Positions 1-40,673 of a stretch of DNA of 40,673 nucleotides are shown here, one piece after another. A model generated the notes under the pieces. It made no database searches. It worked only from the letters and a program-made list of their open reading frames with translations, and was not told the origin of the DNA. The stretch is taken from NCBI GenBank assembly GCA_025351645.1, contig JANXVN010000297.1, positions 1 through 40,673 of the forward strand, given 5' to 3'. The stretch's first letter is position 1, and every line of letters begins with the position of its first letter. A program made the translations under genes and the position numbers. Origin of the DNA: Ferruginibacter sp. (GTDB lineage Bacteria; Bacteroidota; Bacteroidia; Chitinophagales; Chitinophagaceae).

Positions 1-824
1 TGGCAATCTTTATAATTTTGTGGCAACAGCAAGGTAACGGGCTTATTTAATAAATATTTTTTTACGTACCCAAACATCTTTTCTGTTTCAAGGTTTACCA
101 GTTCAATTTTCCATTGCTCGTTTATTATAACCATCGCATCCGGTGCAGCGGTTAATAATGCGCCTAATAAATCGCTGGCTTTTCTTTTTTCTTCCTGTTT
201 TACAAATTGTTTTTGTTTTAACCAAAGCAGTACTAATATTACCAGCATAAAAAAAATGCTAGCATTAAAAACAATATTTTCTACATTATTTTCTTTTTTG
301 CTTAAGTTAATGCTTTGTTGAAGCAATGCATATTCCGCAGCCTGTATCTCAAGGGCAAATTGCCTTGTCTGGTTTATATACAAATCACTTTTGCTGCTTG
401 TAATTAACTCACTGGAAGAAAGTATGTTATTATCATTTTTTAATTGTACTAAGCTATCAGAAAAATCTATTCGTTTAGAAATGATATTGAACATAACCAG
501 TATACGGGTGCGCAAGGGAGAACCTATAGGAATTTGTTTTTTAAGCGTATCCTGCGTAAGCGCCATTTTGTTTTTAGAAATATCAAATAATTCTAAAAAA
601 TAAGGTTCGCCTGTAAGTACGTATGCCCTCGAGTTGGTTTCTATGTCCGTAACTGCGGCAAACATTTTTTCTGATTGAAAAAGAACCGACTGTGCATGTG
701 CAACCAAATTATTTGCAGACCCAGCTGTTTTTTTTTGCCTTACAGCTGCCCACACAACCAGTGCAGATAAAAAAATGATTATCCCAATACCAGACCTATG
801 GAGTATGTTGACAGTGATACGCAT
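1..824 (-). CDS. CHASE3/PAS-domain sensor protein, probable histidine kinase (C-terminus beyond window)
   Basis: Read directly on the minus strand from an ATG at 824; the frame stays open to base 1, so the gene is cut by the window edge. The first 274 residues show an N-terminal membrane segment (about residues 8-25, GIGIIIFLSALVVWAAV) and an extracytoplasmic helical region whose TDIETNSRAYVLTGEPYFL stretch is typical of CHASE3 sensor domains. A second membrane segment follows at about 190-207, and then the beginning of a PAS domain (LLTAAPDAMVIINEQWKIEL..NLETEKMFGY). In known families this layout precedes a HisKA/HATPase histidine kinase core, but that part is not visible, so a diguanylate cyclase or other output cannot be excluded. 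It likely senses an envelope signal. No partner regulator is seen in the window. Confidence 0.85.
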   Translation of the reverse strand, partial: MRITVNILHRSGIGIIIFLSALVVWAAVRQKKTAGSANNLVAHAQSVLFQSEKMFAAVTDIETNSRAYVLTGEPYFLELFDISKNKMALTQDTLKKQIPIGSPLRTRILVMFNIISKRIDFSDSLVQLKNDNNILSSSELITSSKSDLYINQTRQFALEIQAAEYALLQQSINLSKKENNVENIVFNASIFFMLVILVLLWLKQKQFVKQEEKRKASDLLGALLTAAPDAMVIINEQWKIELVNLETEKMFGYVKKYLLNKPVTLLLPQNYKDC

Positions 825-1036
825 TTAACTAGTTTATCATACTTATAAAAAGATAAAAGCATCTTTTTATTGGCAATTACAGCTAAGGAATACAAAAATA
901 TTACAAAAAAATATATTAGAGAAAGAGTTTTGGCTTTACACACAATTGCACTTAAACTTTTTTACTTTCCATTTTAAGATACGGCTACAAAATACCTGCA
1001 ATATTTTTTATTTATTGCAACGGATACTTTATGATT

Positions 1037-1127
1037 CAATGCCGTTAAGTTAAGGATCTACATGTTTGTCTTTACCTCACCCTAACCCTCTCCAAAGGAG
1101 AGGAAAGGTCTTAACTTAACGGCATTG
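1037..1127 (+). mobile_element. 91-bp MITE-like element, copy 1
   Basis: The element is bounded by perfect 18-bp terminal inverted repeats, caatgccgttaagttaag at the left and its reverse complement at the right. Inside is a perfect 7-bp hairpin (1087-1093/1097-1103, loop AAA) within the pyrimidine-rich CCTCACCCTAACCCTCTCC stretch. The flanks form a 10-bp direct repeat with one mismatch: CTTTATGATT at 1027-1036 and CTCTATGATT at 1128-1137. The 91 bp are identical, in reverse orientation, to 30457-30547. It has no coding capacity, so mobility would need a transposase supplied from elsewhere. Confidence 0.85.
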
Positions 1128-1479
1128 CTCTATGATTATTAACAAGTTAAGTATTAAAATTTGTGCCGTCAAACATTTTGTTTTATAATAATGTATACAA
1201 TAAAATTATTTTTTGTAATAGATTGCATTATAAATTTTTATATTTTTTCTGCAAAATATAAATTTATTAAAAAAGAAGTTTAAGGTTAATAGCAACCAGT
1301 CCCTTGCTAATTTGGCTTTTTTATTTATGCGGATTGTAGTGTATTTTTTAGCCATTAATATAATGCGTGTAGTATTTTGGCTTAAAATTATTTATAGAGG
1401 AAAATAATTTTTGATTAAGTAGTATTTTCAACAACAGTAAACCTATTAAGGCTCATACTTTTTTAAAGATCAACACTTG

Positions 1480-1512
1480 CTTATAATAAAATACAAGCGT
1501 CTTTATTATAAG
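1480..1512. repeat. Perfect 11-bp AT-rich inverted repeat
   Basis: CTTATAATAAA at 1480-1490 is followed, after 11 nt, by its exact reverse complement at 1502-1512. It sits 68 bp beyond the stop codon of the minus-strand CYTH gene. There is no strong U-tract, so a terminator role is uncertain; an mRNA 3'-end stem or a protein-binding palindrome is equally possible. Confidence 0.5.
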
Positions 1513-1579
1513 GCATGTAGATTATTGGCTGATGTTAGGCATTTTAAGTAGGCTTTATTTTTTTTGGTAACAGGTTCTT

Positions 1580-2101
1580 TTACACTAAGGAAGCTTCTAA
1601 CAGGTCGCTGTAAGATTTATCTATCAAGTCTGTTTTAACTAATTTAAAAAAGTCGAAATATTTATCGCATTGTTGTTTTAATTCGTCAATTGTATATTTA
1701 TTGTTGGTATCAATTGCTTCTACTTCAATAAAAGTACCAAGGTTTTCCACTACATCAAAATGAAATTTTACATTACCTATAAAGTAGATTTTCCTCTTTT
1801 TATCTACTACTATTTTTATGCCTAATTGCAGTGCCAGTATGTCTTTTAGGGCTTTGTCATTTTTATGGTTATATAAAATTATATCCGATTGCTTTGAGCC
1901 GGCAAGGTTTTCCCTTTCATAGTTGATCAAGGAATTTTCGATATTGCCTTCCCGTAATTTCAGCCTGCCTTTGCTTACATTAAAGTAAGTATCAATTTGG
2001 TGGTCGGTGCCGTTAAATACTGGCTGAAGCTGTAGCAGCATTGTTTCATATTTTTCAAGGCTATCTACTTTCGCTTTAAATTCATAGTTCTTAATATTCA
2101 T
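1580..2101 (-). CDS. CYTH-domain protein, class IV adenylate cyclase-like
   Basis: A 173-residue cytoplasmic protein of typical CYTH length. The N-terminal YEFKAKVDSLEKYE matches the opening strand of the CyaB/thiamine triphosphatase superfamily, where this segment supplies acidic and basic residues of the tunnel active site. Here the motif reads E-x-K-x-K, as in many CyaB-like proteins, rather than strict ExExK. KLREG, VVDKKRKIYFIGNVKFHFD and LGTFIEVEA are the characteristic later strands (metal/phosphate-binding Arg, Lys and Glu). Known family activities are cAMP formation or triphosphate hydrolysis; I cannot tell which applies. The ATG at 2101 is preceded 19 nt upstream by TATATTTG (minus strand, 2121-2128), a good Bacteroidota -7 box. 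It is apparently monocistronic. Confidence 0.85.
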   Translation of the reverse strand: MNIKNYEFKAKVDSLEKYETMLLQLQPVFNGTDHQIDTYFNVSKGRLKLREGNIENSLINYERENLAGSKQSDIILYNHKNDKALKDILALQLGIKIVVDKKRKIYFIGNVKFHFDVVENLGTFIEVEAIDTNNKYTIDELKQQCDKYFDFFKLVKTDLIDKSYSDLLEASLV

Positions 2102-2184
2102 CAGGCGTAATTTTTATGTACAAATATACAGCTTGCAAAAAATGCAGCATCAGCCAATTACAGGCAGGCAAGTAATTGTTGGCA

Positions 2185-2979
2185 TTAATTGTTAGCTAGT
2201 ATTTCTTTTATGCTTGCCCTGTATTCAATATTATCGGTAATGCCATTGTGCCCTTGCCCATGCAGTGTGATTAAAGTATCACTATTTTTAAATAATTTTT
2301 TTAGTTTGATAGATGAGTTATAATAAATCACCTCATCCTTATCGCCATGAAAAAGAATAACTGGCATGGCACAATTTTTAATGTATTTATTTGTAGGAAT
2401 AGTATATTTTAAGATGAATGTTGGAATGACCGGGTAATTATGCCTCATCATATCTGTAATGCTAAAATACGGTGCCTGAAGTATTAGTAATTTCGGTTTG
2501 TTTTCAGACGCAATTTTGGTGGCAAACCCAGACCCTAATGAATAACCCAATACTATTATTTTACCTTCATCATACTTTTTTTTCATCTCATCATAAACCA
2601 GTTGCAAGTCTGCAAACAATTGCTGCTGGCTATTAATACAGCCTTGGCTTTTGCCGTAGCCTCTATAATCTACCATGCACACATCATAACCCAGGCTGGT
2701 ATAAGCCTGTGCCAATATGCCCCACGAGTTTAAGGAGCCTGCGTTTCCATGTAAATAAAACACCAGCCCTTTTGGTAAGGCAGCTTTAAATAAAACGCCA
2801 TGCAGCACAGCGCTATCGCTGCAGGTAAAATGCAATTCTTCAAACGGCTGGTTAAATGTAAATTTAAAATTCTGCTGTAATTTTTCTGGAAAAAAAATTA
2901 ATTTTTCTTGGAAGAAATAGAGCACCACACAAACTGCGAGGTATAAAACTGCAATTACCTTTATAGTATTTATGATCAT
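2185..2979 (-). CDS. Membrane-anchored alpha/beta hydrolase (BEM46/YfhR-like)
   Basis: A serine hydrolase of about 264 residues with one N-terminal membrane anchor (IKVIAVLYLAVCVVLYFF). The oxyanion-hole motif HGNAGS, nucleophile elbow GYSLGSG, acid residue in HGDKDEVI and catalytic His in GQGHNG appear in canonical order. This is the BEM46/ABHD13 type, whose natural substrates are mostly unknown; an ester or thioester hydrolase role at the inner membrane is inferred. I chose the ATG at 2979. The longer frame to 3012 begins with GTG and adds 11 residues before the membrane segment. TATATTTG on the minus strand at 3043-3050 is a plausible -7 box. The gene is divergent from the Dabb gene and separated from the CYTH gene by 83 bp. 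Confidence 0.85.
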   Translation of the reverse strand: MIINTIKVIAVLYLAVCVVLYFFQEKLIFFPEKLQQNFKFTFNQPFEELHFTCSDSAVLHGVLFKAALPKGLVFYLHGNAGSLNSWGILAQAYTSLGYDVCMVDYRGYGKSQGCINSQQQLFADLQLVYDEMKKKYDEGKIIVLGYSLGSGFATKIASENKPKLLILQAPYFSITDMMRHNYPVIPTFILKYTIPTNKYIKNCAMPVILFHGDKDEVIYYNSSIKLKKLFKNSDTLITLHGQGHNGITDNIEYRASIKEILANN

Positions 2980-3168
2980 TTTTTTGATGTTGATACATAT
3001 ATGCAACAACACTTACAAACGCATTTATTACTACACATATTTCAAATATAGTTGTTAAAAAATAGCAACGTCATTTGGATATTTGATAAAATGATTTAAT
3101 GTTAACGTCGTTGAACATAAATAAATATGTTCTTAAACTATTCACTTACTTTTATTAAAATTTACTTT

Positions 3169-3546
3169 ATGAAAAAAATGATGATTTTATGTTTGCTTGC
3201 TTGTTTAAGCATAAGCGCGGTTACCGCACAAAAAGCCTATGCCAAGGCTTTAAGGCATATAGTGCTTTTTAAGTTTAAAGATAGTGCCAGTGCTGCCGGT
3301 ATAAAAACGGTGGAAGACGCTTTTTTGCTATTGCCAAAAAAAATTAAATTAATAAAAGGGTTTGAATGGGGCTTGAACAACAGCCCTGAAAAATTAAACG
3401 AAGGCCTTACACATTGTTACACCGTAACTTTTGCCAGTGAAAAAGACAGGGATAATTATTTGGTGCACCCCGAACATAAAGCATTTGTAAAAATATTGCA
3501 GCCTTACTTAGATAAAGCCTTAGTTGTGGATTATTGGGTTAAGTAA
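3169..3546 (+). CDS. Secreted Dabb-domain (stress-responsive A/B barrel) protein
   Basis: About 125 residues from the ATG at 3169. This start places a clean signal peptide (MKKMMILCLLACLSISAVTA, cleavage before Q) at the N-terminus. The in-frame ATG at 3127 would add 14 residues ahead of it and is less likely. The mature part begins with LRHIVLFKFKDSASAAGIKTVEDAF, the typical first strand and helix of Dabb (dimeric alpha+beta barrel) proteins. It continues through KGFEWGLNNSPE and a HPEHKAFV..YLDKALVVDYWV ending, also typical. The biochemical role is not known for secreted members. It stands alone on the plus strand, with a weak AT-rich hairpin (AAATGAAA/TTTCATTT, 3553-3569) just after the stop. 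Confidence 0.85.
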   Translation: MKKMMILCLLACLSISAVTAQKAYAKALRHIVLFKFKDSASAAGIKTVEDAFLLLPKKIKLIKGFEWGLNNSPEKLNEGLTHCYTVTFASEKDRDNYLVHPEHKAFVKILQPYLDKALVVDYWVK

Positions 3547-3913
3547 TTTTTGAAATGAAATTTTCATTTGTCTTATAGAAAATAATTTTGACGCCCTTGC
3601 AATAGCAGGCTATTGATTTTTATAAATTATTTTAATAATGCGGGCTACCCATAGCTTGTGGTAAAAGCCGCTCATAGCTTTTTTTGTACAAGGGAGTTAC
3701 TTCCGCCCGGCTGCCATTCGGACGGGCAAGAATAATGCACAAAGCTATTTAGTTGGGGCAATCCGCAGCGGCGGATTGCCCCCATTGATGTTTAAAAAAC
3801 TTATTTATAAAGTTAGCTGCTACCTTGTTGTTACGCTTTTTCTTTTTTATAAAAACGTCATAATTTTTTTTCTTTACGGCACTGGTGCAGGCAAGAAAAA
3901 GAATGATTTTGCA
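3547..3913. other. Convergent intergenic region, 367 bp, with repeat copy A
   Basis: It lies between the convergent ends of the Dabb gene and the XPB-like gene. It holds a short AT-rich inverted repeat at 3553-3569 and the ~180-bp dispersed repeat copy A (3615-3794) with its 12-bp hairpin. Short plus-strand frames here are not convincing. No promoter was recognised. Confidence 0.7.
3615..3794 (-). repeat. ~180-bp dispersed repeat, copy A (3' of XPB-like gene)
   Basis: It aligns over its full length with 8696-8874, by eye at roughly 80% identity with few gaps. Conserved blocks are GGTAAAAGCCGCTCA at about 3660, the run GCTTTTTTTGTACAAG, TCCGCCCGGCTGCCATT at about 3712, and a hairpin. The hairpin stem is 3755-3766 paired with 3771-3782, 12 perfect base pairs with a 4-nt loop. 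Orientation is given relative to the minus-strand gene whose 3' end it follows by about 120 bp. A transcript terminator or 3' structured element is a reasonable reading; a mobile or recombination repeat is the alternative. Confidence 0.8.
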
Positions 3914-5698
3914 TTACTCCACCAAATATCCCAGTTCTTTCATGCGGGCCTTAAATTTGGAAAGGTCTGCAGATGGTACTAAAATATTAAATTGCTCTGC
4001 CTTTAATACCAGTGTTTTTAATACGGCATCTTGCGCCATCAATTTTTGTAAGTCCCTTGCCTCGGCAGGTATTTTAAATACTACCGCTGAAAGATTTTTT
4101 TCGACCTTAGTAGCATTTAGCCGCCAGGCTATAAATTGCTGCTCCCAAAAAGCGGGTAGTGTAGAAGAAATTGTTTTTTTAAACAAGCTGATTTTTTTTT
4201 CAATGTCATTTTTATTCCTGCAATCTTTTAAAAAGTGTGTATGGGTAATCTTGTAGCGGTTGTTGCCAGCCTTTTCCGCATAGTTGGCAAGCATTAGGTC
4301 AAGCATGCTTATATCGCCTTCAGCCAGTATCATTAAGCTATCCTCATCAAAGTGAAGCTTGTTTTTTTGTTGCGCCTGTGCAGGCTCATACTCCTTTGAA
4401 AAACCGAACACATACCTGCCCAATGCGGTAAGCTTAAGGTACATAAGCCCATCGTAGCCGGAGTAAAATGTACTGCCGTGCTTTGTTGTATTTATATCGG
4501 CATAAGCAATTTCCATTAAGCCAAATGCTGCCAGTAAAAAAATGCTTCCTTTTATAAATGGATAATTTATAAAAAGGTTGGCGCCGCTGGAGCCAATGTA
4601 TCTTTTTTCATTGTAATCGTTATGTACGGAATAAGCCATTTCATAATACAAGCGGTTGTTTAATGCCCAGCTTTTTATTGGCGTAATGTCGATAAGCCTG
4701 CAGGATATAAAATCAGCCAGGTTTTCCGCACTTACCCATTTATCTGGCGGCAGCTGTTTTATTATTTCTGTAAGATGCTGCTCTGCTATTTTATTGTAAT
4801 CATTGTTATCCATGTAACCCCAGCCCTTAATTTGGGTAAGTATAAATGACGAAGTAAATAATTTTTGGTACTCGTTATTAACCAGGGCTTTTATTATAGA
4901 TACGGTATCAATGCTGATATTGCGCGGATTAAAATTATACAACATCCCAGCGAGCAGCATGCTTCTTGTCTTCCCTAAAACATCATGCTGGCTAGATGGG
5001 AATTCTGTGATGGCGCAGTTACGTTGCAGCTTATTTAAGGTTGCTTCTGCAGGCCGCCCTTTAACAGAATACTTTATGCCATCCTGCATGTAATAAGAAA
5101 GCAGCCTGGGCAATTCTTGTAAAATAAGGTTTTCTGCAGTGAAGCGGTAGCTTGTTTCAGGTATGTCGTTAAGCGGTATAAAATAGTAATGTGGAGGCTT
5201 CGGATAATACTCCGCTAACACTAATTTTAACAATGGGTGCAGGTATAATGTATAGTAGGTTGTTTGAGGGTAAGTGTTTAGGTATTGGACGTTTACGCTA
5301 AAAAGGGAGTACTCGTTTTTTAATTCATTGTTATGGTTATAACTAAATTTTGATGGCATAGTAACGCTCTCGCCTATGAAGTATTCAATGGCTGTCTCAT
5401 CCATTTTTTCCACCCACAACAATTTTTCAATTAGTTTTTGATGTGTGGCTGGCAGGCTGGCCACAAATCTTTTATAGATAGCTTTATCTTCAAAAATAGA
5501 GAAACATAAAAGTGCCATCTCCGGTTTGGTGATGGGTTTTTTATCCATTAATTTTTGAAGTATGATGAGAAGGGCAGGATGGGCAGGCTTAAAAAAATCT
5601 ATCGAATAAAATTTCCTAACGAAAGGCAGCAGGCCTTTTTCAAGGGTAGCCTTATTATATATTTCGCCTAATTCCAAAAGCATTGCTGTACTTATCAT
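3914..5698 (-). CDS. XPB/Ssl2 N-terminal-like (Helicase_C_3-type) helicase-associated protein
   Basis: A 594-residue protein without Walker or other motor motifs. Its C-terminal third resembles the XPB-N/Helicase_C_3 family: LKLTALGRYVFG (about 421-432), DEDSLMILAEGDISMLDLML (451-470), AEKAGNNRYKITHTHFLKDC (474-493) and a final NILVPSADLSKFKARMKELGYL (571-592). These match the family's 'LTPLGR', 'fAE..YrLT..S' and 'LvP..dl..l...LreLGYlpe' pattern. YSVKGRPAEATLNKLQR at about 210-226 fits the 'plrlTkkG.lpk..l' helical segment. Actinobacterial and Firmicutes relatives are known only as helicase-associated proteins; direct function is not established. The gene begins 74 bp after the SNF2 gene on the same strand, so co-transcription and a partner role are inferred. 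Family assignment is from motifs only. Confidence 0.65.
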   Translation of the reverse strand: MISTAMLLELGEIYNKATLEKGLLPFVRKFYSIDFFKPAHPALLIILQKLMDKKPITKPEMALLCFSIFEDKAIYKRFVASLPATHQKLIEKLLWVEKMDETAIEYFIGESVTMPSKFSYNHNNELKNEYSLFSVNVQYLNTYPQTTYYTLYLHPLLKLVLAEYYPKPPHYYFIPLNDIPETSYRFTAENLILQELPRLLSYYMQDGIKYSVKGRPAEATLNKLQRNCAITEFPSSQHDVLGKTRSMLLAGMLYNFNPRNISIDTVSIIKALVNNEYQKLFTSSFILTQIKGWGYMDNNDYNKIAEQHLTEIIKQLPPDKWVSAENLADFISCRLIDITPIKSWALNNRLYYEMAYSVHNDYNEKRYIGSSGANLFINYPFIKGSIFLLAAFGLMEIAYADINTTKHGSTFYSGYDGLMYLKLTALGRYVFGFSKEYEPAQAQQKNKLHFDEDSLMILAEGDISMLDLMLANYAEKAGNNRYKITHTHFLKDCRNKNDIEKKISLFKKTISSTLPAFWEQQFIAWRLNATKVEKNLSAVVFKIPAEARDLQKLMAQDAVLKTLVLKAEQFNILVPSADLSKFKARMKELGYLVE

Positions 5699-5772
5699 TA
5701 CCTGTTTTTTATAACGTTTGTTGCTGTTGTTTTACTGCTGTGTTACCAGTTACGCCTTCGCACCGGTATCTA

Positions 5773-8673
5773 CTATCCAAGCATAAATTCAATATCATTT
5801 TCACTGATAGATTTTAATGAAGCACTATCTGCAGAAATGATGCTGTTGAATATCTCGGCTTTCTTATCCTGCAACTGCAATATTTTTTCTTCTATGCTGC
5901 CCTGCGTTATCAGCTTGTAACTTAATACCGTCTTATCTTGCCCCATGCGGTGCGTACGGTCAATGGCCTGGTTTTCGGCGGCTTTGTTCCACCAGGGGTC
6001 AAATATAAAAACCATGTCGGCGGCTGTAAGGTTAAGCCCTGTGCCACCAGTTTTTAGTGTTAGTAAAAAAACTTTGCAGCTGCTATCATTTTGAAAACGC
6101 TCTACTAATTGTTGCCGGTTTTTTGTAGAGCCGCTCATTGAAATGTAATCTATGCCTTGCTCTTCCAGCTTATTGCCGATGAGTTCCAATGCATTTAAAA
6201 AGTTTACGAAGATGAGTACTTTATGGTTGTTGGCAAGTGCATCCATCAACTGCTCCATCAGCAATTCTATTTTAGGCGATGCGATTTTATCGTTGCTATA
6301 ACCTTCTGGCGTAGACGCAATCTGCCTTAATTCGTTGAGTGCCTGAAACACAAAAAACTGTGCGGATTGTATGCCCTTCATGGCTACTTGCTGTTCGATG
6401 GCTTCTTTATAAAATAACCTGCGTTGCTCGTATAGTTTCTTTTGCGGATCGCTCATTTCAATGTATAACACTTGCTCTATCTTATCAGGCAATTCCTTCA
6501 ATACATCTTTTTTAAGGCGGCGTAAAATAAAGGGGTATATTTTTTTGCGCAACTCTGCAGTCACGTCTTTATCATTATACTTTTGAATGGGAGCGCCGTA
6601 ATATTGGTTAAAATTTTCTATGCTGCCAAACATAGATGGGTTTAGGAAACGAAAAAGAGAATACAGTTCGCCCAGGCTATTTTCTATCGGCGTGCCGCTT
6701 AAAGCCAGCCTGTGCCTGCATTGCATTAGCATTACCGCTTTTGATGTTTGCGCCTGCATGTTTTTTATGTTCTGCGATTCATCCAAAACTATGTAATAAA
6801 ATTCTTGTTCCTTCAGCTTTTCTATATCTATCCGCAAGGTGCTGTACGTTGTAAGGATGATTTGTTTTTTCATTGCATCCTCTATGTTCCGCTGCGCAGA
6901 ATAATAGGTGTAGAAGCTTAATTGCGGCGCAAATTTTTCCAGTTCTTTTTCCCAGTTGAACAATAAGCTTTTTGGCATTACTATCAACGAAGGGATTTTT
7001 TGTTTAGGGTAGATGGACGCTAACAAGCAGATTGTCTGCAGCGTTTTGCCCAGCCCCATATCATCTGCCAGGCAACCACCTAAACTGTTTTGATGCAGGT
7101 AACTCAACCATTGAAAACCTTGCTGTTGGTAGGGGCGCAGCGTAGCTTTTATTTTAGGCAATTTTACCGGCAGCTTATGTAAGCCATTAAAGCCTTCAAA
7201 TATTTCTTTCGATTTTGCGAAGCCGGTGCCAGTTATTTTTTCATCAATCAAATCTTCAATCAACGGCAAATCAAAAAAAGAAATGGTAGCTTTTTCTTTT
7301 TTCTTTTTAAAGAGGCGCTGCAGCTTTTGCATGTAGCCTTCATTAACAATGGCGTGCGTTCCATCACTTAGTAAAATGTACTTGTTCTTATTATATTGCT
7401 GCAAGGCATCGAACAAAGAGAACTGTTCGTTTTCAAAATGCAGCGAGGCATCCCCTTCTAAAAAATCTATGCCATGGCCAAGCTTAAGCTCCAGCCTGGG
7501 TTTGGTGGTGCTTATCTTGTAAGCTTTTAGTTTTTCGGCACCCATTATTTTATAGGTTGCCAGCAGGTTGGGCAAATCGTTGTAAATAAAGCCTGCGGCA
7601 ACTTCCCGTGGTATTATAAACGTATCATCCTCCAGCACCACTTCAGCTGTTTTCTTTTTGCCTTGCCTGGGTATATGTTTGTCCAGCATTTTTTCAATTT
7701 GCTGCAGCACTTCCATGTTGGACCGTTGTTCTATCGGCCTTACCTCAATATTGTTTTCGAGCTCGTTTACGGCGGCAAAATATTGCAGGTCGTAATCGCT
7801 CAGCAGGCTGGCATCTATGCCTGGCAGCACTTGCGCCACCCGCATAATAAGCGCATCGTCCGCATCTATTTTTTCAAATATCAATACCGCATCGGTAATG
7901 ATGTTTTCGGTTGAAAATGCCACCTTGTACTGCTCGTATTGAAGGGGGATATTTTGTGTGTAGGAAAAAAACAGGGATAAAAATTTTTGTACATCAATTG
8001 TAGAAACCGAGGTATTGAACAAACTGGCCGACTTAAAATTTCTACCTACCGATGGCAGTTCCGCCACTTGCCCATCTGCATATATGTGTGTGTCGTTGAT
8101 GAAAGTAAAATCGGCCGTTACTTCGTTATCCAGCTTTAATTGAAGTAATGCCTTTAAATTTTTATCGCTTTCGGCATTTACAAATAGCCTTACGGAGTTT
8201 ATGCCTGTGGCGGCTTGTATGGCGGTCCCTTTATCATCTCTCCAAAGCTTGCTTTGCAATAACAGCGCTATTAAAAATTCGTTTTCGTGGAGGTACACTT
8301 TATTGCCGGGATTTTCCCAATCCACCAAAAAATCGCTGCGTTCAATAATCGATGCCATCGACTTTAAGATGCTACGTACCACACCGCTATAATTGAGGTA
8401 ATCTGGTTGCACAGGGTTGCCCTTTTGGTTGCGCACTTCTACATAAGCACCTTGCTCATCGAATAATAAAAAAAATAAAATTGGTTCGGCTTTGCCGGAT
8501 GTGATGCCTTGCGATGCCTGCTTGTCTTTTTTAAGCGCTTCAAATAGATGGTTGCCTGTCATATGTTTATAAAATGCAAATTTATTGTTAGGATAGAATG
8601 TATGCCAGAAACTTATCAACAGTGTGGATAAGAGTGAGGTAGCGTTGTATGGTTGCAAAGTATGGTATGCCAT
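5773..8673 (-). CDS. SNF2-family DEAD/DEAH-box helicase-like ATPase
   Basis: A 966-residue protein with a Swi2/Snf2 motor in its C-terminal half. Motif I is LADDMGLGKTLQT (near residue 543), motif II DESQ (near 629), motif III ALSGTPIEN, and motifs V-VI TGGTGLNLTAADMVFIFDPWW (near 888) with QAIDRTHRMGQ. The first ~500 residues are a large accessory region without a visible SWIM zinc motif (no CxC..CxH), unlike many bacterial SNF2 proteins. Family members translocate on double-stranded DNA using ATP and remodel protein-DNA complexes; the bacterial RNA-polymerase recycler RapA and several defence helicases are relatives. It precedes the XPB-like gene by 74 bp. Repeat copy B starts only 23 bp upstream of its ATG, so its promoter is in or beyond that repeat. 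Confidence 0.93.
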   Translation of the reverse strand: MAYHTLQPYNATSLLSTLLISFWHTFYPNNKFAFYKHMTGNHLFEALKKDKQASQGITSGKAEPILFFLLFDEQGAYVEVRNQKGNPVQPDYLNYSGVVRSILKSMASIIERSDFLVDWENPGNKVYLHENEFLIALLLQSKLWRDDKGTAIQAATGINSVRLFVNAESDKNLKALLQLKLDNEVTADFTFINDTHIYADGQVAELPSVGRNFKSASLFNTSVSTIDVQKFLSLFFSYTQNIPLQYEQYKVAFSTENIITDAVLIFEKIDADDALIMRVAQVLPGIDASLLSDYDLQYFAAVNELENNIEVRPIEQRSNMEVLQQIEKMLDKHIPRQGKKKTAEVVLEDDTFIIPREVAAGFIYNDLPNLLATYKIMGAEKLKAYKISTTKPRLELKLGHGIDFLEGDASLHFENEQFSLFDALQQYNKNKYILLSDGTHAIVNEGYMQKLQRLFKKKKEKATISFFDLPLIEDLIDEKITGTGFAKSKEIFEGFNGLHKLPVKLPKIKATLRPYQQQGFQWLSYLHQNSLGGCLADDMGLGKTLQTICLLASIYPKQKIPSLIVMPKSLLFNWEKELEKFAPQLSFYTYYSAQRNIEDAMKKQIILTTYSTLRIDIEKLKEQEFYYIVLDESQNIKNMQAQTSKAVMLMQCRHRLALSGTPIENSLGELYSLFRFLNPSMFGSIENFNQYYGAPIQKYNDKDVTAELRKKIYPFILRRLKKDVLKELPDKIEQVLYIEMSDPQKKLYEQRRLFYKEAIEQQVAMKGIQSAQFFVFQALNELRQIASTPEGYSNDKIASPKIELLMEQLMDALANNHKVLIFVNFLNALELIGNKLEEQGIDYISMSGSTKNRQQLVERFQNDSSCKVFLLTLKTGGTGLNLTAADMVFIFDPWWNKAAENQAIDRTHRMGQDKTVLSYKLITQGSIEEKILQLQDKKAEIFNSIISADSASLKSISENDIEFMLG

Positions 8674-8695
8674 TAATAAGCATATCGGACTCAGC

Positions 8696-8874
8696 GATTT
8701 TTGGAAATTATTTTACTGCTGCAGGCTACCCATACTTAGGGGTAAAAGCCGCTCAAAGCTTTTTTTGTACAAGTGAGTGACCTCCGCCCGGCTGCCATTT
8801 GGACGGGTAAGAATGATCCTCAATGCTTCTTAGTTCGGGCAATCCGCCTCGGCGAATTGCCCGATTGAGTGTTA
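8696..8874 (-). repeat. ~180-bp dispersed repeat, copy B (between T9SS gene and SNF2 gene)
   Basis: It is a direct copy of 3615-3794, 5.08 kb away. The hairpin is kept: stem 8836-8847/8852-8863 with one internal mismatch (C8844 opposite A8855). The outermost pair is C-G here but G-C in copy A, a compensatory change that argues for selection on the folded form. It begins 26 bp after the stop of the T9SS gene, so, like copy A, it follows a minus-strand 3' end. Copies A and B together exactly bracket the SNF2/XPB-like gene pair. Confidence 0.8.
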
Positions 8875-8900
8875 ACATAGTTTATGTAAAAGAGGGTAGT

Positions 8901-11801
8901 TTACCTTATCAATAACAGGTTGCCTTTCTTGTAAAAAATCTCACAATTATTTTCCGTTTTGATGTAATACACATAATTGCCCGGCGATGCGGGGTTGCCT
9001 TTATACATGCCATCCCAGCAATTATCATCGGTAGTGGTATGAAAAACCATGTTTCCCAACCGGTTATAAATGGAGATATCCACGGATTTCAAATAGTTAA
9101 AATGCGACACCTTGAAGCAATCATTCTTGCCATCGCCATTGGGTGAAAAAGCTGATGGGATAAAGAATTTTGGTTCGCCCTCTTTTTTAAAAAACACGGT
9201 AATAGAACTGGTTGTGGTGCAGTTGGTAACAGGGTCTGTGCCGGTAACAACGTATTGGGTAGTGGCGGTTGGCGAGGCAATAGGGTTAGCAATAGAGCCA
9301 TTGTTTAAAGCCGTGGCGGGCAACCAGGTATATGCCCCCGCACCAGTAGCAACAAGCTGTGCGGAACCTAAGCTGCACGTAATATCGTTAGATTTGCTAA
9401 TGCTAATAACCGGCACAGGCAATACTTTAAGGCTTGTTGTAAGTGTGGTGGAAGTGTTGCAGGTATTTTCTTTTATAAAAACTGAGTACGCAGCATCTGC
9501 ATTGCCGGCTGAGGAAGGGTTTGCTATGTTGGGGTTTGTTACCAAAGCAGATGGGCTCCATAAATAAGTATCTCCACCACTTGCCAATAATTGCACAGCG
9601 GTATTAAAACAGGTTGTATCCGGCGGCGAAACAGCAAATACAGCAGCCGGCCTAATAGAAATACTTACAGAATCCAGCGCAATACAATTGTTTATAGATG
9701 TTACCGTAACATTATAAATAGTATTGTTTACTGGCGATGCTATTGGGTTGGCAATGGCAGCATTGCTAAGGATGGCAATGGGCGTCCACGCATAGGTAAC
9801 GCCCCCGGTGGCCCATAATTGTGCAGGCACATTTTGGCAAATGGTAGAATCTGAAGTGCGTGCAATTACGGGCAGTGGATTGGCAGTTATTACTACAGTA
9901 TCCGCGGCGGTACAGCCTTTGCTGTTGGTGCCTGTAACAATGTATTGGATAGTAACATTTGCCGTTGCTACAGGGTTAGCAATGCCCGGATTGGTTAAGT
10001 CATTTGCCGGGGACCAGTTGTAGGAGGCTGCCCCAGTACTTGTAAGTTGTACTGGCTTGCCGGCGCAAATTGTTGTATCTGCGTTGGCTTTTACAAATGG
10101 CGTATCGATGGCGATTTTAACGCTATCACGTTTAATTATAACGGGGGAAAAGGAGATGTCGTCCAGAGCAAAATCGTTTCCTTGCACTTCAGTATTTTTA
10201 TTTACGATGGCTATAGGTACAACGGTGTTGTTGCCAGAGTTCCAGGTGGTATAAAACTGTGTCCAGTTGCAATTGGGCAGTGTTGCGGTAATAGTATTTC
10301 CAATATTGCTGCCGTTAATGGAAAAACTTAGTTGCGCCGGATTTGGTGGGTATAAAGATTGTATCCAGGTGGAGAAGGCATAATTAGTATTAGGCACTAC
10401 AGTAATTGTTTGAGCCCATACATTTACATCTGGCACTGAAGCGCCGTTTACAAGCAGCATATTGCCAGTGCCATTATGGCCTGCGCAATTGCTCATTAAG
10501 TTGTTCCAGGCTTGTGCACTGGGGCCAACAAAATATTGCCCTTCTGTAACATTGGGGTTAGCAAAACTATACTGCGAAGTAAAGCCGGTATTGCCCCCGT
10601 TAAAATCGCCATTAGTAATTAAGTTAACGCCTGGCACTTCAGCCGTAAAAAAGTAAGTGATGGGTACCGTTGTGCTGGTAGTGGGGCTTGCAGAAGCAGG
10701 ATCACTTAAATAAGTGGTTGGCGACCAGCAAAAATCCAGCAGGGCAGGAGTGGTTAAAAGTTGTTTGGTACTGCCATAACAAATAGTAGTATCGTGGGTA
10801 AGAATAATATCATCTTTAGTAATGCCTACCACAATATTTTTGGTAATAGTATCGGTGCAGCTAGAATTTTGAGTGATATATTTTATCGTATAAATTGCCG
10901 GTGCTGCATATAAATTTGTAGGGTTTGCAATACCGGTACTGGTATTACCATCACCAAAAAACCATTTCGGGTTTAGTGCTGTTGCTCCTAACGCTAAAAA
11001 CTGAATAGATAATGGATTACAAATATTTTGTTTGTAGGAGAAATCAGGGCAATTAGTGTTTACAACAGCAATTTTACAGGAATCAGCTAAAAAAGTACAG
11101 TTGGTATTTGTTGCGTTAATCGTTGCAGCTCCCGTTAAAACACCATTGTACAGTGTATTGCCTTGTTTATTTAGTAAATCATCAAAAGTATAATATCCAA
11201 GTAAGCCTGTTTGCGTAGTAGGGCTAGGCAATGAAGTATTCATGTAAGACCTGATTTGAGCCTGTGTTCGTGCTACATTCCAGATTCTCACTTCGTTTAT
11301 ATAACCAATAAATTGAGTCTGCCAAAAAGAAGGTTCATAAAGTCCAAACCTTGTATTCCAATTATTTTGAAATAAGGTTCCGGTGGCAGCAATCTTGCTT
11401 AACAAAAATCCATCCCGATAAAATTTTAATGTAGTTCCATCATAGACCATTGCCAAATGATAAGTTTTATTTATCTCGATTTCGCAAACATCCGGAGTTG
11501 CGAAAAATCCGTCCGATGTAGTAATGGAAGCATGATTTGGCCGTAACAAATAATTTACATCTGCAGGACTATTATGTTTAGAGACCAGATCACCCTCACT
11601 ATTTTGCAAACCGCCGGGCTGGTAAGGAGTTGTTCTGTTAAATGTTGCTTCAACGGTCATATGGGAACCTACTACATCAAGATCACCAATGTTAAAAGTT
11701 GAGTTTAAGGATGGAGTATTTAACCAATTATTGCAATTTTGCGAATTAGACTTGAAAAAAAAGGTTATTAGGGTAACAGATATAAAAAGTGATTTATACA
11801 A
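8901..11801 (-). CDS. T9SS-secreted LamG/PKD/Ig-like multidomain surface protein
   Basis: A 966-residue secreted protein. Residues 1-20 form a signal peptide, about 40-230 a LamG/concanavalin-like fold (MTVEATF, YHLAMVYDGTTLKFYRDG, INEVRIWNVARTQAQI), and about 255-330 a PKD domain (FFGDGNTSTGIANPT). Ig-like repeats lie at about 336-390, 575-640, 650-716, 727-793 and 805-870, each with a CxxxxxQL..G..Y.WSP pattern. A galactose-binding-like domain (NLITNGDFNGGNTGF to FALDDISFSP, 393-553) separates the first repeat from the rest. The last ~90 residues (IPSAFSPNGDGKND, IYNRLGNMVF, GNYVYYIK) are a gliding-motility/CHU_C-type T9SS sorting domain (type B). It is probably an adhesin or glycan-binding surface protein. 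The start is TTG at 11801; an in-frame TAA lies 12 nt upstream, so no ATG could give the signal peptide. Confidence 0.9.
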   Translation of the reverse strand: MYKSLFISVTLITFFFKSNSQNCNNWLNTPSLNSTFNIGDLDVVGSHMTVEATFNRTTPYQPGGLQNSEGDLVSKHNSPADVNYLLRPNHASITTSDGFFATPDVCEIEINKTYHLAMVYDGTTLKFYRDGFLLSKIAATGTLFQNNWNTRFGLYEPSFWQTQFIGYINEVRIWNVARTQAQIRSYMNTSLPSPTTQTGLLGYYTFDDLLNKQGNTLYNGVLTGAATINATNTNCTFLADSCKIAVVNTNCPDFSYKQNICNPLSIQFLALGATALNPKWFFGDGNTSTGIANPTNLYAAPAIYTIKYITQNSSCTDTITKNIVVGITKDDIILTHDTTICYGSTKQLLTTPALLDFCWSPTTYLSDPASASPTTSTTVPITYFFTAEVPGVNLITNGDFNGGNTGFTSQYSFANPNVTEGQYFVGPSAQAWNNLMSNCAGHNGTGNMLLVNGASVPDVNVWAQTITVVPNTNYAFSTWIQSLYPPNPAQLSFSINGSNIGNTITATLPNCNWTQFYTTWNSGNNTVVPIAIVNKNTEVQGNDFALDDISFSPVIIKRDSVKIAIDTPFVKANADTTICAGKPVQLTSTGAASYNWSPANDLTNPGIANPVATANVTIQYIVTGTNSKGCTAADTVVITANPLPVIARTSDSTICQNVPAQLWATGGVTYAWTPIAILSNAAIANPIASPVNNTIYNVTVTSINNCIALDSVSISIRPAAVFAVSPPDTTCFNTAVQLLASGGDTYLWSPSALVTNPNIANPSSAGNADAAYSVFIKENTCNTSTTLTTSLKVLPVPVISISKSNDITCSLGSAQLVATGAGAYTWLPATALNNGSIANPIASPTATTQYVVTGTDPVTNCTTTSSITVFFKKEGEPKFFIPSAFSPNGDGKNDCFKVSHFNYLKSVDISIYNRLGNMVFHTTTDDNCWDGMYKGNPASPGNYVYYIKTENNCEIFYKKGNLLLIR

Positions 11802-11857
11802 GTAATTTTTTTAGTAAATATTAAAGGACTAAAATTATATGTTAATATAGACATTTT

Positions 11858-13192
11858 TTAAATACCAGTATAATTATATGGTGAAATCAATTTTAATTCA
11901 TTTTTAAGATCTATTGAAATCTTAAGTTTATTTATAAATTGATGGATGGCTTTTTTATCAATAGCATTTTTACCTCTTGTTAAATCTTTTAAAGCTTCAT
12001 AAGGTTGTGGAAAATTTTCTCGTCTCAACACCGTTTGTATGGCTTCAGCAACTACAGCCCAATTATTATCAAGGTCAGCAGTTAGTTTAGCTTCGTTCAG
12101 CACTAATTTATCTATGCCTTTTTCAATCGACCTGATAGCTAAGATAGTGTGTGCTACGGGCACACCGATATTTCTTAAAACTGTTGAATCTGTTAAATCC
12201 CTTTGTAGCCTTGATAAAGGTAATTTAGCAGAAAGGTGCTCCAGCAAAGCGTTGGCAATACCAAGGTTGCCCTCCGCATTTTCAAAATCGATGGGGTTAA
12301 CTTTATGTGGCATGGCTGAAGAACCAATTTCGCCCTGCTTTGTTTTTTGCTTAAAATAATCTGCACTAACATAAGTCCAAATATCCCTGCAAAAGTCTAT
12401 AAATATGGTATTTATACGTTTAATGGCATCAAAGTGTGCAGCTAATGTATCGTAATGTTCTATTTGAGTGGTGTATTGTTGCCTTTGCAAGCCAAGCTTA
12501 TTTTCAGTAAAATCGTTGGCAAATTTTACCCAATCGTATTTGGGGTAAGCCACATGGTGGGCATTAAAATTGCCGGTAGCGCCACCGAACTTTGCCATAA
12601 AAGGTATGTGGCTAAACAGCTGTACCTGGTTTTCTATCCTCTCAACAAATACCATTATTTCTTTACCAAGCCGTGTAGGCGATGCAGCTTGCCCATGAGT
12701 ACGGGCAAGCATCGGTATGTCTTTCCAGGCTTTTGCCAGTTGCAGCAATTGGTTTTGCAGATTAATGATAGATGGCAGGTAATTGTGTTCCACCGAATGT
12801 TTCCAGCTCAATGGTATAGCTGTGTTGTTTATATCTTGAGAAGTTAACCCAAAATGTATCCACTCTTTTAAATGTGCAGCATTACATTTATCCAGTTCGG
12901 CTTTCAAAAAATATTCCACAGCCTTCACGTCGTGGTTAGTAATTTTTTCTGTTTCTTTTATTACGCCTGCATCTTCCAAAGAAAAATTGGCCGCGGCATT
13001 TTGAAGATGTGCTTTTACACCTGCCGGCAGCTTAAAAAATTTCTTTTCTGCTAAATACAGAAAGTATTCTACCTCAACCAGCACCCTATATTTTATAAGG
13101 GCATATTCGCTAAAATATTCGTCTAAATGTTGTACTTGTTTACGGTAACGTCCGTCAATAGGAGAGATAGCGGTTAGTTGATTTAAATCCAT
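11858..13192 (-). CDS. purB: Adenylosuccinate lyase
   Basis: A 444-residue enzyme of purine synthesis. It cleaves adenylosuccinate to AMP and fumarate, and SAICAR to AICAR and fumarate, in the cytoplasm. The fumarase/aspartase superfamily signature SSAMPHKVNPIDFENAEGN (about 290-308) is intact, as is the THGQAASPT segment carrying the catalytic His. The N-terminal LTAISPIDGRYRKQVQHL is highly typical of the long (E. coli-type) PurB class. The ATG at 13192 is divergent from mqnA with only 41 bp between. A TAATTTTG -7 box on the minus strand at 13215-13222 is a candidate promoter. It lies 56 bp upstream of the T9SS gene but is probably independent of it. Confidence 0.96.
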   Translation of the reverse strand: MDLNQLTAISPIDGRYRKQVQHLDEYFSEYALIKYRVLVEVEYFLYLAEKKFFKLPAGVKAHLQNAAANFSLEDAGVIKETEKITNHDVKAVEYFLKAELDKCNAAHLKEWIHFGLTSQDINNTAIPLSWKHSVEHNYLPSIINLQNQLLQLAKAWKDIPMLARTHGQAASPTRLGKEIMVFVERIENQVQLFSHIPFMAKFGGATGNFNAHHVAYPKYDWVKFANDFTENKLGLQRQQYTTQIEHYDTLAAHFDAIKRINTIFIDFCRDIWTYVSADYFKQKTKQGEIGSSAMPHKVNPIDFENAEGNLGIANALLEHLSAKLPLSRLQRDLTDSTVLRNIGVPVAHTILAIRSIEKGIDKLVLNEAKLTADLDNNWAVVAEAIQTVLRRENFPQPYEALKDLTRGKNAIDKKAIHQFINKLKISIDLKNELKLISPYNYTGI

Positions 13193-13210
13193 AATGATGC
13201 TGTAAATTTG
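13178..13210 (+). promoter_or_regulatory. Candidate promoter for mqnA and the CDP-sugar operon
   Basis: TTG at 13178-13180 and a perfect TAnnTTTG box (TAAATTTG) at 13203-13210 resemble the Bacteroidota primary-sigma promoter, but the spacer is 22 nt rather than the usual 19-20. The box ends 23 nt before the TTG start codon of mqnA. It would lie partly within the purB 5' coding sequence. Confidence 0.4.
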
Positions 13211-13214
13211 CAGT

Positions 13215-13222
13215 CAAAATTA
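13215..13222 (-). promoter_or_regulatory. Candidate -7 box for purB
   Basis: The minus strand reads TAATTTTG, matching TAnnTTTG, 22 nt upstream of the purB ATG. No convincing TTG is found 19-20 nt further upstream, so only the -7 half is supported. It lies 4 nt from the plus-strand box for mqnA, so the two divergent promoters would compete for space. Confidence 0.35.
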
Positions 13223-13233
13223 TACTAAAGCAA

Positions 13234-13977
13234 TTGGACAGAAAAATAAGAGTGGGAGCGGTCAGCTATCTCAACACGAAACCCTTGATTTATGGATTTG
13301 AAAAAGGGATGATGAAAGACGATATAGAATTGATTATTGATTATCCGGCAAATATTGCGCAGCAGCTTGTGGATAATGAAATTGATATAGGGTTAGTGCC
13401 AGTGGCAATTATACCTAATTTAAAAAATTACAATATTATAGGCGATTATTGTATTTCCTGTAAAGGCGAAGTGGCAAGCGTTTGCTTATTTAGTGAAGTT
13501 CCATTAAACGAAATAAAAACTATTTTATTAGACTATCAAAGCCGCACTTCTGTGGCACTTTTAAAAGTATTGTTGAAAGAATACTGGAAAATTAATCCGG
13601 TATTAAAAGAAGGCACAGCAAATTATGAAACTTCAATTATTGGTACCACTGCCGGGCTTGTAATTGGTGACAGGGCTTTTCATCAACGCTTAAAATCTAC
13701 CTATATTTATGATCTTGGAGAGGCTTGGCGGCAATTAACGGGATTACCATTTGTTTTTGCCGCATGGATAAGCAATAAACAACTGCCTGCCGATTTTATT
13801 ACTGATTTTAACGCAGCCAATAAAGTAGGTTGCGATGATATTCCTACAATCGTAAGCTTGTACCCATTTAAAGAATACGATCTGCAGAAGTATTATACCG
13901 AAAACATTATATTTAAACCAAAATATAATAAGCTTGATGTAATAACTTTATTTTTGGAAAAATTAAAAGCACTGTAA
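13234..13977 (+). CDS. mqnA: Chorismate dehydratase (futalosine menaquinone pathway)
   Basis: A 247-residue MqnA/MqnD-fold protein. The N-terminus DRKIRVGAVSYLNTKPLIYG is diagnostic of MqnA, which dehydrates chorismate to 3-enolpyruvylbenzoate, the first committed step of the futalosine route to menaquinone. Later conserved stretches are YPANIAQQLVDNEIDIGLVPVAIIP, CISCKGEVASVCLFSEVPL and LGEAWRQLTGLPFVFAAWI. The start is TTG at 13234; no ATG or GTG lies between it and the conserved first strand. It is divergent from purB. Its TAA overlaps the rfbF ATG by one base, so a housekeeping quinone gene appears to be the first gene of the polysaccharide operon. The other mqn genes are not in this window. 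Confidence 0.93.
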   Translation: MDRKIRVGAVSYLNTKPLIYGFEKGMMKDDIELIIDYPANIAQQLVDNEIDIGLVPVAIIPNLKNYNIIGDYCISCKGEVASVCLFSEVPLNEIKTILLDYQSRTSVALLKVLLKEYWKINPVLKEGTANYETSIIGTTAGLVIGDRAFHQRLKSTYIYDLGEAWRQLTGLPFVFAAWISNKQLPADFITDFNAANKVGCDDIPTIVSLYPFKEYDLQKYYTENIIFKPKYNKLDVITLFLEKLKAL

Positions 13978-14753
13978 TGAAAGTAGTATTATTTGCCGGA
14001 GGCTTAGGTACAAGGATATCTGAAGAAACAGATATACGGCCAAAGCCAATGGTAGAAATTGGAGGTAAGCCTGTATTGTGGCACATAATGAAAATTTATA
14101 GCCACTATGGGTTTAACGATTTTATAATTTGCCTTGGTTATAAAGGTTATGTTATAAAAGAATATTTTATGAACTATTTTTTGCACAACTCTGATATTAC
14201 AGTTGATTTGGGCAATAATAAAATGGAGATACACGATACCAGCGCGGAAGCTTTTAAAGTAACACTTGTAGAAACAGGCCTTAATACAAAAACAGCCGGG
14301 CGGCTCAAAAAAGTGCAAAAATATATTGGTAACGAAGATTTTATGCTTACTTATGGCGATGGCGTTTGTGACATAAACATAAACGAGCTTTTAGCCTTTC
14401 ACAAAACGCACAATAAAATTGCTACCGTAAGTTCTATACAAATGGATGCCCGTTTTGGGGGTATGGATTTGGGTGCAAACGGGCAAGTGGTTTCCTTTAA
14501 AGAAAAGGCGAAAGACGAAAGTAAGTGGATAAATGGCGGTTATTTTGTTTTACGGCCAGAAGTATTTAATTACCTGGAAGGTGATGTAAACGATATGATG
14601 TGGGAAGATGAACCTTTAGAAAATTTAACTTTAGATAACCAATTGGTGGCTTACCAGCATAAGGGATTCTGGAAATGTATGGATGCACTTAGAGATAAGA
14701 TAGAATTAGAAGAACTATGGAAAACGAATAACGCAAAATGGAAAGTGTGGTAA
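13977..14753 (+). CDS. rfbF: Glucose-1-phosphate cytidylyltransferase
   Basis: A 258-residue nucleotidyltransferase that makes CDP-glucose from glucose-1-phosphate and CTP, the entry step to CDP-deoxysugars. The N-terminal nucleotide-binding motif FAGGLGTRISEETDIRPKPM is complete. GGKPVLWHIMKIYSHYG, LTYGDGVCDININ (metal and sugar contacts) and KGFWKCMDALRDKIELEELW at the C-terminus match RfbF. The length equals that of Salmonella/Yersinia RfbF proteins. It overlaps mqnA by 1 bp and rfbG by 16 bp, indicating translational coupling. Confidence 0.95.
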   Translation: MKVVLFAGGLGTRISEETDIRPKPMVEIGGKPVLWHIMKIYSHYGFNDFIICLGYKGYVIKEYFMNYFLHNSDITVDLGNNKMEIHDTSAEAFKVTLVETGLNTKTAGRLKKVQKYIGNEDFMLTYGDGVCDININELLAFHKTHNKIATVSSIQMDARFGGMDLGANGQVVSFKEKAKDESKWINGGYFVLRPEVFNYLEGDVNDMMWEDEPLENLTLDNQLVAYQHKGFWKCMDALRDKIELEELWKTNNAKWKVW

Positions 14754-15820
14754 CTCAAAATTTATTAGCAAGCTATAAAGGAAAGAAAGTATTTGTAACT
14801 GGCCATACAGGCTTTAAGGGCGCATGGCTTATTACCTGGCTTCATCTATTAGGGGCCACTGTAAAAGGTTTTGCGCTTGCGCCCGAAGACGAGCGCAGTG
14901 TTTTTGCAGCAGTGTCTAAAAATATTAATTTTGAAAACGTAATTGGCGATATTAGAGACAAAGAAAAATTGCAGCAAGCCGTACAAAATTTTAAGCCCGA
15001 TTTTATTTTTCATTTAGCAGCGCAGGCTTTAGTAAGAAGGTCTTATGAAATACCTGCTGAAACTTTTGAGGTAAATGCCATCGGCACAGCCAATTTATTA
15101 GAAGCAGTTAAAAAATTATCTAATAAATGTACCATAATAGTTATAACCACAGATAAGGTGTACAATAACAAGGAATTCGATTATCATTATAAAGAGAGTG
15201 ATCAACTTGGCGGGTATGACCCTTATAGCGCTAGTAAAGCTGCCACAGAAATTGTTGTAAGTTCATTCCGCAGTTGTTTTTTTAACCCCAAAAACTATTT
15301 AAATCATCAAAAAGCTGTTGCCACTGTAAGGGCTGGCAATGTAATTGGTGGGGGCGATTATAACAAGGATAGGATTATACCTGATATTGTACGTTCATTA
15401 TTAGCTGAAGACGCAATAGCCGTAAGGAACCCCTTAGCGGTTAGGCCCTGGCAGCATGTACTAGAGCCATTGAACGGCTATCTTTTACTTGGGCAATTGT
15501 TACATCAAAACAGCAGTAAGTTTTCAGGCGCGTATAATTTTGGCCCTTTGCCAAATGACCATTTACCTGTAAAAGAATTAGTCAATATCGCCATTAAATG
15601 CTGGGGTACAGGAAGTTGGGTAGATACATCCGATGCAACACAGCCACACGAAGCAGGCTTATTGCAATTGGATATCAGTAAAGCAAAAGAAGAATTAAAC
15701 TGGCAGCCAAAATTAACCAGTACAGAAGCTATTGAATGGACAATTGATTGGTATAAACAAGAGCCTGAAATTATTTTTGAATATACATTTCAACAAATAA
15801 AAAACTATCAGGCAAGATGA
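14738..15820 (+). CDS. rfbG: CDP-glucose 4,6-dehydratase
   Basis: A 360-residue extended short-chain dehydrogenase. The Rossmann motif GHTGFKGAWL (about 21-30) is the RfbG variant of GxxGxxG. The catalytic YSASK (in YDPYSASKAATE) and the upstream TTDKVY motif are present, as is the family-typical RPWQHVLEPLNGYL. It converts CDP-glucose to CDP-4-keto-6-deoxyglucose using bound NAD+. It overlaps rfbF by 16 bp and the next gene by 4 bp, within one operon. Confidence 0.95.
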   Translation: MESVVTQNLLASYKGKKVFVTGHTGFKGAWLITWLHLLGATVKGFALAPEDERSVFAAVSKNINFENVIGDIRDKEKLQQAVQNFKPDFIFHLAAQALVRRSYEIPAETFEVNAIGTANLLEAVKKLSNKCTIIVITTDKVYNNKEFDYHYKESDQLGGYDPYSASKAATEIVVSSFRSCFFNPKNYLNHQKAVATVRAGNVIGGGDYNKDRIIPDIVRSLLAEDAIAVRNPLAVRPWQHVLEPLNGYLLLGQLLHQNSSKFSGAYNFGPLPNDHLPVKELVNIAIKCWGTGSWVDTSDATQPHEAGLLQLDISKAKEELNWQPKLTSTEAIEWTIDWYKQEPEIIFEYTFQQIKNYQAR

Positions 15821-16362
15821 TTTTTACAGAAACAGTTTTAAGAGGAAGTTTTGTAATTGAGCTAGAGCCATTTGTAGACGAAAGAGGATGGTTTGCCAGG
15901 ACTTATTGTAAAACTGAATTTAGCAAAATCGGCCATCAAAAAGATTGGGTGCAACTCAACCATTCTTTTACAAAGCAAACTGGCACTTTAAGAGGCATGC
16001 ATTACCAGTTACCGCCTTTTAGCGAAATAAAATTGGTAAGGTGTATTGCCGGGGCTGTGTATGATGTGATCATTGATATTAGAAAAGGCTCCACAACTTT
16101 TTTACAATATGTTGGTGTCGAGTTATCGGCTGCTAATAAAAAAATGATTTATATACCGGAAGGCTTCGCTCACGGTTTTCAGGCATTGACGGATGATTGT
16201 GAATTAATTTATCATCATTCACAATTTTATACTGCCGGTATAGAAGCTGGGATTAGGTACGATGAGCCAAAAATAAATATTAAATGGCCTCTGCAGGTAA
16301 CAAGTATTTCACAAAGGGATAATATCCATTCATTAATAGATAGCAACTTTAAAGGAATTTAA
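15817..16362 (+). CDS. RmlC-like 4-keto-6-deoxyhexose 3,5-epimerase
   Basis: A 181-residue cupin of the RmlC/RfbC family. FVDERGWFARTY, the catalytic-His motif LRGMHYQLPP (His about 66), and IPEGFAHGFQALTDDCELIYH with the catalytic Tyr are all in place. Family members epimerise C3, C5 or both of 4-keto-6-deoxy nucleotide sugars; dTDP-4-keto-6-deoxyglucose is the usual substrate. Because the two genes upstream make CDP-4-keto-6-deoxyglucose, I infer that a CDP sugar is the substrate here. Whether one or both centres are inverted cannot be read from sequence. It overlaps rfbG by 4 bp and lies 2 bp before the methyltransferase gene. Confidence 0.88.
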   Translation: MIFTETVLRGSFVIELEPFVDERGWFARTYCKTEFSKIGHQKDWVQLNHSFTKQTGTLRGMHYQLPPFSEIKLVRCIAGAVYDVIIDIRKGSTTFLQYVGVELSAANKKMIYIPEGFAHGFQALTDDCELIYHHSQFYTAGIEAGIRYDEPKINIKWPLQVTSISQRDNIHSLIDSNFKGI

Positions 16363-16364
16363 TT

Positions 16365-17594
16365 ATGCAGTGTAGATTTTGTAAGACAGAACTTAAAATG
16401 GTGTTTATTGACCTGGTCAATTCTCCGGCCTCCAACTCTTTTTTAACTGCCAGTGAATTAAATGAGCCCGAAACATTTTATCCGCTAAAAGTATATACCT
16501 GCCACCAATGTTTTTTAGTACAGGTAGATGAGTATAAAAAGTCTGATGCAATTTTTGATAGCAACTATTTGTACTTTTCATCGTATAGTACAAGCTGGTT
16601 GAAGCATGCAAAAGAATATACAGAGAAGATGACCCAAAGGTTTGGTTATAATGAGCATTCGTTAGTTATAGAAGTTGCTTCTAATGATGGCTACTTACTA
16701 CAATATTTTAAGCAAAAAAACATCCCTGTTTTAGGTATTGAGCCTACCGCTAATACAGCCGAAGCTGCAAAAGAAAAGGGAGTAGATTCTATAGTAGATT
16801 TTTTTGGGACAAGATTGGCAAATGAACTGAAACAGAAAAATATTGGTGCAGATCTTTTGTTAGGCAATAACGTGCTTGCCCATGTACCTGATATTGTAGA
16901 TTTTGTTGCAGGCATGAAAATAATATTGAATAGTACAGGCGTTGTAACCATGGAGTTTCCGCACCTGATGCAGTTGGTAGATAATAACCAATTTGATACC
17001 ATTTATCATGAGCACTTTTCTTATCTCTCTTTTCACACAGTTAAACAAATATTTCAATCTCAGGGCTTAACAATGTTTGATGTAGAAGAAATACCCACAC
17101 ACGGAGGTTCATTGCGTATTTATGCAAAGCATGAAGGTGATACAAGCAAAGCTGTTACAGAAAATGTAGCAGCTTTATTAGAAAAGGAAGTTAAAAAAGG
17201 ATTGACAGGGTTAAGCTATTACGATAATTTTCAACAAAAGGCCCTGAAAGTAAAATTAGATGTAACAGAGTTTTTGATAACGCAAAAAAAGGCTGGCAAA
17301 AAAGTAGCCGCTTATGGTGCTGCTGCCAAAGGCAATACAATGCTTAACTATTGTGGCATCAAAAACGACCTGATTGAATTTGTGGTAGATGCTAACCCGC
17401 ATAAACAAAATAAATTTTTGCCTGCCAGCCATATCCCAGTGGTTAATGAGCAATACCTTAAAGATGCGCAACCACATTTTGTAATCATTTTTCCATGGAA
17501 TTTAAAGGATGAGATTGTACAGCAACTATTTTACATAAAAGAATGGGGTGGAAAATTTGTAGTAGCTGTACCTGAACTGCAAATTATTGGATAA
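16365..17594 (+). CDS. NDP-hexose C-methyltransferase (TylC3/TcaB9-like)
   Basis: A 409-residue, three-part SAM-dependent sugar C-methyltransferase. It has an N-terminal zinc-binding domain with Cys3-x2-Cys6 and Cys46-x2-Cys49 (Methyltransf_13 type). A central SAM fold follows with the IEVASNDGYLLQYF motif, and the catalytic YHEHFSYLSF segment contains the His-Glu-His and Tyr typical of these enzymes. The C-terminal Methyltransf_14 domain shows AAYGAAAKGNTMLNYC. Characterised relatives methylate C3 of 4-keto-deoxy dTDP sugars. In this operon a CDP-4-keto-6-deoxyhexose is the inferred acceptor, giving a branched sugar. Its stop directly abuts the ATG of the next gene. Confidence 0.88.
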   Translation: MQCRFCKTELKMVFIDLVNSPASNSFLTASELNEPETFYPLKVYTCHQCFLVQVDEYKKSDAIFDSNYLYFSSYSTSWLKHAKEYTEKMTQRFGYNEHSLVIEVASNDGYLLQYFKQKNIPVLGIEPTANTAEAAKEKGVDSIVDFFGTRLANELKQKNIGADLLLGNNVLAHVPDIVDFVAGMKIILNSTGVVTMEFPHLMQLVDNNQFDTIYHEHFSYLSFHTVKQIFQSQGLTMFDVEEIPTHGGSLRIYAKHEGDTSKAVTENVAALLEKEVKKGLTGLSYYDNFQQKALKVKLDVTEFLITQKKAGKKVAAYGAAAKGNTMLNYCGIKNDLIEFVVDANPHKQNKFLPASHIPVVNEQYLKDAQPHFVIIFPWNLKDEIVQQLFYIKEWGGKFVVAVPELQIIG

Positions 17595-18443
17595 ATGAAA
17601 AAGATATTGGTAACCGGTGCATCAGGCTTTATAGGTAATTATGTTATTAATGAATTGCTTAAGCAAAATTATATTGTTATAGCATCCTCATTATCAATTG
17701 AAAAAGCAAAATCTTTGCCGTGGTTTAAAATGGTAAAGTATATTCCTTTTAACATAAATGAGTTTGATGACAGCATTAACTATGTTGATTTTTTTGACAA
17801 GCCGGATGCTATGATACATTTAGCCTGGGAAGGGTTACCCAATTATAAATCGGCATTTCATACACAGGAAAATTTACCACGTCACTATAAGTTTTTAAAA
17901 AATTGTGTTGAGCATGGAATGGCAGATATAACTGTTACTGGTACTTGTTTTGAATATGGGATGATAGAAGGATGCCTTACGGAAGAAATGAATACTAAGC
18001 CGGATAATGCTTACGCAATAGCAAAGGACACTTTAAGGAAACAGCTACAAGTATTGCAAGGCACAAACAAATTTACTTTAAAATGGGTAAGGTTATTTTA
18101 CATGTATGGTGCCGGACAAAGCCCTAATTCCTTACTTTCGCAACTGGATAAAGCTTTGGCACAAAAAGAAAGTATTTTCAACATGAGTGGCGGCGAACAG
18201 CAAAGAGACTATCTTACCGTACAAAAAGTGGCAGAGAACATAGTATTCATTGCTGCGCAAAATAAAGTAACTGGCATAATTAATTGTTGTAGCGGAGTGC
18301 CGATAACGGTAAAGCAATTTGTACAGGATTATTTAGCAACTACAAAACAGCATATACAATTAAATGTAGGTTATTACCCTTACGCAGATTACGAACCAAT
18401 GCGTTTTTGGGGAGATGATAGAAAATTAAAAACTATAAAATAA
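17595..18443 (+). CDS. NAD(P)-dependent sugar epimerase/4-ketoreductase
   Basis: A 282-residue extended SDR. The glycine motif is GASGFIG (7-13) and the catalytic pair is YxxxK in NAYAIAK (about 139-143). EYGMIEG before it and RDYLTVQKVAENIV after it are common to deoxysugar reductases and epimerases such as RfbJ/RmlD-like proteins. I infer that it reduces the 4-keto group after epimerisation and C-methylation, finishing the CDP sugar; a 4-epimerase role is the alternative. It has zero-base spacing to the upstream gene and 2 bp to the next. Confidence 0.82.
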   Translation: MKKILVTGASGFIGNYVINELLKQNYIVIASSLSIEKAKSLPWFKMVKYIPFNINEFDDSINYVDFFDKPDAMIHLAWEGLPNYKSAFHTQENLPRHYKFLKNCVEHGMADITVTGTCFEYGMIEGCLTEEMNTKPDNAYAIAKDTLRKQLQVLQGTNKFTLKWVRLFYMYGAGQSPNSLLSQLDKALAQKESIFNMSGGEQQRDYLTVQKVAENIVFIAAQNKVTGIINCCSGVPITVKQFVQDYLATTKQHIQLNVGYYPYADYEPMRFWGDDRKLKTIK

Positions 18444-18445
18444 TA

Positions 18446-19186
18446 ATGACTAACCCAATAGAGCAATTTAAAGAGGAAAGGAAAAACCGCATTGAAAATA
18501 ATGGGGATAATAAAGACTTACTGAACGCTGCTGACATATTTAACATCGAATCAAATAAGGCACAGTATTCTTATAACTTTTCATGGATGGGCAGGCCTAT
18601 TATACAATATCCGCAAGATATGATTGCTATGCAGGAGCTAATATGGAGCCTGAAACCAGACCTTATTATTGAAACCGGTATTGCTCATGGCGGATCATTG
18701 GTTTATTATGCGTCCATCCTTGAGTTAATTGGCAAGGGAGAAGTGCTAGGTATTGATATAGACATAAGAGAACACAACAGAGTTGCAATAGAAAGCCATC
18801 CAATGTATAAAAGGATAAAGATGATACAAGGATCTGCTATTGAAGAAGGAATCGTGGCCCAGGTAAAGCAACATACAGAGGGTAAAGAAACTATACTTGT
18901 GGTATTAGATTCAAACCACACACACGAGCACGTTTTGGCTGAATTGAAAATGTATTCTCCATTTGTTTCATTAAACTCTTACATTGTAGTCTATGATACA
19001 ATCGTTGAAAAACTTCCCGAAAATTATTTGCCAGGCCTTGTCCGCCCATGGGGTATTGGAGATAACCCAATGACAGCTTTACAGGAGTTCCTTAAAACAA
19101 ATACTCAGTTTCAGATTGATGCTTCTATCAATAACAAGCTTTTAGTTAGTGTAGCACCTGATGGTTATTTAAAAAGAATAAAATAA
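18446..19186 (+). CDS. CmcI/rhamnosyl O-methyltransferase-like SAM methyltransferase
   Basis: A 246-residue protein of the family misleadingly called cephalosporin hydroxylase. It shows the hallmark FSWMGRPIIQYPQDMIAMQE, the SAM-binding IIETGIAHGGSLVYYAS, GIDIDIREHNR, LVVLDSNHTHEHVLAEL (metal-binding Asp/His) and RPWGIGDNPMTALQEFL. Characterised relatives O-methylate sugars such as rhamnose in glycolipids and polysaccharides. Being in the CDP-sugar operon, it probably O-methylates the deoxysugar, either before transfer or on the finished glycan. It is cytoplasmic. Spacing is 2-3 bp on both sides. Confidence 0.85.
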   Translation: MTNPIEQFKEERKNRIENNGDNKDLLNAADIFNIESNKAQYSYNFSWMGRPIIQYPQDMIAMQELIWSLKPDLIIETGIAHGGSLVYYASILELIGKGEVLGIDIDIREHNRVAIESHPMYKRIKMIQGSAIEEGIVAQVKQHTEGKETILVVLDSNHTHEHVLAELKMYSPFVSLNSYIVVYDTIVEKLPENYLPGLVRPWGIGDNPMTALQEFLKTNTQFQIDASINNKLLVSVAPDGYLKRIK

Positions 19187-19189
19187 TCT

Positions 19190-20203
19190 ATGCCTGTTCA
19201 TCCGCCGCCATTCGTAAGTTTTTGTTTTACAACTTTTAAAAGGCACGATCATTTATTAGCTACGCTGAATAGTATCTTAAACCAGACATTTACCGATTAT
19301 GAAGTAATTGTTTCTGATAACGACCCTGAACAAAGTGCAAGGGTAGTAACAGAAGGGTTTAGCAATCCTAAATTCAAATATTTTCCTAATCCTGAAAATT
19401 TAGGGATGAAAAAAAGCTTTAATAAAAGCTTGGAACGTTCAAGTGGGGAATACATTGTAATGATTGCCGATGATGACCCAGTTTATCCTGATATGTTGCA
19501 AACGCTGGTAAACTTAAAAACTAAATATCCTGGGTATGGGATGTACCTTGGTGGTTGTGATTGGTTTTGTACACACCATGAAGTCGCTAAATTATATGGA
19601 TTAAAAGTTGGAACTAATACTTGCTTATCAAATAACCACGACCTTAATTATACCGAAGCTTTTACCCCGGACGAATTTGTAAGAAATATATTTTCCTTTA
19701 AGATATTTCCGCATTACTTATGGTCTACCGGTATGGTAAAAAGAGAAGTGCTGATTAAAAAAGGAGGGGTTCCGGATTATGGAACGCCTTTTCTAGGGGA
19801 TTATGCTTACATGAGTATTATGGGCTCTCACTCAGGTTGCGTAACTATTAATCGGTCCTTAGGTTGCCAGACCTTACACAACGAAAACTTTGGCCGCAAC
19901 CAAAATGAGCAGTTAGTGATTGCTGCAAAAAACTTTCCTGAATACCTTGCTTTAAAAATGAGCCATTTAAAAGATTGGCATATTATTAAAATACAAGTAC
20001 AAAATTTTGTAGGTATTTGGCTTGTTTCTCATTTAGCATTTTTACATAAGTATGCAGAAGATAAAGGGCAAAGCCTGGCTAAAGCAGAAAAAGAAATTTT
20101 TGCTATTAATTATATGCAAAAGTTTAAGCTTAAATATTTTATAAAACGAAAGTTTCCCATCCTACACGATCAATTAGTAAAGTTGAAAATTAAACTACAG
20201 TAA
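19190..20203 (+). CDS. GT2-family glycosyltransferase
   Basis: A 337-residue GT-A fold enzyme. VSFCFTTFKRHDHLLATLNSIL, YEVIVSDNDPEQSA and the metal-binding IADDDPVYPDM (DxD) mark the nucleotide-sugar domain within the first ~110 residues. The C-terminal half carries a basic tail (FKLKYFIKRKFPILHDQLVKLKIK) that could associate with the membrane. It lies 3 bp after the O-methyltransferase, so it is a candidate transferase for the modified deoxysugar. Donor and acceptor cannot be predicted from sequence alone. Confidence 0.88.
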   Translation: MPVHPPPFVSFCFTTFKRHDHLLATLNSILNQTFTDYEVIVSDNDPEQSARVVTEGFSNPKFKYFPNPENLGMKKSFNKSLERSSGEYIVMIADDDPVYPDMLQTLVNLKTKYPGYGMYLGGCDWFCTHHEVAKLYGLKVGTNTCLSNNHDLNYTEAFTPDEFVRNIFSFKIFPHYLWSTGMVKREVLIKKGGVPDYGTPFLGDYAYMSIMGSHSGCVTINRSLGCQTLHNENFGRNQNEQLVIAAKNFPEYLALKMSHLKDWHIIKIQVQNFVGIWLVSHLAFLHKYAEDKGQSLAKAEKEIFAINYMQKFKLKYFIKRKFPILHDQLVKLKIKLQ

Positions 20204-20227
20204 AAATATTTAGTACGTTACATAAAA

Positions 20228-21235
20228 ATGGCAAAATATAGCATTATACTTCCCGTTCGTAATGGTGGCCATTATTTAAAAACTTGCGTAGCCAGTATCC
20301 TATCTCAAACGTATACAGGTTTTAATTTCATTATTCTTGATAACTGCAGTACTGACGGCACTTTGGAGTGGTTATATGCATTGAAGGATGAACGCATCAA
20401 AATCATAGTATCAGATAAGCCGCTAACAATTGAAGAAAGTTGGGGAAGGATAAAAAATATTGAAAAGAATGAATTTATTACTTTAATAGGCCACGATGAT
20501 ATTTTGTATCCTGATTTTTTATCTGTAATTGATAAACTGGCAACTGCTTATCCTCAAGCATCTTTATACCACACGCACTTCAATTTTATAGATGCCAAGG
20601 GCAAAATTATCCGTGCCTGTAAGCCAATGCAGCAGCAAATGTCGGGGTATGATTTCCTTAAAAATTTTTTGACGAATTCCATAGACGCAATGGGTACTGG
20701 CTATGTTATGCGAGCTAAAGATTACGATGCCTTGCGGGGAATCCCAGTACATTATCCCAATTTATTATTTGCTGATTTTGAACTGTGGCTCAATCTCTCA
20801 TTGAAAAGTTATGCAGTTGTAGCTGCTAAAAACTGCTTTGCCTTTCGGGTGCATAAAAGTACCACCGGTACATCAGAAGACAAAAAGCTACATAGGGCTT
20901 TAGAAATATTTACAAATTTTTTGCACACACTGCAGCTGCAAGATTTAAAAGCAAAACATATCATTGATGAATTTGGCAGCGAATTTTTATTATTTTTTTG
21001 TAAAGGATATTCTCATCGGTTACTTCGCACGCCTTTAAAAAATAGAGCAGGTTTAACTGTTGGCAAGTTTATCCGGTTCACTAAAGAGTTGGCTACGTTG
21101 CTTGGTGTGCAAGAAAAATTCAAACCAGAAAAGATGCAGTCTATAAAACTTGCGGCATTAATTGATGATAATAAAATGTTAAGCCGGTTATTCTTGTCTT
21201 TTAAAAAAATTTACTCGAAGCCAGTATCTAAATGA
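20228..21235 (+). CDS. GT2-family glycosyltransferase
   Basis: A 335-residue enzyme. YSIILPVRNGGHYLKTCVASIL and FIILDNCSTDGTLEWL open the GT-A fold, and GHDDILYPDFL is the DxD-equivalent. It starts 24 bp after the preceding glycosyltransferase and is the last gene of the plus-strand operon. It converges on the minus-strand glycan block with only 27 bp between stops, and I see no clear terminator there. Specificity is unknown; transfer of a surface-polysaccharide sugar is inferred from context. Confidence 0.87.
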   Translation: MAKYSIILPVRNGGHYLKTCVASILSQTYTGFNFIILDNCSTDGTLEWLYALKDERIKIIVSDKPLTIEESWGRIKNIEKNEFITLIGHDDILYPDFLSVIDKLATAYPQASLYHTHFNFIDAKGKIIRACKPMQQQMSGYDFLKNFLTNSIDAMGTGYVMRAKDYDALRGIPVHYPNLLFADFELWLNLSLKSYAVVAAKNCFAFRVHKSTTGTSEDKKLHRALEIFTNFLHTLQLQDLKAKHIIDEFGSEFLLFFCKGYSHRLLRTPLKNRAGLTVGKFIRFTKELATLLGVQEKFKPEKMQSIKLAALIDDNKMLSRLFLSFKKIYSKPVSK

Positions 21236-21262
21236 AGTTATTTTTACTGCTTTTGCTCCCCG

Positions 21263-22117
21263 TCACCTAAGAACCTTTCCCACCCATAGCGCCCCGTATT
21301 GCTTGGTAAAATAAATAGCCGCAAAAATATACCAGCGCCAATCAGGATAAAACTTTTTCATGAATTTTGCATGGTTGCGGATAGATGTGGTACGTATTTT
21401 TAGCCATTTATCTTTGCTTACGCTGCCTTTGTGTGTATGCATTATTTTTGCCTGCGGCAGAAAATGGATTTTATAACCGAGTTGCTTAAAATCCCAGCAC
21501 CAGAGCGTGTCTTCGCAGTACATAAAAAAATCGTCGGATAGTTTTTTCTTTGGCAAGTGCTGAATAATACTTTTTGGAAATAACATATATGCACCCCAAA
21601 CCCAATCGCAATCCATTTCAGTTTGGTGATTAAAGTAATGATGTAACATTAAAGCTTCCCTTTTAGGCTTGGGCAGCAATTTATAGAAAGGAAAAATTTC
21701 AAGGAGTTCCCAACTGATGGTCCTAAAGCGACGGCAGTTATATTGTATTTGTCCATTCGGGTATAATAATTGGCAACTTACCATTCCAACTTCTTTATGT
21801 TGCAACAAATAATCCAGGCAAATTTTTGGTGCATTGTTTATAAGTTCCGTGTCGCTATTAAGCAGTAGTAAGTATTCGCCATTTGAATTATCAATCCCCA
21901 AATTATTGCCGCCTGTAAAGCCACTGTTAACAGGGCTTACTACCAAATTTATCGCAGGAAATTTTTGTTTAAAAAGATATGGGTCGCATTCTATAGAAGC
22001 ATTGTCTACCAGCACAATTTCGTAATCTACATCTACCAGTTTATCATAAATAGATTGTATGCAATTACAGGTAAGCGTAAAAGTATTGTAATTGATGATG
22101 ATGATAGATAGTTGCAT
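21263..22117 (-). CDS. WbbL-like GT2 rhamnosyltransferase-family protein
   Basis: A 284-residue GT2 of the WbbL/RfbN class. LSIIIINYNTFTLTCNCIQSI, VLVDNASIECDP, SPVNSGFTGGNNLGI, LLLNSDTEL (DxD region), WVWGAYMLFPKS and DDFFMYCEDTLWCWDFKQLGY are in family order. Members commonly transfer L-rhamnose or other deoxyhexoses to lipid-linked oligosaccharides. It is paralogous to the neighbour at 22128-23138 with the same motif series and lies 10 bp after it, so both are probably expressed from the upstream YfhO/methyltransferase transcript. Confidence 0.9.
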   Translation of the reverse strand: MQLSIIIINYNTFTLTCNCIQSIYDKLVDVDYEIVLVDNASIECDPYLFKQKFPAINLVVSPVNSGFTGGNNLGIDNSNGEYLLLLNSDTELINNAPKICLDYLLQHKEVGMVSCQLLYPNGQIQYNCRRFRTISWELLEIFPFYKLLPKPKREALMLHHYFNHQTEMDCDWVWGAYMLFPKSIIQHLPKKKLSDDFFMYCEDTLWCWDFKQLGYKIHFLPQAKIMHTHKGSVSKDKWLKIRTTSIRNHAKFMKKFYPDWRWYIFAAIYFTKQYGALWVGKVLR

Positions 22118-22127
22118 AAATAGAGTA

Positions 22128-23138
22128 TCAGGATGCTTTATAAAAGTAGGGTTTGTTTAAAAGCATCTTGTAAAAATACCGCAAAAGAACTGCGATATTT
22201 ATTGTATAGCCGGATAAGTTTTGCCACCTGTACTTTGCTTTGCTGCCACTAATAATTTTACTGGCCAACAAGCAACAAAAGAAAATGGGTATTTCTAAAA
22301 CATACGTTGCAGCAATTAATAAAAACCAACCTATGCCAAATTGTTTTCTTATACGTAGCATGTTAGATACGATGATTTGCCTGCCTTTTTTATTCCAAAG
22401 GTTTTTACTGTTTTCATTTTCTGTTGTGGTATAATAATCGCTGCTGGTGCCACCACCAATATGTATCACTTTCGGCTCGGCAAATAAGTAAAGCTTCCCA
22501 TGTTTTCTTAAGCGGCTGCACCATTCTATTTCTTCTGCATACATAAAAAAATCTTCATCCATCAAGCCGCTTTTTGCCAACACATTTTTATCTACTAAAA
22601 TATAAGCGCCCACTATCCAATCTACATTAACCTTATCTTTTATAGTTTGTATGCTTGGTATGGTAGATTTAAAACGATAGCCTAAGTAACGTACAAGCTT
22701 GCCAAAATAGGGTAGTGGCAGCAACGTATTGAGGCCGCCTTTTACAAAATGCGCCCCGGATATTTGGTTGGTGCCATCCGTATTTAATAATTGAATGCCA
22801 CAGCCAACAGCCTCCGGATGTTGTTTTAGCAAGGTGATGCTTTTATCAATTGCACTATCTGTAATTATGGTATCCGCATTTAAAATTAATGCGTATTCGC
22901 CGGCGGCTATGCGTATGCCTGCATTGTTTGCCCTTGCAAAGCCAGCATTGTAGCCGGTTTGCAGCCAGCGGGTGTTTGGATAAGCCCTTAAAGCCATTGC
23001 TTCGCAATTATCTTTTGAATCATTGTCTACTATAATTATTTCAAAACTATACTGGTGCGTATGCTGGTAAATGCTTTTTATGCAATCCATCACCAACCTG
23101 GCAGATTTATAATTTATAATAATGATAGATACGTCCAT
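22128..23138 (-). CDS. WbbL-like GT2 glycosyltransferase with C-terminal membrane segment
   Basis: A 336-residue protein. VSIIIINYKSARLVMDCIKSI, IIVDNDSKDN, YNAGFARANNAGIRIA, LILNADTII, VDWIVGAYILVDKN and DEDFFMYAEEIEWCSRLRKHG define the catalytic domain. A hydrophobic stretch near residues 265-287 (GWFLLIAATYVLEIPIFFCCLL) suggests membrane anchoring, which the 21263-22117 paralogue lacks. It lies 51 bp downstream of the methyltransferase gene on the same strand. A rhamnosyltransferase-type role in polysaccharide assembly is inferred from the family. Confidence 0.9.
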   Translation of the reverse strand: MDVSIIIINYKSARLVMDCIKSIYQHTHQYSFEIIIVDNDSKDNCEAMALRAYPNTRWLQTGYNAGFARANNAGIRIAAGEYALILNADTIITDSAIDKSITLLKQHPEAVGCGIQLLNTDGTNQISGAHFVKGGLNTLLPLPYFGKLVRYLGYRFKSTIPSIQTIKDKVNVDWIVGAYILVDKNVLAKSGLMDEDFFMYAEEIEWCSRLRKHGKLYLFAEPKVIHIGGGTSSDYYTTTENENSKNLWNKKGRQIIVSNMLRIRKQFGIGWFLLIAATYVLEIPIFFCCLLASKIISGSKAKYRWQNLSGYTINIAVLLRYFYKMLLNKPYFYKAS

Positions 23139-23189
23139 GTAAAGTTTTAAAATGTGTTATGGTACCTGTTAATAGTTATGTACGTTGCC

Positions 23190-24233
23190 TTAATACGCTA
23201 CCACGTTTACAAATGGCGAAAGCAAGTAACCTTTTTTGCCTATTAAGATAATAAGCTGGTTTAAGCATTTAGCTAGCAAATTCATTGATAGCGATTTGTA
23301 ATGTGTATCCCAATAGCCAGCGGTGAAGTCCATTTTATATCCTGCTGCGGTAATAATTTGTTTATACTCTTCTTTTGCCAATAAATGTTCGCACCAGTAA
23401 CCACTGTCTGGCAAGCAAGTATTAGTGCGCAGATAAGGCACTAATACCTGTGGGTTATTATTTTGATAATTTTTAATAGCTGTTATAAAATCTTCTTTTG
23501 CTTTGCCTCTTGTTATGCTAGTTAGTTCATTTAACTGCTTTGGCAATATGGCTGGCCATAGTTTTTGCAATTCCTTTTTTCTAACGGGCAAGTATTGTTC
23601 TTTTTCTATTTTTTTATGCAATAAATAATGTTTCAGCCACATGGCAGGGTTGTGGTAATTAGCCGAGGTGGTGGAAAAAATAACAGCCTGAGGGTTATGC
23701 CTGTAAACTTCCTCATAAAAAAATGGCAGGCTATAAATATGTTCAATTACATTTCGAGATGCAATAATATCGAAGCTGAAATTTTCTGTTCTGCCATAAT
23801 TTAGCACGGCATCAATATCACCGGTAATATAGGCATCAATTTTTATATCCAAAGCCTGGCAAATAGATGCTGCGGTGCTTTTCCATTCTGGCATATAATC
23901 ATTATATACAACCCTTTTAAAATTCAACATTCCCGCAAGCATATACAATGTACCCAGGCCTGCACCGTAATCTACAATATTTATTTCTTCTATTGCCTTG
24001 CCTGTTTTTTTTACAGATTGATAAATAATATGTGCACTGTTTTGTATGGAGAAAAATAAACGTTTGCCTAAATGATGATTGATAAAATAATCTTTAAGCC
24101 CGGCTTCGATGTTTAAAGAACCTGCTTCAAAATTTTGTAACAATAAAAATAAGCCGTTCGCTTTTTTGTTGATTAAGATAGCTAGTGCATCATCGCCTTT
24201 TAAAAAAGTAATCACCTCTTGTTGTGCTGCCAT
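23190..24233 (-). CDS. Class I SAM-dependent methyltransferase, unknown substrate
   Basis: A 347-residue protein. A Rossmann-like core is visible in the middle: INIVDYGAGLGTLYMLAGML (SAM motif I), VVYNDYMPEW (motif II acidic residue) and FDIIASRNVIEHIYSLPFFYEEVYR (motif IV region). The flanking N- and C-terminal parts are not recognised and may bind the acceptor. The ATG overlaps the stop of the YfhO gene by one base, and a GT2 gene follows, so glycan or lipid-linked sugar methylation is a reasonable inference. Confidence is high for the methyltransferase fold but low for the substrate. Confidence 0.75.
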   Translation of the reverse strand: MAAQQEVITFLKGDDALAILINKKANGLFLLLQNFEAGSLNIEAGLKDYFINHHLGKRLFFSIQNSAHIIYQSVKKTGKAIEEINIVDYGAGLGTLYMLAGMLNFKRVVYNDYMPEWKSTAASICQALDIKIDAYITGDIDAVLNYGRTENFSFDIIASRNVIEHIYSLPFFYEEVYRHNPQAVIFSTTSANYHNPAMWLKHYLLHKKIEKEQYLPVRKKELQKLWPAILPKQLNELTSITRGKAKEDFITAIKNYQNNNPQVLVPYLRTNTCLPDSGYWCEHLLAKEEYKQIITAAGYKMDFTAGYWDTHYKSLSMNLLAKCLNQLIILIGKKGYLLSPFVNVVAY

Positions 24234-26863
24234 TAGTCAACTATTTTCTTTTTGTTTTGCTTAAAAAGATACACCGCATACCCAAGTAATACCGCAACTA
24301 ATAACCAGGTAGATATAGCTGAAAGCATAAGGCTAAAGTTAAACACAAAAGGCTCAAACTTAAAATCGATAGTATGCTTGCCTGCTGGTACCTGCAAAGC
24401 CCTAAGTACATAATCCGCTTTAGCTATAGGTACTTTTTTACCATCGATATAGGCATTCCAATCCTTATAAAATATTTCACTAAATACTGCCACATTAGCT
24501 GTATTGCTGCTTGTTTGGTAGGTAATGGCCATATTGTCAAAAGCTGTTTGTTTTATGCTGGCATTGCTATCCGCAGCTACAAAACCAGTAATGATGGTTT
24601 TATAGGTATTGTCTATAACAGCTGTATCTTTTGGGTTAAAATTATTAAGCCCCCTCATTTCATCAACTGGCCCATTTACAAATTTTACGCCTTGCACAAA
24701 CCAGCAGTTTCCTAAAGCACTTGGGTTTGGTACTACTATCGGATTGCCTTTCTGGTCTTGCTGTATAAAGTATTTTACATTCAGCATGTTTAATACCGAA
24801 GGGTTTGGCTGGCCACTCATCTGGTAAGTTATCAAATCATCAAAAATACCTAGTTTGGCAGGGTGGTAGCCACCGATAGATTTATGGTAATAAGAAGTTT
24901 TCGCTTCCTGAAAAGGGTCGCCGGTTAAATTCATCACCCTGTAATTAGGGTCTTTATCTTTCAATATCTCTTTATCAGCGGCAGTTTCAGGAAATTGGTC
25001 GGTGTTATATTTCTCGGCATTATCAAAACTTTTTTCGTTGATATAATGCATGCCAAAAGGTATAAGGTCAAGTAATGTCAATAACGATAAGCCAATCATT
25101 ACAATAAGCGCATTTACTTTTTTGTAAACAAACAAGCCAATCAGTGCAATAGTTAAAGCCACAAAAAGCAGGGAATGAAGGATATCGCTACCAAAAAAAC
25201 CTTGCCTGTCTTTACGCAAAGCAGTAATTAAAGCCCTGGCAATTTTTGTATCGCCTTTGCTTTGCTGTAAAAAATTTTCGTATAGCCTGTTATCTGTTTC
25301 TGGTTCAAATTTTTGGTTAATCTTTTGCATTTTTATCGTTAGCGAGCTATCAGGCGTTGCGAAGGCTGTATTTACTGCGGCAGTCCTTTCTTTGTTTTCT
25401 TTACTATAATCCAGGCTAAAATATAATAGGCCTGCAATAACAAAAATAGCTGCCATAACTAGCACGCTCGCCCTTAATTTTTTAATTATCAGCGCATCAT
25501 TATTATCCAGTATTTTTTGGGTAGCCAATACTGCCATCATAGGAAATAATATTTGCGGTATCACCAATGCCATTTCCGGCGTACGGAATTTATTATACAA
25601 AGGCATGTAATCGAAAAGAAAATTATTGATGCCCGGCAGGTTTTTGCCCATGGCCAGTACAATACCAAATATGCTGGCAGTAAGCAGCCACCATTTATGT
25701 TTGCCATCCAATACAAACAGGCCCAAAATGAATAAGAAACATATAGTAGCACCAAAATAATTTGAGCCGATGGTAAAAGGCTTATCGCCCCAATAAATAC
25801 TGCCAGAAATGTTGGTGGCAATATTGGCAGCCTGGTCTTCCGGCACATTTAGTGTTGCTTGCAGGTAATTGCTAACGTTAGAAGTTGCTGAGAGTGAAGG
25901 AAAGATGCTGTTCTCTCCATCCCGCTGGCTGTATTGGCTGCCGTAACCAGTAATGCCAGGAAATAGTAAGCTTAAAGATTCTAGTTTGCCATAACTCCAT
26001 TGAAATGCATATTCACGAGAAAGGCCTTTTGTTTTATCCTTATCAACTTCGTTCGTATTGCTGGTTGTTTTGTTATCCATTACTAATTGCCCGCCACGCT
26101 TGCTATATTTTGCATAATCCATAACAGGCACTAACAAAATTGCGTTTATCATTAAACCTATCAAACAACCTGCAATGGCTATTGGTATTGCTTTTAAAAG
26201 ATGTTTGGTATCCTTTTCTTTTATCCACCTTACGGCATAAAAAATGGTCATTATGCCGATAATCATAAAGGTGTAATAATTTATCTGCGGATGGTTTTGC
26301 ATCATGTGCATAGTGGCAAACAAGGCAGTAAATATAAACCCGCTCAGGTATTTTTTTTCATAAATTAAAATGATGCCACCAATTAAAGCGGGCGCGTAAG
26401 CTAATGCAAGTAATTTAGTATCGTGCCCTGTGGCGGCTAATATAGGGTTATAGCTGCTAAACGCAAATGCAATGCTGCCCATAATGGCTATGTAAGGCCG
26501 TATGCGAAGGCAAAGGCATAAAATATAAAAACAAATACAGCTTAAAAAGAAAAAATTCATGGGCTTGGGCAACCACAACTGAAAAACTTTGTCAACTAAT
26601 TGTAAAGGCGAAAAGGCACCTTCAAAAATTATGTTGTAAGCTGGCATGCCACCAAACATGCTTACTACCCAAGTTGGATATACACCATGTGCTTCCCGGT
26701 ACAGTTTAGATTGCTGTACCATGCCATTTGACTGCGTTACATCGCTTTGTTGCATTACAACGCCACTTTCCAGCGCGGGCTTGCAAAAAATAACGGTTAC
26801 CAATAAAAAAACTGCCAATGCAATTACATGTGGCAAAAGCTTTTTAAAATTTATATTGTTCAT
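24233..26863 (-). CDS. YfhO-family multispanning membrane protein
   Basis: An 876-residue integral membrane protein with about a dozen hydrophobic helices and a C-terminal extracytoplasmic region. The opening VIALAVFLLVTVIFCKPALESG, the acidic QQSDVTQSNGM loop and YPTWVVSMFGGMPAYNI match Bacteroidota YfhO proteins. The C-terminal YKDWNAYIDGKKVPIAKADYVLRALQV..GKHTIDFKFEP is the family's characteristic globular end. In Firmicutes, YfhO proteins are polyprenyl-phosphate-sugar-dependent glycosyltransferases of the GT-C type that glycosylate lipoteichoic acid. Here a flippase-side sugar transfer to surface glycan is inferred. It leads the minus-strand glycan block and follows the terminator at 26911-26944. 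Confidence 0.88.
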   Translation of the reverse strand: MNNINFKKLLPHVIALAVFLLVTVIFCKPALESGVVMQQSDVTQSNGMVQQSKLYREAHGVYPTWVVSMFGGMPAYNIIFEGAFSPLQLVDKVFQLWLPKPMNFFFLSCICFYILCLCLRIRPYIAIMGSIAFAFSSYNPILAATGHDTKLLALAYAPALIGGIILIYEKKYLSGFIFTALFATMHMMQNHPQINYYTFMIIGIMTIFYAVRWIKEKDTKHLLKAIPIAIAGCLIGLMINAILLVPVMDYAKYSKRGGQLVMDNKTTSNTNEVDKDKTKGLSREYAFQWSYGKLESLSLLFPGITGYGSQYSQRDGENSIFPSLSATSNVSNYLQATLNVPEDQAANIATNISGSIYWGDKPFTIGSNYFGATICFLFILGLFVLDGKHKWWLLTASIFGIVLAMGKNLPGINNFLFDYMPLYNKFRTPEMALVIPQILFPMMAVLATQKILDNNDALIIKKLRASVLVMAAIFVIAGLLYFSLDYSKENKERTAAVNTAFATPDSSLTIKMQKINQKFEPETDNRLYENFLQQSKGDTKIARALITALRKDRQGFFGSDILHSLLFVALTIALIGLFVYKKVNALIVMIGLSLLTLLDLIPFGMHYINEKSFDNAEKYNTDQFPETAADKEILKDKDPNYRVMNLTGDPFQEAKTSYYHKSIGGYHPAKLGIFDDLITYQMSGQPNPSVLNMLNVKYFIQQDQKGNPIVVPNPSALGNCWFVQGVKFVNGPVDEMRGLNNFNPKDTAVIDNTYKTIITGFVAADSNASIKQTAFDNMAITYQTSSNTANVAVFSEIFYKDWNAYIDGKKVPIAKADYVLRALQVPAGKHTIDFKFEPFVFNFSLMLSAISTWLLVAVLLGYAVYLFKQNKKKIVD

Positions 26864-26908
26864 GAAGCGGTTTGATTATGAGCCGGCAAATTAACTTAAA
26901 TATCGTAA

Positions 26909-26946
26909 GCAAAAAAGCAGCACTTGTAGATGCTGCTTTTTTTTGT
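26909..26946 (-). terminator. Rho-independent terminator after the TonB receptor gene
   Basis: A perfect 12-bp stem, AAAAAAGCAGCA (26911-26922) with TGCTGCTTTTTT (26931-26942), closes on an 8-nt loop. T-runs on both strands make it potentially bidirectional. It lies 60 bp past the receptor gene stop and upstream of the YfhO gene. Confidence 0.8.
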
Positions 26947-27005
26947 TATTTTAATACCATTAATTTAAAAATTCTATTTAGCCATGCTTAGGCTATAGGC
27001 CTTTT

Positions 27006-29642
27006 TTACTGTGGTGTTGCGCCCTGCGTAGCATTCTGTATATTTTCCATGTCGCCCTTTACATTTTTACGTTTAAATAGGTTGGCATCAATTTTACCAA
27101 AGCGCCAGTTAAAATTTAAGCGCAGTACCTGCGGGTCTCTGCGGCGGTCGTAATCCTGCACAAAGTATTGAGATTGTGAGTGGGTGCTGTTAAGCCTTGT
27201 CCGGAAAATATCGCTGAACTGCAGCGTTAATGAAGCTGCGTTGTTTTTTAAAAAATCTTTTCTAAGTGCAATGTCGGCACCGTAAAATGGTTTTATATAC
27301 CCTTGTGCACTAGGCGTATTGCCACCGCCAAACATACCACCGCTACCTCCACGGCCGGTTGCTATTAAAGCTTTGGCCTGATAATCGCCGCTTAATTGTA
27401 TGGAATAATTTTTAGGTAATTTAAAAGCATTATTTAATTTGGCGAACCAGCTAAATTGGTTGTTATTAACGCCGCCGGCTAAGTTGCCTGCATTAATCGT
27501 TGTATGGAATAAATTGATATTGCTTGTTAAATCCCACCATTTGGCAATTTTATCCCTGCTCGTCAATTCAAAACCATAAGTATAAGTTGTAGCCGCATTG
27601 GCATACGACCGGATAATTACGCTATCAGATTTTGCAGGGTTTGGGTTAGCAATCTTTGTTTGATAACTGGCTATAAGGTTGTTGGTATTTTTATAATAAA
27701 TAGTACCCAAAATATTATGCCCATTGCTAATCTGGTTCTGATAACTCATTTCCAAAAGGTTGGTAAACTCAGGTACCAGGCTTGGGTTTCCCCTGCTAAG
27801 GTTTAGCGAATCTGTATAATCAATAAACGGTATCAACTGAAAGAAATTAGGGCGGTTTATCTTTCTTGAATAATTCAATTGCACATCTTGCTTATCGGTT
27901 AATTTATAAGTGGCAAATGCGCTGGGGAACAAACTAAAAGGATAGCTATTATGAAACGTTGCACCTGTTGTTAATAATTTTCCATCATATTTAGAACTCT
28001 CTACCCTTAACCCTAAATTGTAGCTAAACTTTTTTATTTGCTGCGAAAAAGTAACATAAGCTGCCAGTACACGGTCATTGAACTTATACTCGTTATTTAA
28101 CGCAGGCTGCGAAATATATTCACCGCTTGAAGGGTCTTTAAAAAAGTTGTCGTTAAAACTATAAAAGTTACGTAATGCAACCCTGGCTCCGGTTTCCAGC
28201 TTTATGGTGCTTGAAATAGGATCGGAAAAATCTGTTTGTATCGTTAAAAATTTATTGTTGCCGCCACCTTGTGAGCGTTGGTACAGTAAAGGTGTTTTTG
28301 CAGAAGCGTCTATATTAAAATATTGTGAGGAAAGATCGTTTTGGTTAGTGTTTTTGCTGTAATTATAATTTACATCGGCAGTAAGGTCTTTGTTGGCTTT
28401 GGCAAAATTGTGCTTAAAGCTAAGCTGCGAGCCATAGTTGGTAAAATGAAAGCTACCATCCGTAGTACGGTTGCCATAATCAGCAATAGAGTAACCGTTA
28501 TAAGCGGTATCCCGGTTAATATGAAAAAGGTCTTTATTATTAAAATGCCCCTGGGTAAAGTTGCCGGCAATTGAAATGGTGTTCCTGTTATCTACCAAAT
28601 AATCCATGCCAAGCCTGCCAAAGCCAAATACCCCTTTGCCAATTGGACCATCATTTTGAAAAAAGTGGGCCTGTGCCCCTTTTAAATAATCGGTGCGTTC
28701 GGTAGTTACGGTACTTATAGATTTACGGAAGCCTAATTGCCCTGCGGCAAATACATTTATTTTTCCTGATTTTAAGTTGATATCACCACCCACGCTAGGC
28801 TTGCCCCTGCTATCGATGCCTGCACGTAAATTGCCGTTATATCCCGTCTTGCGGTTTTTCTTTAAAACTATGTTGAGTATGCCGGCACCGCCGCCAGACG
28901 CGTCGAATTTTGCCGATGGGTTGGTGATGATTTCTACGGTTGCAATCGCATCTGCAGGTATCTGTTCCAGCGTCATCGTTGTTGGGCGGCCATCTACAAA
29001 TATTTGTGGCGCTGCATTGCGTAAGGTTACATTACCATCAATATCTACATTTACACTGGGTACATTCTTCATTACATCTACGGCGGTACCGCCTACGCTA
29101 TTAATGTTTTTTTCTACATTAAATATTTTCCTATCAATACTCATTGTTAGCAAAGGCTTGCTCGAAGTAACTGTTACATCTTCTAACTGCCGGGCATCAG
29201 TCTCCATTTTAATATTGCCCAAATCCTTGTCAATGCCGCTTATCAGGCTGCTGTAGTCGCCATTTTTAACGCCTTGCATATTTATTTCAAACGCAACTTT
29301 TTGTTCTATAGGCTTATAGCCAATGGCAGAAATTTTCAATTTGTATGCCGCCATAACGGGCAAGCTTTCCAGGCTAAATTCTCCTTTTTTAGTAGTAAGC
29401 ATACCGCCGGCAATAATATCTTTCCTTGTTTTACTAACGGTATCAAACTTGTTTTGAATTAATTGTATAGAAGCAGCATCGATAGGCTTGTTGGTAGTAG
29501 CATCCAATATCTTTCCATAAAAATGCCCTGTGTTCATATTTTGCCCGCCGCCGTGTGCACCGCCACCCGTAAATTGCGCTTTCAGGCTAATGGTACCAAT
29601 CAATAAGAATATAAAAAGAATAGAAGCGGCTTTTGTATGCAT
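27006..29642 (-). CDS. TonB-dependent receptor-like outer-membrane beta-barrel protein
   Basis: An 878-residue outer-membrane protein. A signal peptide (1-22, ending LKAQ) is followed by a short Gly-rich stretch, then a CarboxypepD_reg-like beta-sandwich (about 40-125; FYGKILDATTNKPIDAASIQL). A plug domain follows at about 150-265 (LEDVTVTSSKPLL, VMKNVPSVNVDIDGNVTLR, IFVDGRPTT, VEIITNPSAKFDASGGGAGILNIVLKK). The large C-terminal beta-barrel is of the OMP_b-brl_3 type (DVQLNYSRKINRPNFFQLIPF, SLSRGNPSLVPEFTNLLEMSY). No SusD partner is adjacent, so it is not a classical SusCD glycan importer. The substrate is unknown; metal-chelate, peptide or signalling roles are possible. Transcription ends at the hairpin 60 bp downstream. 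Confidence 0.9.
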   Translation of the reverse strand: MHTKAASILFIFLLIGTISLKAQFTGGGAHGGGQNMNTGHFYGKILDATTNKPIDAASIQLIQNKFDTVSKTRKDIIAGGMLTTKKGEFSLESLPVMAAYKLKISAIGYKPIEQKVAFEINMQGVKNGDYSSLISGIDKDLGNIKMETDARQLEDVTVTSSKPLLTMSIDRKIFNVEKNINSVGGTAVDVMKNVPSVNVDIDGNVTLRNAAPQIFVDGRPTTMTLEQIPADAIATVEIITNPSAKFDASGGGAGILNIVLKKNRKTGYNGNLRAGIDSRGKPSVGGDINLKSGKINVFAAGQLGFRKSISTVTTERTDYLKGAQAHFFQNDGPIGKGVFGFGRLGMDYLVDNRNTISIAGNFTQGHFNNKDLFHINRDTAYNGYSIADYGNRTTDGSFHFTNYGSQLSFKHNFAKANKDLTADVNYNYSKNTNQNDLSSQYFNIDASAKTPLLYQRSQGGGNNKFLTIQTDFSDPISSTIKLETGARVALRNFYSFNDNFFKDPSSGEYISQPALNNEYKFNDRVLAAYVTFSQQIKKFSYNLGLRVESSKYDGKLLTTGATFHNSYPFSLFPSAFATYKLTDKQDVQLNYSRKINRPNFFQLIPFIDYTDSLNLSRGNPSLVPEFTNLLEMSYQNQISNGHNILGTIYYKNTNNLIASYQTKIANPNPAKSDSVIIRSYANAATTYTYGFELTSRDKIAKWWDLTSNINLFHTTINAGNLAGGVNNNQFSWFAKLNNAFKLPKNYSIQLSGDYQAKALIATGRGGSGGMFGGGNTPSAQGYIKPFYGADIALRKDFLKNNAASLTLQFSDIFRTRLNSTHSQSQYFVQDYDRRRDPQVLRLNFNWRFGKIDANLFKRKNVKGDMENIQNATQGATPQ

Positions 29643-29765
29643 TGTTAAAGTTTATCAATTAATAGATGTAACACTAAAACCAAAGTTGTTAGCTAATGTT
29701 TAAATAATGCAAGGATATTTATGAACGGTAGTATTAAAAGGGAAACACTACTTTTTAGCTTGTTA

Positions 29766-30374
29766 TCACTTAGTTAAAAGGCTTACTATTACTTGTACTA
29801 TTCCGATAAGCAAGCCAAAAAAACCTCCTACAAATTCAAGGAAAGTAAATTCTTTTTTTGTAATCTGGTTTAAAATATCCTCTAGTTTTTCAGTCGAAAA
29901 ATTAGCTACCTTTTCAGTTACTATCTTTTCCAGGTCAAGGTCTTCCTGCAATTTGCCCATATAATTCTTCATCAATACCGGAAATAAATTTTCCAGCTCC
30001 AACAAAAAAGCTTCTTTTAATTGGAGGATCGTTTTTTCTCCAATCAGCATCGAAAGCATAGGGAATACTTCCAGCAATTTTACACGTAAAAATTTGTCGA
30101 TATGCTCTTCAATATCTGGCCGTAGTTTTTGGAGGTTCTCGGGGTTGGTAATTTTTTGCTCAATCTCATCAAAAGACAAAAGTTCCTTACCTACAACTTG
30201 CCCCAATTTTTCAGCTATTGCCCGCTGGTTTTTAGGAAAGATGCCTTGCAGCTTAAACCCTAAGATGTTAATGGGCCTGCGGGGATGAAAAAGCATCTTG
30301 ATAGCAATCCACGTAGTAATCCAACCGGTAAAAGTGCTTAGTAAAATGGTAATGATATTGCCAGTCCAGTTCAT
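29766..30374 (-). CDS. DUF445-family membrane protein
   Basis: About 202 residues from the ATG at 30374. The N-terminal membrane segment and NWTGNIITILLSTFTGWITTWIAIKMLFHPRRP are the classic DUF445/YheB start. LQGIFPKNQRAIAEKLGQVVGKELLSFDEI follows, then an amphipathic helical body and a C-terminal membrane segment (GGFFGLLIGIVQVIVSLL). The frame can be opened upstream to a TTG at 30455, but those 27 residues precede the family start and their upstream stop is formed by the junction with the 91-bp element. I therefore prefer 30374. Function is unknown; Bacillus relatives have been linked to envelope processes. The mobile element sits 82 bp upstream of the ATG and may have displaced its promoter. 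Confidence 0.85.
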   Translation of the reverse strand: MNWTGNIITILLSTFTGWITTWIAIKMLFHPRRPINILGFKLQGIFPKNQRAIAEKLGQVVGKELLSFDEIEQKITNPENLQKLRPDIEEHIDKFLRVKLLEVFPMLSMLIGEKTILQLKEAFLLELENLFPVLMKNYMGKLQEDLDLEKIVTEKVANFSTEKLEDILNQITKKEFTFLEFVGGFFGLLIGIVQVIVSLLTK

Positions 30375-30456
30375 AATTTTATTTAAGGCTGCAAAGAAAG
30401 GTATTAATGCCGAAGAAGCATAAGTTAATGCTAGTTTCAATTTACCTAACAACAAT

Positions 30457-30547
30457 CAATGCCGTTAAGTTAAGACCTTTCCTCTCCTTTGGAGAGGGTT
30501 AGGGTGAGGTAAAGACAAACATGTAGATCCTTAACTTAACGGCATTG
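30457..30547 (-). mobile_element. 91-bp MITE-like element, copy 2 (inverted)
   Basis: The reverse complement is identical over all 91 bp to 1037-1127, including the 18-bp terminal inverted repeats and inner hairpin. A perfect 10-bp direct repeat TAACAACAAT abuts it on both sides (30447-30456 and 30548-30557), which is what a transposition event leaves. Sequence identity and an unblemished duplication indicate a recent insertion. It lies between the DUF445 gene and the tRNA-His promoter. Confidence 0.88.
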
Positions 30548-30623
30548 TAACAACAATAGCGATACCTATTCACATCAATCCATAAAAAAAATAAATAAAA
30601 AGTCTAAAACTTCAAATGTAATT

Positions 30624-30653
30624 TTGAGAGAGCAAAGTTTTTTGCTATTTTTG
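30624..30653 (+). promoter_or_regulatory. Bacteroidota-type promoter of tRNA-His
   Basis: TTG at 30624-30626, a 19-nt spacer and TATTTTTG at 30646-30653 match the TTG-N19-TAnnTTTG promoter of the Bacteroidota primary sigma factor. The box ends 17 nt before the tRNA 5' end, leaving a very short leader. It is the best promoter match I found in the window. Confidence 0.75.
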
Positions 30654-30670
30654 CCATCCAATAAAAAACG

Positions 30671-30744
30671 GTAGTCGTAGCTCAGTTGGTTAGAGCATCA
30701 GATTGTGATTCTGAGGGTCGGGGGTTCGAGCCCCCTCGATTACC
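30671..30744 (+). tRNA. tRNA-His (GTG anticodon)
   Basis: The cloverleaf can be folded by hand. The acceptor stem is GTAGTCG with CGATTAC (one G-T wobble). The D arm begins GCTC, the anticodon stem TCAGA/TCTGA encloses loop TTGTGAT with anticodon GTG at 30705-30707, and the T arm is GGGGG-TTCGAGC-CCCCT. The preceding base 30670 is G and can pair with discriminator C30744, as expected for the obligatory G-1 of tRNA-His. CCA is not encoded. It has its own promoter and terminator. Confidence 0.96.
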
Positions 30745-30752
30745 CATTAATA

Positions 30753-30784
30753 AAAAAGCCTTGTACTTTGTGCAGGGTTTTTTT
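30753..30784 (+). terminator. Rho-independent terminator of tRNA-His
   Basis: The stem CCTTGTAC (30759-30766) pairs with GTGCAGGG (30770-30777) through eight pairs including two G-U, with loop TTT. It is followed by seven T residues (30778-30784) and preceded by an A-run that could extend the stem. Confidence 0.8.
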
Positions 30785-31162
30785 ATGCATAAAAAGTTTT
30801 GCTTTTTAGGTGGGCTAAAAATTAACAAACCTACTACAATAAAATAAGCGTATTTATATAAATGGATATAAGCCAATGCCTTTATAGTAAGGATTTATTT
30901 GTTTGTTTAACCTTACCCTTACCAATCCTTGCTCCAAAGGATAGGGAGGGTTTTAACTTAACTTCATTATAATATAAGCTGTAATTGGCGGTATATTATT
31001 TGTTCATCATAACCTATATATAATAGTATACACGATACTTAAATTATAATATACGCCTGTTACAAATAACGTTAATGCCACTCATTAATTTTTAAGAAAA
31101 CATTAGTCCATAATGAGATGTTAATCCAATAAATACAATCATTTTTCCGTTAATTTTATATC
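30785..31162. other. 378-bp intergenic region before the S41 protease gene
   Basis: It contains the degenerate third copy of the 91-bp element (30874-30969) and AT-rich sequence with a TATAATAGTATA-like stretch near 31018. No coding frame is convincing. TTAATTTTATAT just before the protease ATG only weakly resembles a -7 box. Confidence 0.6.
30874..30969 (+). repeat. Degenerate third copy of the 91-bp element
   Basis: It is in the same orientation as copy 1 and aligns end to end with several substitutions and small insertions. Conserved parts are CAATGCC at the left, TAAGGAT, GTTTGT, CTCCAAAGGA, and TTTTAACTTAAC before a diverged right end (TTCATTA for GGCATTG). The flanks GGATATAAGC (30864-30873) and TAATATAAGC (30970-30979) agree at 8 of 10 positions, a worn target duplication. 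It appears to be an older, immobile relic. Confidence 0.75.
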
Positions 31163-33400
31163 ATGCTTAAAATCCAGCAAATAATTATGAGTAAAAAATT
31201 TCTACCGGTATTACTGGTGCTTACTGTAGGAAGCCTATTTGTGGCTTTTCAAACACAGGGACGTGGCGGTGATAACCCTAAAACAAAAAACGAAAAAATA
31301 CTACGCAACGTAGGATTATTATTAGAACAAGGGCATTATAGCCCAAAAAATATCAATGACAGTTTTTCTAAACAAGTGCTTAACAGGTTTATTAAAGAGC
31401 TTGATGAAGATAAAAGTATTTTTTTACAAAGCGATATTGATAGTTTTAAAAAATACGAAAATAGGATAGATGACGAAATACATGGGGATAAGCTGGAATC
31501 TTTTTATGCTATCAATGATTCGTACACCCGCCGTTTAAACCAGGCATCTCAATATTTTACAGAGCTACTTAGTAAGCCATTAGATTTTACTAAAGACGAA
31601 CAAATATTGCTGGATGGCAATAAACTCAGCTATCCAACTACAGATGTAGAGAAAAAAGAAGTATGGCGAAAACGCTTAAAATACCTGGTATTGGGAAAAT
31701 ATGCTGATTTATTGGAAGAAAGGGAAAACGGCAAAAATAAAAAACCCATAGCAACTATTGCAGACAGTACAGGTACCATCGGCAAAGTTGTTGCTAAGAA
31801 ATTTGTTTACGAAGCAGATTCTACCCTGGAAAGAAAAGCAAGAGAGTTAGTAAAAAAGCAAATTGACCGGTATTTTACAACTTTAAAAACGCACAATACT
31901 AACGATGAAGTTTTTAGTTCTTTTGTAAACGCTATCACTAGCGAAATGGACCCTCACAGCGACTATTTTGCACCTGTTGATAGCAGGGGGTTCAACGAAA
32001 TGATGAGCGGGAAATTCTATGGCATTGGTGCTCAATTAAAGGAAGAAGAAAGCAAAATAAAAATAGCAAGCCTTATAACAGGCATGCCTGCCTGGAAAAG
32101 TGGGCAATTATTAGTGAACGATGAAATTGTGAAGATAGGGCAGGGAAGTGCAGAGCCAGTCGATGTTACAGGTTACGCTGTTACCGATGCGGTAAAATTA
32201 ATACGTGGCTCTGAACCTAATACCGAAATTAGGCTTACAGTACGCAAGCCGGATGGCACCATGAAAATAGTGATATTAAAAAGAGGCGAAATTAAGCTGG
32301 AAGATACATTCGCAAAAAGCGTTATCATTAATGGCACACATAAAATTGGCTATATCTATTTACCCGAATTTTACATGGATTTTGATAAGCCCAATGGCGC
32401 AAAATGTAGTGAAGATGTGGCAAAAGAAATAATAAAATTAAAAGCTCAAAATGTTGAAGGTATTGTAATGGACTTACGTGGCAACGGAGGCGGATCATTA
32501 CCAGAGGTGGTAAAGATGGTTGGTTTATTTATAGAAGATGGGCCAATTTGCCAAGTGCGTGGCAGGGATGAAAAACAACCTTACGTTTGGAGAGATCGGG
32601 ACAAAAGCGTATTATATAGTGGCCCGTTAACTGTAATGGTTGATGAAGGTAGCGCATCTGCATCGGAGATATTTGCCGCAGCCATACAAGATTACAAGCG
32701 TGGCATCATCATCGGCAGTACAAGTACTTACGGTAAAGGAACGGTACAACGCACCATCCCTTTAAACCCTGAGGCTGAAAACCCTGCATTTGCTAAAACT
32801 TCTGAAGACCTTGGTACTGTTAAATTGACCCTGCAAAAGTTTTACCGCATTAGCGGAGGCTCAACGCAGTTAAAAGGTGTAACTCCGGATATTGTGATCC
32901 CTGACCGGTTTGAATTTTATAAATCAAGGGAAAAAGATAACAAATCTGCATTAAGCTGGGATGAAATAACCAAGGCGGAATACAAGCCATGGGTAAGCAA
33001 TTATAGTAATGATGAGGTAATAAGTGCTGCCTCGTTGCAAGTAAATACCAGTAACATATTCAATAAAATGAAGACTGAAATTGCATGGATCGACAAGCAG
33101 AACGATAAAGAATATCCTTTAAATTTAATCAAGTACCAGCAAGAACAACAGCAGTTGAAAAGCGCTTACAAACAATTGGACAGCTTGTACAAATTACCAA
33201 AAGATATGAGCGTTATCAACAACCCAATTGATACCGCAGGCTTTACCCAGGATAAAGACAGGCTCGACAGGAACAAACAATTTATTAACCGCGTAAAAGG
33301 CGATGTGTATATTGATGAAACAGTAAAGGTTATGGATAATATGATTAACCAAACCAATGTTGCCTTAAAAGCAAGCCCTAAAACAACAAAAGAAAACTAG
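31163..33400 (+). CDS. Carboxy-terminal (tail-specific) S41 protease, Prc/CtpA-like
   Basis: A 745-residue periplasmic serine protease. The N-terminus has a signal or anchor (FLPVLLVLTVGSLFVAFQ); an alternative ATG lies at residue 9 (31187). An N-terminal helical region (about 35-260) precedes a PDZ domain (about 285-375; GKFYGIGAQLKEEE..IKIASLITGMPAWKSGQLLVNDEIVKIG). The S41 catalytic domain contains MDLRGNGGGSLPEVV, GSASASEIFAAAIQDY (catalytic Ser about 499) and YGKGTVQ (general-base Lys about 525). The C-terminal extension (590-735) is the Prc/DUF3340 type. Prc proteases trim or degrade envelope proteins from the C-terminus. It is monocistronic with a strong terminator immediately after. 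Confidence 0.95.
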   Translation: MLKIQQIIMSKKFLPVLLVLTVGSLFVAFQTQGRGGDNPKTKNEKILRNVGLLLEQGHYSPKNINDSFSKQVLNRFIKELDEDKSIFLQSDIDSFKKYENRIDDEIHGDKLESFYAINDSYTRRLNQASQYFTELLSKPLDFTKDEQILLDGNKLSYPTTDVEKKEVWRKRLKYLVLGKYADLLEERENGKNKKPIATIADSTGTIGKVVAKKFVYEADSTLERKARELVKKQIDRYFTTLKTHNTNDEVFSSFVNAITSEMDPHSDYFAPVDSRGFNEMMSGKFYGIGAQLKEEESKIKIASLITGMPAWKSGQLLVNDEIVKIGQGSAEPVDVTGYAVTDAVKLIRGSEPNTEIRLTVRKPDGTMKIVILKRGEIKLEDTFAKSVIINGTHKIGYIYLPEFYMDFDKPNGAKCSEDVAKEIIKLKAQNVEGIVMDLRGNGGGSLPEVVKMVGLFIEDGPICQVRGRDEKQPYVWRDRDKSVLYSGPLTVMVDEGSASASEIFAAAIQDYKRGIIIGSTSTYGKGTVQRTIPLNPEAENPAFAKTSEDLGTVKLTLQKFYRISGGSTQLKGVTPDIVIPDRFEFYKSREKDNKSALSWDEITKAEYKPWVSNYSNDEVISAASLQVNTSNIFNKMKTEIAWIDKQNDKEYPLNLIKYQQEQQQLKSAYKQLDSLYKLPKDMSVINNPIDTAGFTQDKDRLDRNKQFINRVKGDVYIDETVKVMDNMINQTNVALKASPKTTKEN

Positions 33401-33416
33401 GATTTAGTTTAAATAA

Positions 33417-33451
33417 GTAAAGCCGCTTCATGTTTATTGAAGCGGCTTTTT
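33417..33451 (+). terminator. Rho-independent terminator of the S41 protease gene
   Basis: A perfect 12-bp stem AAAGCCGCTTCA (33419-33430) with TGAAGCGGCTTT (33438-33449) has a 7-nt loop and ends in a T-run. It lies 18 bp after the stop codon. Confidence 0.9.
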
Positions 33452-33504
33452 AATACAAAAATTTGTTGTCTGAGCCAATACTGCAGCCATGTTGAGCTTC
33501 ACAG

Positions 33505-33530
33505 GCCCGTCCGAATGAAAGCCGGGCGGG
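33505..33530 (+). repeat. Core fragment of the ~180-bp dispersed repeat
   Basis: GCCCGTCCGAATG-AA-AGCCGGGCGG matches the minus-strand core of repeat copy A (3713-3727 region) except for two central bases. Relative to the upstream protease gene it has the same orientation that copies A and B have to their upstream genes. The rest of the repeat is not recognisable. A second short palindrome, CCCCTTCAGGGG, lies at about 33637-33648 before the acetyltransferase stop. Confidence 0.55.
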
Positions 33531-33660
33531 CGGCGCACTTTTCTACATCAGTTTTTCAGGGATCTTTTATCATGCCGCTTGTAGAAAGCAACAATTCTTT
33601 ACAGTACAACTCTTATTATGATCCTGACTTTTTTCACCCCTTCAGGGGATTGGGGGCACA

Positions 33661-34212
33661 CTACAACCTTTTAATAACCATACATGGATTGCCCACTGCC
33701 ACTACGTTTGAAGGAATATCTTTTATAACCACACTGCCTGCGCCAATTGTTGTATTGCTGCCAATGGTTACGCCTGCGCATATAATGGCACCACCGCCAA
33801 TCCATACATTGTCACCAATAATTATGGGCGATGCAAGCTCCGGCCCCTTTATCCTTTCGGCAGCAATTATTGGGTGGTGCGCCGCATACAGTTGCACGTT
33901 AGGGCCAAGAAAAACATTATCGCCGCAGGTAATAAAATTACAATCTAAAAACACACAATTAAAGTTGGCGAAAAAGTTATCGCCCACTTTAATGTGGCAG
34001 CCATAGTCAGCAAAAAAAGGCGTTTGTATATCTACGTTTGCGCCCATCTTACCAAAAAATGGCTGTAGTAATTTGCTGCGGGCTTCTTTGTTATAATGCG
34101 TTTGGTTATACGCCAGCATCCATTCCCTTGCATTAATACGCAACTGCAACAATTCATCGTCGCCTGCATCATACAATTCTCCGGAAAGCATTTTCTGGTA
34201 TTCAGTTTTCAT
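33661..34212 (-). CDS. Maltose/galactoside O-acetyltransferase-family protein
   Basis: About 183 residues from the ATG at 34212. The N-terminal MKTEYQKMLSGELYDAGDDEL..LRINAREWMLAYNQ is the Mac (maltose acetyltransferase) domain. Left-handed beta-helix hexapeptide repeats follow: GDNFFANFNCVFLDCNFITCGDNVFLGPNVQLYAAHHPI, with the catalytic His, then IIIGDNVWIGGGAIICAGVTIGSNTTIGAGSVV. The enzyme transfers acetyl from acetyl-CoA to sugar hydroxyls in the cytoplasm. The longer frame to 34257 begins with TTG and lacks family similarity, so 34212 is preferred. It is probably co-oriented with the DinB-like gene 57 bp upstream. Confidence 0.92.
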   Translation of the reverse strand: MKTEYQKMLSGELYDAGDDELLQLRINAREWMLAYNQTHYNKEARSKLLQPFFGKMGANVDIQTPFFADYGCHIKVGDNFFANFNCVFLDCNFITCGDNVFLGPNVQLYAAHHPIIAAERIKGPELASPIIIGDNVWIGGGAIICAGVTIGSNTTIGAGSVVIKDIPSNVVAVGNPCMVIKRL

Positions 34213-34269
34213 TACCATACAACAAAATTTGGTTGATAAAAGATAATGGACCAGCAATTGATACGAGGC

Positions 34270-34782
34270 TTACAAATATCTTTCTTCAATAATTTTTTTG
34301 TGGTGGTACACATGCCCTAAAGTTATAAAGCCCAAGCTACCAACGCTTGTCACATTATTATTGGCAATGCCTGTTCTTTTTAATACCTCTGTACTAAAAC
34401 TTTTAAAAAGCAGTTCGCTGGCAAAACGGACTGCAAAAAATTCTTCCAATAGGTTTTGCCAGCTACTTTCACCCGCATTAACGTTTGCGGCATATTCGCT
34501 TTCTTCAAAACCTGGTAACGAAATCTTTTCTCCTCTTGCGAAACACAAAGCACGGTACCCGAATATTCTTTCTGTATCTGTCATATGCTGCAGCATGTCT
34601 TTCAATGTCCATTTATCAGGCGCATAAGCATAGTTGGATTTTTCTTCCGTAATGCTTTCTAAAAAATCTACAATAATAGGCCGCTGAATATAAAACCCCG
34701 CAATCAATTCATTGTCATCCGGCACCAGGTCAATATACCGTTGAAAATAACTGGGATAATCTGTAAGCGCTGCTTTTAACAT
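34270..34782 (-). CDS. DinB-family protein
   Basis: About 170 residues of the DinB/YfiT four-helix fold. WTLKDMLQHMTDTERIFGYRAL supplies the first metal-binding His, and GHVYHHKKIIEERYL at the C-terminus supplies the others. The family contains metal-dependent thiol transferases and many uncharacterised members. I chose the ATG at 34782: the upstream ATG at 34818 lies inside the terminator hairpin of the preceding S8 gene, so it would be a poor start. Function is unknown; damage-inducible regulation is not shown by the sequence. Confidence 0.85.
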   Translation of the reverse strand: MLKAALTDYPSYFQRYIDLVPDDNELIAGFYIQRPIIVDFLESITEEKSNYAYAPDKWTLKDMLQHMTDTERIFGYRALCFARGEKISLPGFEESEYAANVNAGESSWQNLLEEFFAVRFASELLFKSFSTEVLKRTGIANNNVTSVGSLGFITLGHVYHHKKIIEERYL

Positions 34783-34802
34783 ACAAGTTGGTTTTAAGTA
34801 AT

Positions 34803-34831
34803 AAAAAGTGCCGGGCATTAACCCGGCACTA
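34803..34831 (-). terminator. Rho-independent terminator of the S8 protease gene
   Basis: A perfect 9-bp GC-rich stem AGTGCCGGG (34807-34815) pairs with CCCGGCACT (34822-34830), with a 6-nt loop. On the minus strand it is followed by a T-run (34803-34807). It ends the S8 gene 27 bp after its stop. Confidence 0.88.
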
Positions 34832-34857
34832 ATATAATAAATATTGTTGCTACTTAA

Positions 34858-36552
34858 TTATCCTTGTTTATTATTGTTGAGTATTGGTTTTGGCAATACT
34901 TGTTTGTTTTGTTTTCTATCGCCTTTTAAAGTAGCTGCTAATTTTATGGCTTCGTAAGCATTAAGTAAACCGCCAGATTTGCAAAGTTCGCTCAGCTTAA
35001 CCATTTTCTTTTTTCCACCAACAACAACTGCTGCACCAGCTTCAGGTATGTTTACATCCATTGTAGGCGCCACCGCAGATTTTTCAATAACGTATTTTAA
35101 TTGCGCAGCACTTAATTTAGGAAAATATTCCAACAATAAAGCCGCCGTGCCTGCCACTACAGGGCAAGCCATGCTAGTACCAGAAGCGTGGCCATAATTA
35201 GAAGTGCCGCCCGGGATGGTAGAATATATTTCAACGCCTGGCGCAAATACATCCACTTCTTTTTTGCCAAAGTTGCTAAAGCCTGCTGTAATGCCACCAT
35301 TTTTAGGGTCGCCGCTCGCACCAACTGTTATCCAGTTAGTAGCCCTTTGCCCATTATCTAAATAAACAGGGTTAGGAAAATTATCTGTGCTATCAACATT
35401 CTTAGCATCATTGCCAGCAGCATGCACCAATAATACGCCCCTGCTTTCTGCATACCTTACCGCATCATCCACCCATTGTTTTTTGGGCGAAAATTCTTTG
35501 CCAAAACTCATGCTGATTATTTGCGCTCCATTATCAACCGCATAACGGATGGCATTGGCAATATCTTTATCATGCTCATCGCCATCAGGCACGGCGCGTA
35601 CCATCATTACACGTACATTGTCTGCAATGCCCGCAAGGCCTTTGCCTTTATATTGAACCGCTCCAATAATGCCAGAGCAATGGGTGCCATGAAACGGGGT
35701 GCCAGTCATAACATCGCTGTTGCCATAATACCGGTCGTTAATATCATTCTCATCATCCAGCACTACATTTTTGCGGTATTCTTTAGGCGCGGTAGTGGCG
35801 GCTTCTGCTTTCCTTATCTCGCCCTGTAACTCGCCAATTATTTGTTTGTTGGTAATATCGTTTGTTTTATTGCCCTTACAAATCTGTATCAAAAACATTT
35901 TGGTGTTTTTAGCATCGGTTTCGGTGGGCACATATTTTTCAAGGTCGCTGCAACTATATTCTTCTTTGCCTAAATCTTTAATGATGATAGAATCGCCCTT
36001 TAAAAAGTTGGGTAATAATTGTTTTACAAAAGCAACCTCATCGGGGTTGATGCTGCCCACTATTTTTTCTTTTACTTTTCTATAAAGTTCTACTTCCGCC
36101 TGGTCTGCTTGTTTAGTGCTTGCACTATCAGGTATATCTTCACCATACTTTGCCTTTAATGCAGTGTACACACGGGCAGCTTCGTAACTATCTTCTTTTA
36201 CGTTACGGCCATCTTTATTGCCTAAAAAATTCCATCCATGTATGTCATCTATGTAGCCGTTATGGTCATCATCAATGCCGTTGCCGGGTATTTCGTTTGT
36301 ATTAGTCCATAAAATAGGTTTCAGGTCTTCGTGCAAAGTATCAATGCCGCCATCTATTACGGCAACTATAACTTGCTTGCTTTTTAACTTTTTACTTTTA
36401 GCGAATGCATATGCTTTATCGAGGCTTATGCCGTAATAGCCGGTGGCTGCTTTATCAAGCTGGTGCCAGTTATTGGGCACTACATCGGTAGGCTTTTGTG
36501 CAAATGCGGTAACACTTAAAAATAGGGCTACGCTAAGTAAGTTTTTCTTCAT
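34858..36552 (-). CDS. Secreted subtilisin-like S8 serine protease
   Basis: A 564-residue protein with a signal peptide (1-19, SVTAFAQ). The catalytic triad is visible: Asp67 in VIDGGIDTLHEDL, His291 in FHGTHCSGIIG and Ser460 in GTSMACPVVAGTAALL. The oxyanion Asn is in AAGNDAKN (about 381). The Asp-His spacing is about 224 residues, far greater than the few tens in ordinary subtilisins. The inserted segment is charged and helical and may act as a pro-segment or exosite. No T9SS sorting domain follows; the C-terminus is a short polar tail. It is probably periplasmic or cell-surface. The terminator at 34803-34831 closes the transcript. Confidence 0.93.
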   Translation of the reverse strand: MKKNLLSVALFLSVTAFAQKPTDVVPNNWHQLDKAATGYYGISLDKAYAFAKSKKLKSKQVIVAVIDGGIDTLHEDLKPILWTNTNEIPGNGIDDDHNGYIDDIHGWNFLGNKDGRNVKEDSYEAARVYTALKAKYGEDIPDSASTKQADQAEVELYRKVKEKIVGSINPDEVAFVKQLLPNFLKGDSIIIKDLGKEEYSCSDLEKYVPTETDAKNTKMFLIQICKGNKTNDITNKQIIGELQGEIRKAEAATTAPKEYRKNVVLDDENDINDRYYGNSDVMTGTPFHGTHCSGIIGAVQYKGKGLAGIADNVRVMMVRAVPDGDEHDKDIANAIRYAVDNGAQIISMSFGKEFSPKKQWVDDAVRYAESRGVLLVHAAGNDAKNVDSTDNFPNPVYLDNGQRATNWITVGASGDPKNGGITAGFSNFGKKEVDVFAPGVEIYSTIPGGTSNYGHASGTSMACPVVAGTAALLLEYFPKLSAAQLKYVIEKSAVAPTMDVNIPEAGAAVVVGGKKKMVKLSELCKSGGLLNAYEAIKLAATLKGDRKQNKQVLPKPILNNNKQG

Positions 36553-36649
36553 GATTTAATTTAATAGTATGGCAATTTAAAGCAAAGCGGTTATATAGAA
36601 GTTTGCTTTGTAAAATATTACTGATTTTAAAGAGAACATTAACAGGTTA

Positions 36650-37480
36650 TTACAAAGAAAGTTGCCTTACAAAAAAAGAAGTGCTAAAATTAATTGACGG
36701 TTGTTCATTTTTTGAGAATAAACCATAGACCGTGCTGCCACTTCCGCTCATTGCAGCATAGGCTGCGCCTTTCTGGTAAAGGGTGTCCTTAATTTTTTTT
36801 ATTGCGGGATGTTTATCAAATACAGGAAGTTCAAAATCGTTTTTTAAAGAATGTCGCCAGCTTTCTATTGGTTGCCTTATAATTTCTTTTAAGGATGATA
36901 TTGGTATATTTTGTTTTTGAAGATGTAAACTGTTAAATGCCTCACCTGTATTTATGTGGATGTTTGGATTTACTATAATTAAGTTGTACATAGAAAGATC
37001 TAATGAAATTTCTGCTAATATTTCACCGCGGCCGGTACCAATGCAAGGTTTATTTATTATAAAAAACGGGCAATCGCTGCCAAGCTGCAAGGCATACTCA
37101 ATCAATTGAGGCACTGATAAGTTTAATTTAAATTGGTTGTTTAGAAGCTGTAAAGTAAATGCCGCATCACCGGAACCACCGCCTAAACCTGCGCCCATCG
37201 GTATATTTTTATGCAGGTGTATCTTTACGGAGGGTAAGTTGGAAAAATCTTTTTTTAGTAGATGATATGCTTTAACACAAAGATTATCTGTTTCATTACC
37301 ATTTACAGCTAATCCGGAACTAGTAAATTGTACTGAATTTTCATTGTCAGCTTCAATTATTTCAAGCGCATCTTTTAGTGGGATGGGGTAAAAAACAGTT
37401 TCTAAATTGTGATAGCCATCTTCCCTTTTATTAATAATGCGTAAGCCTAAATTTATTTTACTATTGGGAAACACTATCAT
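36650..37480 (-). CDS. ispE: 4-diphosphocytidyl-2-C-methyl-D-erythritol kinase
   Basis: A GHMP kinase of about 276 residues in the MEP isoprenoid pathway. It phosphorylates CDP-ME at the 2-position. MIVFPNSKINLGLRIINKREDGYHNLETVFYPI is the family N-terminus, and IPMGAGLGGGSGDAAFTLQLLN is the ATP-binding GHMP motif. YAAMSGSGSTVYGLF is the C-terminal glycine motif. The frame is open to 37546, but the family start fits the ATG at 37480 precisely. It is in the same direction as the nuclease-family gene, separated by 139 bp. Confidence 0.95.
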   Translation of the reverse strand: MIVFPNSKINLGLRIINKREDGYHNLETVFYPIPLKDALEIIEADNENSVQFTSSGLAVNGNETDNLCVKAYHLLKKDFSNLPSVKIHLHKNIPMGAGLGGGSGDAAFTLQLLNNQFKLNLSVPQLIEYALQLGSDCPFFIINKPCIGTGRGEILAEISLDLSMYNLIIVNPNIHINTGEAFNSLHLQKQNIPISSLKEIIRQPIESWRHSLKNDFELPVFDKHPAIKKIKDTLYQKGAAYAAMSGSGSTVYGLFSKNEQPSINFSTSFFVRQLSL

Positions 37481-37619
37481 TTTACTTGATAATTTTTTAA
37501 ATGATAATTGATAACGGCTGAAGGGATAGCCTGCATTTATTATCAATCTGAAATGATAGTTGAAAAGAGATTCAAATTTAAAACATTATCATTTATCCGT
37601 TAAACAATTATCCATTAAC

Positions 37620-38207
37620 CTAAATTTTCCTGCTTTTAATTTCGTCCCTTATGGCGATGGCACGGATATAATCTTCCTGTTCAAGCACTTCCGTCAATAA
37701 AGTATTTAATTCTTCTGTGGACATTTTTTGCAATTCGTCCCTGCCGCCGGTTTCTGTAGTTAGCGAAGCCGAGGGCGATTTCTTCTTCTTGTCGTCGTTC
37801 TCCATCAAAATGCCGGCGCTATCTAAAATATTGTCATAAGTAAATATAGAACAGCCAAAACGCACTGCCAGCGCCAATGCATCTGATGTTCGGGAATCAA
37901 TTTCTACCGTATCATTCTGGCTACTGCATACTAATTTGCTGTAAAAAATACCTTCCTGCAAATCGTTGATTATCACTTCATGAAGCTCTACATTAAAAGC
38001 CATCATAAAATTTTTCATTAAATCATGGGTCAATGGGCGGCTTGGGCTCATCCTTTCTAATGCAACTGCAATTGCCTGGGCTTCAAAGCCACCAATTACA
38101 ATTGGCAAGCGGCGTAAACCGTTTACTTCTCCCAATACAACTGCGTAAGAGTGTGTCTGTGTAATGCTGTGCGAAAGCGCAACTATTTCTAATTCTATTT
38201 TTTTCAT
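37620..38207 (-). CDS. Bifunctional nuclease-family (DUF151) protein with UVR motif
   Basis: About 195 residues from the ATG at 38207. MKKIELEIVALSHSITQTHSYAVVLGEVNGLRRLPIVIGGFEAQAIAVALE is the highly conserved BFN/DUF151 core. RPLTHDLMKNFM and VEIDSRTSDALALAVRFGCSIF complete it. The C-terminus (about 165-193; STEELNTLLTEVLEQEDYIRAIAIRDEIKSRK) is a UvrB/UvrC-type UVR coiled motif. Some plant and bacterial relatives have RNase/DNase activity; the role here is not known. The frame opens to 38261, but that start lies inside the etfA terminator, which supports 38207. Confidence 0.92.
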   Translation of the reverse strand: MKKIELEIVALSHSITQTHSYAVVLGEVNGLRRLPIVIGGFEAQAIAVALERMSPSRPLTHDLMKNFMMAFNVELHEVIINDLQEGIFYSKLVCSSQNDTVEIDSRTSDALALAVRFGCSIFTYDNILDSAGILMENDDKKKKSPSASLTTETGGRDELQKMSTEELNTLLTEVLEQEDYIRAIAIRDEIKSRKI

Positions 38208-38245
38208 ATCAAATTCGTCAAAGAAGCAACTTATACTTCCAAAAG

Positions 38246-38293
38246 CAAATATAAAAAACAAAAGCCTTTCAAATTCAATTGAAAGGCTTTAAT
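38246..38293 (-). terminator. Rho-independent terminator of etfA
   Basis: A perfect 12-bp stem AAAGCCTTTCAA (38261-38272) pairs with TTGAAAGGCTTT (38279-38290), with loop ATTCAA. On the minus strand it is followed by a T-rich run through about 38252. It begins 18 bp beyond the etfA stop. Confidence 0.88.
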
Positions 38294-38307
38294 AGTTACT
38301 TAATATT

Positions 38308-39273
38308 TTATAGGCTGCTTTTAAGCTTTTTAACGGCTTCAATAATCTTTGGCATTACTTCAAAAATATCGCCTACAATACCATAATCTGCTGCTTTAAA
38401 AAACGGAGCTTCAGGGTCTTTGTTGATAACCACAATTGTTTTGCTTCTATTTACGCCAGCCAAATGCTGTATGGCGCCAGAAATACCAATGGCAAAATAT
38501 AAGTTTGGTGCAATGGCAAGCCCCGTTTGGCCTACATGCTCATGATGTGGGCGCCAGCCAATATCTGCCACCGGCCGGCTACAGGCTGTTGCAGCGCCTA
38601 ATAGTTTTGCAAGGTCAGTAACCAAGCCCCAATTTTCCGGCCCTTTTAAGCCACGCCCGCCACTGATTACAATTTCCGCTTCGCTTAAAGGTATTTCACC
38701 CACAACTTTATTTGTATCTGTAACCTGAACTTTAGCTGGTTCAATAGTAGTTGCAAAATCTACAACTTCCGCAGTTGCAGTGGTAAGTACCGGAGTATAA
38801 GCGTTAGGGTTTAAAGAGATTATTTTTATTGCCGTGTTAATAGCAACATCCGCAAAAGCCTTGCCGCTGAATACATTCTTCTTAACCACAAAACCATGGC
38901 TAGTATTTGGTAATAAAATAGCGCCAGATACTAAGCCAGCTTTCAATCGTACGCTTAAACGTGGCGCAATGGCCTTACCATTAAAATTGTTTGAAAACAC
39001 AATTACAGTAGCACCAATTGCAGCAGCCGCTTCGGCAATTATTTTGGTAAATAATTGTGCATCAATGTTATTAAGTGCTTCATTTTTTACTGCATGTACT
39101 TTGCTGATTCCATAATTGCCTAAGCTTGTCAAATCTTCTTTAACAGTGCCTAAAATAATTGCTTCTGCGGTTGTACCTGTTTGTGTAGCAATAGCAGCGC
39201 CGTAAGCGGCGGCTTCAAGCGATGATTTTTTTATCTCGCCATCAGATTGATCCAAAAATATTAAAACGCTCAT
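38308..39273 (-). CDS. etfA: Electron transfer flavoprotein alpha subunit
   Basis: A 321-residue FixB/EtfA protein. The N-terminal alpha/beta domain starts MSVLIFLDQSDGEIKKSSLEAAAYG. The C-terminal FAD-binding domain (about 200-315) includes ISGGRGLKGPENW, GAATACSRPVADIGW, VGQTGLAIAPNLYFAIGISGAIQHLAG and INKDPEAPFFKAADYGIVGD. With EtfB it forms the heterodimer that passes electrons from acyl-CoA dehydrogenases to the quinone pool through ETF-QO. It is in the same direction as etfB but separated from it by 573 bp containing the four-helix-bundle gene. A terminator follows. Confidence 0.96.
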   Translation of the reverse strand: MSVLIFLDQSDGEIKKSSLEAAAYGAAIATQTGTTAEAIILGTVKEDLTSLGNYGISKVHAVKNEALNNIDAQLFTKIIAEAAAAIGATVIVFSNNFNGKAIAPRLSVRLKAGLVSGAILLPNTSHGFVVKKNVFSGKAFADVAINTAIKIISLNPNAYTPVLTTATAEVVDFATTIEPAKVQVTDTNKVVGEIPLSEAEIVISGGRGLKGPENWGLVTDLAKLLGAATACSRPVADIGWRPHHEHVGQTGLAIAPNLYFAIGISGAIQHLAGVNRSKTIVVINKDPEAPFFKAADYGIVGDIFEVMPKIIEAVKKLKSSL

Positions 39274-39351
39274 GATAATTGATAATTTATAATACTTTTA
39301 ATGCCTGGCTTATTTGTTTTCGGAAGAGCCTTTAAATTAATAATTTTTAAT

Positions 39352-39707
39352 TTATTTAATCCGCAGCTTAGTAGTTTTTACACTAGAAATCAACAGTTTT
39401 AATAATTCTTCGCAATCTTTATTTAATGAGTCATACATTTTGTTTGTGATAAGATCTGTAGCCACTAACAAGTCCAGCCAGTATTTTGATTCATTAGCTT
39501 CTTTTAATCCAACACTTAATTTATGAATAAAATCTTTAGTACTTTCCGCATGCTCTGCTTCTCTTATAATTGCTCCTATCGATGTTCCGCTTCTATTTAA
39601 TTGGTGTGATAAAATAAATTCACCTTGTTCTTTCTTCAGGAATTTATATAAATTGACCATCCTGATGGCAAATACGAAGCTCTTTGTTTTAAGATACTCT
39701 GTTTCAT
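39352..39707 (-). pseudogene. Four-helix-bundle (23S-IVS-type) protein gene with 5' frameshift
   Basis: The intact part (39352-39660, 102 codons) encodes MVNLYKFLKKEQGEFI..LNRSGTSIGAIIREAEHAESTKDFIHKL, a four-helix-bundle protein normally about 118-120 residues long. The missing start is just upstream: the same frame reads TEYLKTKSFVFAIR immediately before MVNLYK, exactly the family N-terminus, but has no start codon before a TAG. An ATG at 39705-39707 followed by AAA-CAG is one frame off. Restoring one A in the A-run at 39702-39704 gives MKTEYLKTKSFVFAIRMVNL, 118 residues in total. It is either a one-base deletion or a reading error. Translation from the ATG at 39660 would still give a shortened protein. 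Function is unknown; the family is often scattered between housekeeping genes and in rRNA insertions. Confidence 0.75.
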
Positions 39708-39846
39708 AATTGGTAAGGTTAAGATAATTAGTAGGCTGAAAATGCTAAAAATAAAATCAATTAGATAGGAATAGCCATTAAATTTTAAGAAAGAATAACT
39801 TACTATAAGTCACCCCATTATCAATTATCATTTAACCAGTTATTAA

Positions 39847-40590
39847 TTAAAACACCTTCGCTTCTTCATGCAGCAATCTCACCAACTCTTCCGGATGATC
39901 GGCACTTACTAATTTAACGCCCGCCTTTGCTGGTGGCAAACTAAACGATACTATGTTTGTGAAAGCTTCTACAGCAGAAGGTTCTACCACTTTCAACGGT
40001 TTGTTCCTGGCGCCCATTATGCCTTTCATATTAGGGATGCGTTGTTCTGCCATCCCTTTCTGGCAACTTACAACTAGCGGCAATTGTACTTTATTTGTTT
40101 CTTCGCCACCTTCAATTTCGCGGATGATGGAAGCACTTGTACCTTCTAAAGTAAATTTTGTTGCAAGAGAAACATAAGGTAAATCCAACAGCTCTGCCAC
40201 CATGCCGCCGATAGCGCTTCCGTTATAATCGATGGTTTCTTTACCGGTAAAAATTAAATCGTAGTTACCTTCTTTGGCAATGGCCGCTATCTGCGCAGCA
40301 ATGAAATAACTGTCATGGCTATCCACATTTACACGGATGGCTTCATCGCCGCCTAAGGCAAGCGCTTTGCGGATGATAGGGTCGGTATCTGCCAAGCCAA
40401 CTGTAACCAAATGTACCGCCGTAGTGGCATCGGCTTCTTTCAATTCAATTGCCTTCACCAATGCATACCATTCGTCGTATGGATTGATGATCCATTGCAC
40501 GCCGGCATCAGCGAATTTCGTATTGTTATCAGCGAAGGCTATTTTTGCGGTGGTATCAGGAGTTTTACTGATACAGACTAAAATTTTCAT
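39847..40590 (-). CDS. etfB: Electron transfer flavoprotein beta subunit
   Basis: A 247-residue FixA/EtfB protein that carries AMP and interacts with dehydrogenase partners. MKILVCISKTPDTTAKIAF, INPYDEWYALVKAIELKE and VTVGLADTDPIIRKALALGGDEAIRV are the typical first half. FTGKETIDYNGSAIGGMVAELLDLPYVS and PLVVSCQKGMAEQRIPNMKGIMGARNKPLKV (the EtfB recognition-loop signature) complete the match. It is first in the interrupted etfB - four-helix - etfA series. The 83 bp upstream hold no promoter that I can defend. Confidence 0.96.
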   Translation of the reverse strand: MKILVCISKTPDTTAKIAFADNNTKFADAGVQWIINPYDEWYALVKAIELKEADATTAVHLVTVGLADTDPIIRKALALGGDEAIRVNVDSHDSYFIAAQIAAIAKEGNYDLIFTGKETIDYNGSAIGGMVAELLDLPYVSLATKFTLEGTSASIIREIEGGEETNKVQLPLVVSCQKGMAEQRIPNMKGIMGARNKPLKVVEPSAVEAFTNIVSFSLPPAKAGVKLVSADHPEELVRLLHEEAKVF

Positions 40591-40673
40591 GCAAGTCTTT
40601 TTACTCCGGCTACTTTAATTTATAAAGTGTGGAGGGTTATAAATAAAGGTTGTTTATGCAACTAATAACAAAG

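Follow-up and report, generated by a model that had tools for sequence, protein, structure and literature searches.

The window analysed here, the whole stretch of 40,673 nucleotides from Ferruginibacter sp., carries three copies of a short repeated element (Table 1). Copy 1 is 91 bp long, with perfect 18-bp terminal inverted repeats (CAATGCCGTTAAGTTAAG), an inner 7-bp hairpin, and a flanking 10-bp direct repeat with one mismatch, and copy 2, 29.4 kb away, is 100% identical to it in the opposite orientation. A preliminary description, made from the letters alone, had proposed each of these features, and all are present as proposed. We note that it had missed a third, decayed copy 0.3 kb from copy 2, whose flanks agree at 8 of 10 bases; a tRNA-His gene lies between copies 2 and 3. 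The window also codes for a protein of 966 aa in which PKD and laminin-G domains are combined with a type IX secretion signal, adjoined by an unrelated SNF2-type helicase, also of 966 aa; the equal length looks coincidental. The 18-bp end has four exact matches in the window, versus 0.04 expected from shuffles with up to three mismatches allowed. Folding of the single-stranded 91-mer beats 200 of 200 shuffles on each strand (z -8.2 and -7.6), in a program that models the hairpin only, and no Rfam family matches window positions 900 to 1300 at gathering thresholds.

Table 1. Element copies, their parts, and other features of the window
Feature	Position	Strand	Basis
Left target-site duplication, copy 1, CTTTATGATT	1027-1036	+	Duplications of 10 bp flank most of the 86 copies
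MITE copy 1, 91 bp	1037-1127	+	End search and copy alignment
Left 18-bp terminal inverted repeat, CAATGCCGTTAAGTTAAG	1037-1054	+	Common, with few mismatches, to IS4-family insertion sequences
Core resembling intrastrand-triplex/G-quadruplex-hairpin motif, CCTCTCC-TTT-GGAGAGGG-TTA-GGGTGAGG	1075-1103	-	Fits trimmed TMECO pattern, not strict consensus (as given in the available text of PMC4666352)
7-bp inner hairpin, CCTCTCC-AAA-GGAGAGG	1087-1103	+	Sequence and folding computation
Right 18-bp terminal inverted repeat	1110-1127	-	End search
Right target-site duplication, copy 1, CTCTATGATT, one mismatch	1128-1137	+	Sequence
PKD/laminin-G protein, 966 aa	8901-11801		
SNF2-type helicase, 966 aa	5773-8673		
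Left target-site duplication, copy 2, TAACAACAAT	30447-30456	+	Sequence
MITE copy 2, identical to copy 1, inverted	30457-30547	-	100% identity
Right target-site duplication, copy 2, TAACAACAAT, exact	30548-30557	+	Sequence
tRNA-His gene	30671-30745		
Third MITE copy, decayed (element at 30874-30969, 96 bp; flanks GGATATAAGC / TAATATAAGC)	30864-30979	+	Sequence

The element has the properties of a miniature inverted-repeat transposable element (MITE): it is 91 bp long, lacks a transposase gene, has perfect 18-bp terminal inverted repeats and a constant 10-bp target-site duplication, is present in many dispersed copies (415 ends in 4.7 Mb), and shares its ends with an autonomous element known from fragments here and from other genomes. 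The source genome (4.71 Mb in 320 contigs; completeness 96.73, contamination 1.59) contains 201 forward and 214 reverse matches to the 18-bp end with up to three mismatches, compared with 4 and 2 (6 in total) for a backwards-pattern control; with two ends per element, the 415 matches suggest about 200 elements. Forty copies were scored among 232 first-look candidates, and all are 98 to 100% identical over 90 to 91 bp. Based on open reading frames of at least 100 aa on the joined flanks, only 5 of 72 copies interrupt a reading frame, 47 lie between two (27 co-directional, 12 divergent, and 8 convergent, with the nearer frame at a median of 80 bp), and 20 have one on one side only. A search with the 91-mer in 59 genomes, including its own, gives matches in five at E <= 1e-6; one genome listed as the same genus (G029) has an element-like match (query 1-89, 80%), and in three others (G038, G004, and G014) the matches are confined to the core of the element or its surroundings. 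No match to the 91-mer was found in the plasmids and phages searched; a single viral contig has one MITE end, which lies 70 bases in from where the available stretch stops.

REP/RAYT repeats normally leave no target duplication, and this identity is rejected because 10-bp duplications with at most one mismatch are present at 73 of 86 copies, as the preliminary description had argued in favoring a MITE. Like REP/BIME sequences with RAYT, as generally known, the MITE is short, palindromic, intergenic, and multi-copy; unlike them, it has long terminal inverted repeats and is flanked by direct duplications. It resembles in some respects the BrickBuilt elements of Porphyromonas gingivalis, which in the available text of PMC4596501 likewise have IS-matching ends and a non-IS interior and are multi-copy and mostly intergenic. 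BrickBuilt belongs with the IS5 rather than the IS4 family, however, makes 4-bp rather than 10-bp duplications, is hundreds of base pairs long rather than 91, and has an interior of 23-nt minisatellite units in place of the triplex-type core described below. The MITE is ordinary in kind, and its recurrent core may be new.

Target duplications were surveyed in 86 copies, a subset of the approximately 200, obtained from 90 distinct element pairs extracted from loci after excluding four that enclose another element. Copies were chosen for an end match (among the matches listed, the first 100 of 415), for their likeness to the 91-mer, or for having an off-pattern end. The preliminary description had proposed tabulating the 10-bp flanks of all copies, and those of these 86 are exact in 60, differ by one mismatch in 13, by two in 4, and by more in 9; when flanks are swapped between different copies, only 0.4% are exact and 2.1% have one mismatch or none. 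No exact or one-mismatch duplication was seen in the 86 copies at lengths of 8, 9, or 11 to 14 bp. Copies retrieved by end match (39, of which 25 are exact and 34 have at most one mismatch) and by 91-mer similarity (42, with 31 and 35, respectively) give similar results. Five of the nine copies with more than two flank mismatches have imperfect ends; the other four (L013, L081, L112, and L113) have perfect ends. The consensus of the duplicated 10-mer, AWTYATRAWT, is palindromic, and the preference extends outward: the fifth preceding base (-4) is T in 67 of 73 sites, and the fifth following base (+15) is A in 62 of 73. Strong target-arm specificity is noted for some subgroup-IS4 elements in the available text of PMC2266710.

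Two loci show the state before insertion. At L079 (G000:C127:7200-8290, positions 464-690), one MITE lies inside an older MITE and the older element's 10-mer is duplicated; once the inner copy is deleted together with one 10-mer, the restored element can be aligned with dozens of intact copies. At L030, the MITE lies within another repeat, and two unfilled relatives of that repeat (L050 and L015) hold a single 10-mer, which differs from the left copy at L030 by one and two bases, respectively. This is a clear case of a MITE: copies number about 200 and many are nearly the same in sequence, their duplications are for the most part exact, the target has a readable consensus, and there is a likely source of transposase. 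The element is thus well suited to work on MITE bursts in Bacteroidota.

The Pfam N-terminal IS4 domain (Nterm_IS4) has no match in the 59 genomes, the source genome included, and we therefore looked for the mobilizing partner through unpaired ends at contig edges, at three loci (L047, L055, and L057). Two of these (L047, C10:8476-8666; L055, C79:1-397) start with the MITE's 18-bp end and run into the contig end, and the sequence following the 18-bp end is common to both and different from the MITE. L055 codes for 77 residues with a weak match to the NCBIfam IS4 model (E 8.9e-5, below the model cut-off). No complete IS4 copy was seen among the 320 contigs of the source genome, in which both fragments stop at contig ends. 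A contig scan across genomes with the 77 residues identified 10 relatives, of which 8 have the 18-bp end at the expected place with at most three mismatches; L103 has it with four mismatches and L107 does not have it. Three relatives have both ends: L101 (1398 bp, from a Chitinophagaceae MAG) and L104 (1467 bp, from a Bacteroidales MAG) with an exact 10-bp duplication, and L105 (1457 bp, from a MAG labelled Zixiibacteriota) without a duplication. The frame at the match is 103 aa in L101, and the frames of L104 and L105 are 448 and 449 aa. Those of L104, L105, and L099 match DDE_Tnp_1, and each scores above the NCBIfam IS4 cut-off.

These transposases, all from other genomes, have D-D spacings of 77 to 79, D-E spacings of 109 to 110, and the YREK residues in 3 of 3, and the published IS4-family definition is D(60-110)D(100-150)E with Y(2)R(3)E(6)K. 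For subgroup IS4, Table 1 of PMC2266710, as available, gives ends of -AATR--------WTW----, direct repeats of 10 to 13 bp, and a length of 1400 to 1650 bp. By inspection, CAATGCCGTTAAGTTAAG fits the end consensus; L104 and L105 fall within the length range and L101 is slightly short; and the 10-bp repeats of the MITE, L101, and L104 lie within the repeat range, with none at L105. The two ends of E. coli IS4 itself (TAATGCCGATCAGTTAAG and TAATGCCAGTCAGTTAAG) match the MITE end at all but 3 and all but 4 of 18 positions, and the IS4 duplication is 12 bp as opposed to the MITE's 10 bp, both within the subgroup's range; the L104 transposase is 23% identical to E. coli IS4 InsG over 349 residues. 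The MITE differs from members of the subgroup in having no gene, the partner ISs being 1398 to 1467 bp. Comparison of the displayed MITE and IS sequences reveals nothing obvious in common beyond the ends, and origin by simple internal deletion is thus unsupported.

Because these IS relatives have the same ends, duplications, and IS4-family reading frames, the mobilizer is most likely an IS4-family element of subgroup IS4, judging from sequence. Insertion sequences with the same 18-bp ends, for which the preliminary description had suggested a search, thus exist and encode IS4-family transposases; of the two sources that it had named, an IS4-like enzyme gains support from the ends, the 10-bp duplications, and the frames. 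We are highly confident that the element is a MITE moved in trans by such a transposase acting on the 18-bp ends that the two share, with the trans-mobilization itself read from sequence likeness. The transposase would bind both CAATGYCGTTAAGTTAAG ends in the source cell, excise the element, and join it to the palindromic AT-rich target AWTYATRAWT, and gap repair would then leave a 10-bp direct repeat on either side. A cut-and-paste chemistry would be expected from the IS4 family. The interior is not derived from the IS and is carried as cargo.

It is very improbable that another transposase (ISAs1, IS256, IS1, or similar) moves the MITE and that the IS4 likeness of its ends is coincidental. 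Several IS families produce duplications of 8 to 10 bp, and the search of the source genome for transposases, which covered PF01609 and PF13006, also recovered L031 (DUF4372 plus DDE_Tnp_1) and L035 (a 635-aa DDE_Tnp_1 protein). However, the MITE ends and 10-bp duplications do occur on IS4-family elements, and of 20,000 shuffles of the MITE end compared with each E. coli IS4 end, none came as close as the MITE end itself. L031 and L035 were rejected as partners, with no fitting ends of their own; across loci L031 to L036, the sole end with at most four mismatches adjoins L035 and belongs to a MITE. An artefact of assembly or binning, or spread by homologous recombination rather than transposition, is hardly credible. 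The genome is in 320 contigs, which speaks for such an artefact, yet completeness is high and contamination low, the copies differ in their flanks and in the sequence of the 10-bp duplication, and one MITE is nested in another at L079; the survey of 86 copies has largely refuted this explanation already.

The interior of the 91-bp MITE is centred on CCTCACCCTAACCCTCTCCAAAGGAGAGG. Read on the other strand, this core comprises a C-arm (CCTCTCC), a TTT loop, a G-arm (GGAGAGGG), a TTA loop, and a third strand (GGGTGAGG), and 7 of 8 positions agree between the G-arm and the reversed third strand. To judge by its sequence, the core resembles, with arms trimmed, the bacterial intrastrand-triplex or G-quadruplex-hairpin motif TMECO/PIT, a likeness that went unrecognised in the preliminary description. 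The motif occurs in many bacteria, and Microcystis is rich in it, with 443 motifs according to PMC4666352. The strict TMECO consensus, given as CCCTCNCCCN3-6GGGNGAGGGN3GGGNGAGGG in the available text of PMC4666352, has the same order of C-arm, loop, G-arm, TTA loop, and third strand; by comparison, the MITE core has a C-arm one base short at each end, a G-arm without its first base, and a third strand without its last. None of the 86 MITE copies fits the strict consensus, and the core is therefore referred to as TMECO-like and is not classed as TMECO. A trimmed pattern of our own making, written after the sequence was seen, fits 51 of the 74 copies of 90 to 92 bp, none of the 12 longer copies, and none of 4300 interior-shuffled controls. 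The E. coli motif of Kaplan 2016 is reportedly related to TMECO/PIT. The MITE core may fold as a triplex or G-quadruplex, and it may have some effect on the element.

Seventy of the 86 copies contain the core 19-mer with at most four mismatches, ungapped. The remaining 16 are mostly longer versions (102 to 113 bp), which have variant cores, and copies with changed or shifted arms. The 102-bp element at L093 (in the G000:C305:2873 region), has the same 18-bp ends and a duplication around a different GC-rich hairpin interior and is a second cargo for these ends. At 3 of 74 copies (L052:2929, L065:501, and L069:501), one core arm is rewritten so that a longer hairpin or palindrome is formed, and we infer that hairpin template switching is responsible. 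Conservation between copies is 0.972 in the core versus 0.955 and 0.948 in the spacers; the core is not clearly more conserved, and selection on it is thus unsupported.

The core pattern CCTCACCCYARCCCTCTCC, a 19-mer, occurs exactly in 28 of 395 Bacteroidota genomes, the source genome included, and the reversed pattern in none. At the loci read in other genomes, it often lacks MITE ends and stands alone or as close inverted pairs. Close, BIME-like inverted pairs of triplex-type cores are seen in other Bacteroidota at L183 to L191 (G576), L204 and L206 (G687), and L213 and L219 (G626). In the Chitinophagaceae MAG C1_MAG_00011 (G806; L134 to L202), which is also the genome of L101, two inverted-repeat families contain a like core, and their ends are unrelated to those of the MITE: GGGTGCATAAAAGTTTTTCG, associated with 8-bp duplications, and TTATACTCATAAGAAAAT, in the other family. 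Both families were found through the core, so that their counts refer to core-selected loci; one copy without a core was seen (L159:780). Family A has 8 copies of 115 to 117 bp, with the 19-mer exact in 6 and one base off in 2, the trimmed triplex pattern in none, and no long duplication (two of the 8 have an exact dinucleotide). Family B comprises 15 copies, of 91 to 93 or 214 to 216 bp plus one of 103 bp; the trimmed pattern fits 2 of 15, or 8 of 15 when a second loop of 2 to 4 bases is allowed, and the 19-mer is present with one mismatch in 2 of 15, the others having at least five ungapped mismatches, most with one extra C. Its 8-bp duplication is exact in 6 of 15 copies and has at most one mismatch in 7 of 15, as against swapped flanks, of which none are exact and 0.5% have at most one mismatch. 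The triplex pattern fits these families less well than it does the MITE. IS1595 was considered as a partner of the GGGTGCATAAAAG family and rejected; at the three loci in G806 matching PF12762, no end comes closer than 6 mismatches in 20 positions.

The occurrence of the core apart from MITE ends at many of the loci read, and within other inverted-repeat families in G806, is what would be expected if the triplex- or hairpin-type core were itself the mobile unit, REP- or BIME-like and moved by another enzyme, with the IS4-type ends secondary. We consider this highly improbable, as in the source genome the duplications directly adjoin the outer side of the 18-bp ends at 73 of the 86 copies and L093 combines the MITE ends with a different interior. 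In addition, all 51 matches to the trimmed pattern in 254 kb of loci from this genome lie within 90 bp of an end, in loci mostly picked for holding MITEs.

The unexpected outcome of this analysis is that a motif of the triplex/G-quadruplex-hairpin type is carried as cargo of the MITE. In the available text of Holder et al. 2015 (PMC4666352), the E. coli motif was not found to be associated with transposons, phages, or plasmids; here, in contrast, a closely similar core sits in bulk inside a transposon. Among open-access literature on triplex and quadruplex motifs and mobile repeats, surveyed by title and abstract with subscription papers outside the scope, none was found that places the motif in MITEs. 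We tentatively propose, at somewhat less than even odds, that MITEs are vehicles of this repeat, and that at least three families with unrelated ends acquired such a core independently, whether because its structure draws template switching as MITEs arise or because it aids their movement or tolerance. If true, this would explain the spread of the motif among distant bacteria, and with the core present in bulk inside a transposon and a like core in two other families, that spread becomes testable.

The third locus with an unpaired end, L057 (G000:C95, positions 1-207), has a MITE end and, after it, the beginning of a Tn5/IS50-type transposase at the contig end, with a match to the Tn5-type DNA-binding domain (PF14706, E 0.0009, under the Pfam cut-off). 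It was rejected as a second IS with the same ends; MITE-like sequence follows the end, and the locus is therefore read as probably an IS50-like element inserted into a MITE. A 40-aa search with L057 gives a match in 1 of 396 genomes, the source genome.
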